Positions 1-64,000 of a stretch of DNA of 64,000 bases are shown piece by piece (positions within the stretch are counted from its first letter, which is position 1; every line of letters starts with the position of its first letter). A program made the translations under genes and the position numbers. Under the pieces are notes generated by a model, which was given only the letters and a program-made list of their open reading frames with translations, was not told the DNA's origin and did no database searches. The stretch is from Flavobacterium ammonificans. Its GTDB lineage: Bacteria; Bacteroidota; Bacteroidia; Flavobacteriales; Flavobacteriaceae. The stretch spans positions 1,426,001 to 1,490,000 of the forward strand of contig NZ_AP025183.1 of NCBI RefSeq assembly GCF_020885975.1, in the 5' to 3' direction.

Positions 1-125
<125 letters not shown>

Positions 126-216
126 TTATTCTGTTTTGTGAAATTTTCATTTGCATAAAGTAAAAAACTAACAAAATATCAAAATAAGCTTATAAATGTA
201 AGGATGATTTGATTTA

Positions 217-1971
217 TTAATTGGCCACCGAAAATTGGGAATCGTATAAATTTTTATAATAACCACTTTCTTTATTAATTAACTCTTGATGGGTTCCTTC
301 TTCCACAACCAAACCTTTATCCATAACTACAATTTTATCTGCATTAACAATTGTAGCCAAACGGTGCGCAATTACAATAGAAGTTCGCCCTTGTGTGATT
401 GTTTCTGTTGCTCGTTGAATTAATTCTTCTGAATAGGTATCTATAGAAGAAGTAGCTTCATCTAGAATCAAAATACTCGGATTACTTACAAAGGCACGTA
501 AAAAAGCAATCAATTGGCGTTGCCCAGACGATAGCATTACGCCTCGTTCTTTTACATCAAAGTCATAATTATCAGGCAAACTCATAATAAAATCATGTAC
601 GCCAATCTTTTGTGCTGCAGCCAAAACTTCTTCACGAGAAATAGCTGGATTATTCAAGGTTATGTTGTTGTAAATGGTATCTGCAAATAAGAAAACGTCT
701 TGTAAAACCACCGCAATTTGCTTTCGTAACGAGTCCAATGTGTAATTTTCAATTGAATTGTGGTCTATACAAATGGTTCCGCTATTGATCTCATAAAAAC
801 GATTTAACAAATTAATAATCGTTGACTTTCCAGCACCTGTAGAACCCACAATAGCTATGGTTTGTCCTGCTTTAACTTCTAAATCAATTCCTTTGATCAC
901 TTCTTCATCAGGTATATATCCAAATCGCACACCCTTAAATTCAATATCACCTTTAAAAACGGGAGCCTCAATAGTTCCAGTATCTTGAATTTGGTCTTGG
1001 GTATCTAAAATATCAAAAACACGATTGGCAGCAATCATCCCTAATTGCATTTCGTTGAATTTATCCGCAATTTGGCGCAGTGGATTGAATAACATTCCAA
1101 TAAACATAGTATACGAAAATAAATCCCCAAAAGTGGTAAACATATCACCATTCAGAATTTTAAATCCGCCATATAAGACAATAAAACCTAGGGTTAACGA
1201 CGAAATTATATCAGCAATAGGAAAGAAGATGGAGTTGTACAAGATTGTTTTAATCCATGCTTTTCTATGTTTTTCGTTGATGTTTTTAAACTTGTCCAAT
1301 TCAATATCTTCACGATTGAACAATTGCACAATTTTCATCCCAGTAACACGTTCCTGAACAAAGGAATTCATGTTGGCAATTTCTGTTCGCACTTCTTCAA
1401 AAGCAATTTGCATTTTGCGTTGAAAAATACGAGTAAAAAATACTAAAACAGGCATAGCTACAATGACAATCCATGTTAGTTTCCAGTTCATGTAAAACAT
1501 GAAAAATAGTACTACCACCATCTTCATCAAATCACTGATGATCATAAAAAGGCCTTGACTGAAGATTCGGGCAATAGCTTCAATATCCGAAACAGAACGT
1601 GTGACTAATTGTCCAACAGGTACGTGGTCAAAATACTTCATTCTGAAACTTAAAATATGCTTGAATAATTTAGTTCGAATATCTTTTACTATATCTTGTC
1701 CTAGCCAATTGGCCCAAAACACAAAATAATATTGTGAAAAAACCTCGGCTAAAAGAACAATTCCCATTAAAGTTATATAGAATAATAAACCTTGTTGATC
1801 ATGAGTTTTGATGTAACCATCAACAGTTTGTTTTAACAAATAAGGACGCAAAGCCGCAAAAACAGATAATGATATGGCAAATACAATCACTCCTCTAAAT
1901 CGTAATTGATAGGGTTTAGTGTATTTTAATATTCGTTTGAATAATCGTGTATCGAATGCTTTTGCCTTCAT
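217..1971 (-). CDS. MsbA-like ABC exporter, fused membrane and ATPase domains
   Basis: This 584-residue half-transporter has an N-terminal six-helix exporter membrane domain (about residues 25-310) and a C-terminal nucleotide-binding domain (about 340-575). Visible ATPase motifs are Walker A GSTGAGKST, signature LSSGQRQ, Walker B ILILDEATSSID and the H-loop IAHRLAT. The architecture matches homodimeric exporters of the MsbA/lipid or multidrug type. The substrate cannot be read from sequence, so no gene symbol is given. The gene stands alone between lpd and a repeat element that separates it from truA on the same strand. The ATG at 1971 gives a normal family N-terminus. Confidence 0.9.
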   Translation of the reverse strand: MKAKAFDTRLFKRILKYTKPYQLRFRGVIVFAISLSVFAALRPYLLKQTVDGYIKTHDQQGLLFYITLMGIVLLAEVFSQYYFVFWANWLGQDIVKDIRTKLFKHILSFRMKYFDHVPVGQLVTRSVSDIEAIARIFSQGLFMIISDLMKMVVVLFFMFYMNWKLTWIVIVAMPVLVFFTRIFQRKMQIAFEEVRTEIANMNSFVQERVTGMKIVQLFNREDIELDKFKNINEKHRKAWIKTILYNSIFFPIADIISSLTLGFIVLYGGFKILNGDMFTTFGDLFSYTMFIGMLFNPLRQIADKFNEMQLGMIAANRVFDILDTQDQIQDTGTIEAPVFKGDIEFKGVRFGYIPDEEVIKGIDLEVKAGQTIAIVGSTGAGKSTIINLLNRFYEINSGTICIDHNSIENYTLDSLRKQIAVVLQDVFLFADTIYNNITLNNPAISREEVLAAAQKIGVHDFIMSLPDNYDFDVKERGVMLSSGQRQLIAFLRAFVSNPSILILDEATSSIDTYSEELIQRATETITQGRTSIVIAHRLATIVNADKIVVMDKGLVVEEGTHQELINKESGYYKNLYDSQFSVAN

Positions 1972-1980
1972 TTTATTTGG

Positions 1981-2075
1981 AGCTATTTCCTGCTATCCGC
2001 TGTATCTTTTTATGTGTGGACTTCGAGAGCCTCAGTCCTCCTATAAAAAGGATGCCGCTTCTATCAGGGCTATGG
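1981..2075. repeat. Imperfect palindromic intergenic element ending on the truA stop codon
   Basis: About 95 bases between truA and the ABC exporter gene form a foldback. TTTTTAT at 2007-2013 pairs with ATAAAAA at 2043-2049, and GGACT at 2018-2022 pairs with AGTCC at 2034-2038. The outer parts are imperfectly complementary (CCTGCTATCCGC against GCGGCTTCTATCAGGG read inversely). Its GC content is clearly higher than other intergenic DNA here. The right end overlaps the TAG stop of truA at 2070-2072. From memory it resembles a dispersed palindromic element found between genes in Flavobacterium genomes; that needs a genome search. Confidence 0.6.
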
Positions 2076-2813
2076 GTTGATGTAATCGTATTCTATTTTC
2101 GTTAAATATAAACCATGTGCTGGAACAGAGAATCCTGCTTTTTCCCTGCTTTTACTTTCAATAATTTTAGTAAAATCATCTAATGTAATCTTATGCAACC
2201 CTACATTGATAAGCGTCCCGACAATGGAACGCACCATATTTCTCAAAAAACGATTTGCTGAAATTGTAAAAACAAGTTGATCGTTCTTACCTCGTTTCCA
2301 ATACGCTTCAAAAATAGTACAATCAAATGTATTTACATCGGTATTGACTTTAGAAAAACATTCGAAATCGGTATAATTAAATAATAATTGCGAAGCTTGG
2401 TTCATCAAGTCGATGTCCAAAGGCTGATGAAAATACCAACTCAGTTCGTCTATAAATGGATTCTTGAATTGATGAATGTGGTATTCATAGGTTCTTTTTA
2501 AGGCGTCAAATCGAGAATGTGCGTCATCATGAACTGGAATGATATCATAAATCACAATGTCTTTTGGTAAAAAAGAATTGAGTTTGTGAACTAAGGTCGG
2601 TATGTCAAAAGAGGTATCCGAATCAAAATGGGCATACATTTCTCTTGCATGAACTCCAGTATCGGTTCGTCCGGCCCCCATCAAATTGATTTCAGTTTGC
2701 AATAAAACAGAAAATGCTTTGTTCAGGTTTTCCTGAACAGAAGTTGCATTTGGCTGTATTTGCCAGCCATGAAAACGGGTACCGTTATAGGCTAAATGTA
2801 TGAAATATCTCAA
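2070..2813 (-). CDS. truA: tRNA pseudouridine(38-40) synthase TruA
   Basis: The 247-residue protein is full length for TruA. It contains the catalytic motif GAGRTDTGVHA with Asp51 as the nucleophile, plus the N-terminal RYFIHLAYNGTRFHGWQ pattern of the family. TruA isomerises uridines 38, 39 and 40 in the anticodon arm of many tRNAs in the cytoplasm. The C-terminal RNA-binding half keeps the NRFLRNMVRSIVG motif. The stop codon lies inside the adjacent palindromic element. It is divergent from the phosphoesterase gene at 2947. Confidence 0.95.
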   Translation of the reverse strand: MRYFIHLAYNGTRFHGWQIQPNATSVQENLNKAFSVLLQTEINLMGAGRTDTGVHAREMYAHFDSDTSFDIPTLVHKLNSFLPKDIVIYDIIPVHDDAHSRFDALKRTYEYHIHQFKNPFIDELSWYFHQPLDIDLMNQASQLLFNYTDFECFSKVNTDVNTFDCTIFEAYWKRGKNDQLVFTISANRFLRNMVRSIVGTLINVGLHKITLDDFTKIIESKSREKAGFSVPAHGLYLTKIEYDYINP

Positions 2814-2918
2814 GTTGATTCGTCAAAAAGTTCAAGCTTCAAATGTACAAAGTTTTTAGGTTGGGCAAAGCCAAATATGTAAGTTATTCTTGGCTTTTTA
2901 TTTCGTCTTTTTAGTTTG

Positions 2919-2926
2919 TAACTTTG
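2919..2926 (+). promoter_or_regulatory. Putative -7 element of the phosphoesterase promoter
   Basis: TAACTTTG matches the Bacteroidota housekeeping -7 consensus TAnnTTTG and lies 20 bases before the ATG at 2947. No well-spaced -33 TTTG is clear, so this is a single-element match. Confidence 0.4.
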
Positions 2927-2946
2927 ACGAACTAAGTTCGCTTACA

Positions 2947-3441
2947 ATGAAAAAAATTCTTTTACTCTCAGATACTCATAGTCATATTGACGATACGATT
3001 CTTAAATATGTCGCTCAAGCAGACGAGGTTTGGCATGCAGGAGATATTGGGGACCTTGTTGTAACGGATACAATTAAAAAATTAAAATCACTTCGCGCTG
3101 TTTATGGTAATATTGATGATGCACAAGCTCGTTTAGAATTTCCATTGCATCATCGGTTTTTTTGTGAAGGAGTCTCGGTTTGGATTACCCACATTGGTGG
3201 TTATCCTGGAAAATACAATCAAGCTGTTCGTTCCGAATTAGAACAAAATCCACCTCAATTATTTATTTGCGGACATTCGCACATTCTAAAAGTACAATTT
3301 GATAAGAAGAATAATTTGTTATTTATGAATCCGGGTGCAGCGGGCAAAAGTGGTTTCCATCAAGTGAGAACGATGCTACGATTTATAATTGACGGGGATG
3401 CAATTAAAGAATTAGAAATTATCGAAATAGACAAGCGGTAA
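2947..3441 (+). CDS. YfcE/MJ0936-type metallophosphoesterase
   Basis: The 164-residue protein carries all five blocks of the calcineurin-like phosphoesterase fold: LLLSDTHSH, HAGDIGD, YGNIDD, WITHIGG and CGHSHI. These supply the two-metal site. Members hydrolyse phosphodiesters, often small model substrates in vitro, and the natural substrate here is unknown. The start at 2947 (MKKILLLSDTH) is chosen over an upstream start at 2890 because it places the first metal motif at the N-terminus as in the family, and because a -7-like element lies at 2919. The gene converges with the histidine kinase gene. Confidence 0.85.
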   Translation: MKKILLLSDTHSHIDDTILKYVAQADEVWHAGDIGDLVVTDTIKKLKSLRAVYGNIDDAQARLEFPLHHRFFCEGVSVWITHIGGYPGKYNQAVRSELEQNPPQLFICGHSHILKVQFDKKNNLLFMNPGAAGKSGFHQVRTMLRFIIDGDAIKELEIIEIDKR

Positions 3442-3446
3442 ATCTA

Positions 3447-5144
3447 TTACGCTTTGGAATTTGGAATATCAATCTTAATTGTTGTTCCTTTTTCTATTTT
3501 TGAGTCGATATTTAAATTTCCCCTCATCACATTAATTCTAGCTCTAATCTGGTTGAGACCAAATCCCTCAATTATTTGAAATTGATTGGTATCAAAACCG
3601 ATTCCATTATCAATAACTTGAATTTTAAAGTAATTTGCGTTTTCTTTAATTATGATTTTAGCTGTAGTCGCTTTACTATGTTTGACAATATTATTGATAA
3701 GTTCAGAAATTATAAAGTAAACTTTAATTTCAAAATCTTCTGTATACCGCTGGCTATTATTGATATTACATTCAAACTGAAATTGTAAAGTAGAGTTAGA
3801 ATTCTTTTCGCATAAATCTTCTAAAGCAAAAAGAAGTCCAAATCGAACTAAGAGAGCAGGAATTAATTCGTGAGACAAATCTCTCACTTTATTGTGAGCT
3901 TCTTCTAAAAGATGAATCGTTTTTGTGATTTCATCTTCATTAGAGTTACTGTTATTTTTTTTAATAACACTAAGATGCAATCCTGCTGAGGATAACAGGG
4001 CACTAATATTGTCGTGTAAAAAGGATGCGATTTTTTTTCGTTCCGTTTCTTGGCCAGAAATAGTTGCGTTTATAATGTTTTGTTGGATTTTATTTCGCAA
4101 ACCACTTAATCTATTTTTCTGGATAAGTCTTGAATTTTGTAAGTAAAAATAAAACAATACTATACTTATTAAGAAAAGCGTAATTATAGCAATAAGTTTT
4201 CGTCTTGTCATCAATTTTTCCTGATTTAAAACGTCTTGTTGTGTTTTAAATTCAGATTCAATTTTTTCGACCTCTCTCTTGTATTCTTCAATTTCTAAAT
4301 TAAGACCTTCATTTTTTGCTTTGTTTAATTTGTCCTCTGCATTTAACTCATCAGTAATTGTATTGTAAGTAGCTAGATGGTCAAAAGCCTCTTTGTGTTT
4401 TTGAACTGAATTTAGATATTTAGCATACTCTTGATGTGTTAGAGCTAAGTCAAATTTTTCATCACCTGCATTGCCAAGCTGAATCGCTTCGTTAAAATTA
4501 CTTTCAGCTTTAGAATGCTCTTTTTTTACTCCATAGTAGATACCGTTAAGCATTTTTAGAGCAACAATAGTTAAGTCGCTTCCATGCTTTTCATGATGAA
4601 GTTTAGTAAACTGTAAATGGGGAATACCTTTGTCAAACTCGTTGATATCAAAGTAAGCCCACGCAACATTTAAATTGGTTAAAACAAGTCGAGCAGAATC
4701 TTTAATTTGTTCACTGTATTCGAGAGATTGTTTATAATGTTCAATACCTTTTTGATATTCCTTTTTATCGAAACAGTAGATATTTCCTAGATTGTTATGT
4801 AGTAAATTTTTTAATTTTAAATTATTAGTGCGATCTGCATAAATTAGTCCTTTTTTATAGTAAAAAAAGGCTTTTTCTGGATTTGAGAATAAATCAAAAT
4901 TACCTCCAATAGTATTATAAGTGGACGCAATAATATCATTGTCTTTTAGTGTTATTGCATTACGAAGAATGGTTCGGCATTTTACAAGGGATTTATCATA
5001 GCTCCCTTTACGCATTAATCGAATAGCCTCTTTCAATTCTTTCTCTGTTTCTTTTTTAGAAACTATTTTGTTCTGAGATATAACAGAACAGTTCCATAAA
5101 AGTAAAACAAGAATAAAAAGGTATGAAATACGATTAAAAGCCAT
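3447..5144 (-). CDS. TPR-containing sensor histidine kinase (HisKA_3 type)
   Basis: From the ATG at 5144 the product is 565 residues. It has an N-terminal hydrophobic export signal (about 5-20), TPR-like helical repeats (about 40-270), a coiled-coil stretch, one membrane helix (about 315-336), a dimerisation/phosphoacceptor region with ERKKIASFLHDN (probable His377), and an ATPase domain with an N-box ELINNIVKHS and G-box DNGIGFD. The layout suggests a TPR sensor outside the membrane and a cytoplasmic kinase. It lies 16 bases downstream of the response regulator gene on the same strand, so the two form a two-component pair. A longer start at 5225 would overlap the regulator and bury the signal sequence, so it was not used. 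Confidence 0.88.
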   Translation of the reverse strand: MAFNRISYLFILVLLLWNCSVISQNKIVSKKETEKELKEAIRLMRKGSYDKSLVKCRTILRNAITLKDNDIIASTYNTIGGNFDLFSNPEKAFFYYKKGLIYADRTNNLKLKNLLHNNLGNIYCFDKKEYQKGIEHYKQSLEYSEQIKDSARLVLTNLNVAWAYFDINEFDKGIPHLQFTKLHHEKHGSDLTIVALKMLNGIYYGVKKEHSKAESNFNEAIQLGNAGDEKFDLALTHQEYAKYLNSVQKHKEAFDHLATYNTITDELNAEDKLNKAKNEGLNLEIEEYKREVEKIESEFKTQQDVLNQEKLMTRRKLIAIITLFLISIVLFYFYLQNSRLIQKNRLSGLRNKIQQNIINATISGQETERKKIASFLHDNISALLSSAGLHLSVIKKNNSNSNEDEITKTIHLLEEAHNKVRDLSHELIPALLVRFGLLFALEDLCEKNSNSTLQFQFECNINNSQRYTEDFEIKVYFIISELINNIVKHSKATTAKIIIKENANYFKIQVIDNGIGFDTNQFQIIEGFGLNQIRARINVMRGNLNIDSKIEKGTTIKIDIPNSKA

Positions 5145-5160
5145 AAATTTTAGAAAAAAA

Positions 5161-5823
5161 TTAATCTTTAATAAGGTTATTTTTAATGGCATATTTGACC
5201 AATCCAATCGTGTTTTTAGCACCAATTTTTTTCATAATATTTTTCCGATGGGTTTCTACGGTATTAGTACTTATGAATAATTTATTACTAATTTCTTTCC
5301 CGCTTAATTCAAGTGAAATAAGGGTGATTACTTCCAATTCCCTTTCTGTTAAAATTGTATTGGCAAGAGTAAAATTGGGGTTTACTTTTTGATTGTCTTT
5401 AGTAACTAGATTAAATATTTTTTCTCTAACAGATCTACAAAAATAGTCCTCTCCATTACTAACGGCTTGTATGGCTTCAACTATATTTTCTCCAGCACAT
5501 TGTTTTGTTAGATAACCATTAGCTCCTAATCGCATCACCTCCTTGATTAATTTTAAATCGTCGTAACTAGATAAAATGATCACTTTACAGGGAATTCCTT
5601 TTTGGGCAAATTCTTTAATTACTTCAATACCATCTTTTTCTGGCATATTTAAATCAAGAATTAATACATCTGCATTTGTTTTTTCTACTTCTTCATACAG
5701 ATTGTATCCATTAAGAGAAAATCCTACTACTTCAAAATTAGCGACTGTTTTAAGCAAAATAAGAAGTCCATCAAGAAGGACTTGATGATCATCAGCGAGA
5801 TAGATTTTTATTTTGTTTTCCAT
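5161..5823 (-). CDS. NarL/LuxR-family response regulator
   Basis: The 220-residue protein has a receiver domain (about 3-122) with the acidic pair ADD near residues 10-12 and the phosphoacceptor Asp57 in DVLILDLNMP. The C-terminal LuxR-type helix-turn-helix domain (about 150-215) reads LTERELEVITLI and ISTNTVETHRKNIMKKI. The ATG at 5823 is chosen because it gives the normal receiver N-terminus MENKIKIYLADDHQ; an upstream extension to 5940 would run into the terminator of the neighbouring gene. It is the first gene of the two-gene operon with the TPR kinase. Target genes are unknown. Confidence 0.92.
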   Translation of the reverse strand: MENKIKIYLADDHQVLLDGLLILLKTVANFEVVGFSLNGYNLYEEVEKTNADVLILDLNMPEKDGIEVIKEFAQKGIPCKVIILSSYDDLKLIKEVMRLGANGYLTKQCAGENIVEAIQAVSNGEDYFCRSVREKIFNLVTKDNQKVNPNFTLANTILTERELEVITLISLELSGKEISNKLFISTNTVETHRKNIMKKIGAKNTIGLVKYAIKNNLIKD

Positions 5824-5903
5824 TCGTTCTGGGGGTGTCTCAATTTCAAATGTAAGAAAATTTGACGAATATAACTTCTTTGGCTCGAAATTTAATAAAA
5901 ATA

Positions 5904-5933
5904 AAAAACCCGAATTGTTACATTCGGGTTTTT
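5904..5933 (-). terminator. Rho-independent terminator after the DUF4293 gene
   Basis: AAAACCCGAAT and ATTCGGGTTTT form a stem around a 6-base loop. On the minus strand it is followed by a T-rich tract, just past the stop at 5962. Confidence 0.8.
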
Positions 5934-5961
5934 CTCGCACTAATAAACTAAGTTTATAGGT

Positions 5962-6375
5962 TTATCTCAATCGATCCACAGATTTTACAAGATCTTCATC
6001 CTTCTTGATGGCCTTATTAGCAAAACCTAATAATACGATAGCCAAGATAGGTAGAAACATCCCAATACCCTTCTCTGAAACTGCTGGAGTCTCTCCGGAT
6101 AGATTTAGTGAATGATAAACAAATAATCCTAATAAAATTAAATTTAATATGATATTCAGTCTGCCAATAACAAACTGATGTTGTCTTTTTTTATACGAAA
6201 TAATACTTAACAAACTCATAGTGGTACTCAAACCAAAAAGGATAACGTACAACTGATTTTGCATAAATAAAAAGTCATTGCCATTTGCTAATGTCCATAA
6301 TGGAAAAACAAATGGGAGTACGCCTGTAACTATAAAAGCTATTAAAAGATATAAGGTTTGTATTCTTTGTATCAT
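5962..6375 (-). CDS. DUF4293 family small membrane protein
   Basis: The 137-residue protein has four predicted membrane helices (about 5-27, 42-60, 70-90 and 105-122) and a short charged C-terminus. It matches the Bacteroidota family DUF4293, beginning MIQRIQTLYLL. No function is established. As in other flavobacteria it sits divergently next to rho, a conserved arrangement from general knowledge of the group. No catalytic residues can be named. Confidence 0.8.
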   Translation of the reverse strand: MIQRIQTLYLLIAFIVTGVLPFVFPLWTLANGNDFLFMQNQLYVILFGLSTTMSLLSIISYKKRQHQFVIGRLNIILNLILLGLFVYHSLNLSGETPAVSEKGIGMFLPILAIVLLGFANKAIKKDEDLVKSVDRLR

Positions 6376-6561
6376 TGTAATTAAATGAACAACAAAAATA
6401 AAGTTTTCTTTTTTATAAATACTATTGTATGATTAAAAAATATTCGTATTATTGCATAGTTATATCGTAAGCACTTCATCTTGCGGACAATCCAATAAAC
6501 TTTACTGCTTATCTTTCACAACAGTTTTCCTAAAAAAAAATAAATTAAAACAAGAACATTC

Positions 6562-8247
6562 ATGTTTGATATTTCTGCATTAAAAAACATGAAGCTTTCT
6601 GAGCTTCAAGACATTGCTAAATTAGCTAAAACCATAAAGTTTGCTGGGGTTAAAAAAGAAGATTTAATTGCTCAAATTGTAGAGCAACAACTTGCAACTT
6701 CAAAAGAAGACAATACATCAGTTGAAGTAGGTACTGAAAAACCTAAAAGAGCAAGAATACTTCCTTCAAAAAAAGAATCAATTCAAGCGACTCAGGATAC
6801 CGAAGAGGTTTTCAATACAACATCTAATGGAGCTGAAATTGCCTCTGAGACTTCAGAAAGTGAGGCTCCTAAAATAGTTAAGTTCAATAAATTGGCTTAC
6901 GAACAAAAGATAGCAAAAAAAGAAAAAGTAACCACAAAAGTTACTACAGGAGCACCTGAATTGCCATTGGAAACTGCTACTAATGAATCTGGAGAAACTC
7001 CAGCGGTTGTTAAAAAAGTAAATCCAAATCAATTAAATAAACAAAACCAGAATCCAAATCAAAACGGAAACCAGAATCAGAATCCGAACCAAAAGAACAA
7101 GAAAAGTAATTTTGGTCACTCGGATTATGAGTTTGATGGAATCATTGAAAGTGAAGGTGTATTAGAAATGATGCCTGATGGTTACGGTTTCTTGCGTTCC
7201 TCTGATTATAATTATTTGGCTTCGCCAGATGATATTTATTTATCAACTTCTCAAATTCGTCTATTTGGTTTAAAAACTGGAGATACTGTAAAAGGAGTGG
7301 TACGCCCTCCAAAAGAAGGAGAGAAATTCTTTCCATTAGTACGCGTATTAAAAATTAATGGTCATGATCCACAAGTGGTTCGCGATAGAGTTTCATTTGA
7401 ACATTTAACGCCTGTTTTTCCAAAAGAAAAATTCAAATTAGCTGAAAAGCAAAGTACTATTTCCACGCGAATTATTGATTTGTTTTCTCCAATAGGAAAA
7501 GGACAACGTGGTATGATTGTAGCACAACCTAAAACAGGTAAAACAATGTTGTTAAAAGACATTGCTAATGCTATTGCTGCTAATCATCCTGAGGTTTATT
7601 TAATTGTTCTTTTGATTGACGAACGTCCAGAAGAGGTTACGGATATGCAACGCAGTGTTCGTGGAGAAGTTATCGCTTCTACTTTTGATAGAGAACCACA
7701 AGAACACGTTAAAATTGCCAACATTGTTTTAGAGAAAGCCAAAAGATTAGTAGAGTGTGGTCACGATGTAGTAATCCTTTTGGATTCGATTACTCGTTTA
7801 GCAAGAGCCTACAATACAGTTCAACCCGCTTCTGGTAAAGTATTAAGTGGTGGTGTAGATGCCAATGCTTTACAAAAACCAAAACGTTTCTTTGGAGCAG
7901 CTCGTAATGTAGAAAATGGAGGTTCGTTGAGTATTATTGCTACAGCGTTAACCGAAACGGGTTCTAAAATGGATGAGGTGATTTTTGAAGAATTCAAAGG
8001 AACTGGAAATATGGAATTACAATTGGATAGAAAAATTGCTAACAAGCGTATCTTCCCTGCAATTGATTTAACATCTTCTAGTACGAGAAGAGATGATTTA
8101 TTGTTGGATCCACAAACCTTACAACGTATGTGGATTATGCGTAAATACCTTTCGGATATGAATCCTGTGGAAGCAATGGATTTCATCAATGACCGATTCA
8201 AAAAAACTAAGAATAACGAGGAATTTTTGATTTCAATGAATGATTAA
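6562..8247 (+). CDS. rho: Transcription termination factor Rho with a long disordered insertion
   Basis: The 561-residue protein is about 140 residues longer than E. coli Rho. It has an N-terminal Rho_N helical domain (about 1-45), a low-complexity region (about 46-190) ending in Asn/Gln/Pro-rich repeats such as [16 protein letters not shown] near 155-180, an OB-fold RNA-binding domain (about 195-275), and a hexameric ATPase with Walker A PKTGKT near residue 322 and the Q/R-loop region. It unwinds RNA from polymerase to end transcription. A leader of 186 bases separates it from the divergent DUF4293 gene; no clear hairpin or promoter is seen there. Confidence 0.97.
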
Positions 8248-8266
8248 TTCTGAACTATAATTGCAT

Positions 8267-8294
8267 AAAAAAAGTCCCAATTGGGACTTTTTTT
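8267..8294. terminator. Bidirectional terminator between rho and the RsmB-type gene
   Basis: A perfect 14-base inverted repeat AAAAAAAGTCCCAA/TTGGGACTTTTTTT lies between convergent genes, with A and T tracts suitable for both strands. Confidence 0.88.
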
Positions 8295-8312
8295 ATGATT
8301 AATATAAATTGG

Positions 8313-9530
8313 TTATGCGTTTTTACGTTCTAACAACGCCATATAAAATCCATCAAAACCTGATTCTGAAGCCAATATTTTTCGATCTTCAATAAACTGA
8401 AATTGTTTTCCGATTTCGGTTGTCAAGAAACGTTGTACTTGTTCTTGGTTTTCCGAAGGTAAAATAGAGCAAGTAGCGTAGACTAATTTGCCGCCTGGTT
8501 TTACAATTTTAGAATAGTTTTCTAAAACTTCAGATTGCACTTTACGAATGTTATCAATAAACTCAGGTTGCAATTTCCACTTAGCGTCAGGATTTCTTTT
8601 TAAAACTCCCAAACCGCTACAGGGAGCATCGATCAATACGCGATCTGCTTTTTCGTGTAATTTTTTAATGACTTTAGTTGAGTCAATTATACGGTATTCG
8701 ATATTGAAAGCGCTATTTCTTTTCGCTCTCAGTTTTAATTGCTTTAGTTTACTTTCGTATAAATCCATAGCAATCAATTGTCCTTTATTTTCCATTAAGG
8801 AGGCAATGTGTAATGTTTTTCCTCCCGCACCAGCACAAGTGTCCACTACACGCATTCCAGGTTTTACATCAAGGAAAGCAGCCACTAATTGTGAGTTGGC
8901 ATCTTGCACTTCAAAGAAACCTTGCTTAAAAGCGTCTGTTAAAAAGACATTGGCTCTTTCTTTTAAAACCAAAGCATCAGGCTGGTCTTTCAAATAGTCG
9001 GTTTCAATATTCAAATCCATCAAGATAGCTTTTAACTTCTCTTTGGTAGTTTTAAGGGTATTGACACGAAGAATAACTTTTGCTGGTTGATTTTGAGCTG
9101 CAATTTCTTTTGACCAAACTTTTTCTCCTAATTCTTTCACGCCGATTTCGTCCATCCAATCAGGAATAGACTCTTTGAAGGTTCTAATTTTAGACAATTC
9201 ATCAAAACGACCTTTAATTTTTCGTTCAGGAGTGCCATCTAATTGGCGCCAATCAGGAATTGGATATCCTCTTAAAACTGCCCAAACCGCAAAAATTCTC
9301 CATAAATTGTCTCTGTCAAAAGGTTCTTTAACTTCGGCAATTTCAGAATACAATCGCTTCCAGCGGACTATTTCGTATATGGTTTCGGCAACAAACTTTC
9401 TGTCGGAACTTCCCCAACGTTTGTCTTTTTTTAAGGAACGTGCTACCACTTTGTCTGCATATTCTCCTTCATTGAAGATAGCATTTAAAGCGTCAATGGT
9501 AGTATAAACTAAATTTCTGTGTAATCTCAT
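8313..9530 (-). CDS. rsmB: RsmB/NOP-family rRNA cytosine-C5 methyltransferase
   Basis: The 405-residue protein has an N-terminal NusB-like helical region (about 1-140), then a SAM-dependent methyltransferase domain with DTCAGAGGKT (SAM loop), the motif IV Cys in DAPCSGLG and the motif VI catalytic Cys in YATCSILPSEN. Both cysteines required for m5C chemistry are present. The family methylates 16S rRNA C967 in E. coli; the exact target base here is inferred from family. It converges with rho across a shared terminator. Confidence 0.85.
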   Translation of the reverse strand: MRLHRNLVYTTIDALNAIFNEGEYADKVVARSLKKDKRWGSSDRKFVAETIYEIVRWKRLYSEIAEVKEPFDRDNLWRIFAVWAVLRGYPIPDWRQLDGTPERKIKGRFDELSKIRTFKESIPDWMDEIGVKELGEKVWSKEIAAQNQPAKVILRVNTLKTTKEKLKAILMDLNIETDYLKDQPDALVLKERANVFLTDAFKQGFFEVQDANSQLVAAFLDVKPGMRVVDTCAGAGGKTLHIASLMENKGQLIAMDLYESKLKQLKLRAKRNSAFNIEYRIIDSTKVIKKLHEKADRVLIDAPCSGLGVLKRNPDAKWKLQPEFIDNIRKVQSEVLENYSKIVKPGGKLVYATCSILPSENQEQVQRFLTTEIGKQFQFIEDRKILASESGFDGFYMALLERKNA

Positions 9531-9597
9531 TGTAAAAAATTGAAATGCAAAGGTACTATTTATTGATTGGAAAGCTAAATTTAATCCTTTAAATAAA

Positions 9598-9623
9598 AAG
9601 ACACTGTGGTGAAACAGTGTCTT
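9598..9623 (-). terminator. Terminator of kup
   Basis: AAGACACTGT and ACAGTGTCTT form a 10-base stem with a 6-base loop, followed on the minus strand by a CTTTTTATTT tract, just past the kup stop. Confidence 0.8.
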
Positions 9624-9647
9624 AAGTTTACTATAAATAGAGTGTTT

Positions 9648-11609
9648 TTATTTTAGTCTTGTTAATCCTATATTTTCTGGTGCATGAAGTACTAATGGGA
9701 ATTTTTCAATTTTCACAGAACTACTATCTAATCCAAATGCTCTTTCTTCAGATAAACTTAGTTTTTTGATAAAGAAATAGGAATTCATTACTAATTTTTC
9801 ATGCCACAATAAATCGCTATCATTAGATAAGAATTTCTCAGACAATACAAACTTAAAGTCTCCGAGGATATTGTTTTTATTCAATGATTCGTAACGGCTA
9901 GTAATATCTACTTCTCCATTTTTAACCATATCCTTCAAAACCTCTCGGAACATTAAATTGATCTTAGTTGGTTCTCTAAAACCTAAGTTGAAATCAACTC
10001 GATAGATATCATCTTTTAAAATTTCGGTTACCTTGTATTCAGTTTTGTACGGTTCTGTAAGTATATTGACATGAACAAACCAATACAAATCAGCTCTTTT
10101 TGGTCTTTTTTGAAGAATAGAATACATTACTTTTTCTTCTATTTCATCGATTCTTCCCGCATTAGTCATATATACTAAATGAGTTGCGTATTTCGGGATA
10201 GATAAATCAGCACTTAACTCACTAAGCACTTTTTTATAATCTTCAATTTTCACAATTTTAGTATAGGCTTTATTAATTTTTTTAGCCACATACCAGATCG
10301 TCATAATTGAAATAAGAGTAATTGCAATTAATAGTGTTACATAACCTCCTTCTGCAAATTTTGTTATGTTAGCCGATAGAAAACTGAATTCAATTGCTAA
10401 ATAAATCGCAATTAATGGAACATATAAATACCATTTCACCCTTTTCATTATTAAGAAATAATTTAAAAGTAATGTCGTCATTATCATGCATAAAATAATA
10501 GCTAATCCATAGGCATGTTCCATATTACTTGATTCCTCAAAATGCAACACAATTCCAACACAACCTACAAACAACAACCAGTTGATAGAAGGAATGTAGA
10601 GTTGTCCTTTCAATTCTGTAGGGTATTTGATCTTCACTTTAGGCCAGAAGTTCAAACGCATGGCTTCGTTAATTAAGGTAAACGAACCACTAATTAAAGC
10701 TTGTGATGCAATTACAGCTGCCAATGTAGCAACTACAATTCCTATGGGTTGGAACCAATCAGCCATAATTAAGTAGAAAGGATTTCCATTTTTTCCACCC
10801 AGACTTTGAAGAGTTTCTCCTTCGTGATGAATTAAATAAGCCCCTTGACCAAAATAATTAAGAACTAAAGCAGTTTTAACAAAAATCCAACTGATTCGGA
10901 TATTCTTTCTTCCGCAATGCCCCATGTCTGAATACAATGCTTCAGCTCCAGTTGTACATAGAAATACAAACCCAAGAACAAAAAAACCGTCTGGGTGAAT
11001 GGATAATAACTTATAAGCATAGTAAGGATTAATGGCTTGAAGAACTTCAACGTGCTTGAAAATTTGAATTCCTCCCAAAATAGCTAACATGCTAAACCAA
11101 ATTAACATCATTGGTGCAAAAAACTTTCCAACTAATTTAGTTCCAAATTGTTGTATGGTAAAAAGAATAAATAAAATTCCAATAACAATTGGGATTGTAT
11201 TGATTTCTGGGTAAAATGTTCTAACTCCTTCAACTGCAGATGATACCGAGATAGGAGGTGTGATAATTCCATCAGCTAATAATGCGCTTCCCCCAATTAT
11301 AGCAGGGACTATGAGCCATCTGATTTTTGTTTTTTTGACCAAAGCGTACAAAGCAAAAATTCCACCCTCGCCATGATTATCAGCGCTTAAAGTGATTAGT
11401 ACGTATTTGATTGTAGTTTGTAAGGTAAGTGTCCAGAAAACACAAGATATTCCACCTAAAACAATGTTGGCATCAATAATATGATTTCCAAGAATGGCTT
11501 TCATTACATATAATGGGGAAGTTCCAATGTCACCATAAATAATTCCCAATGAAACTAATAATCCGCCAAGTGTTAATTTACTGTGCAGATCTTTGTGCGC
11601 TACGCTCAT
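9648..11609 (-). CDS. kup: KUP-family potassium uptake transporter
   Basis: The 653-residue protein begins with the KUP signature GIIYGDIGTSPLYV and has about twelve membrane helices up to residue 450, followed by a roughly 200-residue cytoplasmic tail. Full-length KUP/TrkD proteins are 620-660 residues. It imports K+ with protons in other bacteria. The ATG at 11609 is preferred over a TTG at 11618; a strong promoter lies at 11631-11662, giving a leader of roughly 15 bases. It is monocistronic between two terminators. Confidence 0.93.
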   Translation of the reverse strand: MSVAHKDLHSKLTLGGLLVSLGIIYGDIGTSPLYVMKAILGNHIIDANIVLGGISCVFWTLTLQTTIKYVLITLSADNHGEGGIFALYALVKKTKIRWLIVPAIIGGSALLADGIITPPISVSSAVEGVRTFYPEINTIPIVIGILFILFTIQQFGTKLVGKFFAPMMLIWFSMLAILGGIQIFKHVEVLQAINPYYAYKLLSIHPDGFFVLGFVFLCTTGAEALYSDMGHCGRKNIRISWIFVKTALVLNYFGQGAYLIHHEGETLQSLGGKNGNPFYLIMADWFQPIGIVVATLAAVIASQALISGSFTLINEAMRLNFWPKVKIKYPTELKGQLYIPSINWLLFVGCVGIVLHFEESSNMEHAYGLAIILCMIMTTLLLNYFLIMKRVKWYLYVPLIAIYLAIEFSFLSANITKFAEGGYVTLLIAITLISIMTIWYVAKKINKAYTKIVKIEDYKKVLSELSADLSIPKYATHLVYMTNAGRIDEIEEKVMYSILQKRPKRADLYWFVHVNILTEPYKTEYKVTEILKDDIYRVDFNLGFREPTKINLMFREVLKDMVKNGEVDITSRYESLNKNNILGDFKFVLSEKFLSNDSDLLWHEKLVMNSYFFIKKLSLSEERAFGLDSSSVKIEKFPLVLHAPENIGLTRLK

Positions 11610-11630
11610 GATATTCAATTATAAAGAGGG

Positions 11631-11662
11631 CAAATTTACTCTTTTTACATATATGAGTTCAA
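11631..11662 (-). promoter_or_regulatory. Putative kup promoter
   Basis: On the minus strand, TTG at 11662-11660 is followed after 21 bases by TAAATTTG at 11638-11631, which matches the Bacteroidota -33/-7 pattern. It lies about 20 bases upstream of the ATG at 11609. Confidence 0.6.
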
Positions 11663-11672
11663 AAAATATAAA

Positions 11673-11700
11673 AAAAACACGATTGATTTATCGTGTTTTT
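11673..11700 (-). terminator. Terminator after the secreted 282-residue protein gene
   Basis: AAAAACACGAT and ATCGTGTTTTT form an 11-base stem with a 6-base loop, 18 bases past the stop codon. It also separates this gene from the kup promoter. Confidence 0.8.
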
Positions 11701-11718
11701 ATTGATGCGATGTTATTT

Positions 11719-12567
11719 TTAATTTCGTCGACTAATTTGTCTAGAGTTTTCAGAGTTTTTCGGGATGTCTACATACTGTGTTCTTCTTTTATGTATTTCT
11801 ATTTCATTTAGTTCTAATGCTACCTTGTTTTCTTGCTCCGGTATAGGTACTATCGGTCTCGAATTGGTGTGATAGTTTGCTCTGCGATTGTTCTGTTTTG
11901 TTTTTTCAATTCGTTTGTTGAAATTGCTCTGATTGCTTACAGGATAGTAGTTTCTATTTTGTTTTGGAATAGATCTATAATGATATAAATTGAAGGGTGC
12001 CCTCTTGTTGTGTCTGAATTTAATAGCGCCAAAAGGTTTTCTTGAACAAAAACTATTTGGATACTTCTTCCATCTCCAATTTGAATAATAGGGTCTGTAA
12101 TTCGATTTCCATATTAGATTTAAAATAATTGGATTCCTATGAAGAACAGGTCTGTAATAGTAGTTAGAACCAAACAAACTTTGATTTCCGATAATAGTAA
12201 TTGGTGCTGAATTCAAATTATTCTTTTCTAAAGTAATAGTTGCCACATCTTGGAAAAGTGTATGGTCTAAAACAGCTTGGATTACGATTGAATGAGATCT
12301 GTTTTCTATAGATTCAACAACTCTAAGATAGTCTACTTCGTTATCCTCATTTAAATCTAAATTGGATATTTGGTATTCTGGATCATTCAATCGTATTTCA
12401 AAATCTTCTAAATTTTGTGCTTCTCCAAAAATTCTAGCAATTGATTTTAAATCTAAATCAGCACTGATTTGAGAGTTTACAGCGTTTATATTCGCTCTAT
12501 TTTGAGCCTCAATATTTTGAAAAGTTAAGATTCCAACTAAGCTCCAAAAAAATAGTTTCGTTTTCAT
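11719..12567 (-). CDS. Secreted protein of unknown function
   Basis: I do not recognise a named family. The 282-residue product starts with a signal peptide (MKTKLFFWSLVGILTFQNIEAQ). An Asp-rich segment DLNEDNEVDYLRVVE near residues 70-85 is EF-hand-like in spacing and could bind Ca2+, but this is not established. The middle (about 140-200) is rich in Tyr, Arg, Asn and Trp, and the C-terminus is basic and Asn-rich. A sigma-54-like promoter motif lies upstream at 12601-12616 and a terminator follows, so it is probably transcribed alone. An envelope or surface location is inferred from the signal peptide only. Confidence 0.7.
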   Translation of the reverse strand: MKTKLFFWSLVGILTFQNIEAQNRANINAVNSQISADLDLKSIARIFGEAQNLEDFEIRLNDPEYQISNLDLNEDNEVDYLRVVESIENRSHSIVIQAVLDHTLFQDVATITLEKNNLNSAPITIIGNQSLFGSNYYYRPVLHRNPIILNLIWKSNYRPYYSNWRWKKYPNSFCSRKPFGAIKFRHNKRAPFNLYHYRSIPKQNRNYYPVSNQSNFNKRIEKTKQNNRRANYHTNSRPIVPIPEQENKVALELNEIEIHKRRTQYVDIPKNSENSRQISRRN

Positions 12568-12600
12568 AATTCGTTAGTTTTAAATTGCTTTTAAATATTT

Positions 12601-12616
12601 CCAATTACTGTGCCAA
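12601..12616 (-). promoter_or_regulatory. Putative sigma-54-type promoter of the secreted-protein gene
   Basis: The minus strand reads TTGGCAC, five bases, then TTGG. This resembles the -24/-12 sigma-54 pattern (TGGCAC-N5-TTGC) except that the -12 GC is replaced by GG. It lies 34 bases upstream of the ATG at 12567. Confidence 0.4.
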
Positions 12617-12740
12617 TTTAATTTTGTTATGAAGTAATTGTATTATAATTATTTTTTAACATATTATTTAATTGATTATTTAAAAAAAGCAATTAAAAAT
12701 CAGTTCAAATTACTAATTTAGCAATGCTAATTTTTGAAAT

Positions 12741-14501
12741 ATGAAAAGCTTTAATGATTTTAATAATATTCAGGTGGCGGGTTTGCCCTCACATTTGAAG
12801 CAATTTATTGTTGATCAAAATTACGATACGTATACTTCGATAGATCATGCTGTATGGCGTTATGTAATGCGTCAAAACTACAGTTATTTAAAAAATGTTG
12901 CTTATTATCCATACATTAAAGGTCTTGAAATTGCTGGATTAAGTATAGAGTCTATTCCTGATTTGCAAAAAATGAATGACAATTTGGGCAAGATTGGATG
13001 GGGTGCTGTTACTGTTGACGGATTTATTCCTCCAGCGGCCTTTATGGAATTTCAAGCTTATCATGTTTTAGTTATTGCTGCAGATATTAGACAGATTAAT
13101 CATATTGAATATACTCCAGCACCCGATATTATTCACGAAAGCGCTGGACATGCTCCAATTATTGCTGATGCAGAATACAGTTCATATTTAAGTTATTTTG
13201 GTTCTATTGGTTCCAAGGCTATGTTTTCCAAAAAAGATTTTGAATTGTATGAAGCAATTAGAGAGTTGTCTATTTTGAAAGAAGCTTTAGATTCTACTCC
13301 AGAAGAAATTGAGCTTGTAGAAAATAAACTTAAGGCCATTTCACAGAATATGGGTGAACCCTCAGAAATGGCATTGTTAAGTCGTTTGCATTGGTGGACA
13401 GTAGAATATGGTTTAATTGGGACTTTAGACGATCCTAAAATTTACGGAGCAGGTTTGTTGTCCTCTATTGGCGAAAGTGCTACTTGTATGAGCAAAGATG
13501 TTCCAAAATTGCTATATGATTCTAATGCAATTCATTATTCATACGATATTACAAAACCGCAACCTCAATTATTTGTGACCCCTAATTTTCAAAATTTGAT
13601 GGATGTTCTGGAAGATTTTGCTAATAGTATGGCTTTTAGAACAGGTGGTTGGTCGGGAATTTCAAAGGCTATTGAGTGCCAAAATACTTGCACTGCAGTA
13701 TATAGTTCAGGACTTCAAGTTACGGGAGTATTTAGTTTGTTCTATACAGATCATAACAATAATTTGTCTTTTATTAAAACAGAGGGTCCTACTTCTTTAG
13801 CGTGTAATGATACAGAATTACCCAATCAAGGAAGTGATTATCATGCTGCTGGATTTTCGTCTCCTGTTGGTAAGTTGAATTCTTTAGAGGTTTCATTAGA
13901 AGACGCCTCTCCGGAAGATTTAGAAAAGCTCCATATTGCAATGGGTAGTTTTACCCAATTGGTTTTTGAAAGTGGGATTCAAGTTAGTGGAACCGTGCTT
14001 AATATTCTTAAGAATGGTGATAAAATTATTCTCATTAGTTTTGAAAATTGTACTGTCCTTGATCAAGATTTGAAAGTATTGTTTTTACCAGAATGGGGGA
14101 TATATGATATGGCAGTGGGGGAGAAGATTGTATCTGTATTTAATGGAGTTGCAGATAAGTCAAAATGCATTATTCAAGAATCTGTTGCCACTCAAAAAAG
14201 CAAGAATCTTTGCTTCTCTGCTGAAGAGCTAAGATTACAAGCTATTTATGCAACAATTCGTCAGATTAGAGAGAAACAAGAAGAATTTACAAAACTACCT
14301 GAGTTGGTTCAGGAAATTAAGGAAGATTATCCGCAAGATTGGTTGAGCTTGTTCGAAATATATGAAATTGCTAAAACGGCTAATTTCGATCACTCATTTA
14401 GTACTGATTTGCGAAATCATTTAAATACAAAAATCAAAGAAAATCCTAACTTTAGTAAGTTAATTTCTGATGGATTAATGGTAATCGAAACTTTAAGTTA
14501 A
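12741..14501 (+). CDS. phhA: Phenylalanine 4-monooxygenase, long form
   Basis: The N-terminal half (about 1-310) is a pterin-dependent aromatic amino acid hydroxylase. The iron ligands are visible as His132 and His137 in IHESAGHAP and Glu222 in HWWTVEYG. It converts phenylalanine to tyrosine with O2 and a reduced pterin. At 586 residues it is about twice the size of the Pseudomonas-type enzyme; the C-terminal 270 residues hold no motif I recognise. The neighbours are tyrosine-degradation genes, so it probably feeds that pathway. It converges with the flavin reductase-like gene with an 18-base gap. Confidence 0.9.
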   Translation: MKSFNDFNNIQVAGLPSHLKQFIVDQNYDTYTSIDHAVWRYVMRQNYSYLKNVAYYPYIKGLEIAGLSIESIPDLQKMNDNLGKIGWGAVTVDGFIPPAAFMEFQAYHVLVIAADIRQINHIEYTPAPDIIHESAGHAPIIADAEYSSYLSYFGSIGSKAMFSKKDFELYEAIRELSILKEALDSTPEEIELVENKLKAISQNMGEPSEMALLSRLHWWTVEYGLIGTLDDPKIYGAGLLSSIGESATCMSKDVPKLLYDSNAIHYSYDITKPQPQLFVTPNFQNLMDVLEDFANSMAFRTGGWSGISKAIECQNTCTAVYSSGLQVTGVFSLFYTDHNNNLSFIKTEGPTSLACNDTELPNQGSDYHAAGFSSPVGKLNSLEVSLEDASPEDLEKLHIAMGSFTQLVFESGIQVSGTVLNILKNGDKIILISFENCTVLDQDLKVLFLPEWGIYDMAVGEKIVSVFNGVADKSKCIIQESVATQKSKNLCFSAEELRLQAIYATIRQIREKQEEFTKLPELVQEIKEDYPQDWLSLFEIYEIAKTANFDHSFSTDLRNHLNTKIKENPNFSKLISDGLMVIETLS

Positions 14502-14519
14502 GAAATAGAAATTGCTTTT

Positions 14520-15413
14520 CTAAATAGTTAAAAAAGCAATTTCTAAAGCAGCTTCAAATTCAGAATTTTTCAAAAGTGAACTAATTAATTGGTGAATTTG
14601 AAGTTGTTTTGCATCTACATCAGTATCTGAAGTATTTAAAATGGCTTTTAGTTGAGGCCATTCTCTTTTGTTTTCAATTGCAACTGGATTTGGAATATTG
14701 GGCATATTGCCTAGTAAACCTAATTCATTTCCGGTTAAAATTTTAGAATTTCGAATTGATTCTGGCAACGAATCAACACCAATGCCGTTAGTGGTTATTG
14801 GTTTTGGAATTTTGAATAAATTGTCTTCTGTTATTCTGCAATACCAGTCGCCTCCAAGACGTGCTACTAAATCCATTTTGTTTTGATCAATTTTTCCATC
14901 GTCACCAAGTACAGCTTCAGAAATGTGAATTAATTTTATTTCAGCTAAAATTAAATTACCTGCTCCATTTTGATCTCCAAGAGGAATTATCTGATTAACA
15001 ACACATTCAAATTGTACAGGAGCTTCTGCTACTCTTGGCGGACGAACAACTTCCGAAGGTAACATTGTGAATCCCGATTTTTCAAATTCATTTATGCCTT
15101 TGGCATACTCAGAACTTGCTAAACTCATTTGTTGTACCATATCGTAATTGACAATATTGATCACACACTCTTTGACCTCCATTACGTTTTCAAGCGTATG
15201 TTTTATCGTGTTGTCACGAACTCTTCTTGCAGGCGAAAAAATACAAACGGGTGGGTTTGTGCTAAACATATTGAAAAAGCTAAATGGACTAAGATTGATA
15301 TTGTCCTCTAAATCAATTGTTGAGGCAAAGCAAATTGGTCTAGGAGCTATAGCGTACTGTAAATAATTTTGCAGCTCTACCGTTGAAAGGTCTTCACATT
15401 TAAGCGTAATCAT
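14520..15413 (-). CDS. Flavin reductase-like FMN-binding protein
   Basis: The 297-residue protein belongs to the flavoredoxin/flavin reductase-like split-barrel family, with a typical start (IAPRPICFASTID, LSPFSFFNMFSTNPP, VKECVINIV). Members bind FMN and reduce flavins or act as electron carriers. It lies 34 bases downstream of the FAH-family gene on the same strand, so the two are probably co-transcribed within the aromatic amino acid cluster. A role in that pathway is inferred from position only; no canonical homogentisate-route step needs a flavin reductase. Confidence 0.78.
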   Translation of the reverse strand: MITLKCEDLSTVELQNYLQYAIAPRPICFASTIDLEDNINLSPFSFFNMFSTNPPVCIFSPARRVRDNTIKHTLENVMEVKECVINIVNYDMVQQMSLASSEYAKGINEFEKSGFTMLPSEVVRPPRVAEAPVQFECVVNQIIPLGDQNGAGNLILAEIKLIHISEAVLGDDGKIDQNKMDLVARLGGDWYCRITEDNLFKIPKPITTNGIGVDSLPESIRNSKILTGNELGLLGNMPNIPNPVAIENKREWPQLKAILNTSDTDVDAKQLQIHQLISSLLKNSEFEAALEIAFLTI

Positions 15414-15447
15414 ATGTTTACTTTTTTAGTAGTATAGTACTAATTGG

Positions 15448-16446
15448 TTATATTTTTTTTAATGCTAAAATAGAAAAATTGGTATCCACTTTTTTAATTG
15501 TATTGTTCAATACACCAAGACCAGTAATCTCCATGTCTACAGTATCTCCGTCTTGTAGCCATTGTGGTTTAAAACTAGGGTCATTTAGTAATCCGGTTCC
15601 ATTAAGTTCTAAAAAGCATCCAGTACCCACTGTTCCGGATCCAATTACATCTCCAGGATATATATCTACTCCATAGGCACATCGCTCTATAATTTCTGCA
15701 AAAGTCCAATCCATATCAGCCATATTACCACGAGATACTTCTATACCATTGACTTTACAACTCATCGTTAGATTATAATTATTTCCAACGTGATTTGGTT
15801 TGGCTGGAACTTTATAGGGTTCTAACTCGTCAGGAGTTACTAACCAAGGTCCAATCACTGTGCTAAAATCCTTCCCTTTTGCAGGTCCTAAATTCAAAAT
15901 CATTTCTTCCATTTGAAGCGTTCTTGCGCTCATATCGTTCATTATCATATAGCCAGCTATATAAGAATCAGCATCCTTGGCAGAGATATTTCTACCTTTT
16001 TTACCAATTACTACTGCTACTTCCAATTCGAAATCTAATTTTTCAAAGTGATCGGGCATACATTCTATATCTCCTGGCCCCTGGATCGCATTGTGGTTTG
16101 TGAAATAGAATATTGGATATTGATCAAACTCCGGAATCATATCTAATTTACGATTCTTTCTTGCCGAAGCAACGTGCTGTCTAAAAGCATATCCATCTCT
16201 ACAAGAGCTAGGCTTTGGAACTGGCGCTAGGAGATTGAAATTAGAAATTGGTGTTGCAATACTACTATCATTAAGAATTGATGTTTCAACTAATTTGGCT
16301 TTATCCATCATTGATTGGCCACCTTCAAGAAAAGTTGCCATATCATTTGGAATCAATTCATTAATAGCATTTAAATTATAAATAGAATTATGAACCATAA
16401 TTCCTAAATGTATTTTTTTGTCTTGTGAGTAACTTACTAATTTCAT
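15448..16446 (-). CDS. Fumarylacetoacetate hydrolase family protein
   Basis: From the ATG at 16446 (MKLVSYSQDKK) the product is 332 residues. It shows the FAH-fold metal and substrate motifs, including FELEVAVVIGKKGRNIS, GYMIMNDMSARTLQ, GKDFSTVIGPW and GDVIGSGTVGTG. It is shorter than animal-type fumarylacetoacetase (about 420 residues). Next to homogentisate dioxygenase and HPPD it very likely cleaves the ring-opened product to fumarate or maleate plus acetoacetate. It is divergent from hmgA and first in a two-gene unit with the flavin reductase-like gene. A longer start at 16488 gives an atypical N-terminus and was not used. Confidence 0.85.
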   Translation of the reverse strand: MKLVSYSQDKKIHLGIMVHNSIYNLNAINELIPNDMATFLEGGQSMMDKAKLVETSILNDSSIATPISNFNLLAPVPKPSSCRDGYAFRQHVASARKNRKLDMIPEFDQYPIFYFTNHNAIQGPGDIECMPDHFEKLDFELEVAVVIGKKGRNISAKDADSYIAGYMIMNDMSARTLQMEEMILNLGPAKGKDFSTVIGPWLVTPDELEPYKVPAKPNHVGNNYNLTMSCKVNGIEVSRGNMADMDWTFAEIIERCAYGVDIYPGDVIGSGTVGTGCFLELNGTGLLNDPSFKPQWLQDGDTVDMEITGLGVLNNTIKKVDTNFSILALKKI

Positions 16447-16539
16447 ATTGAAATGGGTATTATTTAGTGATGTGTAAAAATAAATCAAAGCGACGTAAAA
16501 TTAAGAATATTTTAATTAAATTTGGATTTCTTTTTGAGA

Positions 16540-16582
16540 ATATGTCATATCATCAGAAAATCATTAAAAAAATTGATATGTC
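16540..16582. promoter_or_regulatory. Candidate operator between the FAH and hmgA genes
   Basis: The 239-base divergent intergenic region contains CATATCA at 16546-16552 and its inverse TGATATG at 16574-16580. ATATGTC is also repeated directly at 16540 and 16576. The symmetric placement between two divergent catabolic genes suggests a regulator site. No clear -7 elements were found for either gene. Confidence 0.3.
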
Positions 16583-16685
16583 GTAATTAAATTGAATATT
16601 TTATATTACTAAATCTGCTTTTGGTAATTGCAATTAGATTCTTTTTTATTTATTTTAACTAAGTTGACTTTTAAATATTTGAAGT

Positions 16686-17843
16686 ATGCCAATATATCAT
16701 TCTTTAGGAAAAATTCCTTTAAAAAGACATACCGTTTTTCGCAAACCTGACGGGGAACTTTATGCAGAAGAGCTAGTTTCTACAGAGGGTTTTTCGAGTT
16801 TGTATTCTTTAGTGTATCATTGCCATCCGCCTACAATAGTTAAATCTATGGGAACTCCTTATTCTGTAGAGCCTAAAATAGCGCGTGAGAAACATTTGAA
16901 GCATACCAGTTTAAAAGGATTTAAAATTCAGCCTGTAGATGATTATTTAGAGAGTAGAAAAGTGATATTGGCAAATAATGATTTGCATATTTCTCTAGCT
17001 GCCCCAAAAAAATCGATGACAGACTATTTTTATAAGAACAGTCAAGCTGATGAGGTCCTATTTATTCATGAAGGTTCAGGTGTATTAAAAACTGGTTTTG
17101 GTAAACTTAGTTTTGGTTATGGCGATTATATAGTTATTCCAAGAGGAACTATTTATCAAATTGAATTTGACGATGAAAAAAACCGACTTTTTATTGTCGA
17201 AAGTTTTAGTTCCATTCAAACTCCAAAGCGTTATAGAAATGCATTTGGTCAATTGCAAGAACATTCTCCTTATTGTGAGCGAGATATAAGAAAACCTAAA
17301 GATTTAGAAACGATAGATCAGATCGGAGATTTTAAAGTCTTAATAAAAAAACAAGGAATGATGTATCCCTATACTTACGGAACACATCCTTTTGATTTTG
17401 TGGGTTGGGATGGTTTTCATTATCCTTGGGCTTTATCAATACATGATTTTGAACCTATTACTGGTAGATTACATCAACCGCCTCCTGTGCATCAAACTTT
17501 TGAAGCGCATAATTTTGTCATTTGTTCATTTGTTCCAAGAAAATACGATTATCACCCTTTGTCAATTCCAGCGCCCTACCATCATAGTAATGTAGATAGT
17601 GACGAAGTATTGTACTATGTTGATGGCGATTTCATGAGCCGTAAAAGTGTAGAAAAAGGTCAAATCACTTTGCATCCTGCTGGAATTCCGCACGGACCTC
17701 ATCCTGGAACTGTTGAGAAATCGATTGGAAAAGAAAGTACAGAAGAACTCGCTGTGATGATAGACCCATTCAAGCCATTAATGATTACTGAAGAGGCTTT
17801 AGCCATAGAAGACGAAGACTATTTTGCTAGTTGGCAGTCTTAA
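16686..17843 (+). CDS. hmgA: Homogentisate 1,2-dioxygenase
   Basis: The 385-residue cupin-fold protein matches homogentisate dioxygenase. It opens the homogentisate ring with O2 to maleylacetoacetate using Fe(II). Likely metal-site residues lie in the C-terminal half: the His299-His300 pair and Glu307 in YHHSNVDSDEVLYYVDG, and the His-rich HPAGIPHGPHPG at about 330-341. It is shorter than the 430-residue human enzyme, as for other bacterial short forms. It is followed after 31 bases by hppD on the same strand, so the two form an operon. Confidence 0.92.
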   Translation: MPIYHSLGKIPLKRHTVFRKPDGELYAEELVSTEGFSSLYSLVYHCHPPTIVKSMGTPYSVEPKIAREKHLKHTSLKGFKIQPVDDYLESRKVILANNDLHISLAAPKKSMTDYFYKNSQADEVLFIHEGSGVLKTGFGKLSFGYGDYIVIPRGTIYQIEFDDEKNRLFIVESFSSIQTPKRYRNAFGQLQEHSPYCERDIRKPKDLETIDQIGDFKVLIKKQGMMYPYTYGTHPFDFVGWDGFHYPWALSIHDFEPITGRLHQPPPVHQTFEAHNFVICSFVPRKYDYHPLSIPAPYHHSNVDSDEVLYYVDGDFMSRKSVEKGQITLHPAGIPHGPHPGTVEKSIGKESTEELAVMIDPFKPLMITEEALAIEDEDYFASWQS

Positions 17844-17874
17844 AATTATGTACAATTAAATTTTTATACTATAT

Positions 17875-19005
17875 ATGAATACTGAAACTTTTGCTGAAAA
17901 GATCGCTAAAGCGCCAAACTTTCTTCCTATCAATGGAACTGATTTTATTGAATTATATGTTGGAAATGCTAAACAAGCAGCGCATTATTATAAGACTGCT
18001 TTTGGGTTTCAATCGCTTGCCTATGCGGGTCCTGAAACCGGAGTTAGAGATAGAGCATCGTATGTTTTACAACAAGGGAAAATCCGTTTGGTATTAACTA
18101 CAGCTTTAAAATCCGATAGTCCTATTGCTGAACATGCTAAAAAACATGGCGATGGTGTTAAAGTACTTGCCTTATGGGTGGATGATGCTTATTTAGCTTT
18201 TGAAGAAACTACAAAAAGAGGAGGTAAGACCTATTTAGAGCCTACTACTTTGAAAGATGAGAATGGAGAAATTCGCATGTCAGGAATTTACACCTACGGA
18301 GAGACAGTGCATCTTTTTATTGAAAGAAAAAATTACAAAGGTTTATTTATGCCAGGTTACCAAGAGTGGAAATCAGACTATAATCCAAAAGATGCAGGTC
18401 TATTATATATTGATCACTGTGTTGGAAACGTGGGTTGGAACCGTATGAATGAAACCGTTAAGTGGTACGAAGAGGTAATGGGATTTGTCAATATCCTAAC
18501 TTTTGACGATAAACAAATTAATACTGAATACTCTGCATTGATGAGTAAAGTAATGAGTAACGGAAACGGTTATTCAAAATTTCCAATTAACGAACCTGCT
18601 ATTGGCAAAAAGAAATCTCAAATAGAGGAATATCTAGATTTCTATGAAGGGGAAGGAGTACAGCATATCGCAGTGGCTACTAATGACATAATTTCTACAG
18701 TAACACAATTGAAAGCTAATGGAGTCGAATTTTTAAGCGCTCCACCCAATGCCTATTATGAAATGTTATCTAACAGAGTAGGATCAATAGATGAAGAAGT
18801 ATCAGTTTTAAAAAGTCTTGGGATTTTAGTTGATTGTGACGAGGAAGGGTATTTGTTGCAAATTTTTACAAAACCTGTTGAGGATAGACCTACTTTATTT
18901 TTTGAGATTATTCAAAGAAAAGGAGCACAATCATTTGGTGCTGGAAATTTCAAAGCATTATTTGAGTCTCTAGAACGAGAACAAGAATTAAGAGGAAATT
19001 TGTAA
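17875..19005 (+). CDS. hppD: 4-hydroxyphenylpyruvate dioxygenase
   Basis: The 376-residue protein has two vicinal-oxygen-chelate repeats. The Fe(II) facial triad is complete: His181 in YIDHCVGNV, His264 in GVQHIAVAT and Glu344 in LFFEIIQRKG. It converts 4-hydroxyphenylpyruvate to homogentisate, the substrate of the enzyme encoded just upstream. The C-terminal gating helix with GAGNFKALFES is intact. A strong terminator follows at 19035. Confidence 0.96.
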   Translation: MNTETFAEKIAKAPNFLPINGTDFIELYVGNAKQAAHYYKTAFGFQSLAYAGPETGVRDRASYVLQQGKIRLVLTTALKSDSPIAEHAKKHGDGVKVLALWVDDAYLAFEETTKRGGKTYLEPTTLKDENGEIRMSGIYTYGETVHLFIERKNYKGLFMPGYQEWKSDYNPKDAGLLYIDHCVGNVGWNRMNETVKWYEEVMGFVNILTFDDKQINTEYSALMSKVMSNGNGYSKFPINEPAIGKKKSQIEEYLDFYEGEGVQHIAVATNDIISTVTQLKANGVEFLSAPPNAYYEMLSNRVGSIDEEVSVLKSLGILVDCDEEGYLLQIFTKPVEDRPTLFFEIIQRKGAQSFGAGNFKALFESLEREQELRGNL

Positions 19006-19034
19006 TAAAAAATTAATGTATTCTAATTCATTTA

Positions 19035-19067
19035 AAAACAGTAGTTTTAACCAGCTACTGTTTTTTT
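19035..19067 (+). terminator. Terminator of the hmgA-hppD operon
   Basis: AAAACAGTAG and CTACTGTTTT pair around a 10-base loop, followed by a run of T, 30 bases past the hppD stop. Confidence 0.8.
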
Positions 19068-19083
19068 ATTTTAATTCCATTTT

Positions 19084-20148
19084 ATGAAACAATTTTTGGT
19101 TTATTTTTTAGTGTTTCTAACACTTTCTTCCTGTTCTTCTATAGGACTAAGGCATTCAGAGAATCAATCTATTGCGCTTTCAGGTATAGAAAGAGTAGAT
19201 ACATTGTTAATGGATAAAATTAGTATTAGAGCAATCACAATCGCTAATGATAAAGTTTGGTATTCTGCTGATAAGTCTCGATTTGGCTGTATAGATTTAG
19301 TATCGTTACAAAAAAAAGAAATCGAAATAGGTTCCAATAAGCAAACAGAGTTTAGAAGTATTGCTCAAACAAAACACTTTATTTTTGTGTTAAGCGTTGC
19401 CAATCCAGCATTATTGTATCGAATTGATAAACAAGACTTAAGTTATGAATTAGTATATCATGAACAGCATGAAAAAGTCTTTTATGATAGTATGCAATTT
19501 TGGAATGATAAAGAAGGAATTGCAATTGGCGATCCCATTGCATCAAGTTTTTCTTTGATTGTTACCAAAGATAGCGGTAAAACTTGGCAAAAGATACCAG
19601 CTAGTCAATTGCCAAAATTAGAAGAAGGAGAAGCTTTTTTTGCTGCGAGTAATACGAGTATTATTACCAAAAAAGAAAAAACTTGGGTGGTATCTGGAGG
19701 AAAACAATCAAGGGTGTTTTTTTCAAATAATAAAGGAAAAAATTGGGAAGTATATTCCACTCCTATAGTTCAAGGTAAATCCATGACAGGAATATTTACT
19801 GCCGATTTTTACAATGATAAAATTGGTTTTATTTCTGGAGGTAACTATGAGAATTTAGAGCAAAATTACGATAATAAAGCACTCACATTAGATGGCGGTA
19901 AAACTTGGAATTTAGTAGCTCAAAATTTAGGGTTTGGTTATGCGTCTTGTGTGCAGTATGTTCCAAGAAGTAAAGGAAACGAATTGGTATCTGTTGGCGC
20001 ATCAGGAATTTTTTATTCTGGAGATCGCGGACATACTTGGAAACAATTCAGTTCAGATAAAACATTGTATACTATTAGAATGATAAATGACGTTACTGCT
20101 GTTGCTACTGGAAAAAATAAAATTATTCTAATTCATTTTAAGAAGTAG
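19084..20148 (+). CDS. YCF48/BNR-like beta-propeller lipoprotein
   Basis: The 354-residue protein has a lipoprotein signal (LTLSSCSS, lipid-attachment Cys near residue 17). It contains repeated propeller motifs such as DSGKTWQ, NKGKNWEV, DGGKTWNL and DRGHTWKQ, which are Asp-box/BNR repeats of the type found in YCF48-like proteins. An outer-membrane or periplasmic location is likely. The biochemical role is not known, and an oxidoreductase label sometimes given to this family has no support in the sequence. It follows the hppD terminator and probably has its own promoter. Confidence 0.75.
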   Translation: MKQFLVYFLVFLTLSSCSSIGLRHSENQSIALSGIERVDTLLMDKISIRAITIANDKVWYSADKSRFGCIDLVSLQKKEIEIGSNKQTEFRSIAQTKHFIFVLSVANPALLYRIDKQDLSYELVYHEQHEKVFYDSMQFWNDKEGIAIGDPIASSFSLIVTKDSGKTWQKIPASQLPKLEEGEAFFAASNTSIITKKEKTWVVSGGKQSRVFFSNNKGKNWEVYSTPIVQGKSMTGIFTADFYNDKIGFISGGNYENLEQNYDNKALTLDGGKTWNLVAQNLGFGYASCVQYVPRSKGNELVSVGASGIFYSGDRGHTWKQFSSDKTLYTIRMINDVTAVATGKNKIILIHFKK

Positions 20149-20180
20149 TGAACATTAGTTTTTCATTATTTTTTTTGCAT

Positions 20181-20642
20181 TTAATCTTTTCGTTGTTGCC
20201 CTTTATTTCGGTATTGGGCTAATAATTTTCTATTAAAATCTTCTTCTAACTTTTTTAGGAGAATTATTTTTGATGGAGGGATAACTCCTTTCAAATTAGC
20301 TGCAAATTTTTTTCTAAGCAAAAATAATTCTTCTTCGTTTTTGTCCATTTGGTTCAATAAAAGACTTGCCTCTTTTTCTGTCATTTTATCTTTACTCTCA
20401 TTGTATTTTTTGATCAATGTTCTTGATTTAGAGTGTTTCAATTCAAACTCTTTATCTTCAAAAGCAGTGTAGATAGGCCAAAATTTATCAGCCTCGCTTT
20501 GACTTAAGTCCAATTCAGTAGTTAGAAATTCAATTTTCATGGATTTAATTTGCTCTCTTTTTTCTTTCATTTTGTCTGATTGAGCTTGAGAATTGAAAGA
20601 AATCAATAAAAAAAGCAGCGCTATAATAGAGGATATTTTCAT
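20181..20642 (-). CDS. Periplasmic helical protein of the ECF sigma module (Spy/CpxP-like)
   Basis: The 153-residue product has a signal peptide (MKISSIIALLFLLISFNSQAQ) and a highly charged, all-helical body with the phrase LDLSQSEADKFWPIYTAFE. This pattern is typical of small periplasmic proteins encoded beside ECF sigma factors in Flavobacterium, and the fold is probably Spy/CpxP-like. It is the last gene after the sigma factor and a one-helix membrane protein, 18 bases downstream of the latter. A role in sensing envelope stress is inferred from context. Confidence 0.65.
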   Translation of the reverse strand: MKISSIIALLFLLISFNSQAQSDKMKEKREQIKSMKIEFLTTELDLSQSEADKFWPIYTAFEDKEFELKHSKSRTLIKKYNESKDKMTEKEASLLLNQMDKNEEELFLLRKKFAANLKGVIPPSKIILLKKLEEDFNRKLLAQYRNKGQQRKD

Positions 20643-20660
20643 GGTGGTATTTTTAAATGG

Positions 20661-21074
20661 TTATTCTGATAGTAAGATTTCTATAGAAGGACTTGTTGCT
20701 AAAATGGTTTCTAATGTTTCGTCTTGAACAATTAATTGAGACTTAAGTGTGTCTAGATCTTTTCCATCCAAATCATTGATAAGTTCATAAGCATCAATTT
20801 CTGAGTGGTATACAAAATGATCTTCATAAGTGGCAGAATCTAATTCTGCTGAGTTTGATTGAATTAAATTGAAAACAGGTATTGAAAGCAGAATTAAAAC
20901 TGCAGCAGCGGCTGCAAATAGCCAATACTTTTTGTCAGTCTTCAAAGAGATTATTTTACTTTCCTCCTGAGGTAATTTTGAAAGTATCTTATCTGAAAAA
21001 TCAACAAAATAATTTTCTGGAGTAGAAAATCCAGAAGTGATTTTTGATTTTGTATTTAATTTATCTTTTTCCAT
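20661..21074 (-). CDS. Single-pass membrane protein, probable anti-sigma factor
   Basis: This 137-residue protein has a cytoplasmic N-terminus of about 48 residues, one membrane helix (YWLFAAAAAVLILLSIPVF, about 49-67) and an acidic periplasmic tail. No zinc-binding anti-sigma motif (HxxxCxxC) is present. It lies directly after the ECF sigma gene with a 33-base gap, the usual place of a cognate anti-sigma factor. The role is an inference from topology and position; the N-terminal segment is short for a sigma-binding domain. Confidence 0.55.
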   Translation of the reverse strand: MEKDKLNTKSKITSGFSTPENYFVDFSDKILSKLPQEESKIISLKTDKKYWLFAAAAAVLILLSIPVFNLIQSNSAELDSATYEDHFVYHSEIDAYELINDLDGKDLDTLKSQLIVQDETLETILATSPSIEILLSE

Positions 21075-21107
21075 AACGTTAATTAGACTTTGTAATGATG
21101 TAAAGGT

Positions 21108-21650
21108 TTAATTGTGATGCATATAAGCTTCTATTTTTTTTGATGCGTGATGGTAAGACGCTTTTAATGCTCCTACAGACGTATCTAAAATACTTGCAAT
21201 TTCTTCATATTTCAATTCCTCAAAATATTTCATTTTAAAAACCAATTGTTGTTTTGTAGGAAGAAGCGCAATCGCTTTGTGTAATTTAATTTGGATTTCA
21301 TCACCATCAAAATAGCTATCTGCACTAAGATTATCAATTATTTTGGAATTTAGCTCCTCGACTGAAACTTTATTGCGTTGTGCTTTTTGTTTGAGAAACG
21401 TCAATGCTTCATTAGTTGCAATTCGATACATCCAAGAAAAGAGTTTGCTATCTCCTTTGAAGTTTTTTAAGTATTGATATATTTTTAAAAACGTGTTTTG
21501 CAATACATCATCTGCATCGTCATGATTTAACACAATGTTTCTAATATGAAAATATAAAGGCTTTTGGTAGGTATTCAAGAGTTTTTGAAACGCTTCATTT
21601 TGCGTTTTGGGATCCAACAGTAGTTTAATAAAATCCTTTTCTTCTTCCAA
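21108..21650 (-). CDS. ECF-family RNA polymerase sigma factor
   Basis: The 180-residue protein has region 2 (about 20-90) with DDADDVLQNTFLKIYQYLKNF and the -10 recognition helix around LFSWMYRIATNEAL, and region 4 (about 120-175) with LPTKQQLVFKMKYFEELKYEEIA and the recognition helix near VGALKASYHHASKK. It has no region 1 or 3. Two envelope protein genes follow on the same strand, giving a likely sigma/anti-sigma/periplasmic partner operon. The SRPBCC gene upstream on the same strand ends 54 bases before it and might be co-transcribed. Confidence 0.9.
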   Translation of the reverse strand: MEEEKDFIKLLLDPKTQNEAFQKLLNTYQKPLYFHIRNIVLNHDDADDVLQNTFLKIYQYLKNFKGDSKLFSWMYRIATNEALTFLKQKAQRNKVSVEELNSKIIDNLSADSYFDGDEIQIKLHKAIALLPTKQQLVFKMKYFEELKYEEIASILDTSVGALKASYHHASKKIEAYMHHN

Positions 21651-21704
21651 AACTTTGGTTTAACTAATTAGATTTTGATTCAATCAAAAGGTTTAAATGA
21701 ACAA

Positions 21705-22799
21705 TTAAATTGTTGTGGGATTAATTTCAGATTCGATTGGATTTGTATCTTCAGTTTTAACTTCCACTTTTGGACTAGTTTTTTTAGAGCGAATAGGAAA
21801 GTAGATTTCTGTTTTCCATTGGGACGGGTATTTACTTTCAGATTTACCAATACTAAATACTTCTAAATGAGAAAAATCGGAATCTATGGTAATTATTTTT
21901 TGGTTTATGTACGCATTGGTTTTTTTCAACGCTTCTTTAATATGCGAGTAGTCACCGTATAAAGTAGTTTTAATAGCTTTAAATGGAGCTAACTCATCGG
22001 CCAAAATATCGCTTCCATCGCTTGTCATTATAGCTTGTTTGATTGGAACGCATAGAGAGATTTTAGCTAGACCATTTTTTGTATCGTAGGTGTGGTAGAT
22101 AATAAATGGTTTTCCATTTCGCTCTATCTGATTTTGATCGCAAAAAGCAATTAATTTTGGAAAAACAATTTTTGAGTTTTTTAAAACGGTATTGATTTTA
22201 CAAGTAAATGTTTGTTTCAAATAGGGAGTACCTTTCTTTTGTACTACTCCTTTAATATTGATCTTGTAGGTATTGATTTCATAGTCTAGATTTTTATCTA
22301 GATTAACTAAGCTTTTTTCAAATAGATTCCCAATAATTTTTCCAGCACCTCCATTAAGTGCATTGTAAATCTTGTATGAAAAGCTCATTTCACCTTCTGA
22401 TTTTAAAGTTACTTTAGTTCCACCTAAAGTGTCTTTGAATACCCAAGTAATATAAAATTCAGAACCTTCAATATTCATTTTTTGATCAATACGGGAGTTT
22501 TCTTGGAATGAATTGGTTTCGACCCATCCACTATTTTCAGTTCCAATCCATGAATATTGAGCATTTTGACTGATTGACTTTTTTGAAAAACGGGACTGAA
22601 CACTTTTTTCTCCGTCAATAAATACCATAAAATCTTCCCAGTTTTGAAAGTCATTGACATAACCAAACGCATTTGCCCTTGTAGTTTTAATTAATTTACT
22701 TTTTTCTACTTTAAACGTTCCTTTTTGGGTAGCAATAAATACAGAAAAAGAGATAAAGCTTAGAATTAGTAATAGGAATATGTATTTTAAGATTTTCAT
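21705..22799 (-). CDS. Membrane-anchored SRPBCC / GyrI-like domain protein
   Basis: The 364-residue protein has an N-terminal membrane anchor (about 5-25). A START/SRPBCC-like ligand-binding domain follows (about 30-170; NWEDFMVFIDG, WIGTENSGWVE, GEMSFSYKIYNAL). A C-terminal GyrI-like effector-binding domain comes next (about 190-340; YHTYDTKNGLAKISLCVPI, YGDYSHIKEAL). The tail is acidic and Pro/Thr-rich. Both domains bind small molecules in other proteins, but no ligand is known here. It is upstream of and co-directional with the ECF sigma gene. Confidence 0.7.
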   Translation of the reverse strand: MKILKYIFLLLILSFISFSVFIATQKGTFKVEKSKLIKTTRANAFGYVNDFQNWEDFMVFIDGEKSVQSRFSKKSISQNAQYSWIGTENSGWVETNSFQENSRIDQKMNIEGSEFYITWVFKDTLGGTKVTLKSEGEMSFSYKIYNALNGGAGKIIGNLFEKSLVNLDKNLDYEINTYKINIKGVVQKKGTPYLKQTFTCKINTVLKNSKIVFPKLIAFCDQNQIERNGKPFIIYHTYDTKNGLAKISLCVPIKQAIMTSDGSDILADELAPFKAIKTTLYGDYSHIKEALKKTNAYINQKIITIDSDFSHLEVFSIGKSESKYPSQWKTEIYFPIRSKKTSPKVEVKTEDTNPIESEINPTTI

Positions 22800-22872
22800 T
22801 TTGGGAATACTAATGGGTTACTAACGTAAAGTTAGCTATTTAAATCTAATTATAAGCAGGAATACTGATAAA

Positions 22873-23061
22873 CTAGCGCTTGAAGAAAATCTTAATTACA
22901 AACAGTAAAACGATGAAAAGAGCAAATCCTAAAAGTATCTTATAATTTCCTTTATAGAATAACTGGTGTAGTTTTGCATCTTTTTTATAGGCAAAAAACA
23001 TTGCAATTAAAAAGGCAAAAAAGAAAATAATTCCAAAGATTAATTGTCCGGTGCTAAACAT
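22873..23061 (-). CDS. Small two-helix membrane protein of unknown function
   Basis: From the ATG at 23061 the product is 62 residues, beginning MFSTGQLIFGIIFF. It has two hydrophobic helices (about 6-26 and 40-58) separated by a charged loop FAYKKDAKLHQ. I do not recognise a named family. A -7-like TAAATTTG lies at 23086-23079, 18 bases upstream of this start, and argues for it over a start at 23091 that would overlap the promoter. Confidence 0.65.
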   Translation of the reverse strand: MFSTGQLIFGIIFFFAFLIAMFFAYKKDAKLHQLFYKGNYKILLGFALFIVLLFVIKIFFKR

Positions 23062-23078
23062 AGTGTAAAATTTTAAAG

Positions 23079-23086
23079 CAAATTTA
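23079..23086 (-). promoter_or_regulatory. Putative -7 element of the 62-residue membrane protein gene
   Basis: The minus strand reads TAAATTTG, an exact TAnnTTTG match, 18 bases before the ATG at 23061. No -33 TTTG is seen at normal spacing. Confidence 0.4.
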
Positions 23087-23140
23087 GTCAATTGTTCAGG
23101 AATAGTTATTAATTTTCGAAATCATTTAAAGATTAAAATC

Positions 23141-23527
23141 ATGCAAAAACAAATTAACGCAGTCAAAGAATTCCATACGGCTTTTAGAATAGGTCATAGT
23201 GAATTTCCAATTGCTGATTTGGGTGAAACCAAAAAACAGCTTCGATATAATTTAATGAAAGAAGAAAATGAGGAATATCTTGAAGCGGTATTAAATAACG
23301 ATTTGGTTGAAATTGCCGATGCCCTAGGAGACATGTTGTATATTCTTTGTGGCACCATCATTGAACACGGGTTGCAGCATAAAATAGAAGCTGTTTTTGA
23401 TGAAATTCAGCGCTCCAATATGAGTAAGTTAGGAGAAGATGGAAATCCAATTTATCGCGAAGATGGAAAAGTAATGAAAGGTCCCAATTATTTTAAACCG
23501 GACTTTTCTAAAATCATAATGGAATAA
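23141..23527 (+). CDS. MazG-like nucleoside triphosphate pyrophosphohydrolase
   Basis: The 128-residue all-alpha protein has the metal-binding pattern EENEEYLEA followed by EIADALGDMLYIL, characteristic of the MazG/HisE/dUTPase-2 superfamily. These enzymes hydrolyse NTPs or phosphoribosyl-ATP to monophosphates. The single-domain size and the C-terminal GNPIYREDGKVMKGPNYF fit the stand-alone housecleaning subgroup. The exact nucleotide substrate cannot be read. It converges with ilvE over a strong shared terminator. Confidence 0.8.
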   Translation: MQKQINAVKEFHTAFRIGHSEFPIADLGETKKQLRYNLMKEENEEYLEAVLNNDLVEIADALGDMLYILCGTIIEHGLQHKIEAVFDEIQRSNMSKLGEDGNPIYREDGKVMKGPNYFKPDFSKIIME

Positions 23528-23544
23528 TTGAAATTTTGATTAAA

Positions 23545-23576
23545 AAAAAGCGATTTTCTGATGAAAATCGCTTTTT
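23545..23576. terminator. Bidirectional terminator between the MazG-like gene and ilvE
   Basis: AAAAAGCGATTTTC and GAAAATCGCTTTTT form a 14-base stem with a 4-base loop between convergent genes. Confidence 0.88.
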
Positions 23577-23582
23577 AAAAAA

Positions 23583-24626
23583 TTATACTTTGAAAGTCCA
23601 ACCAAAATGATCTTCACTTACTTTGTGTTGAATATTGGTTAACTCTTCTTTTAGTTGTAACGACCAAGGATTTTCATTTTTTGGCAATTCATAATAGGTG
23701 TCTTTGTATGAAAAACCGCTAATTGGACTAATAACAGCCGCAGTTCCTGCGCCAAATATTTCTTGAAGAGATCCGTTTTTGGCTGCTTCAACTAGTTCGT
23801 CCACTAAAACAGATCTAATTTCTACATCCATTCCATTTCTTTTAGCTAAATCCAACAAAGATTTTCTAGTTACACCATCTAAAATTCGTTCACTTACGGG
23901 AGCAGTTATTAATGTATTGTTAATTCGGAAAAAAACATTCATCGTTCCGGCTTCTTCTAACTTAGTATGTGTAGCATCATCCGTCCAAATAATTTGTTGA
24001 AATCCTTCTTTGTTAGCTAAATTGGTAGGGTAAAACTGTCCGGCATAATTTCCTGCAGCTTTAGCATAACCAATACCACCATTCGCAGCTCTACTGAAAT
24101 GTTCTGCAATTATAACTTTAACCTCTCCTGCATAATAGGATTTTACTGGAGACATTATAATCATGAATTTATAATTATTCGACGGGTTAGCAATAACCCC
24201 GGTACCTGTTCCTATCATAAAAGGTCTAATGTACATAGAGTGGTTTTTTCCTTTTTGAAGCCAATCTCTATCAATGCGTAATAGCTCAACTAAACCGTTC
24301 ATATACACTTCTTCAGGAACTTCTGGCATAGCCATTCTTTCTGCAGATTTATTAAATCGTTTGAAGTTTTCTTCTGGACGAAATAACCAAATGTCATTGT
24401 TTTCATCTTTGTATCCTTTCATACCTTCAAAAATGGCTTGTCCGTAATGAAATACTTTTAACGAAGGATCAACTAAGAAAGGGGCATAGGGCTTGATTGT
24501 TGGAGTTTGCCATTCGCCATTTATAAAGTCACATTCAAATAAATGATCTGTAAAAATTGCGCCGAAGCTTAAATTTTCAAAATCAACATCTTTAATTTTT
24601 GTGCTAGTTGCTTTTATTATTTCCAT
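23583..24626 (-). CDS. ilvE: Branched-chain amino acid aminotransferase
   Basis: The 347-residue fold-type IV PLP enzyme matches the BCAT family, with YGQAIFEGMKGY near residues 61-72, Lys189 of GYAKAAGNYAG as the PLP Schiff-base lysine, and EAGTMNVFF and EIFGAGTAAVI in the cofactor-binding C-terminal half. It interconverts leucine, isoleucine and valine with their 2-oxoacids. It is divergent from mnmD across a 261-base gap. Confidence 0.93.
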   Translation of the reverse strand: MEIIKATSTKIKDVDFENLSFGAIFTDHLFECDFINGEWQTPTIKPYAPFLVDPSLKVFHYGQAIFEGMKGYKDENNDIWLFRPEENFKRFNKSAERMAMPEVPEEVYMNGLVELLRIDRDWLQKGKNHSMYIRPFMIGTGTGVIANPSNNYKFMIIMSPVKSYYAGEVKVIIAEHFSRAANGGIGYAKAAGNYAGQFYPTNLANKEGFQQIIWTDDATHTKLEEAGTMNVFFRINNTLITAPVSERILDGVTRKSLLDLAKRNGMDVEIRSVLVDELVEAAKNGSLQEIFGAGTAAVISPISGFSYKDTYYELPKNENPWSLQLKEELTNIQHKVSEDHFGWTFKV

Positions 24627-24681
24627 TTTAGGCTTGATTAGTTTTATGTAATTAAATGTTTTTAAGCAAAATAAACTGTTG

Positions 24682-24689
24682 CAAAATTA
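24682..24689 (-). promoter_or_regulatory. Putative -7 element of ilvE
   Basis: The minus strand reads TAATTTTG, matching TAnnTTTG, 55 bases upstream of the ilvE ATG. The rest of the 261-base region up to mnmD holds a small palindrome TTAAGTT-TTT-AACTTAA at 24833-24849 and otherwise nothing recognisable. Confidence 0.35.
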
Positions 24690-24887
24690 AAAAAAAATCA
24701 TCACGAAACTTATGAAATAAACAGAAATAGTGTCAAATAACTGAGATTTATACATTTTTAAATTTAATCCTATATTTTCAGACGATTTGTTAATTATACA
24801 CTAACAAAATTCCGATTTCTAATGCGTACACCTTAAGTTTTTAACTTAAATTCGTGAAATAATGAATTTAAATTTAAATAGTACCTT

Positions 24888-25553
24888 TTGGAGAGAGAAA
24901 TAATTAGAACTAAAGACGGCTCAACTACCATACATATTAAAGATTGGGATGAATGTTATCATTCCAAACATGGTGCTATTCAAGAAGCACAACATGTATT
25001 TATTAAGAATGGACTTGCTTTATATCAAAATCAATCAGTTTCAATTCTTGAAATTGGCTTTGGGACAGGTCTGAATGCATTTATTACCTATCTCGAATCT
25101 AAAAAGTTAGATTTGGAAATTAACTATGTCGGAGTAGAGGCATATCCTGTAAGTATTTCTGAATTAAGTGCTATGAATTATGTTTCAGAATTGAATGCGG
25201 ATGATAAGAATGCGATTTTTAATTTATTTCATGAATCAAACTGGGAGGAAAAGGTAGTGATTGATCCTTTTTTTACCATTACTAAAAGACAACAGTTTTT
25301 TGAAGAAATTACTGATTGTGAACAATACGATTTAATTTATTTTGACGCTTTTGGTTACAGAGTTCAACCCGACTTATGGAGTACTTCTATATTTAAAAAA
25401 ATGCATACAGCATTGCGACCGGGAGGAAAATTAGTAACCTATGCAGCACGAGGTGTAGTAAAAAGAAGTATGATAGAAGTAGGTTTTACTGTAGAAAAAC
25501 TTCCGGGACCTCCAGGGAAGAGAGAAATGTTCAGGGCTACTAAGTATAAGTGA
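24888..25553 (+). CDS. mnmD: tRNA (mnm5s2U34) methyltransferase MnmD
   Basis: The 221-residue protein matches the stand-alone methyltransferase domain of MnmC, called MnmD when no oxidase domain is present. It has the SAM-binding loop LEIGFGTGLNAF and the family phrases HSKHGAIQEAQHVFI and DLIYFDAFGYRVQPDLW. It methylates the wobble uridine modification in some tRNAs. The start must be TTG at 24888: an in-frame TAG lies at 24879-24881 and no ATG or GTG lies between. The nearby ATG at 24862 is out of frame. Confidence 0.88.
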   Translation: MEREIIRTKDGSTTIHIKDWDECYHSKHGAIQEAQHVFIKNGLALYQNQSVSILEIGFGTGLNAFITYLESKKLDLEINYVGVEAYPVSISELSAMNYVSELNADDKNAIFNLFHESNWEEKVVIDPFFTITKRQQFFEEITDCEQYDLIYFDAFGYRVQPDLWSTSIFKKMHTALRPGGKLVTYAARGVVKRSMIEVGFTVEKLPGPPGKREMFRATKYK

Positions 25554-25659
25554 TAGTTAATAATGACTTAAAACAAAGTTAAAACTCATTTGAAATTGAA
25601 AGTTGTGATTTATATTTACACTATACTAAAATGAATGTTTAACCCAAATTGAATTCATT

Positions 25660-25854
25660 ATGACCAAAGTTATGCTTGACTACACAAAATCAATTTTAGA
25701 AAGAGTGAGTTTTGACCCAGCACTTTTTTATAAAGAATTGCAAAAAGCTATTCGCTCCTTACTTCCTTATGAAATGGAGCAACTTAAAGTATGGTTGTTA
25801 AATTTCACAAAAGAAAAACCAGAATTAAAACCTTGTTTAGAGGTAATCAAATAA
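25660..25854 (+). CDS. Small conserved-looking cytoplasmic protein, unknown function
   Basis: The 64-residue product is helical and charged (MLDYTKSILERVSFDPALFYKELQKAIR). It has no signal peptide, membrane helix or metal motif. I do not recognise a characterised family, although very similar small proteins are commonly seen in Flavobacterium from memory. It lies after mnmD with a 106-base gap and converges with oxyR. The reading frame has normal codon usage and an ATG start. Confidence 0.6.
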   Translation: MTKVMLDYTKSILERVSFDPALFYKELQKAIRSLLPYEMEQLKVWLLNFTKEKPELKPCLEVIK

Positions 25855-25855
25855 A

Positions 25856-25879
25856 AAAAAGGAGAATTTCTGCCTTTTT
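25856..25879. terminator. Possible bidirectional terminator before oxyR
   Basis: AAAAAGG and CCTTTTT flank a 10-base loop, with A and T tracts on either side. The right arm overlaps the oxyR stop codon. The stem is short, so confidence is moderate. Confidence 0.5.
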
Positions 25880-26819
25880 ATTTTTTTTGTAGCGGACTAA
25901 TTATTTCAACATTTTGAAATGTAATAGCTCCTTTTATGACTCCAGAGATGGTTGTACGTAATGCATCGATGATGTGTATTTTTAATTCACTTTTTGGATA
26001 AATTAAACTCACTTCTCTAGCTGGTTTGGGCTCTTTAAAATGACGTAATTTTAACTTGTCTGCATCTTTTAAATCCAAGGTATGTAAGTATGGTAATAGA
26101 GTAGTACCTAATCCTTCGTCTGCTAATTTTATTAAAGTTTCAAAACTTCCACTTTCGATTTGAAAATGATTAATGTCATTTTTGCTGTTATTTTTACATA
26201 GATTAAGTATCCCATCTCTAAAACAATGTCCGTCTTGTAGTAAAAGAATTTCATCTATATTCAAATCTGCAACTTCAATTTCTTGTTTATTAAAATGATG
26301 ATGTTGTTCAGGGATATAAGCCACAAATGGCTCAAAGTACAACACAATTTCTTTAATTTTTTCTTCTTGTAGAGGTGTAGCAGCAATAGCGGCATCTAAA
26401 TGTCCGTTATTTAATTTAGTGATAATTTCGTCAGTATTTAATTCCTCAATTATTAATTTAACTTTGGGATATTTTTTGATAAAATTATTTAAGAACATAG
26501 GTAACAACGTAGGCATAATCGTTGGAATTATTCCTAATCTAAATTCACCCCCAATAAATCCTTTTTGTTGTTCAACGATATCTTGAATTCTGTCAGCCTC
26601 ATTCACAATATTCTTAGCTTGTGATACTATTTTAAGACCAATATCTGTCAATTGAATCGGTTTTTTTGTACGGTCAAAAATTTGAATGCTAAGTTCTTCT
26701 TCAATTTTTTGAATTTGCATACTTAGTGTTGGCTGAGTTACAAAACATTTATCTGCTGCTACTGTAAAATTCTTGTATTCGGCAACAGCCAGTACGTATT
26801 TCAATTGAGTGATTGTCAT
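25878..26819 (-). CDS. oxyR: LysR-type peroxide sensor OxyR
   Basis: The 313-residue LysR-family regulator has an N-terminal winged helix-turn-helix (about 1-60, FTVAADKCFVTQPTLSMQIQ) and a C-terminal sensing domain. The redox cysteines are at Cys199 in DGHCFRDG and Cys208 in LNLC, the same positions and spacing as the disulfide pair of E. coli OxyR. It activates oxidative-stress genes when oxidised by H2O2. It is transcribed alone from a TATATTTG promoter, and its neighbour upstream is the SbtA-type operon end. Confidence 0.93.
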   Translation of the reverse strand: MTITQLKYVLAVAEYKNFTVAADKCFVTQPTLSMQIQKIEEELSIQIFDRTKKPIQLTDIGLKIVSQAKNIVNEADRIQDIVEQQKGFIGGEFRLGIIPTIMPTLLPMFLNNFIKKYPKVKLIIEELNTDEIITKLNNGHLDAAIAATPLQEEKIKEIVLYFEPFVAYIPEQHHHFNKQEIEVADLNIDEILLLQDGHCFRDGILNLCKNNSKNDINHFQIESGSFETLIKLADEGLGTTLLPYLHTLDLKDADKLKLRHFKEPKPAREVSLIYPKSELKIHIIDALRTTISGVIKGAITFQNVEIISPLQKK

Positions 26820-26839
26820 TATAATAGTATTTATTTATG

Positions 26840-26847
26840 CAAATATA
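26840..26847 (-). promoter_or_regulatory. Putative -7 element of oxyR
   Basis: The minus strand reads TATATTTG, an exact TAnnTTTG match, 20 bases upstream of the oxyR ATG. It predicts a very short leader. Confidence 0.45.
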
Positions 26848-26958
26848 AAAACAATAAGTTTGTCTTATATAACGTTTTCTAATAATTTTAAAAAAATGTA
26901 GAATTGTTATCTAATGAAAATGAATTTTTAAAAGTCAACCAAAAAGTTGCGTTCTATT

Positions 26959-27924
26959 TTACATAGTATTATAGATGACGGACAAATAGATAGGCATTCC
27001 TATAGTAATATTTACTGGAAATGTTACTGCTAAAGCCATTGGTAAATACAAACCAGGATTAGCTTTAGGAACAGTAATTTTCATTGTTGCTGGAACAGCT
27101 ATGTAAGAAGCACTCGCAGCAAGTATTGCAAAAATAAATCGATTGGTAATTTCATCAGTGACAAAGGAACTTAGCACAGCAAAAAGGCATCCATTGAGGA
27201 TTGGAATCACAATTGCAAAAACGAATGGAAACCATCCACAGTTAAAGAATGATTTTAATTTTTTACCGCTAGAAATTCCCATATCTAGAAGAAAAATAGC
27301 TAAAAATCCTTTAAACAAATCATTAGTAAAAGGCTTTATTCCCTCAGCTTGTTTAGCATCAGCAAAGAAGCCAATAATTAAACTTCCTAAAATTAATAGC
27401 ACACTTCCATTAGTAAGTGAATGCTTTAAAATTGACTTCTGATTAATTTTTTTCTTTTCTGAATTGTCATAATTTGATATTAGCAATAGTCCAATGATTA
27501 TTGCTGGGGATTCCATTAAAGCCATTATTGCAACCATATGGCCGTGTAGCTCCAATTGATGTGCCTCAAGATATGACACTGCAGTTACAAAAGTCACTGC
27601 ACTAACCGAACCGTAAGCCGCCGCAATAGCTCCTGCGTCAAATACATTTAATTTACGTTTTAATATAAAAAAGGTGTAACACGGTATGAAAGCTGAAATT
27701 CCGATTCCAAAAAGCATGGACCAAATAATTTCACTAGTAAATTCTTCATGCGAAAGTTCTTGCCCCCCTTTAAATCCAATTGCAAAAAGTAAGTAGAGTG
27801 ATATAAATTTTGATGAGTTCTCTGGAATTTCCAAATCACTTTTTAAGTAAACGGCAATAATTCCTAGTACAAAGAAAAGAAGGGCTGGATTTGTGAGGTT
27901 TTCAATCAGTAAATTTGTGTTCAT
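26959..27924 (-). CDS. sbtA: SbtA-type sodium-dependent bicarbonate permease
   Basis: The 321-residue protein has about ten membrane helices and matches the SbtA/DUF897 family. Family phrases include LLFAIGFKGGQELSHEE (first half), AAAYGSVSAVTFVTA, KGFLAIFLLDMGISSGKKL and ASASYIAVPATMKITVPKANPGLYLPMALAVTFPVN (second half, an inverted repeat of the first). SbtA imports bicarbonate with Na+ in cyanobacteria. It is the last gene of a tight operon with Sua5/TsaC-like and dihydroorotase-like genes and is followed by oxyR. No SbtB-type PII-like gene is visible nearby. Confidence 0.82.
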   Translation of the reverse strand: MNTNLLIENLTNPALLFFVLGIIAVYLKSDLEIPENSSKFISLYLLFAIGFKGGQELSHEEFTSEIIWSMLFGIGISAFIPCYTFFILKRKLNVFDAGAIAAAYGSVSAVTFVTAVSYLEAHQLELHGHMVAIMALMESPAIIIGLLLISNYDNSEKKKINQKSILKHSLTNGSVLLILGSLIIGFFADAKQAEGIKPFTNDLFKGFLAIFLLDMGISSGKKLKSFFNCGWFPFVFAIVIPILNGCLFAVLSSFVTDEITNRFIFAILAASASYIAVPATMKITVPKANPGLYLPMALAVTFPVNITIGMPIYLSVIYNTM

Positions 27925-27945
27925 TATTTTAATTAGTTTAATATG

Positions 27946-29298
27946 TTATCGAATTTTATCGAATTTTAATCTGATTCCGTTTTTGATCTCATTGAATTTT
28001 CCATTGGAATAGACAACCTGACCATTGACAATTGTAGATATTATTTTGCTCTTGAATATTTGATTTTCAAATGGCGACCAATCACACTTGTACAAAATAG
28101 AATTTGGTGTAACCTGCCATGGATTATTCAAATCGACTAACACTAAGTCAGCGTAGTAGCCTTCTCTAATATAGCCTCGCTCTTTTACTTTATATATTTC
28201 GGCTACATTGTGAGCTGTTTTAGCCGCTATCATCTCTAACGACATTTTGTTTTCATGGTAAAATTCAAGTAAAGCAGGTAAGGCGTGCTGAACTAGTGGT
28301 CCGCCCGACATCGCTTCAAAATAATTTCCACTTTTTTCTTCCAAAGTATGTGGCGCATGATCGGTAGCAATTATATCTATCTTTCCACTATGTAATGCAT
28401 TGAATAACCCAATTTGATTGCTTTCGGACTTAATTGATGGATTCCATTTAATTTTTGCGCCAAGATTATCGTAATCTTTATCTGAAAACCATAAATGATG
28501 GACACAAGCTTCTGCAGTAATTCGTTTTTTATGTAATGGTATTGAATTTTCAAACAACTCAGTTTCTGCACTTGTCGAAATGTGAAAAAGATGCAATCGA
28601 TTATCGTACTTTTTTGCTATATCAATTACATTTTTTGTTGTTTCATAACAAGCTTCTTCACTTCGAATTAAGGAATGGTATTTAAAAGGAATGTCATTGT
28701 TAAATTGTTGTCTGTAAAGCGCTGTGTTGTTTTTAATAATGGCATCATTTTCACTGTGCAAAGCAATTAATGTATTTGAATTAGCAAATATTTTCTCAAT
28801 ATAGTCAGGGTAATTTGCTATTATTCCATCCTCTTTAGAAAAATATAAACCGTCATCAGTAACTCCACAAACATTTTCTGTATCAGTTTTTAAAGTTTTT
28901 TCCCAATTGTCTTTGGTTAATCCCATAAAAAAAGAATAGTTTGCCAATGAGCTTTTAGAAGCTAACGCATATTTTTCTTCAAGTAGTTCATTGGTGAGTG
29001 TATTTGGCACCGTATTAGGCATATCCATAAAGGATGTAATTCCTCCCGCTACAGCTGCCCTAGATTCTGAGAAAATGGTTGCTTTATGTGTTAATCCAGG
29101 TTCTCTAAAATGAACTTGGTCGTCAATAAAACCTGGAAGTACATACAGACCTTCTGCGTTAATTTCTTCATATAAATGTCCAGCATCTAAAGAAATCGAA
29201 TGGTCAATTTTCTCTATTCTTTCATTGTTGATTAAGATATCCTTTGTTACAATTGTACCTTCATTTACAATTTTGGCGTTTCTAATAATTAGTCTCAT
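27946..29298 (-). CDS. pyrC: Dihydroorotase, Bacteroidota type
   Basis: The 450-residue amidohydrolase matches class I dihydroorotase. It cyclises carbamoyl-aspartate to dihydroorotate in pyrimidine synthesis. The usual metal motif DxHxHxR appears here as DDQVHFREPG, so the first metal-binding His is Gln61 while His63 and Arg65 remain. I recall this variant as normal for Bacteroidota. Further family motifs are MPNTVPNT, HSEN, FHIST and ATDHAPHT. It overlaps the upstream Sua5-like gene by four bases (ATGA) and lies 21 bases before sbtA. Whether it is the only pyrC in the genome or a paralogue is not visible. Confidence 0.85.
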   Translation of the reverse strand: MRLIIRNAKIVNEGTIVTKDILINNERIEKIDHSISLDAGHLYEEINAEGLYVLPGFIDDQVHFREPGLTHKATIFSESRAAVAGGITSFMDMPNTVPNTLTNELLEEKYALASKSSLANYSFFMGLTKDNWEKTLKTDTENVCGVTDDGLYFSKEDGIIANYPDYIEKIFANSNTLIALHSENDAIIKNNTALYRQQFNNDIPFKYHSLIRSEEACYETTKNVIDIAKKYDNRLHLFHISTSAETELFENSIPLHKKRITAEACVHHLWFSDKDYDNLGAKIKWNPSIKSESNQIGLFNALHSGKIDIIATDHAPHTLEEKSGNYFEAMSGGPLVQHALPALLEFYHENKMSLEMIAAKTAHNVAEIYKVKERGYIREGYYADLVLVDLNNPWQVTPNSILYKCDWSPFENQIFKSKIISTIVNGQVVYSNGKFNEIKNGIRLKFDKIR

Positions 29299-30257
29299 GA
29301 TTCTGCAACTGCTCTGTTTAATCGATCGTTAATTGATTTCCCTAAATTGATGTTTGGTAATTTTTCAATCAAAAGGATGTCTAATTGAAGAGAATCCATT
29401 TCATGTAAATACGCATATAAGTTTTTTGAAGCTTCCATAAAATCTCCAGTTGGGGATAAAACATATTGAGTTATAGGTCTATCTGTTTCTATTTTATGTT
29501 GAAATTGAAGCACACCTATTTTTTCAGTACCAAATGATTCCAATTCTTTGCGACTATCGTCTACCAGAAATGATTTGGTTGACGGTGCGTAGTGTCTTGT
29601 GAACATTCCAGGAGCACTTGGGGCAGTATTATCTTTAGTCACAATTGTAAGAGGTCCAGTGATTTTTTCAATTTCTTCTATGGCGATTGAACCATGTCGG
29701 TAAAGTATAGCTTCATTGTTATCAAAACCAATAATAGTAGATTCAATTCCATTACTACAACTTCCCCCCTCTAAAATGATATCAATTTGATCGTTAAAAT
29801 ATTGAAATACATGGTTAGTATTTGTTGGACTAATTGAACCAAATGGATTTGCGCTTGGAGCAGCAAGTGGATAATTTAAATTTTCAAGTAAATTGAGTGT
29901 CACTTTATGGTTTGGAACTCTTACTGCTACGGTATCTTTCCCAGAACTGATAAGATTGGAAATTGTTTTTTGTTTTTTTAAAACAAGTGTTAAAGGTCCT
30001 GGCCAAAAGTGACTTGCGAGTTTTTCTGCAATAGGAGGGACTTCTCTTGCAACACTAGCTAACTGATCTATTGACTTAATGTGTACAATTAATGGGTTAT
30101 TATTCGGTCTTTTTTTAATTTCAAAAATAGAATTTACGGCATTGTCATCATAAATATTGGCCGCTAATCCATATACAGTTTCAGTCGGTATAGCAATTAC
30201 TTGCCCTTTGTTTAAAGCGGCTACAGCTTTTTGAATATCTTTAGTGATTAGTGTCAT
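29295..30257 (-). CDS. Sua5/TsaC-type L-threonylcarbamoyladenylate synthase
   Basis: The 320-residue protein has the N-terminal YrdC domain (about 10-200) with GQVIAIPTETVYGLA, KKRPNNNPLIVH and PLAAPSANPFGSISPT. A C-terminal Sua5 domain follows (about 230-320), linked by the SAPGMFTRHYAP segment. This is the two-domain Sua5 form. It condenses threonine, bicarbonate and ATP into threonylcarbamoyl-AMP for t6A37 in tRNA. It sits 6 bases after the DUF6671 gene and overlaps the dihydroorotase start by four bases, so translation is probably coupled. Bicarbonate is its substrate, which fits the permease in the operon. Confidence 0.9.
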   Translation of the reverse strand: MTLITKDIQKAVAALNKGQVIAIPTETVYGLAANIYDDNAVNSIFEIKKRPNNNPLIVHIKSIDQLASVAREVPPIAEKLASHFWPGPLTLVLKKQKTISNLISSGKDTVAVRVPNHKVTLNLLENLNYPLAAPSANPFGSISPTNTNHVFQYFNDQIDIILEGGSCSNGIESTIIGFDNNEAILYRHGSIAIEEIEKITGPLTIVTKDNTAPSAPGMFTRHYAPSTKSFLVDDSRKELESFGTEKIGVLQFQHKIETDRPITQYVLSPTGDFMEASKNLYAYLHEMDSLQLDILLIEKLPNINLGKSINDRLNRAVAES

Positions 30258-30263
30258 AAATAG

Positions 30264-31100
30264 TTAAGGATTGCAATAGTCACAATACATTGGATCTTCT
30301 GATTTTTTATTATTTGGGTACATTTTTTCTAATGAGTAGTTGCATTTTTTGCAGCAATACAATAGACTAAGTATGGATTGAGTTGCAGAATTACATTGGC
30401 TACAAGCTAACCCTCTTTTTACACTAGCAACATCAAATCCCGGACAAGCGCATTGAGGACATTCATTCTTAATTTTATCAACCAGTTTTCGAGTAGTTTT
30501 TTCAATTACATTCATTCTAGTTGGATTGTAATTGGCTCTCATATCAGTTTCAACATAAGCCTTGCCAAATTCTTGTTTTAGATTTTCAAATGTTTCAATA
30601 AGTTCATCCTCGTTTGTAATTCCTTTGTATATTTTTTCCCATTTTTCCTTATCAGATTTTAAAATTAATCCATGCGATGGAAAATGAACCCGTTTGGCAA
30701 ATTCTAGTAATTCGTCTTTTTCTGAAACAAATTGAGCATTGAAATTAGTATCTGTTACTAATTCACTAGCCGTAATTTCTAAATTGTTTTTTAAATCAAT
30801 TAATATTAAAAACTCCTCATTGCCAGGTAAAAAAAATACTGAAGGATGAGCTCCAAAAGAGCCTTCACTTGCTATAGCTAGATCAACATTATGAAGATCC
30901 ATAGCTTGTAAACATTTTTTTTTGAGAGTAGTGATTACGTCATCCTTTCTATCGATTTCCCCACTAAAAGTCCCCAAACTATCGGTATCGAAAAGTGTGT
31001 TGATTTCACTAATTACTCCTAACTCACTTTCAATTATAGGAGAAATTACTTTCTCTTTTTTATGTTTTGTTGCAATAAGTAGTTTACGACCTTGAAACAT
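30264..31100 (-). CDS. DUF6671 family protein with Cys-rich C-terminus
   Basis: The 278-residue protein matches DUF6671, known to me also from cyanobacteria. No function is established. Conserved-looking motifs are LLIATKHKKEKVISPI at the start, FDTDSLGTFSGE, IASEGSFGAHPS near residue 80 and VETDMRANYNPTRMNVIEK near 190-208. The C-terminal 65 residues hold four CxxC pairs (CPQC, CSQC, CKKC, CDYC) that look like two zinc ribbons. It lies 2 bases after the 91-residue gene and 6 bases before the Sua5 gene. Confidence 0.72.
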   Translation of the reverse strand: MFQGRKLLIATKHKKEKVISPIIESELGVISEINTLFDTDSLGTFSGEIDRKDDVITTLKKKCLQAMDLHNVDLAIASEGSFGAHPSVFFLPGNEEFLILIDLKNNLEITASELVTDTNFNAQFVSEKDELLEFAKRVHFPSHGLILKSDKEKWEKIYKGITNEDELIETFENLKQEFGKAYVETDMRANYNPTRMNVIEKTTRKLVDKIKNECPQCACPGFDVASVKRGLACSQCNSATQSILSLLYCCKKCNYSLEKMYPNNKKSEDPMYCDYCNP

Positions 31101-31102
31101 TC

Positions 31103-31378
31103 TTATTTAAATTTTACTTCGAAATGACAATTGAGTTCAACACTTAAGTTTTTTGAATTCGCTTCAGTCAATAATTGATTTATTTTAGTCTTAATTTCAT
31201 TCAATTGTTCAATTCTAATTTTAGAATGTGAACTATCAGAATTGAATCGAATACTATTACTAAAATCTTCTAAATTGTGAAAGTTAATTTTACTATTTAT
31301 CAATGAATTAATTACTGTTTTGGCTTCTTCAGGATTGAAATTTCCATTTACTAATTCAAATTCAAATTCATTTTCCAT
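31103..31378 (-). CDS. Small cytoplasmic protein of the SbtA operon, unknown
   Basis: I do not recognise a family. The 91-residue product (MENEFEFELVNGNFNPEEAK) has no membrane segment or signal peptide. It appears to be a mixed alpha/beta protein ending in a beta-type strand (LSVELNCHFEVKFK). It lies 3 bases after the 70-residue gene and 2 bases before the DUF6671 gene, so it is part of the operon. Its size and position would suit a regulatory or scaffold partner, but this is speculation. Confidence 0.6.
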   Translation of the reverse strand: MENEFEFELVNGNFNPEEAKTVINSLINSKINFHNLEDFSNSIRFNSDSSHSKIRIEQLNEIKTKINQLLTEANSKNLSVELNCHFEVKFK

Positions 31379-31381
31379 TAG

Positions 31382-31591
31382 TTAAAGTTTAATTTTTAAG
31401 ATTTTTAATAAGTAGGTTGCAATAAGCAAGGATGTTCCAAGAATACTAATTGACCATAAAGAAAATTCAAACAGAATGTTTGTAATTAACCCAATTATTA
31501 AAACGAAAAGGATTAATAAATAGGTAAATTTTGAGTTTGTTATCAAATAGTTTAAAATAATTTTTTTAATTTTTGAAACAATATTTTTCAT
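31382..31591 (-). CDS. Small two-helix membrane protein, first gene of the SbtA operon
   Basis: From the ATG at 31591 the product is 69 residues, with a basic N-terminus (MKNIVSKIKKIILN) and two membrane helices (about 22-42 and 46-64). No family is recognised. A TTG one codon earlier is possible. It is divergent from the LysR gene across 82 bases and begins a run of six genes separated by at most 21 bases. Confidence 0.55.
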   Translation of the reverse strand: MKNIVSKIKKIILNYLITNSKFTYLLILFVLIIGLITNILFEFSLWSISILGTSLLIATYLLKILKIKL

Positions 31592-31641
31592 CAATTCCTA
31601 TTTTTGACAAATTTCCTTTTTTTTATGTATATATTTTTATT

Positions 31642-31664
31642 TATATTTGTTATAAAACTTATAA
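31642..31664 (+). promoter_or_regulatory. Putative LysR-gene promoter with overlapping palindrome
   Basis: TATATTTG at 31642-31649 matches the -7 consensus, 24 bases before the LysR ATG. Directly after it lies the palindrome TTATAA-AAC-TTATAA (31650-31664), near the expected transcription start. It could be an autoregulatory LysR site controlling the divergent operon as well. AT richness makes chance palindromes likely here. Confidence 0.35.
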
Positions 31665-31673
31665 ATTAATCTT

Positions 31674-32597
31674 ATGAATTATACTCTACATCAATTAAAA
31701 GTTTTTTTGAAAGTTTCAAAAACTAGAAGTATTACTAAGGCTGCAGAGGAGTTAAATCTTTCTCAACCGGCGGTATCCATTCAATTAAAAAATTTACAAG
31801 ATCAATTTGAGATACCTTTAACAGAAGTTATTGGTAGACAGCTTTATATAACTGATTTTGGAAAAGAAATTGCAATTGCTGTTGAGCAAATCGTAAATGA
31901 GGTTAATAAAATTAATTATAAGTCACTGGCATATAAAGGGATTATGTCTGGTGTTTTAAAAATTTCAGTTGTTTCTACCGGTAAGTACGTAATGCCATTT
32001 TATTTATCTGATTTTATGAATGCCAATAAAGGGATTGAATTAGAAATGGATGTAACAAATAAAACAAAAGTAATTACAGCTCTAAAGAATAATGAAATCG
32101 ATTTTGCATTAGTGTCTAGCATTCCAGATGATATCAATTTAGAATTTGAATCCTTAATGGAAAATAAATTATTTCTTGTTGGGGGAAAGCAAATACGATA
32201 TAGTGATGAGTTTAAGATGAAAACTCTTCTTCAAGACATTCCATTAATTTTTAGAGAAGAGGGTTCGGCTACTAGATTGTATATGGAAGAATACATTAAA
32301 AATAAAGGGTTAGTTGTAAAAAGCAAACTCCAACTCACATCAAATGAAGCTGTAAAACAAGCAGTAATATCCGGTTTAGGAGTTTCCATTATGCCTTTGA
32401 TTGGGTTGAAGAATGAGCTAGAAAGAGGTGACATAAAAATAATTCAGTTTGAAGATTTACCTATGATTTCTAATTGGAAATTAATATGGCTAAAGGATAA
32501 AAAAATGAGCCCTGTAGCACAAGCTTATCTAACTTATTTACAAGCAGAAAAATTAAGAATTAATGAAAGTGTTTTTTCTTGGATTAATAATTACTAG
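31674..32597 (+). CDS. LysR-family regulator, CbbR/CmpR-like
   Basis: The 307-residue protein has a LysR helix-turn-helix (about 1-60; SITKAAEELNLSQPAVSIQLKNL) and a substrate-binding domain with the phrases REEGSATR and GLGVSIMPLIGL. These are typical of the CbbR/CysB-like subgroup that controls carbon fixation and inorganic-carbon uptake genes. It is divergent from the SbtA operon, the usual arrangement of a LysR regulator and its target. The ligand is unknown. Its stop codon shares the sequence CTAG with the stop of the convergent LETM1-related gene. Confidence 0.82.
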   Translation: MNYTLHQLKVFLKVSKTRSITKAAEELNLSQPAVSIQLKNLQDQFEIPLTEVIGRQLYITDFGKEIAIAVEQIVNEVNKINYKSLAYKGIMSGVLKISVVSTGKYVMPFYLSDFMNANKGIELEMDVTNKTKVITALKNNEIDFALVSSIPDDINLEFESLMENKLFLVGGKQIRYSDEFKMKTLLQDIPLIFREEGSATRLYMEEYIKNKGLVVKSKLQLTSNEAVKQAVISGLGVSIMPLIGLKNELERGDIKIIQFEDLPMISNWKLIWLKDKKMSPVAQAYLTYLQAEKLRINESVFSWINNY

Positions 32598-33790
32598 TCC
32601 TCTAAATTTTCATTAAATGACGAAGGAAGCATTGTTGGAATAAATTTAATCAGCAATGGCAATAGTAAACTTCCTCCTGGTAAAAGAAATATAGTTAGCG
32701 ATGGAATAGTTTTACAAACATCAAGAATTTGTTTTTTTATCTTCTTTTTCTCCTTTTCGTCTAAATCTCTTGTGGTTGAAATAGCTATAAGCATCATTAA
32801 TTCTTTACTTTGAACAATTTCTTTTACCAATCTAGTTTTGTTTCTAGCAAGTAATGTGAGGACACTTTGAGTAGTATGCTCGTAAAAATGCTTTACAGGA
32901 TTAGAATAATTAAAGTATGGGATATTTTTCTTGTGCTTAGAAATGAATTGATTTGTTTTGAGAACACTTTGATCTACAAATTCTTCTGATATTGAGAGTT
33001 TTGCAGCTAATTCCTTTAAAAAGAATAACTCATTGGAATCTAATACGCCGTCATTCCACATTGCCATACCCGCAATATCAATTAAATATTTTTTTTCAAG
33101 TTCATCGGTAAAGTACTCTAGTTGAAAACTATCTAGATTTAATTTGGTTGGAGCAGAAAATTTGCTGTAGCGAATTGATGCTTCAAAAAGTTTGATCAGC
33201 AAGTCATCATATTGAGATTTATCTGATTTCACCTTTAATGCCAAAGTCACAATATTCACAATGGTTTCTTCAATTCTTTTGAGATATTTTTCAGGTATAT
33301 TGCCGTGAATTAAAAATTGACGAAATCCTAAAACATCAATAAATAAAAGTGCATTTGTAACTAAGTGAGAGAAATTTTTGATGATACTATTCTCATTAGT
33401 TTGCACTCTTTCATCAATGAATTTTTCAAGTGTTAGCGAAGGACTATTTTTCGGAAGTAACTTTTTGAATAAGTTAAAACCTTCAGGATGCATTTCGTTG
33501 TAATATGATACAGTTTTCTCAATGAATTCAGACCAGTTTAACGTATCATTAGTTAATAAATATACTTCCAAAAGCGAGTTGAATAACGCTACTTTTGAAA
33601 CCTCTTCTTTAAACCAACCTTGAATTGGAATAGGAGTGTTGGTATGAAGTGCAATGATATGACCGTAGATAAAACCCGATGTTTGTAGGGATTCATAAAA
33701 TGAACTACTATCGGAAACCAATTCCATTTCTGAAATTTTTTGTTCGCTATAAAATTTAGCAATCCATCCTGGAACTGAAGGGTTAATCAT
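32594..33790 (-). CDS. LETM1-related biofilm-associated protein
   Basis: The 398-residue protein matches a Bacteroidota family annotated as LETM1-related biofilm-associated protein. Its middle (about 210-290) contains a TerB-like helical segment (FTDELEKKYLIDIAGMAMWNDGVLDSNE), and the C-terminus has the LETM1-type PSLTIFLLPGGSLLLPLLIKFIP hydrophobic stretch. Mitochondrial LETM1 is an inner-membrane ion-exchange or ribosome-binding protein; the bacterial role is not established. Its last codons overlap the LysR gene by four bases, tail to tail. Confidence 0.7.
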   Translation of the reverse strand: MINPSVPGWIAKFYSEQKISEMELVSDSSSFYESLQTSGFIYGHIIALHTNTPIPIQGWFKEEVSKVALFNSLLEVYLLTNDTLNWSEFIEKTVSYYNEMHPEGFNLFKKLLPKNSPSLTLEKFIDERVQTNENSIIKNFSHLVTNALLFIDVLGFRQFLIHGNIPEKYLKRIEETIVNIVTLALKVKSDKSQYDDLLIKLFEASIRYSKFSAPTKLNLDSFQLEYFTDELEKKYLIDIAGMAMWNDGVLDSNELFFLKELAAKLSISEEFVDQSVLKTNQFISKHKKNIPYFNYSNPVKHFYEHTTQSVLTLLARNKTRLVKEIVQSKELMMLIAISTTRDLDEKEKKKIKKQILDVCKTIPSLTIFLLPGGSLLLPLLIKFIPTMLPSSFNENLED

Positions 33791-33852
33791 TAATGCAAAT
33801 TAAAATACAAAGCTATGTTTTTTTCTTGTTCCAAAGATGAAATAAAAAATAA

Positions 33853-33886
33853 AAAACCGTTTTGTATCAATTCACAAAACGGTTTT
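33853..33886 (-). terminator. Terminator of sodC
   Basis: AAAACCGTTTTGT and ACAAAACGGTTTT form a 13-base stem with an 8-base loop, followed on the minus strand by a T-rich tract, 21 bases past the sodC stop. Confidence 0.85.
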
Positions 33887-33907
33887 ATATACGATTTACA
33901 AATGCAA

Positions 33908-34429
33908 CTATTTTATTATAGCTGAGCAAGCTATTCGTGCTCCAGAATTTCCTGTAGGTTGTGATACAAAATCATCTTTGTCTTTATGAACAATAAGACT
34001 CTTGCCTGTAACATCTTTAGTTGGATCATCACAACCAATACACCACTCATCAGTAGTTAAAGTTATTGTTCCATTTCCATTTTCATCAGCTGTAAAGTTA
34101 CCTATATCTCCTTTGTGGTATTCTCCTTCGGCCCATTTTCCATGCTTTTTAAAAGTAGGATTCCAATGTCCACCTGCCGAACTACCATCTGCTGCTGAAC
34201 AATCTGATTTTTCATGGATGTGTATTGCATGAACACCTGGCTGTAATCCTGAAAGTTTAGCTTCAAAAGTAACTTTACCTTTATTTTCAATAAAAGTTGC
34301 AGTTCCCGTTACATTACTATTGCTTTTAGCTTCAAAATTTAATCGCAATTGTTTGGTGTTTTTCGACACTGTTTTGCAACCAATAATTACAACGATAATT
34401 AAGACAATTGAAAAGATTATTTTTTTCAT
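33908..34429 (-). CDS. sodC: Cu/Zn superoxide dismutase lipoprotein
   Basis: The 173-residue protein has a lipoprotein signal with the attachment Cys near residue 18 (VIIGCKT). Metal ligands of the Cu/Zn SOD fold are visible: HAIHIHEKSDC (two Cu His), AGGHWNP (bridging His), KKHGKW and YHKGDIGN (Zn site), LIVHKDKDD (Cu His), and the active-site Arg in SGARIACSAI. It dismutates superoxide in the periplasm or at the outer membrane. An extra CIGC pair precedes the last Cu ligand. It is transcribed alone. Confidence 0.93.
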   Translation of the reverse strand: MKKIIFSIVLIIVVIIGCKTVSKNTKQLRLNFEAKSNSNVTGTATFIENKGKVTFEAKLSGLQPGVHAIHIHEKSDCSAADGSSAGGHWNPTFKKHGKWAEGEYHKGDIGNFTADENGNGTITLTTDEWCIGCDDPTKDVTGKSLIVHKDKDDFVSQPTGNSGARIACSAIIK

Positions 34430-34494
34430 GATTTTTATTTATTGCATAAAGTTACACATAAAATTATAATTTAAGTTAAATAATTTAAAAATCA

Positions 34495-34527
34495 AAAACC
34501 GCTCTGAATTAAATCAGAAGCGGTTTT
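34495..34527 (-). terminator. Terminator of the fad operon
   Basis: AAACCGCTCTGA and TCAGAAGCGGTTT form a stem with one bulge and a 6-base loop, 40 bases past the acyl-CoA dehydrogenase stop. Confidence 0.78.
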
Positions 34528-34566
34528 CAAAACAAATTAAATTCAAACTAAAAACTATCTTTATGC

Positions 34567-36357
34567 TTAGTAACAGTAAGTGTTTTCTGAAACTAATTTT
34601 GAAGTAATTACTTCTCTTAGCGCTACTACATTTGGCATATTAGTATATTTAGTAAAACGACGTAGCCCCATTAACATCATTCGTTGTTCATCTCCTTCAG
34701 CAAAAGATACAATACCTTCTTTTCCTTTTTGAGTTACAATATCAACAGCTTGATATAAGTATAATCTAGCCATTGCTATTTGTTCTTGAACATTAGCTTC
34801 GCCTTGTTTTTTTGCTAATTTTTCAGTTCTCAAAACTGTACTTTCAGCCATGTAAATTTCAATTAGCATATCAGCGGCAGCCATCAATAATTGTTGGTGT
34901 GCTTCTAAATCAGTTCCAAATTTCTGAATAGCACCACCCGCAACCATTAAGAATGCTTTTTTCAATTTACCAATCATTTCTTTTTCTTCTGAAAATAATT
35001 CAGAATAATCTGGTGTGTCAAAAGAAGGAATACCCATTAACTCTTCTTGCACTTTCATTGCAGGGCCTAATAAATCTACCTGACCTTTCATGGCTTTTTT
35101 GATTAGCATACCCACAGCAAGCATTCTGTTGATTTCGTTAGTTCCTTCATAAATACGTGCAATACGAGCATCTCTCCAAGCCGATTCCATTGGAGTATCT
35201 TCAGAGAATCCCATTCCGCCATATACTTGAATACCTTCATCAGCACAATTTTGTACGTCTTCTGAAACGGCTACTTTTAAGATAGAACATTCAATGGCAA
35301 ACTCTTCAACTCCTTTTAATTCAGCTTCTTGGTGTGAAATACCTTCCGCTTCACGAAGTTTGATTCGAGTTTCAATATCTTGCGCTGCACGATAAGTTGC
35401 ACTTTCTCCCGCATAAGTAGAGGTAGCCATTTCAGCTAATTTAGCACGAATAGCACCAAAACTTGAAATCGGAGTGTTAAATTGAACTCTTTCATTAGCA
35501 TAGTTTACTGCATTTGAAACTACTCGGCGTTGTGCATCCAAACATGCAGCCGCTAATTTAATACGACCAACATTCAAAGCGTTCATAGCAATTTTAAACC
35601 CGTTTCCTCTTTCAGATAACATGTTTTCAACTGGCACTTTCGTTTCGTTAAAGAATACCTGACGAGTTGATGAAGCACGAATTCCTAATTTATGTTCTTC
35701 TTCTCCAAAAGAAATTCCATTGTCAGCTGTGTTTTCTAGGATGAAACCAGTAATGTTTTTATCGTCTTCAATTCTTGCAAAAACGATAAAAAGTGAACAA
35801 AAACCAGCATTAGAAATCCACATTTTTTGTCCTGTGATTTTGTAATGTGTTCCATCTTCAGACAAAACCGCTTTTGTTTTACCTGAATTGGCGTCACTTC
35901 CTGCTCCTGGTTCAGTTAAACAATAGGCTCCAAACCATTCGCCAGAAGCTAATTTCGGAACGTATTTTTGCTTTTGTTCTTCTGTTCCATATAAAGTAAT
36001 TGGCATAGTTCCAATTCCTGTATGCGCACCAAAAGCTGTTGAAAACGAACCCGTTGCTCCCGAAATATAATCGCAAACTAAACAAGTATCTACAAATCCC
36101 ATTCCCATTCCGCCATACGATTCAGGAACTGCAATACTTAAGAAACCCATTTCCCCTGCTTTACGCATAGTTTCTTCGGTTAAAGCATAATCTTTCTTTT
36201 CAAAACGATCTTTGAACGGCCAAATTTCTTTGTCTACAAATTCTTTAACCGAATCACGCATCATGATTTGCTCCTCAGAAAAATCTTCTGGTGTGAATAT
36301 ATTTTCACATTTAGTTTCTTTTACAAGGAATTGTCCTCCTCTAGTAATATCTTCCAT
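34567..36357 (-). CDS. fadE: Acyl-CoA dehydrogenase (FadE-type, about 600 residues)
   Basis: The 596-residue flavoprotein has the acyl-CoA dehydrogenase N-terminal and middle domains (about 25-260; FGAYCLTEPGAGSDANSGKT, KMWISNAGF) and the C-terminal helical domain with the catalytic Glu region ARIYEGTNEINRML near 415-430. A further 150-residue extension resembles B. subtilis FadE and mitochondrial VLCAD. It oxidises acyl-CoA to trans-2-enoyl-CoA. It is last in the order marR, fadN, fadA, fadE and starts 43 bases after the thiolase. Confidence 0.92.
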   Translation of the reverse strand: MEDITRGGQFLVKETKCENIFTPEDFSEEQIMMRDSVKEFVDKEIWPFKDRFEKKDYALTEETMRKAGEMGFLSIAVPESYGGMGMGFVDTCLVCDYISGATGSFSTAFGAHTGIGTMPITLYGTEEQKQKYVPKLASGEWFGAYCLTEPGAGSDANSGKTKAVLSEDGTHYKITGQKMWISNAGFCSLFIVFARIEDDKNITGFILENTADNGISFGEEEHKLGIRASSTRQVFFNETKVPVENMLSERGNGFKIAMNALNVGRIKLAAACLDAQRRVVSNAVNYANERVQFNTPISSFGAIRAKLAEMATSTYAGESATYRAAQDIETRIKLREAEGISHQEAELKGVEEFAIECSILKVAVSEDVQNCADEGIQVYGGMGFSEDTPMESAWRDARIARIYEGTNEINRMLAVGMLIKKAMKGQVDLLGPAMKVQEELMGIPSFDTPDYSELFSEEKEMIGKLKKAFLMVAGGAIQKFGTDLEAHQQLLMAAADMLIEIYMAESTVLRTEKLAKKQGEANVQEQIAMARLYLYQAVDIVTQKGKEGIVSFAEGDEQRMMLMGLRRFTKYTNMPNVVALREVITSKLVSENTYCY

Positions 36358-36400
36358 AATTTATTTTTTTACTGTTGTTTGATAAATCAATATTGTTTAA

Positions 36401-37582
36401 TTATAAAATTTCGTAGATACCTGCTGAACCTTGACCAGTTCCAACACACATACTTACAATACCGTATTTGCTACCTCGATTTTTCATTTCATCAAATAAT
36501 TGCACCGATAATTTAGCTCCAGTACAACCTAGTGGGTGACCTAAAGCAATAGCGCCACCATTCACGTTTACGATGTCTGGGTTCAAACCTAATTCGCGAA
36601 CAACTGCTAATGATTGAGATGCAAAAGCTTCGTTTAGCTCGATTAAGTCAATATCGTTTAATGTCAATCCTGCTTGTTTCAACGCTTTCGGGATTGCTTT
36701 TACAGGTCCAATACCCATAATTCTTGGTTCTACACCAGCTGAGGCATAATTGACTAATCGTGCAATTGGAGTAATGCCTAATTCTTTAACCATTTCTTCA
36801 CTCATTACCAAAACAAAGGCAGCACCATCACTCATTTGAGATGAGTTTCCAGCAGTTACACTTCCATCAGCAGAAAAAACAGGTTTTAATTTACCTAAAG
36901 CAGCAATGTTGGTGTCGGCTCTTGGCCCTTCATCTTTCGATACGGTATAGGTTTTAGTTTCTTTTTTACCGTTTTCGTTTATAAATGTTTGTTCTACAGT
37001 AATAGGAACTATTTGTTTATCAAATTTACCTTCAGCTTGAGCTTTCAAAGCTTTTTGGTGAGAGTTGAAAGCAAATTCATCTTGGTCCTCACGAGATACA
37101 TTGTATTGTTTTGCAACAGCTTCAGCGGTCAAACCCATTCCCCAATAGTAATCCTCGTTTCCTGCCGCAGCGACACCGTAATCAGGAGTAGGTTTGTAAC
37201 CTCCCATTGGAATAAAGGACATACTTTCTGCTCCACCTGCAATAATGCAATGCGCCATTCCACTTTGAATTTTAGCAGTTGCCATTCCGATTGTTTCTAA
37301 TCCTGAGGCACAATATCTATTTACAGTTACACCAGGAACATCAGTAACTTTCAATCCCATTAACGAAATTAATCTACCTACGTTTAATCCTTGTTCTGCT
37401 TCCGGCATGGCATTACCTACCATCACGTCGTCAATACGAGTTTTGTCAAAATCAGGCAACTCATTCATCATAAATTGGATGGTTTCTGCAGCCAATTCAT
37501 CAGGTCTTTTAAATCTAAACACGCCTTTTGGAGCCTTGCCCACTGCGGTTCTGTATGCTTTTACAATATATGCTGTTTTCAT
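36401..37582 (-). CDS. fadA: Acetyl-CoA acyltransferase (3-ketoacyl-CoA thiolase)
   Basis: The 393-residue thiolase has the nucleophile Cys91 in [12 protein letters not shown], the His of [15 protein letters not shown] and the second catalytic Cys in [13 protein letters not shown]. It releases acetyl-CoA in the last step of beta-oxidation. It lies 53 bases after the multifunctional fadN gene and before fadE in one operon. A biosynthetic acetoacetyl-CoA thiolase is less likely in this setting. Confidence 0.94.
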
Positions 37583-37635
37583 CTTTTATTTTTTTGGTAC
37601 ACAGATAGAATTTCAATCAGTGTGGATTAAGAAAA

Positions 37636-40026
37636 TTAATTACGTAATGGTTTCCCTTTAGTTAACATAAATTGGATTCTTTCCAATGTTTTTCTCTCAG
37701 TACATAAACTTAAGAAAGCCTCACGTTCAATATCCAATAAGTATTGCTCGCTTACCAAGGTTGGTTCTGATAAATCACCACCAGCCATCACATAAGCTAA
37801 TTTATTGGCAATTTTTCTATCATGTTCTGAAATGTATTTACCTGCTTGCATTTGATCTGTTCCTACTAAAAACATTCCTAACGCTTGCTTTCCAAGTACT
37901 TTTACGTCTTTTCGTTGCATTGGTTGCGTATAGCCTTGTTCTGCCATTTGAAGTGCCACTTGTTTAGCCACTGCAATTTGTCGGTCTTTATTGACTACAA
38001 CTATATCTTTTCCTTTTTGTAATACACCCATATCAAAGGCTTCATAAGCAGATGTTGCTACTTTTGCCATTCCGACTGTTAAGAAATATTCTTGCAATAC
38101 ATTCAATTCAACATCATTTTTGTGAAATAAATCCGAAGCACGCAATGCCATTTCTTTAGAACCACCTCCACCAGGAATAACACCTACTCCGAATTCTACT
38201 AAACCAATATAAGTTTCTGCCGCAGCAACTACTCGGTCGGCGTGCATAGTCATTTCACATCCACCTCCTAATGTCATTCCGTGTGGAGCGACAATTACAG
38301 GAGCTGCAGAGTAACGTACACGCATCATAGTATCTTGAAACATTTTAATAGCCATGTTCAACTCGTCGTATTCTTGCTCTACTGCCATCATAAAAATCAT
38401 TCCGATATTGGCACCTACAGAGAAATTCGCGCCTTGATTTCCAATAACCAAACCGTTGTATTCTTTTTCGGCTAAATCAATGGCTTTGTTGATAGCTTGT
38501 AGCACATCACCACCAATGGTATTCATTTTAGATTGGAATTCAAGATTCAAAATTCCGTCACCCAAATGCTGAATTACAGCACCACTATTACTCCAAACTT
38601 TTTTACTTTCTCTTATATTATCTAAAATAATGAAAGCATCTTGTCCAGGAACTTTTGTTGCTGATTTTGATGGAATGTTGTAATAATAAGTAGCCCCTTC
38701 TTTTACAGTATAAAAACTTGTATTTCCTGACGCAATCATTTCGTTAACCCATGCTGCTGGTTCATATCCTTCTGCCTTCATCAATTCGATTCCTTTTGCA
38801 ACGCCAATCGCATCCCAAATTTCGAATGGTCCATTTTCCCATCCAAAACCAGCTTTCATAGCATCATCAATTTTATAGAAATCATCTGAAATCTCCGGAA
38901 TTCTATTGGAACAATAGGCGAACATGGCAGCGAAATTTTTTCTGTAAAATTCACCAGCTTTATCTTTTCCTTTAACTAAAACCTTGAAACGGTCGATTGG
39001 TTTATCAATCGTTTTGGTTAATTCTAAAGTAGCAAAAGATGCTCTTTTCGAAGCTCTGTACTCTAATGTATTTAAGTCTAAAGATAAAATCTCTTTACCT
39101 TCTTTTTTGTAAAAACCTTGACCTGTTTTACTCCCTAACCATTTGTTTTTCATCATTTTGGAAATAAAATCGGGAAGTTGAAATAAGTGGTGAGCTTCGT
39201 CGTTTGGACAGTTTTCATAGATACCATTTGCTACATGAACTAATGTATCTAATCCAACCACATCTACTGTTCTAAAAGTTGCTGATTTTGGTCGTCCAAT
39301 AACAGGGCCAGTTAATTTATCTACTTCTTCAATAGTCAATCCCATTTCTTTTACTAAATGAAATAGACTTTGGATTCCAAAAATTCCGATTCGGTTTCCA
39401 ATAAAAGCTGGAGTATCTTTAGCAACAACCGAAGTTTTTCCTAAAAACTTAGAACCATATTCAGTCAAGAAATCCAATACTTCAGGATTGGTTTTTGGAC
39501 CAGGAATGATTTCGAATAATTTTAAGTAACGTGCCGGATTAAAAAAGTGCGTTCCACAGAAATGTACTTGAAAATCTTCAGAACGTCCTTCGCTCATAAA
39601 ATGAATTGGAATTCCAGAAGTGTTAGAGGTTACCAAAGTACCTGGTTTTCTGTACTTATCAATTTGTTCAAAGACTAGTTTTTTAATATCTAAACGTTCA
39701 ACAACCACTTCAATAATCCAATCATAAGAAGCAATTTTAGACATGTCGTCTGAAGTATTTCCAGTCGTGATTCGGTTCGCAAATTTTGTATGATAAATAG
39801 GAGAGGGCTTTGATTTTAAAGCATTCGCTAAATGGTCATTTACTATTCGATTACGAACAACTTTATTTTCTAAAGTAAGTCCCTTTTTTTCTTCAGCTTC
39901 TGTTAATGTATTTGGGACAATGTCTAGAAGAAGGACTTCTAATCCAATGTTAGCCAAATGACATGCAATCCCAGAACCCATTATTCCAGAACCTACTACT
40001 GCTACTTTTTTAATGATTCGTTTCAT
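37636..40026 (-). CDS. fadN: 3-hydroxyacyl-CoA dehydrogenase / enoyl-CoA hydratase fusion (FadN type)
   Basis: The 796-residue protein carries the NAD-binding dehydrogenase first (GSGIMGSGIACHLA at the N-terminus, substrate-binding HFCGTHFFNPARYLKLFE near 150-175). Next come two dehydrogenase C-terminal helical domains, then an enoyl-CoA hydratase domain (about 490-690; FGVGVIPGGGGSKEMALRA). This order is the reverse of E. coli FadB and matches B. subtilis FadN. The flanking thiolase and acyl-CoA dehydrogenase repeat the fadN-fadA-fadE order. The start overlaps the end of the MarR gene by 17 bases. Confidence 0.92.
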   Translation of the reverse strand: MKRIIKKVAVVGSGIMGSGIACHLANIGLEVLLLDIVPNTLTEAEEKKGLTLENKVVRNRIVNDHLANALKSKPSPIYHTKFANRITTGNTSDDMSKIASYDWIIEVVVERLDIKKLVFEQIDKYRKPGTLVTSNTSGIPIHFMSEGRSEDFQVHFCGTHFFNPARYLKLFEIIPGPKTNPEVLDFLTEYGSKFLGKTSVVAKDTPAFIGNRIGIFGIQSLFHLVKEMGLTIEEVDKLTGPVIGRPKSATFRTVDVVGLDTLVHVANGIYENCPNDEAHHLFQLPDFISKMMKNKWLGSKTGQGFYKKEGKEILSLDLNTLEYRASKRASFATLELTKTIDKPIDRFKVLVKGKDKAGEFYRKNFAAMFAYCSNRIPEISDDFYKIDDAMKAGFGWENGPFEIWDAIGVAKGIELMKAEGYEPAAWVNEMIASGNTSFYTVKEGATYYYNIPSKSATKVPGQDAFIILDNIRESKKVWSNSGAVIQHLGDGILNLEFQSKMNTIGGDVLQAINKAIDLAEKEYNGLVIGNQGANFSVGANIGMIFMMAVEQEYDELNMAIKMFQDTMMRVRYSAAPVIVAPHGMTLGGGCEMTMHADRVVAAAETYIGLVEFGVGVIPGGGGSKEMALRASDLFHKNDVELNVLQEYFLTVGMAKVATSAYEAFDMGVLQKGKDIVVVNKDRQIAVAKQVALQMAEQGYTQPMQRKDVKVLGKQALGMFLVGTDQMQAGKYISEHDRKIANKLAYVMAGGDLSEPTLVSEQYLLDIEREAFLSLCTERKTLERIQFMLTKGKPLRN

Positions 40027-40477
40027 TGTTTATTGTATCCGTTTGATTAAAAATTCTTTTGTTTTGAATTAACTCATTAATAATTTCTGTAACCTCTTTA
40101 AAATGATTTAATTTCTCTTCAGTTACATATTCTTTTACTGCTTCATTAAATTTTAATACTGTACTTTTAGAAAGTTCTCTTTTTTCCTTTCCAAGTTTAG
40201 TAAGGTATATTAAAACACCTCTTCCATCATCAGGATTTTTTTTCCGAATTAACAAACCCTTATCCTCCATAGACTTTAAAGTTCTTGTTAAGCTCGTGGC
40301 CTCCATTCCCATTTTTGGACCAAGAGTGGTTGATGGTGTTCCTTTATCTTTATCTATACTTAACAATACAAATCCTGTTGCCATTGTTGCTTCATATTTT
40401 GAAGCTTCTTCATTATACATTCTAGAAACCGCTTGCCAAGTGGCTCTTAATAAGTAATCAATTGTTTTATCTTTCAT
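40010..40477 (-). CDS. MarR-family regulator of the fad operon
   Basis: The 155-residue protein has a MarR winged helix (about 35-105; LGPKMGMEATSLTRTLKSMEDKGLLIRKKNPDDGRGVLIYLT). It is the first gene of the beta-oxidation operon and overlaps fadN by 17 bases. MarR proteins usually act as repressors relieved by a ligand; acyl-CoA is a reasonable guess for the ligand. A palindromic ATGC-GT-GCAT lies just upstream of its -7 element, consistent with autoregulation. Confidence 0.87.
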   Translation of the reverse strand: MKDKTIDYLLRATWQAVSRMYNEEASKYEATMATGFVLLSIDKDKGTPSTTLGPKMGMEATSLTRTLKSMEDKGLLIRKKNPDDGRGVLIYLTKLGKEKRELSKSTVLKFNEAVKEYVTEEKLNHFKEVTEIINELIQNKRIFNQTDTINNETNH

Positions 40478-40495
40478 TTTAAACTATATCGATTT

Positions 40496-40525
40496 CAAAT
40501 ATAAATAAAAATACTATGCGTGCAT
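40496..40525 (-). promoter_or_regulatory. Putative promoter and MarR operator of the fad operon
   Basis: The minus strand carries TATATTTG at 40503-40496, a -7 match 19 bases upstream of the ATG. The palindrome ATGCGTGCAT at 40516-40525 lies between the expected -33 and -7 positions, where a bound repressor would block polymerase. Confidence 0.45.
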
Positions 40526-40555
40526 AATAAATTTATTATTTTTTTTCAAAAAAAA

Positions 40556-40581
40556 ATCCCCTGTCGTTTTGAACAGGGGAT
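40556..40581 (-). terminator. Terminator of the acyl-CoA ligase gene
   Basis: ATCCCCTGT and ACAGGGGAT form a 9-base GC-rich stem with an 8-base loop, followed on the minus strand by a run of T. It separates this gene from the marR promoter, so the two are separate transcription units. Confidence 0.88.
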
Positions 40582-40602
40582 TGAATAATAAAAAATAGAT
40601 TC

Positions 40603-42375
40603 TTAATTGTATATTTTTTGAAATAAATCGGAATACTTTTCCATCACAATTTTTCGTTTAAGTTTTAGCGTTGGAGTTAAATGTCCTCCATCTATTGACC
40701 AAACATCTGGTGTAAGTTCAAAACGTTTGATTTTTTCCCAATTTCCAAATTTCTCATTCAATTTATCGACTTCTTCTTGAATGCGCTCAATTACTTTTTC
40801 ATTAGTAACAATTTCTTCATTTGAGTTTCCAATACTTATTTGATGCATTTTAGCCCATTCTTTAATGAAATCAAAACTTGGTTGAATTATTGCTCCTGGC
40901 ATTTTTTGACCTTCACCAACAACCATTATTTGTTCAATAAATCGGGACTGTTTCATCGTATTCTCTATAATCTGAGGAGCAATATATTTACCTCCAGAAG
41001 TTTTGAACATTTCCTTTTTTCTGTCTGTGATTTTTAAGAATCCTTCAGCATCAATTTCCCCGATGTCTCCTGTATGAAAATAATTTTTACTAATAACTTC
41101 AGCTGTAAGTTCTTCGTTTTTGTAGTACCCCATCATTACATTCGGGCCTTTGCAAAGAACTTCGCCATCTTTAGCAATTTTGATTTTTACTCCTTCAATT
41201 ACTTTACCAACTGTACCTACTTTAAACCCAAAATTCCTCATATCGTTTACGGTAATAACAGGAGATGTTTCTGTTAAACCATAACCTTCCATAACAGGTA
41301 TTTGAGCCGCAGCAAATACTCTTGCTAATCTAGGTTGTAATGCTGCACTTCCAGAAACCATTAGATCTAGATTACCACCTAATCCTTCTTTCCATTTGCT
41401 GAAAATCAATTTACGAGCTATTTTAAGTTGGAATTCGTACCACCAACCGTTTGCTCCGTATGGCTCATATCGTAAGCCAAGTTCAATTGCCCAAAAGAAT
41501 AATTTCTTTTTAATTCCAGTTAATTGAGTTCCTTTTGCATATATACTGTCATACACTTTTTCTAAAAGTCTAGGAACAGCCGACATTACGTTAGGTTGTA
41601 CTTCTTTGATATTATCACTGATTTTTTCTATAGACTCTCCAAAATAAATAGATACACCATAATATTGGTATAAATATAAAATCATTCTTTCAAAAATATG
41701 ACAAACCGGTAAAAAGCTTAATGCGCGACTATTTCCTTTTTCAAAAGGAATTCTAGGTGCACTGCTGATTACGTTTGAAACAATATTTTTATGAGAAAGC
41801 ATCACCCCTTTAGGCTTTCCAGTTGTTCCAGAAGTGTAAATTATAGTCGCTAAATCTCCTGGCTTAACCTTATTTTTGCAATTTTCTACATCACTTTGAT
41901 TACTTTCATCTTTTCCTAATTCCAATAATTCAGTCCAGTTTTTACAACCTTCTATACTATTAAAAGAATAAACTTCTTTTAAAGAACTTACATTCTTTTT
42001 AATAGCATTGACTTTTTTTAATACCTCCTCATCAGAAACAAAACAATATATTGATTCTGAATGATTTAAAATGTATTCATAATCTTCTTCAGAAATTGTT
42101 GGATAGATTGGAATGGTTTGGGCACCAGTTTGGAGTATGCCAATATCCATTACATTCCATTCGGTTCTATTGTTGGTTGATATGATAGCAATTTTATCGT
42201 TTTTTTGAACTCCAATTTTCAACAAAGCGCGAGAGATAGCGTTAGCTTTACTAATATACTCTTCAGTAGATGTCTTTATCCATTCTCCACCTTGTTTGGT
42301 TACCAAAGAATCTGAAATATTAAAATTTTCTTTTTGGTAATACGGAAAATCAAAAAGCCTAGTAATTGTTATCAT
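40603..42375 (-). CDS. fadD: Long-chain fatty acid--CoA ligase (AMP-forming)
   Basis: The 590-residue adenylate-forming enzyme has the P-loop-like TIIYTSGTTGKPKGVMLSH (A3), EGYGLTETSPV (A5), YFHTGDIGEID (A7) and DRKKEMFKTSGGKYIAPQ (A8). The long linker insert and its sequence place it with long-chain acyl-CoA synthetases. It activates fatty acids for the beta-oxidation enzymes encoded just downstream. It has its own terminator, so it is a separate unit from marR-fadNAE. Chain-length preference cannot be read. Confidence 0.9.
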   Translation of the reverse strand: MITITRLFDFPYYQKENFNISDSLVTKQGGEWIKTSTEEYISKANAISRALLKIGVQKNDKIAIISTNNRTEWNVMDIGILQTGAQTIPIYPTISEEDYEYILNHSESIYCFVSDEEVLKKVNAIKKNVSSLKEVYSFNSIEGCKNWTELLELGKDESNQSDVENCKNKVKPGDLATIIYTSGTTGKPKGVMLSHKNIVSNVISSAPRIPFEKGNSRALSFLPVCHIFERMILYLYQYYGVSIYFGESIEKISDNIKEVQPNVMSAVPRLLEKVYDSIYAKGTQLTGIKKKLFFWAIELGLRYEPYGANGWWYEFQLKIARKLIFSKWKEGLGGNLDLMVSGSAALQPRLARVFAAAQIPVMEGYGLTETSPVITVNDMRNFGFKVGTVGKVIEGVKIKIAKDGEVLCKGPNVMMGYYKNEELTAEVISKNYFHTGDIGEIDAEGFLKITDRKKEMFKTSGGKYIAPQIIENTMKQSRFIEQIMVVGEGQKMPGAIIQPSFDFIKEWAKMHQISIGNSNEEIVTNEKVIERIQEEVDKLNEKFGNWEKIKRFELTPDVWSIDGGHLTPTLKLKRKIVMEKYSDLFQKIYN

Positions 42376-42492
42376 ATTAAAAATTTTTATGCAATTTAAT
42401 TAATTTATAATGTAATATCAAAATTTATTTTTAGCTGTATTGGTAAATAGGAAATGATTATTTTTGGCACTTACTTAATTTTTAGAGTTAAA

Positions 42493-44415
42493 ATGAAACG
42501 ATTACCAAGATATAGCGAATATAAAGTAGTAGCATACAGAATTGTGCTAATCTATTTTTTTTATTTTTTATCTCGACTTTTATTTTACTTCTACAATAAA
42601 AATTTAATTCAAATTGATGGAATTGGTGATGTCGCATCAATGTGTTTTTATGGATTGGCTTTTGATACTGCTGCCATCCTATATTTAAATATGCTTTTTA
42701 TTGTATTTTCAATACTTCCACTCCGAATTAATCACACCAAAAAGTACCAATCGTTTTTATTTTATTTGTATTTCATACCCAATTTATTTGGCTACGCTAC
42801 TAACTTCATTGATTTCATTTATTATCGATTTAATTTTGGGCGTTCTACTATTGCAGCACTAGATTCTTTAAAAAACGAAAGTAATAAGACTATATTATTT
42901 GTTAATTTTTTAATGAATTACTGGCATGTTTTTGTATTGTTTGTATTGATTTCATTTTTTTGGGTGTATTTGTATAGGAAAGTAACAATTTCTGAAGTTC
43001 AGCATCATTCAGGAAAGGTTTATTTCGGAAGTTCTCTTATCAGTTTCTTACTAACTAGTACATTAATAATTGGAGGTATTCGTGGTGATTTCAAAAAAAG
43101 TACACGTCCAATCAATATGATTGATGCCAGTCGTAATGTTAAAAATTCTTCTCAGGCAGATGTTGTGCTAAACACCCCATTCGCATTAATTAGAACTATG
43201 TTTAGTAATAATTTCAAGAAAGTGAATTTTGTTAATTCAATTACAATTGACTCATTGGTTCAGCCCATAAAACAATACAAAAACAATCCAAAATCAAAAC
43301 CCAACGTGGTTATATTTATTTTGGAAAGTAATGCTAAAGAGTATTTTGGTTCTTTTAATAAAGATATGAAAATTCCTAATTTCAAGGGCTATACGCCTTT
43401 TGTAGATTCTTTGGCACAACATAGTATGATATATACAAATGCGTATGCCAATGGTTATAAATCCATACATGCAATGTCTTCTGTTTTAGCTGGGATTCCT
43501 TCATTTAAAGATGCATTCACATCATCTCCGTATCCAAAACAAAAAACAGAGTCCTTAGTTTCTACATTAAAAAGTGAAGGATACGCTACTTCTTTTTTTC
43601 ATGGTGCACCTAATGGTTCGATGGGATTTTTAGGCTATGCCAACATTTTAGGATTTGATCATTATTATGGTAAAAACGAATATAATAATGATGCAGATTT
43701 TGATGGCGTTTGGGGAATTTGGGACGAACCCTTTTTCCAATACTTTAATACTACTATTAGCAAAGAAAAACAGCCCTTTATGGCTACACTATTTTCAGTT
43801 AGTTCTCACGAACCGTATCAAGTTCCAGATAAATACAAAGGGAAATTTCCCAAAGGGGATGTTAATATTCATCAATGTATTGGCTACACCGATTATGCTT
43901 TGAAACAATTTTTTGCTTCTGCTAAAAAAGAAGCATGGTTTAAGAATACAATTTTTGTTTTTGTAGGTGATCATGGTAATACTATTTATTACGACGAATA
44001 CAAGAAAGAAATGAATAAGAATGCGGTAGCTATGATGATATATAAACCTAATTCTGATTTGGTAGGGGAGAGTAAAGAATATGCTCAGCAAATCGATTTG
44101 TATCCTACTATTTTAGACTTGATGGGTTACAATAAGCCATTTAGAAGTTGGGGCAGAAGTTTGGTAGGAGATAAGAAAATACAACCCTTTGTAATTCGTT
44201 ATTCTTCTAATTTGTACCAATTCATGAGTGGTAATTACATCTGCACATTTGACGGTACTAAAGTGGTTGGCTTTTATGATAAAAAAGATAAAGACTTAAA
44301 ATACAATTTAATTGCTAAAAGAAATGCCGAAATGGATCTAATTGAATTAAAATGTAAAGCTTATATACAAGATTATATGGCGAGAATAATGGATAAAAAA
44401 TTAGCGCAGCATTAG
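42493..44415 (+). CDS. LtaS-like membrane phosphoglycerol transferase / sulfatase-family protein
   Basis: From the ATG at 42493 the product is 640 residues. It has about five N-terminal membrane helices (within residues 10-215) and an exported alkaline phosphatase-superfamily domain. Metal and catalytic motifs are VVIFILESNAKEYF, the nucleophile region NGYKSIHAMSSV (Ser or Thr position), SSHEPYQVP and VGDHGNTIYYDEY. Gram-positive homologues polymerise glycerophosphate from phosphatidylglycerol; in Gram-negatives the family modifies envelope glycans or lipids. The acceptor is unknown here. A start at 42454 is possible but less typical. Confidence 0.8.
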   Translation: MKRLPRYSEYKVVAYRIVLIYFFYFLSRLLFYFYNKNLIQIDGIGDVASMCFYGLAFDTAAILYLNMLFIVFSILPLRINHTKKYQSFLFYLYFIPNLFGYATNFIDFIYYRFNFGRSTIAALDSLKNESNKTILFVNFLMNYWHVFVLFVLISFFWVYLYRKVTISEVQHHSGKVYFGSSLISFLLTSTLIIGGIRGDFKKSTRPINMIDASRNVKNSSQADVVLNTPFALIRTMFSNNFKKVNFVNSITIDSLVQPIKQYKNNPKSKPNVVIFILESNAKEYFGSFNKDMKIPNFKGYTPFVDSLAQHSMIYTNAYANGYKSIHAMSSVLAGIPSFKDAFTSSPYPKQKTESLVSTLKSEGYATSFFHGAPNGSMGFLGYANILGFDHYYGKNEYNNDADFDGVWGIWDEPFFQYFNTTISKEKQPFMATLFSVSSHEPYQVPDKYKGKFPKGDVNIHQCIGYTDYALKQFFASAKKEAWFKNTIFVFVGDHGNTIYYDEYKKEMNKNAVAMMIYKPNSDLVGESKEYAQQIDLYPTILDLMGYNKPFRSWGRSLVGDKKIQPFVIRYSSNLYQFMSGNYICTFDGTKVVGFYDKKDKDLKYNLIAKRNAEMDLIELKCKAYIQDYMARIMDKKLAQH

Positions 44416-44424
44416 AATTCTTAA

Positions 44425-45198
44425 TTATTTAAATTTCCAATTACTGACAATTCCAACAATAAAGATTACAATAAGTACAAGTTCAAACAGTAATAATAAA
44501 GAAAAAATTAACATTCGAATTGTGAAGTATTTTTTGTTATAGAAGCCTTTGAATGTTTGATAGTAACTGTAAATCGGAAGGGATAAAATGACTATAAAAC
44601 TTGCGAAAGACATTATATCACTTAAAAAATCAAAGTAGATTGTAAAATCTAAAAATGAAATTATAGAGCTAAAAGTATTTACCAATAGAATTCCTAAAAA
44701 AGTAATACCTGCAATAATAAAATGTTCACTTAAATTCAATTTACGTTTTCTAAACAAAACATATCCATTGATAGCAAACAAAGGCACAAATGAAAAAATA
44801 ATTATTTTGGCATAATCACTGAAAAACTGCTCTATTTTTTCTCCTAAAGCATTACTTACTCTCTCATTAATTTTTGGATTATAAATTTCAGAAAGATTAT
44901 CATAGTAAGAGGATAGAAAAATATTAAGCCCTATGAGAAGTAGAATTAGATAAAATACATTATAGTAACGAATTCTTTTCCCTTCAATATAATCAATCGC
45001 AGCTTTTCCAGGTCTAATTAAGGATTCTTTTGCAGTAAACAGCATCCCTTTATCAAAATGAAATAATCCATGAAGTACATCATGAAAAATAAAATGCTTA
45101 AAGGTTATTCTGTGGATGTTTGTTTTTTGTCCACAATTACTACAGAAATTACCATTAGTTTCAAAATTACAATTTAAACATTTATTAGGAAGGCTCAT
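44425..45198 (-). CDS. DUF3667 family membrane protein
   Basis: The 257-residue protein begins with a zinc-ribbon-like CLNCNFETNGNFCSNCGQ (four cysteines), followed by the DUF3667 signature RITFKHFIFHDVLHGLFHFDKGMLFTAKE and five or so membrane helices (about 80-255). The family is widespread in Bacteroidota, with no established function. It converges closely with the LtaS-like gene (9-base gap) and is followed upstream by the purL terminator region. Confidence 0.8.
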   Translation of the reverse strand: MSLPNKCLNCNFETNGNFCSNCGQKTNIHRITFKHFIFHDVLHGLFHFDKGMLFTAKESLIRPGKAAIDYIEGKRIRYYNVFYLILLLIGLNIFLSSYYDNLSEIYNPKINERVSNALGEKIEQFFSDYAKIIIFSFVPLFAINGYVLFRKRKLNLSEHFIIAGITFLGILLVNTFSSIISFLDFTIYFDFLSDIMSFASFIVILSLPIYSYYQTFKGFYNKKYFTIRMLIFSLLLLFELVLIVIFIVGIVSNWKFK

Positions 45199-45228
45199 AA
45201 ATTAAAATTTGGTTTACAATAATAAAAA

Positions 45229-45254
45229 AAAATCAGCCAAATAAGGCTGATTTT
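45229..45254 (-). terminator. Terminator of purL
   Basis: AAAATCAGCC and GGCTGATTTT form a 10-base stem with a 6-base loop, followed on the minus strand by a T-rich tract, 5 bases past the purL stop. Confidence 0.85.
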
Positions 45255-45259
45255 AAAGA

Positions 45260-48200
45260 TTATTTTTTGTTTTCAATCCATTTTCTGGCATTAACAAAGG
45301 CTTCTTCCCAAGGCGAAACTTCGTCGTTTCTATCTTTTGGATAATTAGCCCAGTTCCACGGGAATGTAGAACGTTCAATATGAGGCATCATCACTAAGTG
45401 ACGACCTGTGGTATCACATAACATGGCAGTATTGTAATCAGAACCATTTGGATTAGCGGGGTAGCCTTCGTAACCGTATTTGGCTACTATGTTGTAATTT
45501 TCTTCTCCCATTGGTAAGTTGAATTTTCCTTCACCATGCGATACCCAAACTCCTAAAGTACTTCCGGCCAAACTAGATAGCATCACCGAATTGTTTTCTT
45601 GCACTTTCACTGAAGTAAAAATGCTTTCGTGTTTGTGGCTGTTGTTGTGAAGCATTTTTCCGTGTACTTCGTGCTCTGGATTGATTAATTCCAATTCCAT
45701 CAACAACTGGCATCCATTACAAATCCCAACAGATAAAGTATCTTCTCTTTTGTAGAAATTGGTTAATGCCGTTTTTGCTTTTTCATTGTATAAAAAGGCT
45801 CCAGCCCAACCTTTGGCTGATCCTAAAACATCTGAATTAGAAAAACCACCAACGGCTCCAATGAATTGAATGTCTTCCAAATTCTCACGGCCCGAAATCA
45901 AATCGGTCATGTGAACGTCTTTCACGTCAAATCCAGCTAGGTACATCGCATTCGCCATTTCGCGTTCCGAATTACTTCCTTTTTCACGAATAATAGCTGC
46001 TTTTGGACGTGGTTTACTTGCGTCAATAACTGGTTTTTTCCCTGTAAAATGAGTTGGAAAACTAAATTGTAACGCATGGTTTTTATAATTGTCGAAACGT
46101 TCTTTTGCCGTTCCGTTTTTAGCTTGTTTTTGATCTAATAAATAGGAAGTTTTGAACCAAACATCTCTATATTCAGCAATGTCTAATTTCCAATTAGCGA
46201 TTTCTAAAGTAGGGGTATTGGTTACATTACCAATTTTGAAAAATTCAATTTGATTGGCATTTAATTTTGCTTCAACTTCTGCATCAGATTTCGCTTGCAA
46301 CACCAATCCGATATTTTCAGCAAAAAGAATTTTAACTAGGTCTTTTTCTGCGAAAGCACTAAAATCCAATTGTGCTCCTAAATTCACATCAGCAAAACAT
46401 AGTTCTAAAAGCGTAGTGATTAATCCACCACTTCCAATATCATGTCCAGCTACAATTTGGTTGTCGCCAATTAATTCCTGAATGGTATTGAATGCTTTTT
46501 TGAAGAAAGCGGCATCTTTAATAGTTGAAGTTTCAGTACCAATGGTATTTAAAATCTGTGCAAAAGAAGAACCACCTAATTTAAATTCATCTTGTGACAA
46601 ATTGATATAATAAATAGAACCAGCTGTAATTCCCTCGCCAGGGAATCTGAATACTGGTTCTACTACTTTTCTAATATCTGTACAATTTCCACCTGCTGAA
46701 ATGATCACTGTTCCTGGCGCGATTACTTCGTCGTTAGGGTATTTTTGCTTCATCGAAAGTGAATCTTTCCCTGTTGGGATATTGATTCCTAATTGGATAG
46801 CAAAATCCGAACAGCCTTCTACAGCAGCATACAAACGGGCATCTTCTCCTTCGTTTTTACAGGCCCACATCCAGTTGGCTGACAATGAAATTCCTTTTAA
46901 TCCGTCTTTGATTGGCGCCCAGATAATATTGGATAAGGATTCGGCAATAGCATTTCTACTTCCGGCTACAGGATCAATCAAGGCAGCAATTGGTGCGTGA
47001 CCAATAGAGGTTGCAATTCCTTCTTTACCATTGTAATCCAAAGCCATTACACCACAATTGTTTAAAGGCAATTGTAACGGACCTGCACATTGTTGTTTGG
47101 CTACTTTTCCGCCTACACAACGATCAACTTTATTGGTCAACCAGTCTTTACAAGCTACTGCTTCTAACTGCAATACTTCTTTTAAATAGGAAGTGAATTG
47201 AGTTGCGTCGTATTGAACGTCTTTATAATTATAAGTAACGGTTTTATCGTTCATTATGGTTTTTGGTGAACTACCGAAGAAATCTTCCAAAGCATAATCC
47301 ATTGGTTTCAACCCAGTCGATTTTGATTCGAAAGTAAAACGATGATCAGCAGTTACATCACCCACTTGGTACATAGGAGAACGTTCTCTGTCGGCAATGC
47401 GTTGTAAGGTATCGATGTCTTTTTGACCAATAACCAATCCCATTCTTTCTTGCGATTCGTTTCCAATAATTTCTTTAGCCGAAAGCGTTGGATCTCCTAC
47501 AGGTAATTGGTCTAAATCAATCAGACCTCCCGTTTCTTCTACTAATTCTGAAAGGCAATTCAAGTGTCCACCCGCACCGTGATCATGAATCGATACGATA
47601 GGGTTTGAGTCGCTTTCCACTAAACCACGAATGGCATTGGCAGCACGTTTTTGCATTTCTGGATTCGAACGTTGAATGGCATTCAATTCAATTCCTGAAC
47701 CAAAAGCTCCTGTATCTGCAGAAGAAACGGCAGCACCACCCATACCAATTCTATAATTTTCACCACCCAAAATAACGATTTTGTCGCCTGCTGAAGGTTT
47801 GTGTTTTATTGCTTGATCTAACTTTCCGTAGCCAATTCCGCCCGCTTGCATGATTACTTTATCGTAACCAATTTTGCGGTTATTTTCTTGGTGTTCAAAA
47901 GTTAAAACCGAACCTGTAATTAGGGGTTGCCCAAATTTATTTCCAAAATCAGAAGCACCATTCGAGGCTTTAATTAAAATATCCATTGGAGTTTGGTACA
48001 ACCATTTTCTCTCGGCAACACCATTTTCCCAATTTCTATTATTTTCCAATCGAGAGTAGGAAGTCATATATACTGCAGTTCCTGCTAAAGGCAATGAACC
48101 TTGACCACCTGCCAAACGGTCTCGAATTTCTCCTCCTGAACCCGTTGCAGCTCCGTTAAAAGGCTCTACGGTTGTTGGAAAATTATGTGTTTCTGCTTTT

Positions 48201-48946
48201 AATGAAAGCACCGAATTAAATTCTTTTTCTTGATAAAAATCAGGTTTATCAGCACTTTTTGGTGCAAATTGTGTCACTTTTGGTCCTTTTATAAATGCCA
48301 CATTGTCCTTGTAAGCCGAAACAATATCATTTGGATTTTCTTGAGACGTTTTCTTGATTAATTTGAATAAAGAAGTTTCTTTTTCTTCCCCATCAATTAC
48401 GAAAGTTCCATTGAAAATTTTATGACGACAGTGTTCTGAATTGGCTTGAGAAAAGGCAAAAATTTCTGAATCGGTTAATTTACGACCTAATTTAGTCGAT
48501 AAATTATCCAAGTATTCTACTTCTTCTGGGCTTAAAGCCAAACCTTCTGTTTTGTTATACGCATCAATATCGTCAATATCCAAAATAGGTTCTGGCGTAA
48601 CATTGATGGTAAATATATCTTGGTGTAATTCAGTGTATTTTTGCGAAAGCATCGGGTCGAAATCCGTAAAATCTTCTGTAGCGTAATGAAATTCTTCAAT
48701 TCGAATGATTCCTGTAATTCCCATATTCTGGGTAATCTCAACAGCATTGGTACTCCAAGGCGTAATCATTGTGGCGCGTGGCCCAACAAAAAAATCCGCT
48801 AGAACGGATTTTTCAATTTTATGCGCGTCGGCAAAAAGCCAGTTTAGTTTTGAAATGTCTTCAGCCGAAATTTCTCCTGAAGCTACAGTATTGTTTGTTT
48901 GAACGGCAAAAACAGTTTTGCTTTGGTTTTCAAAGAAATGAATCAT
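45260..48946 (-). CDS. purL: Phosphoribosylformylglycinamidine synthase (large single-chain form)
   Basis: The 1228-residue protein is the one-chain FGAM synthase found in many Gram-negatives. It has an N-terminal PurS-like part, two AIRS-type ATP-binding/FGAM domains (HNFPTTVEPFNGAATGSGGEIRD, DHGAGGHLN, GHDIGSGGL) and a C-terminal class I glutamine amidotransferase with the nucleophile in VGICNGCQLLMEL and the PHIERS end. It makes formylglycinamidine ribonucleotide in purine synthesis. A good promoter is present at 48972-49003; no purine riboswitch is seen in the 83-base leader region. Confidence 0.97.
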   Translation of the reverse strand: MIHFFENQSKTVFAVQTNNTVASGEISAEDISKLNWLFADAHKIEKSVLADFFVGPRATMITPWSTNAVEITQNMGITGIIRIEEFHYATEDFTDFDPMLSQKYTELHQDIFTINVTPEPILDIDDIDAYNKTEGLALSPEEVEYLDNLSTKLGRKLTDSEIFAFSQANSEHCRHKIFNGTFVIDGEEKETSLFKLIKKTSQENPNDIVSAYKDNVAFIKGPKVTQFAPKSADKPDFYQEKEFNSVLSLKAETHNFPTTVEPFNGAATGSGGEIRDRLAGGQGSLPLAGTAVYMTSYSRLENNRNWENGVAERKWLYQTPMDILIKASNGASDFGNKFGQPLITGSVLTFEHQENNRKIGYDKVIMQAGGIGYGKLDQAIKHKPSAGDKIVILGGENYRIGMGGAAVSSADTGAFGSGIELNAIQRSNPEMQKRAANAIRGLVESDSNPIVSIHDHGAGGHLNCLSELVEETGGLIDLDQLPVGDPTLSAKEIIGNESQERMGLVIGQKDIDTLQRIADRERSPMYQVGDVTADHRFTFESKSTGLKPMDYALEDFFGSSPKTIMNDKTVTYNYKDVQYDATQFTSYLKEVLQLEAVACKDWLTNKVDRCVGGKVAKQQCAGPLQLPLNNCGVMALDYNGKEGIATSIGHAPIAALIDPVAGSRNAIAESLSNIIWAPIKDGLKGISLSANWMWACKNEGEDARLYAAVEGCSDFAIQLGINIPTGKDSLSMKQKYPNDEVIAPGTVIISAGGNCTDIRKVVEPVFRFPGEGITAGSIYYINLSQDEFKLGGSSFAQILNTIGTETSTIKDAAFFKKAFNTIQELIGDNQIVAGHDIGSGGLITTLLELCFADVNLGAQLDFSAFAEKDLVKILFAENIGLVLQAKSDAEVEAKLNANQIEFFKIGNVTNTPTLEIANWKLDIAEYRDVWFKTSYLLDQKQAKNGTAKERFDNYKNHALQFSFPTHFTGKKPVIDASKPRPKAAIIREKGSNSEREMANAMYLAGFDVKDVHMTDLISGRENLEDIQFIGAVGGFSNSDVLGSAKGWAGAFLYNEKAKTALTNFYKREDTLSVGICNGCQLLMELELINPEHEVHGKMLHNNSHKHESIFTSVKVQENNSVMLSSLAGSTLGVWVSHGEGKFNLPMGEENYNIVAKYGYEGYPANPNGSDYNTAMLCDTTGRHLVMMPHIERSTFPWNWANYPKDRNDEVSPWEEAFVNARKWIENKK

Positions 48947-48971
48947 TATATAAGTTTGTTGTATTGTACTG

Positions 48972-49003
48972 CAAATTTAATGTAAATAAACAGTTCAGAC
49001 AAA
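48972..49003 (-). promoter_or_regulatory. Putative purL promoter
   Basis: On the minus strand, TTTG at 49003-49000 is followed after 20 bases by TAAATTTG at 48979-48972. This is an excellent match to the Bacteroidota -33/-7 pattern, 25 bases upstream of the purL ATG. Confidence 0.7.
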
Positions 49004-49029
49004 CACCAAATAGAAAGACTTATTAAAAA

Positions 49030-50532
49030 TTAGTTAACAAAAGGTTTGTTTTGGTAGGCTCCTAAATCAGGTGGTAATGTTCTAGTATTTCCCTTAATGT
49101 CTAGCGGAATTAAATAAGTAGCATTTCCTTTGGCAACAGCCGATGAACTTCCATCGATATTGAGTTTGTTTTTAGTAATACTTTGAAATTTAGGATCCTG
49201 GTTTAAGATAATGGCATTATAATGCGTCGCATCTGTTGTAAATTGATATAACGGATTTGCAGCTGCTGATTTCGAATCAAATTTAATCAAGCAATTATTA
49301 AATTGGTATTCAAAAGCGGTACCTGTTTTTTTATTCAGTTCCAATTCGTTAGAGTAGGCACCATAAATAATGCAATTGTTGAAAGTCGCTTTACTAAGCG
49401 CATTCGTTTCTGGAACGCTACCTAATTTGAAATTGCTCAAGGTAACTGCCATTTGATTGGGATTATTCCAATTGTTATTAAACGTACAATGGGTAAAGGT
49501 ATAATTTCCGCCATAAATACAAGCTAACGCAGCTTGTCCTGCATTATTAATTACCAAATTTTCTGCGGTTATTTTTGCGTTTTGGGCTAATACTCCATAG
49601 TGAGTAGAATTGTAAATCTGTGAGTTTTTGATGCTTGTATTACTTCCATTATTGTTTTGTATTAACAAGCCGATGGATGCGTTTTTAATTGTTAGGTGAT
49701 TGATATTGTTATTGATAGCTCCTTCATTGATCCAAACAGTTTCCCATTGTCCAGGCACATTGTCATAGTCAGATTGGAGTCGGTCACCTTGAAAAACAAC
49801 TTCATTTTCGAGTTGGCTAGTTGAAGATTTACTTCCGTTAATTTGAAGCGAAGCATTGTTACCCACAATCAATCCTGAATTGGCATGAAAATAGACTCTA
49901 GCACCCGCGTCAAAAATAGCTGTTTTTCCTGAAGGAACGCCAGCATATCCATAAACAACATAAGCTTTTTGATTGGTAAAGCGCAATTGAGAATCGTCTA
50001 AATAAAAACCTTCTACGGTTTTGTTTCCAACAGATATCGTTTCTTTACTTCCGTTGGGTAAGCGCTTTGGAAAAAGGAAAATAGCATCTTTGACTAAAGT
50101 TACCAATGCTACTTTTTGAAGGTTTACACCGCTGTCAAATTCAATTTGGTCAGTGTATAAAAAGTCGGTTGAATTAGCATCTGCTGCATTGACGGTAGTT
50201 TCAATGAAAATATACAGACTGTCTTTGGCTAAAAGTGTCACATTTTGAAAAAGTTTTCCTTGATTTCCAGATATACCATCCACCGTCATTCGGTATTTGG
50301 AATTCAGTCCTTTGCCTAATTGAATCGAAGGAATCGAGATATCTTCGTTACTTTTGTTGTACACTTTGAGTTGGAATGTACTGGAACCTATGGTACTGAA
50401 AACAGTATCTAAATAAATGGTGTCTTGAGAAAAAACTAAATCTCCTTTGCTGGCAACCGTCTCAAAATCGGAACGGCAGGCACAAACCGTAACTAGGATT
50501 CCGATAAGAAAGAACAACCGATTCAATTGCAT
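49030..50532 (-). CDS. Right-handed beta-helix lipoprotein
   Basis: From the ATG at 50532 the product is 500 residues, with a lipoprotein signal ending VTVCACRSDF (attachment Cys near residue 19). The C-terminal two thirds (about 190-470) contain repeated short strands with Asn ladders (NHLTIKNASIGLLIQNN, SIKNSQIYNSTHYGVLAQN), the pattern of parallel beta-helix proteins. Such proteins bind or cleave polysaccharides, but no lyase active site is evident. Surface or periplasmic location is inferred. Longer starts at 50577 or 50622 would bury the signal sequence and were not used. Confidence 0.75.
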   Translation of the reverse strand: MQLNRLFFLIGILVTVCACRSDFETVASKGDLVFSQDTIYLDTVFSTIGSSTFQLKVYNKSNEDISIPSIQLGKGLNSKYRMTVDGISGNQGKLFQNVTLLAKDSLYIFIETTVNAADANSTDFLYTDQIEFDSGVNLQKVALVTLVKDAIFLFPKRLPNGSKETISVGNKTVEGFYLDDSQLRFTNQKAYVVYGYAGVPSGKTAIFDAGARVYFHANSGLIVGNNASLQINGSKSSTSQLENEVVFQGDRLQSDYDNVPGQWETVWINEGAINNNINHLTIKNASIGLLIQNNNGSNTSIKNSQIYNSTHYGVLAQNAKITAENLVINNAGQAALACIYGGNYTFTHCTFNNNWNNPNQMAVTLSNFKLGSVPETNALSKATFNNCIIYGAYSNELELNKKTGTAFEYQFNNCLIKFDSKSAAANPLYQFTTDATHYNAIILNQDPKFQSITKNKLNIDGSSSAVAKGNATYLIPLDIKGNTRTLPPDLGAYQNKPFVN

Positions 50533-50626
50533 GGGTTTAGTTTTTTGGTAAAAATAACGAATAATTTCATATGCCATAACAACATATTTTTTAACTTTAT
50601 GTCCAATCCCAATTGAATCCAAATCT

Positions 50627-51088
50627 ATGGCGAATACCTATACCCAAATTCACCTCCAATTTGTATTTGCAGTAAAATACAGAAACGGACTTATTCATTC
50701 TTCCTTTAAACAAGAACTGTATCAATACATTTCAGGAATAATTAAAGCGAATAATCATAAATTATTAGCTATAAATGGAATGCCGGATCATCTTCATATT
50801 TTGGTAGGTATGTGACCCTCCCAATCGGTTTCTGATTTGATGCAAGATATTAAAGCGAATTCATCAAAATGGATCAATGAGAAAAAGTTTTTAAAGGTAA
50901 AGTTTGAATGGCAAGAAGGCTATGGTGCTTTCTCGTATTCTAAATCACACGTTCAAAATGTTATTCATTACATTCAGAATCAAGAAGAAAAACATAAAGT
51001 AAAATCGTTTAACGAAGAATATTTAGATTTTTTGAATGCTTTTGAAATTGATTATGATGAAAGATATGTTTTTAAAGATCTAATTTAA
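50627..51088 (+). pseudogene. IS200/RAYT-type Y1 transposase with one in-frame stop
   Basis: Two open segments, 50627-50815 and 50816-51088, lie in the same frame and together encode a normal 153-codon REP-associated tyrosine transposase. The HUH metal motif is intact in MPDHLHILVG, and the likely catalytic Tyr is in VIHYIQNQEEKHK. The only lesion is TGA at 50813-50815, between GM and PSQSVSDLMQDIK. Homologues usually have Arg at that point (from memory), so a single CGA-to-TGA or AGA-to-TGA change would explain it. No terminal transposon ends are evident, and the gene is followed at once by an array of short palindromes. Confidence 0.85.
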
Positions 51089-51093
51089 ATGTC

Positions 51094-51426
51094 ATCCCTA
51101 ACGGGATTTTTCTCTCGTTACTATTTTTTGTTACCAATATTAAATCCCTAACGGGATTAAAAACAGAGATATTCAATTTTATTATTGATAACTCCGTAGG
51201 TGTTACATTTGGGTAAAATGTCATCCCTAACGGGATTTTCTCTTATTATTGCTTAATGTTACCGAAATAAAATCCCTAACGGGATATCTAATTATATCAT
51301 AATAAACTCCGTAGGAGTTAAATTTCGGTAGGAAATTGATTATCGCCCAACCAATTAGTCCCGTAAGGACGATATCAAATATCATTAACTCCGTAGGAGT
51401 TGTATTTTGGTAGCCCCCATAGGGGC
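51094..51426. repeat. Array of REP-like short palindromes beside the transposase
   Basis: Nine hairpins of four stem types occur in 333 bases. ATCCCTAACGGGAT occurs at 51094, 51144, 51223 and 51272. AACTCCGTAGGAGTT or a one-base variant occurs at 51190, 51305 and 51387. GTCCCGTAAGGAC occurs at 51358 and GCCCCCATAGGGGC at 51413. The linker ATTTyGGTA follows each AACTCC hairpin, and its inverse TACCrA(A)AT precedes two of the ATCCC hairpins. Stems differ while the linker is shared, as in REP/BIME clusters mobilised by RAYT transposases. The array fills the 399-base gap between the transposase and menI. Confidence 0.8.
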
Positions 51427-51487
51427 GATATTTGTATTGTTTGATTTCGATAAAATTGGCTATTTTTACATCTTCAAACACAAGACT

Positions 51488-51919
51488 ATGACATTTGATA
51501 AACAAAAGATATTAGCATATTGCAATGAGTTTGCTGCGACCACATTGATGGGAACTTTAAATATTGAATACGTAGACGCAGGAGAAGATTTTTTAGTAGC
51601 CACCATGCCTGTAAACCCTTCAGTTCATCAACCTATGGGATTGTTGCACGGCGGAGCGACAGTTGCTTTGGCAGAAAGTGTGGGTAGTGCGGCTTCGATG
51701 TTGTTTGTTAATTCGGATTTGTTTGAAGTTCGCGGAATAGAAATCGCTGCCAATCATTTGAAGTCAAAACGCAACGGAATAGTTACTGCTACTGCCAAAA
51801 TTATCCACAAAGGGAAAAGCATTCATCTTTGGGAAATCCGAATAGTTGATGAGAATGACAATCTAATTTCGATTTGCAAATTGACAAATATGGTGTTGCC
51901 AAAACGAAAAACCCAATAA
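51488..51919 (+). CDS. menI: Hotdog-fold thioesterase, probable DHNA-CoA hydrolase
   Basis: The 143-residue protein has the hotdog acyl-CoA thioesterase signature HQPMGLLHGGATVALAESVGS, very similar to the E. coli MenI (YdiI) motif, with the catalytic acidic residue in LAES. MenI releases 1,4-dihydroxy-2-naphthoate from its CoA ester in menaquinone synthesis. The next gene, menF, supports that role. The start at 51488 (MTFDKQ) follows the repeat array; an upstream start at 51407 would translate through the palindromes and is rejected. A general PaaI-type thioesterase is the alternative. Confidence 0.8.
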   Translation: MTFDKQKILAYCNEFAATTLMGTLNIEYVDAGEDFLVATMPVNPSVHQPMGLLHGGATVALAESVGSAASMLFVNSDLFEVRGIEIAANHLKSKRNGIVTATAKIIHKGKSIHLWEIRIVDENDNLISICKLTNMVLPKRKTQ

Positions 51920-51934
51920 TAAGAAAACATTCCT

Positions 51935-52981
51935 ATGATTTCATTAGTCGATAAAATTGCTCTTCATCATCAGCAAAATTTTCCTTTTGTGGTGTATTGT
52001 AAGCCTAATTCGGATACCGTTTTGGGTTTGTTTCAGCAAAATGATAAGCTGTTTAAAGTAAACGATTTTATCGAAAAAGGCTTTGTTTTTGCTTCTTTTG
52101 ACGGAAGTCATAATTACATTATTCCAGAGAATGAATCGGAACAATGGAGCGAAGATTGGATGAGCAATTATGAAAGTATTTTGCTAAACGATTTTGATGT
52201 AAAAGAGGATGAATCAGCAAAAACTAATTTTCAGGATTTAGTGGGTAAAGGTATTCAAGCCATACAGAATAATGAATTTCAAAAAGTAGTTTTGTCAAGA
52301 AAGGAAATTGTGTCTGTAACTCACTTTGATTTGGTTGCTACTTTTCAAAAATTGGTGCAGCAGTATCGTTCGGCATTTGTGTATTGTTTTCACCATCCAA
52401 AAATTGGTATTTGGTTAGGCGCTAGTCCGGAACAATTGCTTAAAGCAAATGTTGATTCATTTGAAACGATGGCGTTAGCGGGAACGCAAAAAGTTGCAGG
52501 AGGCGAGACTGTTATTTGGCAACAAAAAGAACAAGAAGAACAACAATTTGTAACGGATTATATTGTCTCAAAATTAAAGGAGGCGAGTGCCGAAATTCAA
52601 GTTTCGGAGGCATATAGTGTAAAAGCTGGTACTCTTTGGCATATTAAAACGGATATTTCAGGTGTGTTTGGACAAGAGCTGAATTTAAAAAAAGCGATTC
52701 AGTTATTGCATCCCACTCCGGCGGTTTGTGGTGTACCTAAGGCTATTTCGAAAGCTTTTATTGTAGCCAATGAAAATTACAATCGTAGTTTTTATACGGG
52801 TTTTTTAGGTGAATTGAATCGGAATTTTGCATCGGATTTGTTTGTAAATTTGCGTTGTATGCAAATTGAAAATAATCAAGCGCATTTGTATATGGGTTGC
52901 GGCATTACGAAAGACAGTGATCCTGAAAAAGAATGGAAGGAAAGCGTGAATAAGTCCATGATTATGAAACGAATATTGTAG
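51935..52981 (+). CDS. menF: Isochorismate synthase
   Basis: The 348-residue chorismate-binding enzyme has the conserved region KVVLSRKEI, WLGASPEQLL, ETMALAGTQ, LLHPTPAVCGVPK and GFLGELN, with Mg-binding glutamates near the C-terminus. It turns chorismate into isochorismate, the first menaquinone-specific step. It is shorter than E. coli MenF (431 residues), as in other Bacteroidota. It starts 15 bases after menI, so the two are co-transcribed. A salicylate or siderophore role is less likely without other such genes nearby. Confidence 0.88.
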   Translation: MISLVDKIALHHQQNFPFVVYCKPNSDTVLGLFQQNDKLFKVNDFIEKGFVFASFDGSHNYIIPENESEQWSEDWMSNYESILLNDFDVKEDESAKTNFQDLVGKGIQAIQNNEFQKVVLSRKEIVSVTHFDLVATFQKLVQQYRSAFVYCFHHPKIGIWLGASPEQLLKANVDSFETMALAGTQKVAGGETVIWQQKEQEEQQFVTDYIVSKLKEASAEIQVSEAYSVKAGTLWHIKTDISGVFGQELNLKKAIQLLHPTPAVCGVPKAISKAFIVANENYNRSFYTGFLGELNRNFASDLFVNLRCMQIENNQAHLYMGCGITKDSDPEKEWKESVNKSMIMKRIL

Positions 52982-53019
52982 AAATACAATTACATTAACA
53001 ATATCAAAATAAAACTAAG

Positions 53020-53736
53020 ATGAAATTAGATATACTAGCTTTTGGAGCACATCCTGACGATGTTGAATTGGGTTGCGCGGGGACAATTTTAAAAGAAATT
53101 TCTTTGGGCAAAACAGTGGGTATTGTCGATTTGACTCGTGGCGAATTGGGTACGCGTGGTTCGGCAGATTTGCGAGACCAAGAAGCAGCAGCTTCGGCTC
53201 AAATTTTGGGTGTTGCAGTACGTGAGAATCTTCGTTTTAGAGATGGTTTTTTTGCGAATGATGAGGCGCACCAATTGGAAGTAATCAAAATGATTCGAAA
53301 ATACCAACCTGAAATTGTTTTGTGCAATGCTATTGAGGACCGACATATTGATCATGGCAAAGGAAGTCAATTGGTTTCGGATGCTTGTTTTTTATCGGGT
53401 TTAATGAAGATTGAAACGCAGCTGGATGGAGAAAATCAAAAAGCGTGGCGACCTAAATTAGTCTATCATTACATCCAATGGAACGATATCAAACCTGATT
53501 TTGTAGTGGATATTACTGGTTTTACTGATAAAAAAGTAGCAGCTATTTTAGCCTATAGTTCTCAATTTTACGACCCAAATTCCAATGAGCCAGAATCTCC
53601 AATAACGAGTAAAAACTTTTTGGAAAGCTTAAATTACCGTTCTAGAGATTTAGGACGTTTAGTAGGAGTAGAGCATGCAGAAGGTTTTACAGTAGAAAGG
53701 TGTTTGGCTGTCAATAGCTTAGGAGATTTGATATAA
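53020..53736 (+). CDS. bshB1: Bacillithiol biosynthesis deacetylase BshB1
   Basis: The 238-residue LmbE-family zinc deacetylase has the AHPDDVELGCAGT motif at the N-terminus (His and Asp Zn ligands) and DRHIDHGKG (third Zn His). The C-terminal YSSQFYDPNSNEP and NYRSRDLGRLVGVEHAEGF are BshB1 family phrases. It removes acetyl from N-acetylglucosaminyl-malate in bacillithiol synthesis, so this organism probably uses bacillithiol as its low-molecular-weight thiol. It follows menF with a 38-base gap and may be co-transcribed. Confidence 0.93.
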   Translation: MKLDILAFGAHPDDVELGCAGTILKEISLGKTVGIVDLTRGELGTRGSADLRDQEAAASAQILGVAVRENLRFRDGFFANDEAHQLEVIKMIRKYQPEIVLCNAIEDRHIDHGKGSQLVSDACFLSGLMKIETQLDGENQKAWRPKLVYHYIQWNDIKPDFVVDITGFTDKKVAAILAYSSQFYDPNSNEPESPITSKNFLESLNYRSRDLGRLVGVEHAEGFTVERCLAVNSLGDLI

Positions 53737-53762
53737 AATCGGGATATTTTTTTAAAATTTTC

Positions 53763-53793
53763 TTTGCGAAAGTGAACAATTGTGCTATATTTG
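53763..53793 (+). promoter_or_regulatory. Promoter of tRNA-His
   Basis: TTTG at 53763-53766 and TATATTTG at 53786-53793 are separated by 19 bases, an excellent match to the Bacteroidota -33/-7 pattern. The predicted start is about 10 bases before the tRNA. Confidence 0.75.
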
Positions 53794-53810
53794 CACCCGT
53801 TATACAAATG

Positions 53811-53884
53811 GTGGTTGTAGCTCAGCTGGTTAGAGCATCGGTTTGTGGTGCCGAGGGTCGCCGGTTCGAACCCGGTCATCCACC
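53811..53884 (+). tRNA. tRNA-His (anticodon GTG)
   Basis: All four arms fold. The D-stem is GCTC/GAGC, the anticodon loop TTGTGGT has GTG at 53845-53847, and the T-loop is TTCGAAC. A G at 53810 fits the extra 5' G-1 of tRNA-His opposite discriminator C73 at 53884. CCA is not encoded. The acceptor stem GTGGTTG/CATCCAC has a T5-T68 mismatch. A strong promoter precedes it and a terminator follows, so it is a single-gene unit between bshB1 and the rhodanese gene. Confidence 0.95.
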
Positions 53885-53893
53885 CAAAAAGCA

Positions 53894-53923
53894 AAAGCCT
53901 CGAAGCAATTCGGGGCTTTTTTT
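53894..53923 (+). terminator. Terminator of tRNA-His
   Basis: AAAGCCTCG and CGGGGCTTT pair (one T-G) around an 8-base loop, followed by a run of T, 10 bases past the tRNA. Confidence 0.85.
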
Positions 53924-53978
53924 GTGGAAATAATTGAAATAAAATAGCTAAGTTTATATTCATCAATTCGACATCAAT

Positions 53979-54818
53979 ATGACTCCAATAATTACTCCAA
54001 ATCAATTACTTGAAACTGTACAAACCAACTCGATAGTTTTGGTTGACGCCACTAATAGTCCGACTGCTTATCAGAATTACCAACAATACCATTTACAGGG
54101 CGCTTTATTTGTGGATGTCAATACTCAACTAGCAGACATCAAAGAAGATGTTTCCATAGGTGGTCGCCATCCGTTACCAACGCTCGAACAGTTTTCTAAA
54201 ACACTAAGTCATTTAGGCATCACACTCGAAACTTGGGTGGTGGTGTATGATGATAAAAATGGAGCGAATGCAGCAGCCCGTTTTTGGTGGATGTTACGTT
54301 CTACTGGACATCAAAAAGTACAAGTATTGAGTGGTGGTATTCAAGCGGCGATTCAAGCGGGGTTTCCAACTAGTTCAGCCGTTGAAGTTCCAACTCAAGT
54401 TGAATCGTATCCTATCTCACATTGGCAATGGCCTACTATTGATTTGCAAGGAATGGATGAAATGATACAAAAAGAACATTTTGTAGTGATTGATGTGCGC
54501 GAGTCAGCCCGCTTTAAAGGAGCAACAGAACCAATTGATTTGGTTGCGGGACATATTCCAGGTGCGACTAATATTCCGTTTACGGCTAACTTAGACGCCA
54601 AAGGTTTCTTTTTGTCTCCTGAAGCATTGAAAACGAAGTATGAAAAAGCATTTGAAAATATTCCACAAGAACATAGAGTCGTACATTGTGGTTCGGGAGT
54701 TACGGCTTGTCATACACTTTTAGCACTAGCTGTCGCTGATTTACCACTACCTAAATTGTATGTGGGTTCTTGGAGCGAATGGTCTAGGAACAACAGAGAA
54801 ATTGATGTTGAAAACTAA
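53979..54818 (+). CDS. Two-domain rhodanese-type sulfurtransferase
   Basis: The 279-residue protein has two tandem rhodanese domains (about 5-125 and 160-275). The second has the catalytic loop VHCGSGVTACH with the active Cys in CGSGVTA, the loop form typical of 3-mercaptopyruvate sulfurtransferase (SseA). DVRESARFKG and AGHIPGATNIPF are rhodanese signatures. It transfers sulfane sulfur to cyanide or thiols. The substrate (thiosulfate or mercaptopyruvate) cannot be settled by sequence. It stands alone after the tRNA terminator. Confidence 0.9.
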   Translation: MTPIITPNQLLETVQTNSIVLVDATNSPTAYQNYQQYHLQGALFVDVNTQLADIKEDVSIGGRHPLPTLEQFSKTLSHLGITLETWVVVYDDKNGANAAARFWWMLRSTGHQKVQVLSGGIQAAIQAGFPTSSAVEVPTQVESYPISHWQWPTIDLQGMDEMIQKEHFVVIDVRESARFKGATEPIDLVAGHIPGATNIPFTANLDAKGFFLSPEALKTKYEKAFENIPQEHRVVHCGSGVTACHTLLALAVADLPLPKLYVGSWSEWSRNNREIDVEN

Positions 54819-54885
54819 GGTCTGCTGAAAACTAAAAATAATTTTTAAGTTTAAGTTCTACTATTTTTCGAAATTGTAAATAAAA

Positions 54886-55029
54886 TTTAACCACATAGAA
54901 ACATAGGTTATTCATTAAACCTAAAGAATGGATAGAAACAGCACTGTTTTTCACATAGCTATGTGAATAGTAAAACGTCTATCCTCATCTTTGTAATAAC
55001 TATCAAGTCTATGTTTCTATGTGGTTAAA
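54886..55029. repeat. 144-bp foldback element with perfect 21-bp inverted ends
   Basis: The ends at 54886-54906 and 55009-55029 are perfect 21-base inverse complements, beginning TTTAACCACATAG. The inside is also near-symmetric. GGATAG at 54930-54935 pairs with CTATCC at 54979-54984, and the exact centre is the 14-base palindrome CACATAGCTATGTG at 54952-54965. The sequence would form a long hairpin or cruciform. It carries no coding capacity. Similar CACATAGAAACATAG-ended elements are, from memory, dispersed in Flavobacterium genomes, so a non-autonomous MITE-like repeat is likely. Confidence 0.75.
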
Positions 55030-55071
55030 AAATATAATGATTATACTCAACTAGTGTATTTAACTCAAAAG

Positions 55072-55121
55072 CATTAAGATAGTAAGAGAATTAAGGCTTA
55101 ATGAAACTTAATATCTTAATG
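55072..55121. repeat. Small inverted repeat with CTTAAT direct repeats
   Basis: CATTAAGATA at 55072-55081 is the inverse of TATCTTAATG at 55112-55121, and CTTAAT recurs three times between 55097 and 55120. It lies in the same 363-base gene-free stretch as the foldback element. The remaining bases of that stretch hold only the terminator at 55129. Confidence 0.5.
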
Positions 55122-55128
55122 GTTCATA

Positions 55129-55162
55129 AAAAAAGCGCTTTGAATTTTCAAAGCGCTTTTTT
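55129..55162. terminator. Bidirectional terminator before the M28 peptidase gene
   Basis: AAAAAAGCGCTTTGAA and TTCAAAGCGCTTTTTT form a perfect 16-base stem with a two-base gap, between convergent genes. Confidence 0.9.
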
Positions 55163-55181
55163 GTACTACTTAACAAATAAG

Positions 55182-56204
55182 TTATTTTTTATCCGCATCC
55201 ACTAGAATTCGATTTTTTCTGTTGGCTAATTCCCAAGCCACAACAAAAGCCAATTGTGTTCTTTTTTCTAAAGCATCGTATTCAATTTTATGAGCTTCAT
55301 CTGATTTTTTGTGGTAATCTGCGTGTACTCCATTAAAGAAAAATACAGATGGAATACCGTGTTTTGCAAAATTATAATGGTCAGAACGCTCGTAAAAACG
55401 ATTCGGATCTTTAGGGTCGTTAAAGCGATAATCCAAATCAAGACCTACATATTTTTGGTTCATTATAGCGCTAATATGATCTAATTCTGCAGACAAACGA
55501 TTGGCTCCAATGATATATACATAATTGTTTGTATTTGCATGTAGTTCGTCGCGACGACCTATCATATCAATATTCACATCTGCAACAGTATTAGCTAAAG
55601 GAAATAAAGGATTTTCTGAATAATAACGTGAACCCAACAAGCCGTGTTCTTCACCGGTAACATGTAAAAACAAAATAGAACGTTTTGGTCCGTTACCCTC
55701 TTTTTTTGCCAATTGAAAAGCTTGAGCTATTTCTAATAAAGCAGAAGTTCCCGATCCGTCATCATCTGCACCATTGTAAATCTCTCCATTTTCAATACCC
55801 ACATGATCGTAATGCGCTGAGATTACGATTACTTCCTCAGGCTTTTCGGTACCTTCAATAAAAGCCCAAATGTTTTCAGAATTGGGTAAATTTCTATTTC
55901 GTTTGCCATTTAAAAAAGATGCAGGAACAGCTTGGTAAAAATCTGAAGCTCCTTTTGGAAACGACACATTGTTTTTTTGGTATTCACTAATTAGGTAACG
56001 ACCTGCTTTTTTTTGGCCTGCCGAACCAGTTTCGCGGCCTTCCATTGAATCAGCAGCAATGATGTAAAGGTGTTTTTTTAAATCTTCTGCAGTAATAGTT
56101 TTCATGTATTTAGTAGGGTCACTCTTGCTGTTAGAGCTTACTAAAGCTCCATTTTTACATGAAGTTCCCAAAGCAATTAGGGAAAGGAAAAGTAGTTTTT
56201 TCAT
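55182..56204 (-). CDS. M28-family metallopeptidase lipoprotein
   Basis: The 340-residue protein has a lipoprotein signal (LIALGTSCKNG, Cys near residue 16). The co-catalytic zinc site of family M28 is visible: SAHYDHVG (His), NGADDDGSGTSALLEIA (bridging Asp), HVTGEEHGLLGS (catalytic and binding Glu), DVNIDMIGRRD (Asp) and HADYHKKSDE (His). It probably acts as an aminopeptidase in the periplasm or on the cell surface. It ends a co-directional run of four exported hydrolase genes, 22 bases after the dienelactone hydrolase-like gene. Confidence 0.9.
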   Translation of the reverse strand: MKKLLFLSLIALGTSCKNGALVSSNSKSDPTKYMKTITAEDLKKHLYIIAADSMEGRETGSAGQKKAGRYLISEYQKNNVSFPKGASDFYQAVPASFLNGKRNRNLPNSENIWAFIEGTEKPEEVIVISAHYDHVGIENGEIYNGADDDGSGTSALLEIAQAFQLAKKEGNGPKRSILFLHVTGEEHGLLGSRYYSENPLFPLANTVADVNIDMIGRRDELHANTNNYVYIIGANRLSAELDHISAIMNQKYVGLDLDYRFNDPKDPNRFYERSDHYNFAKHGIPSVFFFNGVHADYHKKSDEAHKIEYDALEKRTQLAFVVAWELANRKNRILVDADKK

Positions 56205-56226
56205 TTTAATTTAAGTGTAGGTTAAT

Positions 56227-57000
56227 CTATTTATTTAATACTTCGTTTAAGAATAATTGCATGTGTTCAAATGAACGTTTGGCTGCTTTTTCATTATAAG
56301 CTGCTCCTTTAGAATTGTCATTTCCAGCATCAATATCTGTAAATGAATGTACTGCATTGGCATAATACACCATTTCCCAATCCGCTTTTGCATCTCGCAT
56401 TTCTTGTTGGAAACCTGCAATTTCTTCTTTCGATACAAATGGATCATCAGCACCGTGACAAGCTAATATTTTAGCGTTAATTGGAGTTATTGGAAGTGCA
56501 ATGTCTCTACCTAAACCTCCATGAAAAGAAACAACTCCTTTTACTTTTAAATTTTTTCTTGCGGCTTCCAAAGCGCCAGTTCCTCCAAAGCAGAAACCAA
56601 TTACGGCTATGTTATCTGGATTAGCTCCTGATTGAATTAATTGTTCCAAAGCCAATTCAATACGCTTTTGATACAGATTGGTATTTTTTTTATAAAAACC
56701 TGACATCTTTGCTGCATCAGCAGTGGTTTGAGGGTAATTTCCTTCTCCATAAATATCAGCCACAAATGCATGATAACCTAATTGGGATAACTTTTCAGCA
56801 GTTGCTTTGGCATGGACATCGATTCCTTTCCAAGCAGGTAATACTAAGATTCCTGGTTTTTGAGCGCTAGCTTTGGTGGGCTGAATAGCCATACCATTAA
56901 GCACTTGTGCTGCATCTTTGTACTGAACTGCTTTTAGTTGAGCAAATACATTAGCAGTAAAAAATGTGAGTCCAATTAAAAAGTATTGTATTTTTTTCAT
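56227..57000 (-). CDS. Exported dienelactone hydrolase-family protein
   Basis: The 257-residue alpha/beta hydrolase has a signal peptide (MKKIQYFLIGLTFFTANVFAQ), which is unusual for cytoplasmic dienelactone hydrolase. The triad is visible as Cys137 in GFCFGGTGALEA, Asp in CHGADDPFV and His in NAVHSFTD. Its natural substrate in the periplasm is unknown and it may be a general esterase. It lies 47 bases after the penicillin acylase gene and just before the M28 peptidase gene, suggesting a shared transcript. Confidence 0.85.
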   Translation of the reverse strand: MKKIQYFLIGLTFFTANVFAQLKAVQYKDAAQVLNGMAIQPTKASAQKPGILVLPAWKGIDVHAKATAEKLSQLGYHAFVADIYGEGNYPQTTADAAKMSGFYKKNTNLYQKRIELALEQLIQSGANPDNIAVIGFCFGGTGALEAARKNLKVKGVVSFHGGLGRDIALPITPINAKILACHGADDPFVSKEEIAGFQQEMRDAKADWEMVYYANAVHSFTDIDAGNDNSKGAAYNEKAAKRSFEHMQLFLNEVLNK

Positions 57001-57047
57001 TTTTGGTTTGTTTACAACAAATATCGAATTAATAATTGAAACGATTG

Positions 57048-59243
57048 CTATTCTCCTGGATGGTATTTACGTTCCATATTTTTTTCTACATCTTCTCTGT
57101 AAAAAAGTACGTCTTTAAACCTTGCTTTTTGGTACATTTCAGCTTGATCATTGAAGTGTTTGGAAGTTGAATCGCCACTATTTCCTCCTGCTAATAACGA
57201 CTTGGCTTTTACTTTGGCACCAAATTCCACCGCACAAACAAAACTGTTTCCACTGAAACCATAGCGTTTTATAGTGTCTTTTTGGTACGCGCTTTTGAAA
57301 GCAGGCAAAGCGCCCCAAAGTACTGATGTGTAGCCAATTGGTAAACTCGCAGCTGTATCATCAAAGCGATTGTCAATGTCTCCTGAAAGTCGTTGAAAAC
57401 GGTTGATTTCCCCCCAAGGCATTTTCCATGTGCCAAATTTGGTTGTCAATTCCGAAATGACTTCTTGCAATTGTGGGAGAACTTGTTCGGCTTGCATATT
57501 TTGTATAAAGTTTCTTGTATTTTCTACCTGATCCAATTCGCCTTGATCAATATACGTTTTACGCACCAAAGGATCCAATTTAAATCCCCACTCGTTTGCC
57601 AAAGTCAAAGCAACTGAATTCTCACTACTTCTATAATCCCATGCTTTTAAAACCTGAATAGGTTCAGCTAAGTTTGCGTATCGCGTTTCTCCAGATTGTA
57701 TACTTTTTTCAAATTGTTTTACCAATGCTGGAATAAGTTCTTCAAAGAACGGCAATTGATCGTTGTAGCCGTCTGAAATAATTTGGTCTAAAGTGTATTG
57801 TTTCCCTTTTTCTAAAGTACGAACGGCATTAATTCCTCTAAAAGATTCTCCGTCTGGCGCCATGTATAGTGGATAATTTTCTTCTTTCGGACTTTCATTT
57901 CCTGAAACGGAGAACGGAGTAGAATTACAGTTTTGCAACCAGCCATTTTTTGGGTTAAAGAGATGCACCGTTTCTGAAACTTGGTGTAGCCCTTTCCATT
58001 CTGTTACAGCAGTTGTACCATCAACGGGTTTTGCCCAATTAAATTTTGGATCGCGCTTGGGTACAAAATTACCATGCCAATAGGCAATATTACCTTTATT
58101 GTCAGCATAAACGGTATTGTTAGAGGTATTGGCTTTCCGATCCATGGCTTTTTGATAGTCGGCAAAATTTTTCGATTTGGTGCGTTCCCAACTCTGAATC
58201 AAACTATTCATAGAGCGATTGTTTGATTTTAAACTAATCCATTTTCCGTCGCGTTTTGCCATAATGGGTCCGTGATGGGTGAAATAAGTGGTGAATGATT
58301 TAGGAACTAATTTTCCGTTGTCAAGATAATTGATAGTGATTTTTTTCTCTTTTAGAGGAAGTAATTTATTCTCGTATTCGTAAAATAATCCCTCTTTTTG
58401 ACGCACTATTTTTTCGATATAAGTGTCGGCCACATCCACATTACACGAGGTATGCATCCAACCACAATTTTCGTTAAATCCTTGATAGATAAAAAATTGT
58501 CCCCAAGTGACTGCACCGTAAGCTTGCAATCCTTCCTCACTACTGATTTGGATTTCAGGTCTGAAATAAAAAGTAGTATGCGGATTGATGTACAAAATAG
58601 CATTTCCAGATGCTGTTTTATTTGGTGCTAACGCAAAACCGTTCGAACCCGTTTGCATATCCTTTTCTTTGGCTACAAAAGCGATTTTGTCATCCGGTTT
58701 TCCGTAAAAATCTTTTAATTCTTGTGTGGTTAAATCGGCAGTACTTATCGCGCCAATACTTCCATCTGTCCAAAGCAAAGGAAACCAAGGTTCAAAATGC
58801 GTTAGCATCAGAGGTTTCACTTTTGGGTTTTTGTACAAGTAATAATTGATTCCATCGGCATAGCTGTTGAGTAGTTTTTTCAGCCAAGGCGCTGCTTTTT
58901 TATAATCAGCTTTAGCTTCTTCGCGATCAATCAATAAACGAGTTTCTAAATCATTGTACAATGAAGCCGAACCTTTAATTTCAGACAAACGTCCTAATTT
59001 TTCGATGTAATTCATTTCAACGCGTTGGAAATCGTCTTCGCATTGGGCGTACAACATCCCAAAAACGGCATCGGCATCCGTTTTTCCATATACGTGTGCA
59101 ATTCCCCAATTATCTCTAATTATGCTTACTCGTTTTGCTAATTCTGCTAATCGAATAATTTCTTTATTTCTGATTTGTGACCATCCTGAAAAGCTAGTTC
59201 CAATTAGTAGTAATAGAATAACAATTACGTTTGCTTTTTTCAT
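57048..59243 (-). CDS. Penicillin acylase-family amidase (Ntn hydrolase)
   Basis: The 731-residue precursor has a signal peptide (about 1-22). An alpha-chain region begins SIIRDNWGIAHVYGKTDADAVFG, and the beta chain starts at the self-processing nucleophile Ser200 in QTGSNGFALAPNKT. Homologues cleave amide-linked acyl groups from beta-lactams, acyl-homoserine lactones or other amides. Which substrate is used here cannot be read. The start overlaps the cyanophycinase stop by four bases (ATGA), so the two are translationally coupled. Confidence 0.9.
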   Translation of the reverse strand: MKKANVIVILLLLIGTSFSGWSQIRNKEIIRLAELAKRVSIIRDNWGIAHVYGKTDADAVFGMLYAQCEDDFQRVEMNYIEKLGRLSEIKGSASLYNDLETRLLIDREEAKADYKKAAPWLKKLLNSYADGINYYLYKNPKVKPLMLTHFEPWFPLLWTDGSIGAISTADLTTQELKDFYGKPDDKIAFVAKEKDMQTGSNGFALAPNKTASGNAILYINPHTTFYFRPEIQISSEEGLQAYGAVTWGQFFIYQGFNENCGWMHTSCNVDVADTYIEKIVRQKEGLFYEYENKLLPLKEKKITINYLDNGKLVPKSFTTYFTHHGPIMAKRDGKWISLKSNNRSMNSLIQSWERTKSKNFADYQKAMDRKANTSNNTVYADNKGNIAYWHGNFVPKRDPKFNWAKPVDGTTAVTEWKGLHQVSETVHLFNPKNGWLQNCNSTPFSVSGNESPKEENYPLYMAPDGESFRGINAVRTLEKGKQYTLDQIISDGYNDQLPFFEELIPALVKQFEKSIQSGETRYANLAEPIQVLKAWDYRSSENSVALTLANEWGFKLDPLVRKTYIDQGELDQVENTRNFIQNMQAEQVLPQLQEVISELTTKFGTWKMPWGEINRFQRLSGDIDNRFDDTAASLPIGYTSVLWGALPAFKSAYQKDTIKRYGFSGNSFVCAVEFGAKVKAKSLLAGGNSGDSTSKHFNDQAEMYQKARFKDVLFYREDVEKNMERKYHPGE

Positions 59244-60115
59244 TCGTTTCCTATTTTAAATTGTTGCCCTGCCACATAAATACTCATTTCCATTTTTTCC
59301 ATTGAAATCAATTTATTCTGTTTCAGTTTTTGAATTCCTTTTGGATTTTTCATCACAATAACTTCGCTTTCGCCAACGACACTAATCGTGTTGTCATCAA
59401 CAATAATAGCAGTGCTTTCGTCGATGCCAATTCCGGTGAGATGAGGAAATTCTACCATGGCTGAAATTAAACGGTTATAGCGACTTCTTCTCAAAAAATG
59501 TTGGTCAATAATCGCGGTAGTCACCAATCCTAAACCCGGACTAGTTTCTAAATTATCAAATCGAATATTGTCAAAAGTTCCAGAATATTCTTTTTCTAAT
59601 TTTTGATTTCCGGTAATCATTTTTTCCGACATAACAGCCGCACCTGCACTAGTTCCGGCAATAATACTTCCATTTTGAAATGCTTTGTGAATGGAATTAT
59701 ATACAGGAGTATTGGCGACTACATTCATAAAACGCGTTTGGTCTCCACCACTAATAAAAATCAATTTTGCTTTTTGTAAAGAGTCGTTTAATTTAGGATT
59801 TTGAACTGTTGTTTTGTCAAAATTCAGCATCACAATAGGATTGGGCGCCAATTTTTGAAACTGATCTCTAAAATAAATGTATGCGCTATCGGGTTCTTCA
59901 CTCGACATGGGTAAAACCACGATGTAATCTGTTTTTTTAAATTGAGCTAGGTCTACCACATGTTGCATTAATTGATCCGAGCGATTTCCGCCACCTATGA
60001 TAAATAATTTTCCTTTTGGTTTTTGGGCATTCGCCAAAGAAAAACAAAGAATAAAAAATAGAGTAAGCGCAATTTGAATTCCTTTTTGCAATTGATTTTG
60101 GATAGTAAGTTTCAT
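59240..60115 (-). CDS. Exported cyanophycinase (peptidase S51)
   Basis: From the ATG at 60115 the product is 291 residues, with a signal peptide (about 1-30, SLANAQ). The S51 nucleophile Ser156 is in IAGTSAGAAVMS, and other family blocks are LFIIGGGNRSD, FISGGDQTRF and GIGIDESTAIIV. Cyanophycinase cuts the Asp-Arg polymer cyanophycin to beta-Asp-Arg dipeptides. The start lies 10 bases after the Lrp gene end, and a longer start at 60154 would overlap that gene and hide the signal peptide. An isoaspartyl-dipeptidase-like role is possible. Confidence 0.88.
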   Translation of the reverse strand: MKLTIQNQLQKGIQIALTLFFILCFSLANAQKPKGKLFIIGGGNRSDQLMQHVVDLAQFKKTDYIVVLPMSSEEPDSAYIYFRDQFQKLAPNPIVMLNFDKTTVQNPKLNDSLQKAKLIFISGGDQTRFMNVVANTPVYNSIHKAFQNGSIIAGTSAGAAVMSEKMITGNQKLEKEYSGTFDNIRFDNLETSPGLGLVTTAIIDQHFLRRSRYNRLISAMVEFPHLTGIGIDESTAIIVDDNTISVVGESEVIVMKNPKGIQKLKQNKLISMEKMEMSIYVAGQQFKIGNE

Positions 60116-60125
60116 GGTTGTTGAA

Positions 60126-60578
60126 TTAAAGTGAAATATTTCGTTTGAAAGCACAACCCAATTCTATAATCGAATCGGTTTTGGCAATTCCAGGAATGGA
60201 GTCAATTTGTTCGTACAGAATTTTACGCATGTGTTCGTGATTTTTAGCAATCATTTTGACGTATAAAGTATAAGATCCTGTTATATAGTAGCATTCCGTG
60301 ATTTCAGGAATCCTTTTGAGTTCTTCAATCACTCGATCAGAATCGTGGTCTTTGTTGAGTGTGATTCCGGTAAATGCCCCCCAATCATACCCCACTTTTT
60401 TCTCATTGATTATGGGTTGAATACCTGCTAAAATTCCTTGCTCCGTTAATTTATGGATGCGTTGGTGCACCATTGTATTGGATATTTTCAAATTAGCCGC
60501 AATGGTGGAGTAGGCAATGCGTCCATCTTTTTCTAATTCCTTGATTATTTTGATGTCGAATTCATCTAATTTTTCCAT
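60126..60578 (-). CDS. Lrp/AsnC-family transcriptional regulator
   Basis: The 150-residue protein has an N-terminal AsnC-type helix-turn-helix (about 4-60; LDEFDIKIIKELEKDGRIAYSTIAANLKISNTMVHQRI) and a C-terminal RAM effector-binding domain (about 70-145). It sits between the cyanophycinase gene, which follows after 10 bases, and the divergent ornithine aminotransferase gene. Control of both by an amino acid such as arginine or ornithine is a reasonable inference. Palindromic sites at 60603-60629 and 60708-60736 are candidate operators. Confidence 0.9.
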   Translation of the reverse strand: MEKLDEFDIKIIKELEKDGRIAYSTIAANLKISNTMVHQRIHKLTEQGILAGIQPIINEKKVGYDWGAFTGITLNKDHDSDRVIEELKRIPEITECYYITGSYTLYVKMIAKNHEHMRKILYEQIDSIPGIAKTDSIIELGCAFKRNISL

Positions 60579-60602
60579 TGAAAGGTATTTTAAAAGTTAA
60601 AT

Positions 60603-60629
60603 TTACTTTTTTGCGGCCAATAAAAGTAA
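60603..60629. promoter_or_regulatory. Candidate Lrp operator next to the lrp-like gene
   Basis: TTACTTTT at 60603-60610 and AAAAGTAA at 60622-60629 are perfect 8-base inverse arms with an 11-base spacer, 25 bases before the regulator ATG. Position and symmetry suit autoregulation. Confidence 0.4.
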
Positions 60630-60676
60630 GTTATTTTTCATTTCGAATTGTATTTTTCAGTATTAATTTAATATAA

Positions 60677-60736
60677 TTGACTTTAATTTTGTTTTAAAAT
60701 TTAATAATTGACTTTTATTGTAAATTTATAAGTCAA
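60677..60736. promoter_or_regulatory. Candidate Lrp operators upstream of ornithine aminotransferase
   Basis: TTGACTTT occurs at 60677 and 60708, and the inverse AAGTCAA at 60730-60736 makes a palindrome with the second copy. The core resembles the TTACTTTT arms near the regulator gene, which supports a shared binding protein. Confidence 0.38.
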
Positions 60737-60773
60737 AAATTACATTATACTATAATTTATTGGTTGTATTGAC

Positions 60774-60781
60774 TAAATTTG
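60774..60781 (+). promoter_or_regulatory. Putative -7 element of the ornithine aminotransferase gene
   Basis: TAAATTTG matches TAnnTTTG, 32 bases before the ATG at 60814. No -33 TTTG is present at normal spacing, which would fit an activated promoter. Confidence 0.42.
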
Positions 60782-60813
60782 TTTTGTTAAATTTTACATT
60801 AAAACCAATTACT

Positions 60814-62097
60814 ATGAGTTACGATACTTCTACTTTATCTGCTATATCAGAAGCACTAATAGCTAAAGAAAATCAATACGGAGCACACAATTACCATCCG
60901 TTGCCAGTCGTTTTAGAAAGAGGAGAAGGAGTCTATGTTTGGGACGTAGATGGAAAACAATATTTCGACTTTTTGTCGGCCTATTCAGCAGTGAATCAAG
61001 GGCATTGTCATCCAAAGATTGTCAACGCTATGGTGCAACAAGCTCAAAAATTAACCTTGACATCTAGAGCTTTTTTCAATGATCAACTAGGTCCGTATGA
61101 GGAGTATGTGACGAACTATTTTGGTTTTGACAAAGTATTACCTATGAATACTGGGGCAGAGGCAGTAGAAACCGCTTTGAAATTGTGTAGAAAATGGGCG
61201 TATGAAGTGAAAGGAATTCCTGAAAATGAAGCGCAAATTATTGTGTGTGAAAATAATTTCCACGGAAGAACGACTACTATTATTTCTTTTTCCAATGACG
61301 AATCGGCACGTAAAAATTTTGGACCGTTTACCAATGGATTTATCAAAATACCTTATGATGATGTTGATGCTTTGGCGAAAGCCTTGGATTCTTCTAAAAA
61401 CATTGCTGGCTTCTTGGTCGAACCTATTCAAGGCGAGGCTGGAGTATATGTGCCATCAGAAGGGTATTTGGCACAAGCCAAAGCTTTGTGTGCAGCTAAC
61501 AATGTTTTGTTTATTGCCGACGAGGTACAAACAGGAATTGCGCGTACAGGACGCTTATTAGCCACTTGTGGCAATTGCGAATGTAAAAAAGGTTGCGAAA
61601 ACAAACCGGAAGTAAAACCCGATATTTTGATTTTAGGAAAAGCCCTTTCAGGTGGCGTTTTTCCAGTATCGGCGGTTTTGGCGAATGATGCGATTATGAA
61701 TGTAATTCATCCTGGACAGCACGGATCTACTTTTGGTGGCAACCCAATTGCAGCAGCAGTTGCGGTAGCGGCTTTGGAAGTCATTAAAGACGAAAATTTA
61801 GCTCAAAATGCCGCTTATTTAGGCGAAGTATTCCGTCATGGACTGAACGAAATCGCTTCTCGAAATCCGTTAATTCAATTGGTTAGAGGAAAAGGATTAC
61901 TGAATGCAATTGTGATTGATAGCGAGGAAGATTCCGATTTAGCTTGGGATATTTGCTTGAAATTCAGAGACAATGGATTGCTGGCTAAACCAACTCATGG
62001 TAATAAAATCCGATTGGCGCCACCATTGGTCATTACCGAAAGCCAAATTCACGAATGTCTCGGAATAATTGAACGTTCGTTGAATGAGTTTAGATAA
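60814..62097 (+). CDS. rocD: Ornithine aminotransferase with a Cys-rich insert
   Basis: The 427-residue class III PLP aminotransferase begins [10 protein letters not shown] and has [49 protein letters not shown] and the PLP Lys276 in ILGKALSGG. It moves the delta-amino group of ornithine to 2-oxoglutarate. Between the ARTGR and VKPDI blocks an insert holds Cys252, Cys255, Cys257 and Cys261 ([13 protein letters not shown]), absent from the classic enzyme. The ATG at 60814 is chosen because the upstream extension would include the -7 element. Confidence 0.92.
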
Positions 62098-62102
62098 AAA
62101 AG

Positions 62103-62141
62103 CAAACCCCAAAAGCGAATTCGTTTTTGAGGTTTGTTTTT
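62103..62141 (+). terminator. Terminator of rocD
   Basis: CAAACC and GGTTTG, extended by CAAAA/TTTTTG pairing, form a long stem followed by a run of T, directly after the stop codon. Confidence 0.72.
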
Positions 62142-62188
62142 GAACTTAATTCAGCTTTAAAAAAAACTAAAGGATTGAATAATTAATG

Positions 62189-63166
62189 TCATTCAACTAA
62201 ACCTAATTGGTTTAATAACTGATGTATTTTTGATTTTTTTGTAGGTGGATTGAATTGAGGGCTAGTTTGTAAACGATCATTTAAAATATACTTGTCTGGC
62301 CCTGTTTTATAGGAATTAATAATAGTGCCGTTAAACGATTGAACCACTTTTTCTCCAGTTTTAATATCTACTAAATTATTTCTAAGAAATAGTTCATTGG
62401 TCACCATATTGGATAACATAGGTGTATAATAAATACAATCTTTGAAATAGTAATGGGTTACCATAGAATATCGAGATGCTTGTTCATTCAATACTTTGGA
62501 ACCTCCATGGATAATATTGGAAGACCAAATTAAAACATCCCCTTTTTTTGCATAAAACGGTTTCTTCTCGAATTGGTGCACTTCCACAATTTTTTCAATA
62601 AAATCCTCATACTCAATATAATCAGAATAGGCGGTATCTACTGGAGTGGATTTAAAATGGGAAAAATTATATTCAGGTAGGTTTTGTGATTTTGGATAAT
62701 AAAAAACTGCTCCGTTTTCTGGGGTGATGTCTTCTAATGCCACCCAAACCCCGCACATGAACTTGGCTGGAATAGAACTAAAGTGAATGGTATCTGAGTG
62801 CGCTCTTTGTTGGGAACCTACTCTAAAATTCAAGGTTTGAAAAGGGATAGGCTCACGTTCGTATAGCATTTCCAAAATCGAGGCGATTTCAGTATTACAA
62901 GCCACATTTTTGGTGCTTTCTGAATACATCCATAAATCTTGAATTCGGACATGATCTCGTTGATTCTCCATCTTGAATTCAGGATTATACCCTTTGTTAT
63001 CCATATCTGATTTAATTTCATCAATTAATGATTCAGGGATTAAATTAGGAATGACAATAAATCCATTTTCGTTATAATCAATGGCTAATTGTTTATTTTT
63101 TTCTGAGAGATTTTTACTGTCTAATAGTTCTTTAAAAAAAGGCGATTCTACCCAAGGTGTATTCAT
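62189..63166 (-). CDS. Phytanoyl-CoA dioxygenase-like Fe(II)/2-oxoglutarate oxygenase
   Basis: From the ATG at 63166 (MNTPWVESPFF) the product is 325 residues. The Fe-binding triad of the PhyH family is visible as His and Asp in QRAHSDTIHF and the distal His in WSSNIIHGGSKV, followed by the 2-oxoglutarate Arg in ASRYSMVTHYYF. Members hydroxylate varied small molecules or lipids; the substrate is unknown. It converges with rocD and lies alone. An upstream start at 63208 is possible but adds a non-conserved tail. Confidence 0.82.
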   Translation of the reverse strand: MNTPWVESPFFKELLDSKNLSEKNKQLAIDYNENGFIVIPNLIPESLIDEIKSDMDNKGYNPEFKMENQRDHVRIQDLWMYSESTKNVACNTEIASILEMLYEREPIPFQTLNFRVGSQQRAHSDTIHFSSIPAKFMCGVWVALEDITPENGAVFYYPKSQNLPEYNFSHFKSTPVDTAYSDYIEYEDFIEKIVEVHQFEKKPFYAKKGDVLIWSSNIIHGGSKVLNEQASRYSMVTHYYFKDCIYYTPMLSNMVTNELFLRNNLVDIKTGEKVVQSFNGTIINSYKTGPDKYILNDRLQTSPQFNPPTKKSKIHQLLNQLGLVE

Positions 63167-63461
63167 GATAATGTAATTGTTTATAAGCTTATTGATAATG
63201 GAATTCAATTCAGTTCTATAGTATCCATTGCTAAGTTAAAGGTAAGAAGTAATTACTATTGAACAATTTTTTTTGTTAAAAAATAATAATCACTTTACTA
63301 TTTTTTATTTTTGCAATTGAAACTCCATTCATAATTGTATTTTAATATTTAAATTGTTCCAATTCGTTTTTCTTTTCAATTCTATCAATTTACTATTATA
63401 TCAATTGCTCTATATTTTCAATATTAATAAGTAACGTAAAAAAAACTTTAAAATGTCATCT

Positions 63462-63537
63462 TGTCAGCCATTTTTACGTCAAACAGACCAAAAACTGACA
63501 ATTTCTATGCTGTCAGGGACTTGGCACAAAGATTGAC
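63462..63537 (+). promoter_or_regulatory. Putative sigma-54-like dnaK promoter with TGTCAG/CTGACA sites
   Basis: TTGGCAC at 63521-63527, five bases, then TTGAC at 63533-63537 resembles a -24/-12 promoter, with GA in place of the -12 GC. Upstream lie TGTCAG at 63462, TACGTCA at 63476, CTGACA at 63495 and CTGTCAG at 63510, a cluster of inverted and direct copies that could bind an activator or repressor. The predicted start is about 40 bases before the dnaK ATG. The remainder of the 422-base gap (63167-63588) holds nothing recognisable. Confidence 0.5.
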
Positions 63538-63588
63538 TTGTCGAGTTCGAGTGATTAATGAATATCAAATAAATTAAATATAATCAAA

Positions 63589-64000
63589 ATGGGTAAAATC
63601 ATCGGAATTGATTTAGGTACAACCAACTCTTGTGTTTCTGTAATGGAAGGTAACGAGGCAGTTGTAATACCTAATGCGGAAGGAAAAAGAACAACACCTT
63701 CTATTATCGCTTTTGTTGAAGGCGGAGAAATTAAAGTAGGAGATCCTGCAAAAAGACAAGCGGTAACAAATCCTACCAAAACTATTGCTTCTATTAAACG
63801 TTTCATGGGACAATCTTTCAGCGAAACCACTTCAGAAGCAAAACGTGTTCCTTATTCAGTTGTAAAAGGTGACAACAATACGCCACGTGTGGATATTGAC
63901 GGTCGTTTATACACTGCTCAAGAATTGTCAGCTATGACACTTCAAAAAATGAAAAAAACTGCCGAAGACTATTTAGGTCAAACAGTTACTGAAGCAGTTA
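63589..64000 (+). CDS. dnaK: Chaperone DnaK (Hsp70), N-terminal part cut by window end
   Basis: The first 137 codons run to the right edge. The translation begins [20 protein letters not shown], the phosphate-1 loop of the Hsp70 nucleotide-binding domain, and continues with TTPSIIAF and the [13 protein letters not shown] and IKRFMGQ segments. DnaK folds and refolds proteins in an ATP cycle with DnaJ and GrpE. The 380-base gap upstream carries the promoter cluster described at 63462. No dnaJ or grpE is visible within the window. Confidence 0.98.

Follow-up and report, generated by a model that had tools for sequence, protein, structure and literature searches.

The six tightly packed genes that run along the minus strand of the 64-kb window (the whole stretch of DNA analyzed here), together with the divergent LysR gene beside them, are likely to be a LysR-controlled operon serving growth under scarce CO2/bicarbonate in a bacterium without RuBisCO. 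The earlier note had read the locus as an inorganic-carbon-limitation unit, and this reading was strengthened by the presence of DabAB, SulP, and carbonic anhydrase as members of the unit or neighbors of its operator in other genomes. Besides a bicarbonate importer, the operon would hold isozymes that spare CO2.

Organization of the operon

Read from the LysR side, the ORF positions give the order small membrane protein, 91-aa protein, DUF6671, Sua5, dihydroorotase, and SbtA, with intergenic gaps of 3, 2, 6, −4, and 21 bases. After re-derivation of the coordinates, this proved to be exactly the arrangement described before (six co-directional genes, gaps of 21, −4, 6, 2, and 3 bases, divergent from LysR). 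The reported absence of a carbon-fixation enzyme was supported for RuBisCO, whose large chain had no match in the host genome, the one genome searched for it.

Regulator and predicted operator

The LysR-type regulator (31674..32597, plus strand) carries the Pfam domains HTH_1 and LysR_substrate. In a comparison covering regulators with solved structures, its best match was 5y2v, named “Rubisco operon transcriptional regulator” (E 1e-53, residues 1–292 of 307), and three of the four matches at E ≤ 1e-20 were carbon-limitation regulators (5y2v, 5y2w, and CmpR 5z49). We take 5y2v to be NdhR/CcmR. The previously proposed label “CbbR-like” is valid at the level of the wider family only, because the score against the NCBIfam CbbR model NF045990 (172.4 bits) is below the equivalog cut-off of 450.

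A 43-bp motif is located upstream of this LysR, mostly at a distance of 8 bp, in many Bacteroidota. In the window, the operator-like site (31623..31665, minus strand) lies 8 bp ahead of the LysR start codon and scored 32.9 bits with a matrix that excluded the window, against 6.2 bits for the next independent site in the 64 kb. The matrix was derived from 33 sequences, with L093 and L094 out of register owing to short pieces. Scanning of 133 loci (1,954,488 bases) gave 55 sites above 16 bits, many of which had trained the matrix; 52 of them directly precede LysR, a unit gene, or a small ORF of the unit, and the remaining three are upstream of uncharacterized ORFs in those loci. Sites were found, among others, at dabBA (L038), IDH-DUF6671 (L035), and Sua5-SbtA (L082), and a relocated isocitrate dehydrogenase (IDH) gene in genome G285 has a site of 39.7 bits. 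The host genome contains a strong site at this operon only; none was present in the 3.45 kb surrounding its carbonic anhydrase gene, located elsewhere. The motif is the predicted target of this LysR, which would bind between its own gene and the operon.

By analogy, the LysR may respond to a metabolite reporting inorganic-carbon status, 2-oxoglutarate and NADP+ being suggested by CcmR, which senses both, with 2-oxoglutarate as co-repressor (PMC3401165). The kinship with 5y2v and the fact that IDH follows the operator immediately more often than any other gene (20 of 55 rows) would also suit a carbon–nitrogen balance operon, in which the LysR senses 2-oxoglutarate, IDH is the core target, and the bicarbonate genes are secondary. 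We regard this as unlikely: the window locus has no IDH gene and the host genome holds nothing closely similar (31% at best), yet SbtA, Sua5, and pyrC remain there. Note that the carbon–nitrogen and CO2-limitation readings overlap, as 2-oxoglutarate may serve as a proxy signal.

Occurrence in other Bacteroidota

The DUF6671 neighborhood is not confined to this strain: it was found again in members of the Flavobacteriaceae and Chitinophagaceae and elsewhere in Bacteroidota. Cultured flavobacteria that have both LysR and the unit include F. petrolei (L085) and F. dankookense (L046). The set of 93 loci excludes L042, which gave no BLAST hit, and L039, a partial copy of the G195 DUF6671. Among 80 named loci, ten of them shorter than 8 kb, the genes found within six genes of DUF6671 were those for SbtA (38), pyrC (38), the 91/80-aa family (35), Sua5 (30), LysR (30), IDH (24), carbonic anhydrase (12), and SulP (6). 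SbtA, DabAB, SulP, or carbonic anhydrase occurred within this distance in 41 loci, and SbtA, Dab, SulP, carbonic anhydrase, pyrC, and sua5 were all missing nearby in 19. DabAB lies ahead of DUF6671 in L120, L034, and L038, and Pfam confirmed DabB-DabA directly upstream in L120, PEPcase_2-PurK-PurE upstream in L107, PEPcase downstream in L006, and CarB adjoining the SbtA of L040. In the phylum sample of 395 genomes, SbtA was present in 7 of 12 genomes with DUF6671 against 83 of the 383 others; the two genes are at most 3 kb apart in six of the seven genomes having both, and 83 of the 90 SbtA genomes have no DUF6671.

The pyrC-DUF6671 and pyrC-sua5-DUF6671 runs are common as well, occurring in 19 loci, of which L055 also has SbtA. 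An operator site above 16 bits precedes only one of these 19 (L071), L068 and L100 holding less than 300 upstream bases. So, the lysine-free dihydroorotase described below is often outside the control of this LysR. These runs would fit a pyrimidine/tRNA-modification operon tied to growth rate, with SbtA incidental; however, DabAB, SulP, and carbonic anhydrase fill the unit elsewhere, in some cases with the operator, and DUF6671 is also grouped with PEPC and PurK/PurE, making such an operon an improbable explanation.

The SbtA gene of the operon (26959..27924, minus strand) matches PF05982 (Sbt_1) over nearly its full length (388.7 bits, cut-off 27) and its product is homologous to Slr1512 SbtA (7cye, E 6.9e-27); the protein is a likely bicarbonate importer. 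It would raise the bicarbonate supply, a role that DabAB, SulP, or carbonic anhydrase may play in the corresponding unit of relatives. An SbtA-centered sample of 40 loci was hand-picked from the 90 SbtA genomes (G195 was included though its DUF6671 was known; the already fetched G214, G285, G481, and G345 were omitted), and DUF6671 occurred in just one of these loci, that of G195. SbtA was at least 59% identical to that of the window in 16 of the 40; LysR, IDH, or a member of the 91/80-aa family lies no more than five genes from SbtA in nine of them. A same-strand gene of 93–111 aa directly follows SbtA in 16 of the 24 other loci against none of the 16 window-like ones, and the window SbtA belongs to the clade without it; judged by eye, this gene may be SbtB-like.

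Dihydroorotase and Sua5 isozymes

The operon dihydroorotase (27946..29298, minus strand) exceeds the NCBIfam equivalog cut-off of NF006688 (624.3 bits against 535) and matches Pfam Amidohydro_1 (85.8 bits). The carboxylysine motif G-x-K-x-F-L/M-G-S-S-T-G is absent from it, and TDDGLYF (codons 28840..28860, minus strand) stands instead, the lysine being kept in 2gwn and in the other full dihydroorotase of the same kind in the host genome (C1:343421). The operon enzyme retains the His/Asp motifs of that copy, and the lysine motif alone is lost. The motif is missing in all 41 readable dihydroorotases of DUF6671-linked loci, a typing that skipped pyrC fragments no longer than 250 aa (L089, L092) and the unreadable L100 and in which L162 repeats L037; six of the 41 pyrC genes sit 3.8–7.6 kb away from DUF6671. 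In the dihydroorotase tree, the lysine and lysine-free forms are split by one branch (support 99/98).

The lysine form was present elsewhere in 13 of 14 genomes typed, nine of these 13 having both forms; G259 has the lysine-free form only, and four of the 14 (G214, G481, G230, G541) have DUF6671 with no lysine-free dihydroorotase. Matches without a locus were left untyped here, i.e., the 52% copy of G537, whose motif was read from locus L056, and the weak matches at E 1e-25 or above. Scanning of the 395 phylum genomes with the lysine-free motif gave 27 sites in 24 genomes (8 for the reversed-pattern control) and misses variants because the motif is exact. Four of the sites fall in dihydroorotases (G000, G259, G285, G195), all among the 12 DUF6671 genomes; nine are in loci without a motif-bearing ORF of 80 aa, and at E 1e-3 the others matched nothing in the reference set.

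The active site of the operon enzyme appears, from its motifs, to be CO2-independent: the Asp motif would replace the metal-bridging carboxylated lysine, which requires CO2, and the enzyme would remain active at low CO2. Placing pyrC in a bicarbonate-linked grouping was sound, but the reason first given, its position after carbamoyl phosphate, is better replaced by the loss of the carboxylysine motif. In the Aquifex type-I dihydroorotase, Asp153 stands where the carboxylated lysine normally is (PMC3880350), and lysine-free enzymes are ordinary elsewhere, e.g., in S. aureus. The operon enzyme, with its missing lysine motif and an Asp-Asp-Gly slightly past the lysine position, agrees with the description of both in that paper. 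The difference from the Aquifex enzyme is that here a second NF006688 isozyme exists beside a lysine-form copy and in a carbon-supply operon. The lysine-free form alone is no proof of a CO2 role, because it is ordinary elsewhere and the sole form in G259.

Sua5 (29295..30257, minus strand), a threonylcarbamoyl-AMP synthase, matches Sua5_yciO_yrdC (PF01300, 207.2 bits) and Sua5_C (PF03481, 85.4 bits), both over the cut-off. It is one of three host homologues, the other Sua5/YrdC genes being at C1:1762047 and C1:2082904, and, to judge from sequence, the operon therefore does not hold the sole pyrC or sua5 of the genome. A 188-aa TsaC-like copy is present at L016. The extra Sua5 may serve the bicarbonate-consuming tRNA t6A step at low CO2.

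DUF6671 and the small proteins

The DUF6671 protein (30264..31100, minus strand; Pfam match of 330.6 bits) was modeled with a pLDDT of 93.5. Residues 4–212 superpose on RdgB 2q16 (Z 13.1, 123 residues, 3.4 Å) and YjjX 1u5w (Z 12.5, 117 residues, 2.6 Å), i.e., the core fold is shared with ITPase/HAM1 and YjjX. Unlike these proteins, to which its identity in the two superpositions is 12–14%, it has an ATP-grasp-like insert at about 120–195, where some 66 residues match ATP-grasp structures (7kbl, Z 9.0, 1.9 Å; 7wae, Z 9.6, 2.0 Å), and a C-terminal region with eight Cys, seven of them invariant and the eighth nearly so. Searching PDB sequences with the family profile returned four chains up to E 10, no ATP-grasp chain among them; the best (E 0.035) concerned the Cys-rich end and is uninformative. 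DUF6671 is probably a nucleotide-binding enzyme and may be linked to bicarbonate-using steps. The earlier view that the family is common to cyanobacteria was not borne out by S. elongatus, the single cyanobacterial genome searched as a control, which had no match.

Zur-controlled clusters of zinc-enzyme paralogues are known, and the conserved Cys residues, together with the zinc enzymes dihydroorotase and carbonic anhydrase, would accord with a similar zinc-shortage operon of spare zinc enzymes and a Cys-rich protein. Such an operon is very unlikely here and was rejected because the zinc-ligand motifs of the spare dihydroorotase are intact; moreover, the regulator is a LysR close to a carbon regulator, not Zur, and no zinc-related rationale is apparent for SbtA, DabAB, SulP, PEPC, and PurK.

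Neither small protein matched a Pfam or NCBIfam family above the cut-off. The 91-aa protein (31103..31378, minus strand), predicted to form a beta-alpha-alpha-beta hairpin (AlphaFold pLDDT 93.2), belongs to a family recurring in many loci and had no convincing solved match in Foldseek (best E 0.34), an outcome that does not speak against other folds. The small membrane protein (31382..31594, minus strand; two predicted TM stretches) has 70 aa from TTG or 69 aa from the adjacent ATG at 31591, and immediately upstream of the 91-aa gene, a small ORF with one or two such stretches was present in 18 further rows, L037 and L162 being one region. Both proteins may be accessory.

Discussion

The proposed low-CO2 operon resembles the cyanobacterial CcmR/NdhR regulon in having a LysR of the same wider family, a site beside the regulator’s own gene, and a likely target of the SbtA family. 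It differs in having no RuBisCO and no SbtB-like gene directly after SbtA, and in containing Sua5, the lysine-free dihydroorotase, and DUF6671, with IDH in relatives. A need for inorganic-carbon supply at air-level CO2 in a non-autotroph is described for mpsAB (MpsAB/DabAB) of S. aureus (PMC6689103). DabAB precedes DUF6671 in some relatives, whereas the window has SbtA, and its operon combines supply with additional isozymes and with a LysR and operator of its own. Among the matches listed in a search of open-licence papers (titles and abstract openings), the unit was not described, and nothing was found on DUF6671 or on SbtA plus LysR bicarbonate transport in Bacteroidetes.

A broader proposal, which we put forward only tentatively and consider doubtful as a whole, is that in heterotrophic Bacteroidota an NdhR-like LysR switches on bicarbonate import and isozymes freed from CO2 (the lysine-free dihydroorotase and extra Sua5), in a manner akin to zinc-sparing paralogues, and that DUF6671 represents a new enzyme that uses ATP and handles bicarbonate, with an ITPase core and an ATP-grasp-type lid.

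Carbon-limitation regulons have been studied mostly in autotrophs, and the handling of low CO2 by heterotrophs is less known; the regulator, predicted operator, and target list make this question testable in cultivable Flavobacteria. If the proposed function is true, a paralogue that sheds a CO2-derived active-site group while the normal copy is retained would constitute a novel type of nutrient-sparing isozyme, and the uncharacterized DUF6671 family would gain its first functional context.

Results

The operon and its genome

Gene calls in the window agreed exactly with the arrangement described in the earlier note: six minus-strand genes (31594-26959) with gaps of 3, 2, 6, -4 and 21 bases, divergent from a LysR gene (31674-32597, plus strand). 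Profile searches of the operon proteins gave family matches over the cut-off for SbtA, Sua5, DUF6671 and dihydroorotase (PyrC). The genome, a single contig of 2.27 Mb, has one SbtA gene, one DUF6671 gene and, away from the operon, one beta-carbonic anhydrase gene adjoining a gene that is SulP-like by eye. That note's statement that no carbon-fixation enzyme is present held at genome scale for the RuBisCO large chain, which had no match, and the second copies that it proposed to look for were found: three Sua5/YrdC-like genes and, apart from three short matches, three dihydroorotase-like genes of some length. The operon is flanked (25878-26819 and 32594-34429) by an OxyR-like LysR, a LETM1-related protein and, by eye, a superoxide-dismutase-like lipoprotein; the same genes occur at locus L084.

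Dihydroorotase isozymes

The motif G-x-K-x-F-L-G-S-S-T-G is present in the other full dihydroorotase of this genome (locus L008, contig position 343421) and in Porphyromonas gingivalis 2gwn, the motif lysine of which is presumably carboxylated. The operon enzyme has TDDGLYF at this position and the same His/Asp motifs as the lysine copy, and the third homologue (418 aa) is missing the ligand motifs. In one study, the E. coli and human enzymes are described as having a carboxylated lysine here that forms the bridge between two zinc ions; Aquifex and S. aureus have Asp instead, and the lysine position lies somewhat upstream of this Asp (PMC3880350).

Other loci supplied 42 pyrC motif rows (one cut, one a repeat); [ST]DDGLYF occurred in 41/41 readable rows and the lysine motif in 0/41, with six of the 41 lying 3.8-7.6 kb from DUF6671. 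The lysine form was found in 13 of the 14 genomes typed, and nine of these 13 also have the lysine-free form (that of G537 was read from locus L056). The DUF6671 genomes G214, G481, G230 and G541 have the lysine form only. In genome G259 (100% complete) the lysine-free form stands alone, an indication that it works there as the sole enzyme. In a tree of 55 dihydroorotase rows, one branch (support 99/98) separates the two forms; the dihydroorotases of G536 (F. caseinilyticum, holding L045) and G539 (F. petrolei, holding L085) are 91% identical to those of the window genome. Scanning 395 genomes for the lysine-free motif gave four true hits, every one in a DUF6671 genome; without the window, 3/3 fall inside the 11/394 genomes with DUF6671 (chance ~2e-5, relatedness ignored).

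The LysR regulator and its predicted operator

Four solved sequences matched the window LysR at E<=1e-20, namely 5y2v (which we take to be NdhR/CcmR), 5y2w, CmpR 5z49 and 8sbf, the first two being annotated 'Rubisco operon transcriptional regulator'. A 43-bp motif (consensus TTTATGTATTTCATTACAAATATAAATAAAAATTTATGAATTA) is common to the LysR-operon gaps. With a matrix built from 33 loci, the window being left out, positions 31623-31665 score 32.9 bits; the runners-up, at 9.8 and 8.1 bits, overlap this predicted operator, and the best independent place reaches 6.2 bits. Sites >16 bits numbered 55 in 133 loci (1,954,488 bases); their scores are not independent because many of them trained the matrix, and the independent evidence is the lack of sites elsewhere in the loci. 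Most predicted sites lie 8 bp 5' of LysR, and isocitrate dehydrogenase (IDH) is the next gene in 20/55 rows. Thirteen rows (12 distinct) have no LysR gene beside them; predicted sites away from LysR include those at dabB and at the 91-aa gene (both in L038), IDH (L035, L037) and Sua5 (L082, L089), and three precede uncharacterised ORFs (L071 and the second sites of L120 and L096), the L071 ORF leading into pyrC-sua5-DUF6671. A whole-genome pattern search of five genomes (<=1 mismatch; reversed control 0-2 per genome) recovered the operon site in 5/5, a second predicted site of 39.7 bits before the relocated IDH of G285, and one weak further place (13.0 bits) in the window genome. Several Flavobacterium species (L044, L045, L047, L049-L051) have a TetR-like regulator in place of LysR before the unit.

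Neighbourhoods of DUF6671 and SbtA

DUF6671 is rare (3/149 genomes of the family sample and 12/395 of the phylum sample, some matches being partial). Scanning named genomes yielded 98 relatives; the neighbourhood counts are for the 80 loci kept from these. The neighbourhood search proposed earlier showed the grouping to recur, with SbtA within six genes of DUF6671 in 38 of these loci and Sua5 in 30, together with pyrC (38), relatives of the 91-aa protein (the 91/80-aa family; 35), LysR (30), IDH (24), carbonic anhydrase (12), SulP (6) and DabAB (1, with two further cases, L034 and L038, beyond the 80). A gene for a carbon transporter or a carbonic anhydrase lies within six genes in 41/80 loci; one of these, pyrC or sua5 is near in 61/80, and none in 19/80.

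The fullest order, complete in few loci, is LysR, IDH, small proteins, DUF6671, Sua5, pyrC and SbtA, with carbonic anhydrase and SulP near. IDH and carbonic anhydrase-SulP were probably lost from the window locus or moved, because the same flanks (LETM1-like and OxyR-like genes) enclose units having them at L084, L090 and L108 (the last without SbtA). Bicarbonate users by the unit are PEP carboxylase after DUF6671 (L006), PEPcase_2-PurK-PurE before it (L107) and carbamoyl-phosphate synthase adjoining the SbtA of L040; purE-like genes, by eye, precede DUF6671 in L115 and L116. Also by eye, an apparent sigma factor and carotenoid genes follow DUF6671 in L110 and L111, and a RecG-like gene stands directly 5' of it in Winogradskyella (L072, L075, L086). 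One copy (L004/L005, G140:C37) spans two frames with a stop, possibly by frameshift, decay or assembly error.

SbtA occurs in 90/395 genomes of the phylum sample, 83 of them without DUF6671. Seven of the 12 DUF6671 genomes also have SbtA, within 3 kb in six and on separate contigs in G289. Among 40 SbtA loci picked by the author, DUF6671 occurs in one, from a genome already known to have it when included; 16 have an SbtA >=59% identical to that of the window, with LysR, IDH or the 91/80-aa family nearby in nine. CutA/PII-like small proteins (by eye; L099 7100-7399, L103 6859-7170) lie within the unit and could signal to SbtA.

DUF6671 and the small proteins

Over residues 4-212, the DUF6671 model (70 sequences, pLDDT 93.5) resembles ITPase/YjjX proteins (RdgB: Z 13.1, 123 aligned, 3.4 A). 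On superposition, an insert at ~120-195 matches ATP-grasp proteins, including 7kbl, a bicarbonate-bound biotin carboxylase domain (Z 9.0, 66 aligned, 1.9 A), and 7wae, cyanophycin synthetase (Z 9.6, 67 aligned, 2.0 A). Foldseek by itself was weak (best E 8.7e-4), and the sequence profile against PDB sequences had no ATP-grasp chain among its matches. The protein looks enzymatic because many charged residues are invariant in the 70 sequences (K12, H13, E79, H85, E96, K159, E184, D186, R188, R195). The 91-aa protein is predicted to be a beta-alpha-alpha-beta hairpin, for which Foldseek found no matching solved structure; the small membrane protein 5' of its gene recurs in 18 other rows.

Discussion

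Taken as a whole, a CO2-limitation operon with low-CO2-tolerant isozymes is a rather probable reading. Counting against it, runs with pyrC before DUF6671 have an operator >16 bits in just 1/19 cases, most SbtA genomes are without DUF6671, and some DUF6671 genomes are without the lysine-free enzyme. Sua5 uses bicarbonate as a substrate and, on this basis and its extra-copy status, is a putative low-CO2 isozyme. The individual parts of the unit are already known; the open-licence literature matches listed contain no description of the combination, the operator, a lysine-free isozyme in a carbon-supply operon or the DUF6671 link.

Low CO2 would be sensed by LysR via a metabolite. The effectors of CcmR are 2-oxoglutarate and NADP+ (PMC3401165), and such effectors for this LysR would fit the frequent IDH gene in the unit. 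Non-autotrophs can require inorganic-carbon supply at air-level CO2, as a report on S. aureus MpsAB describes (PMC6689103); in this heterotroph, the operon would couple the supply of bicarbonate to isozymes tolerant of low CO2.
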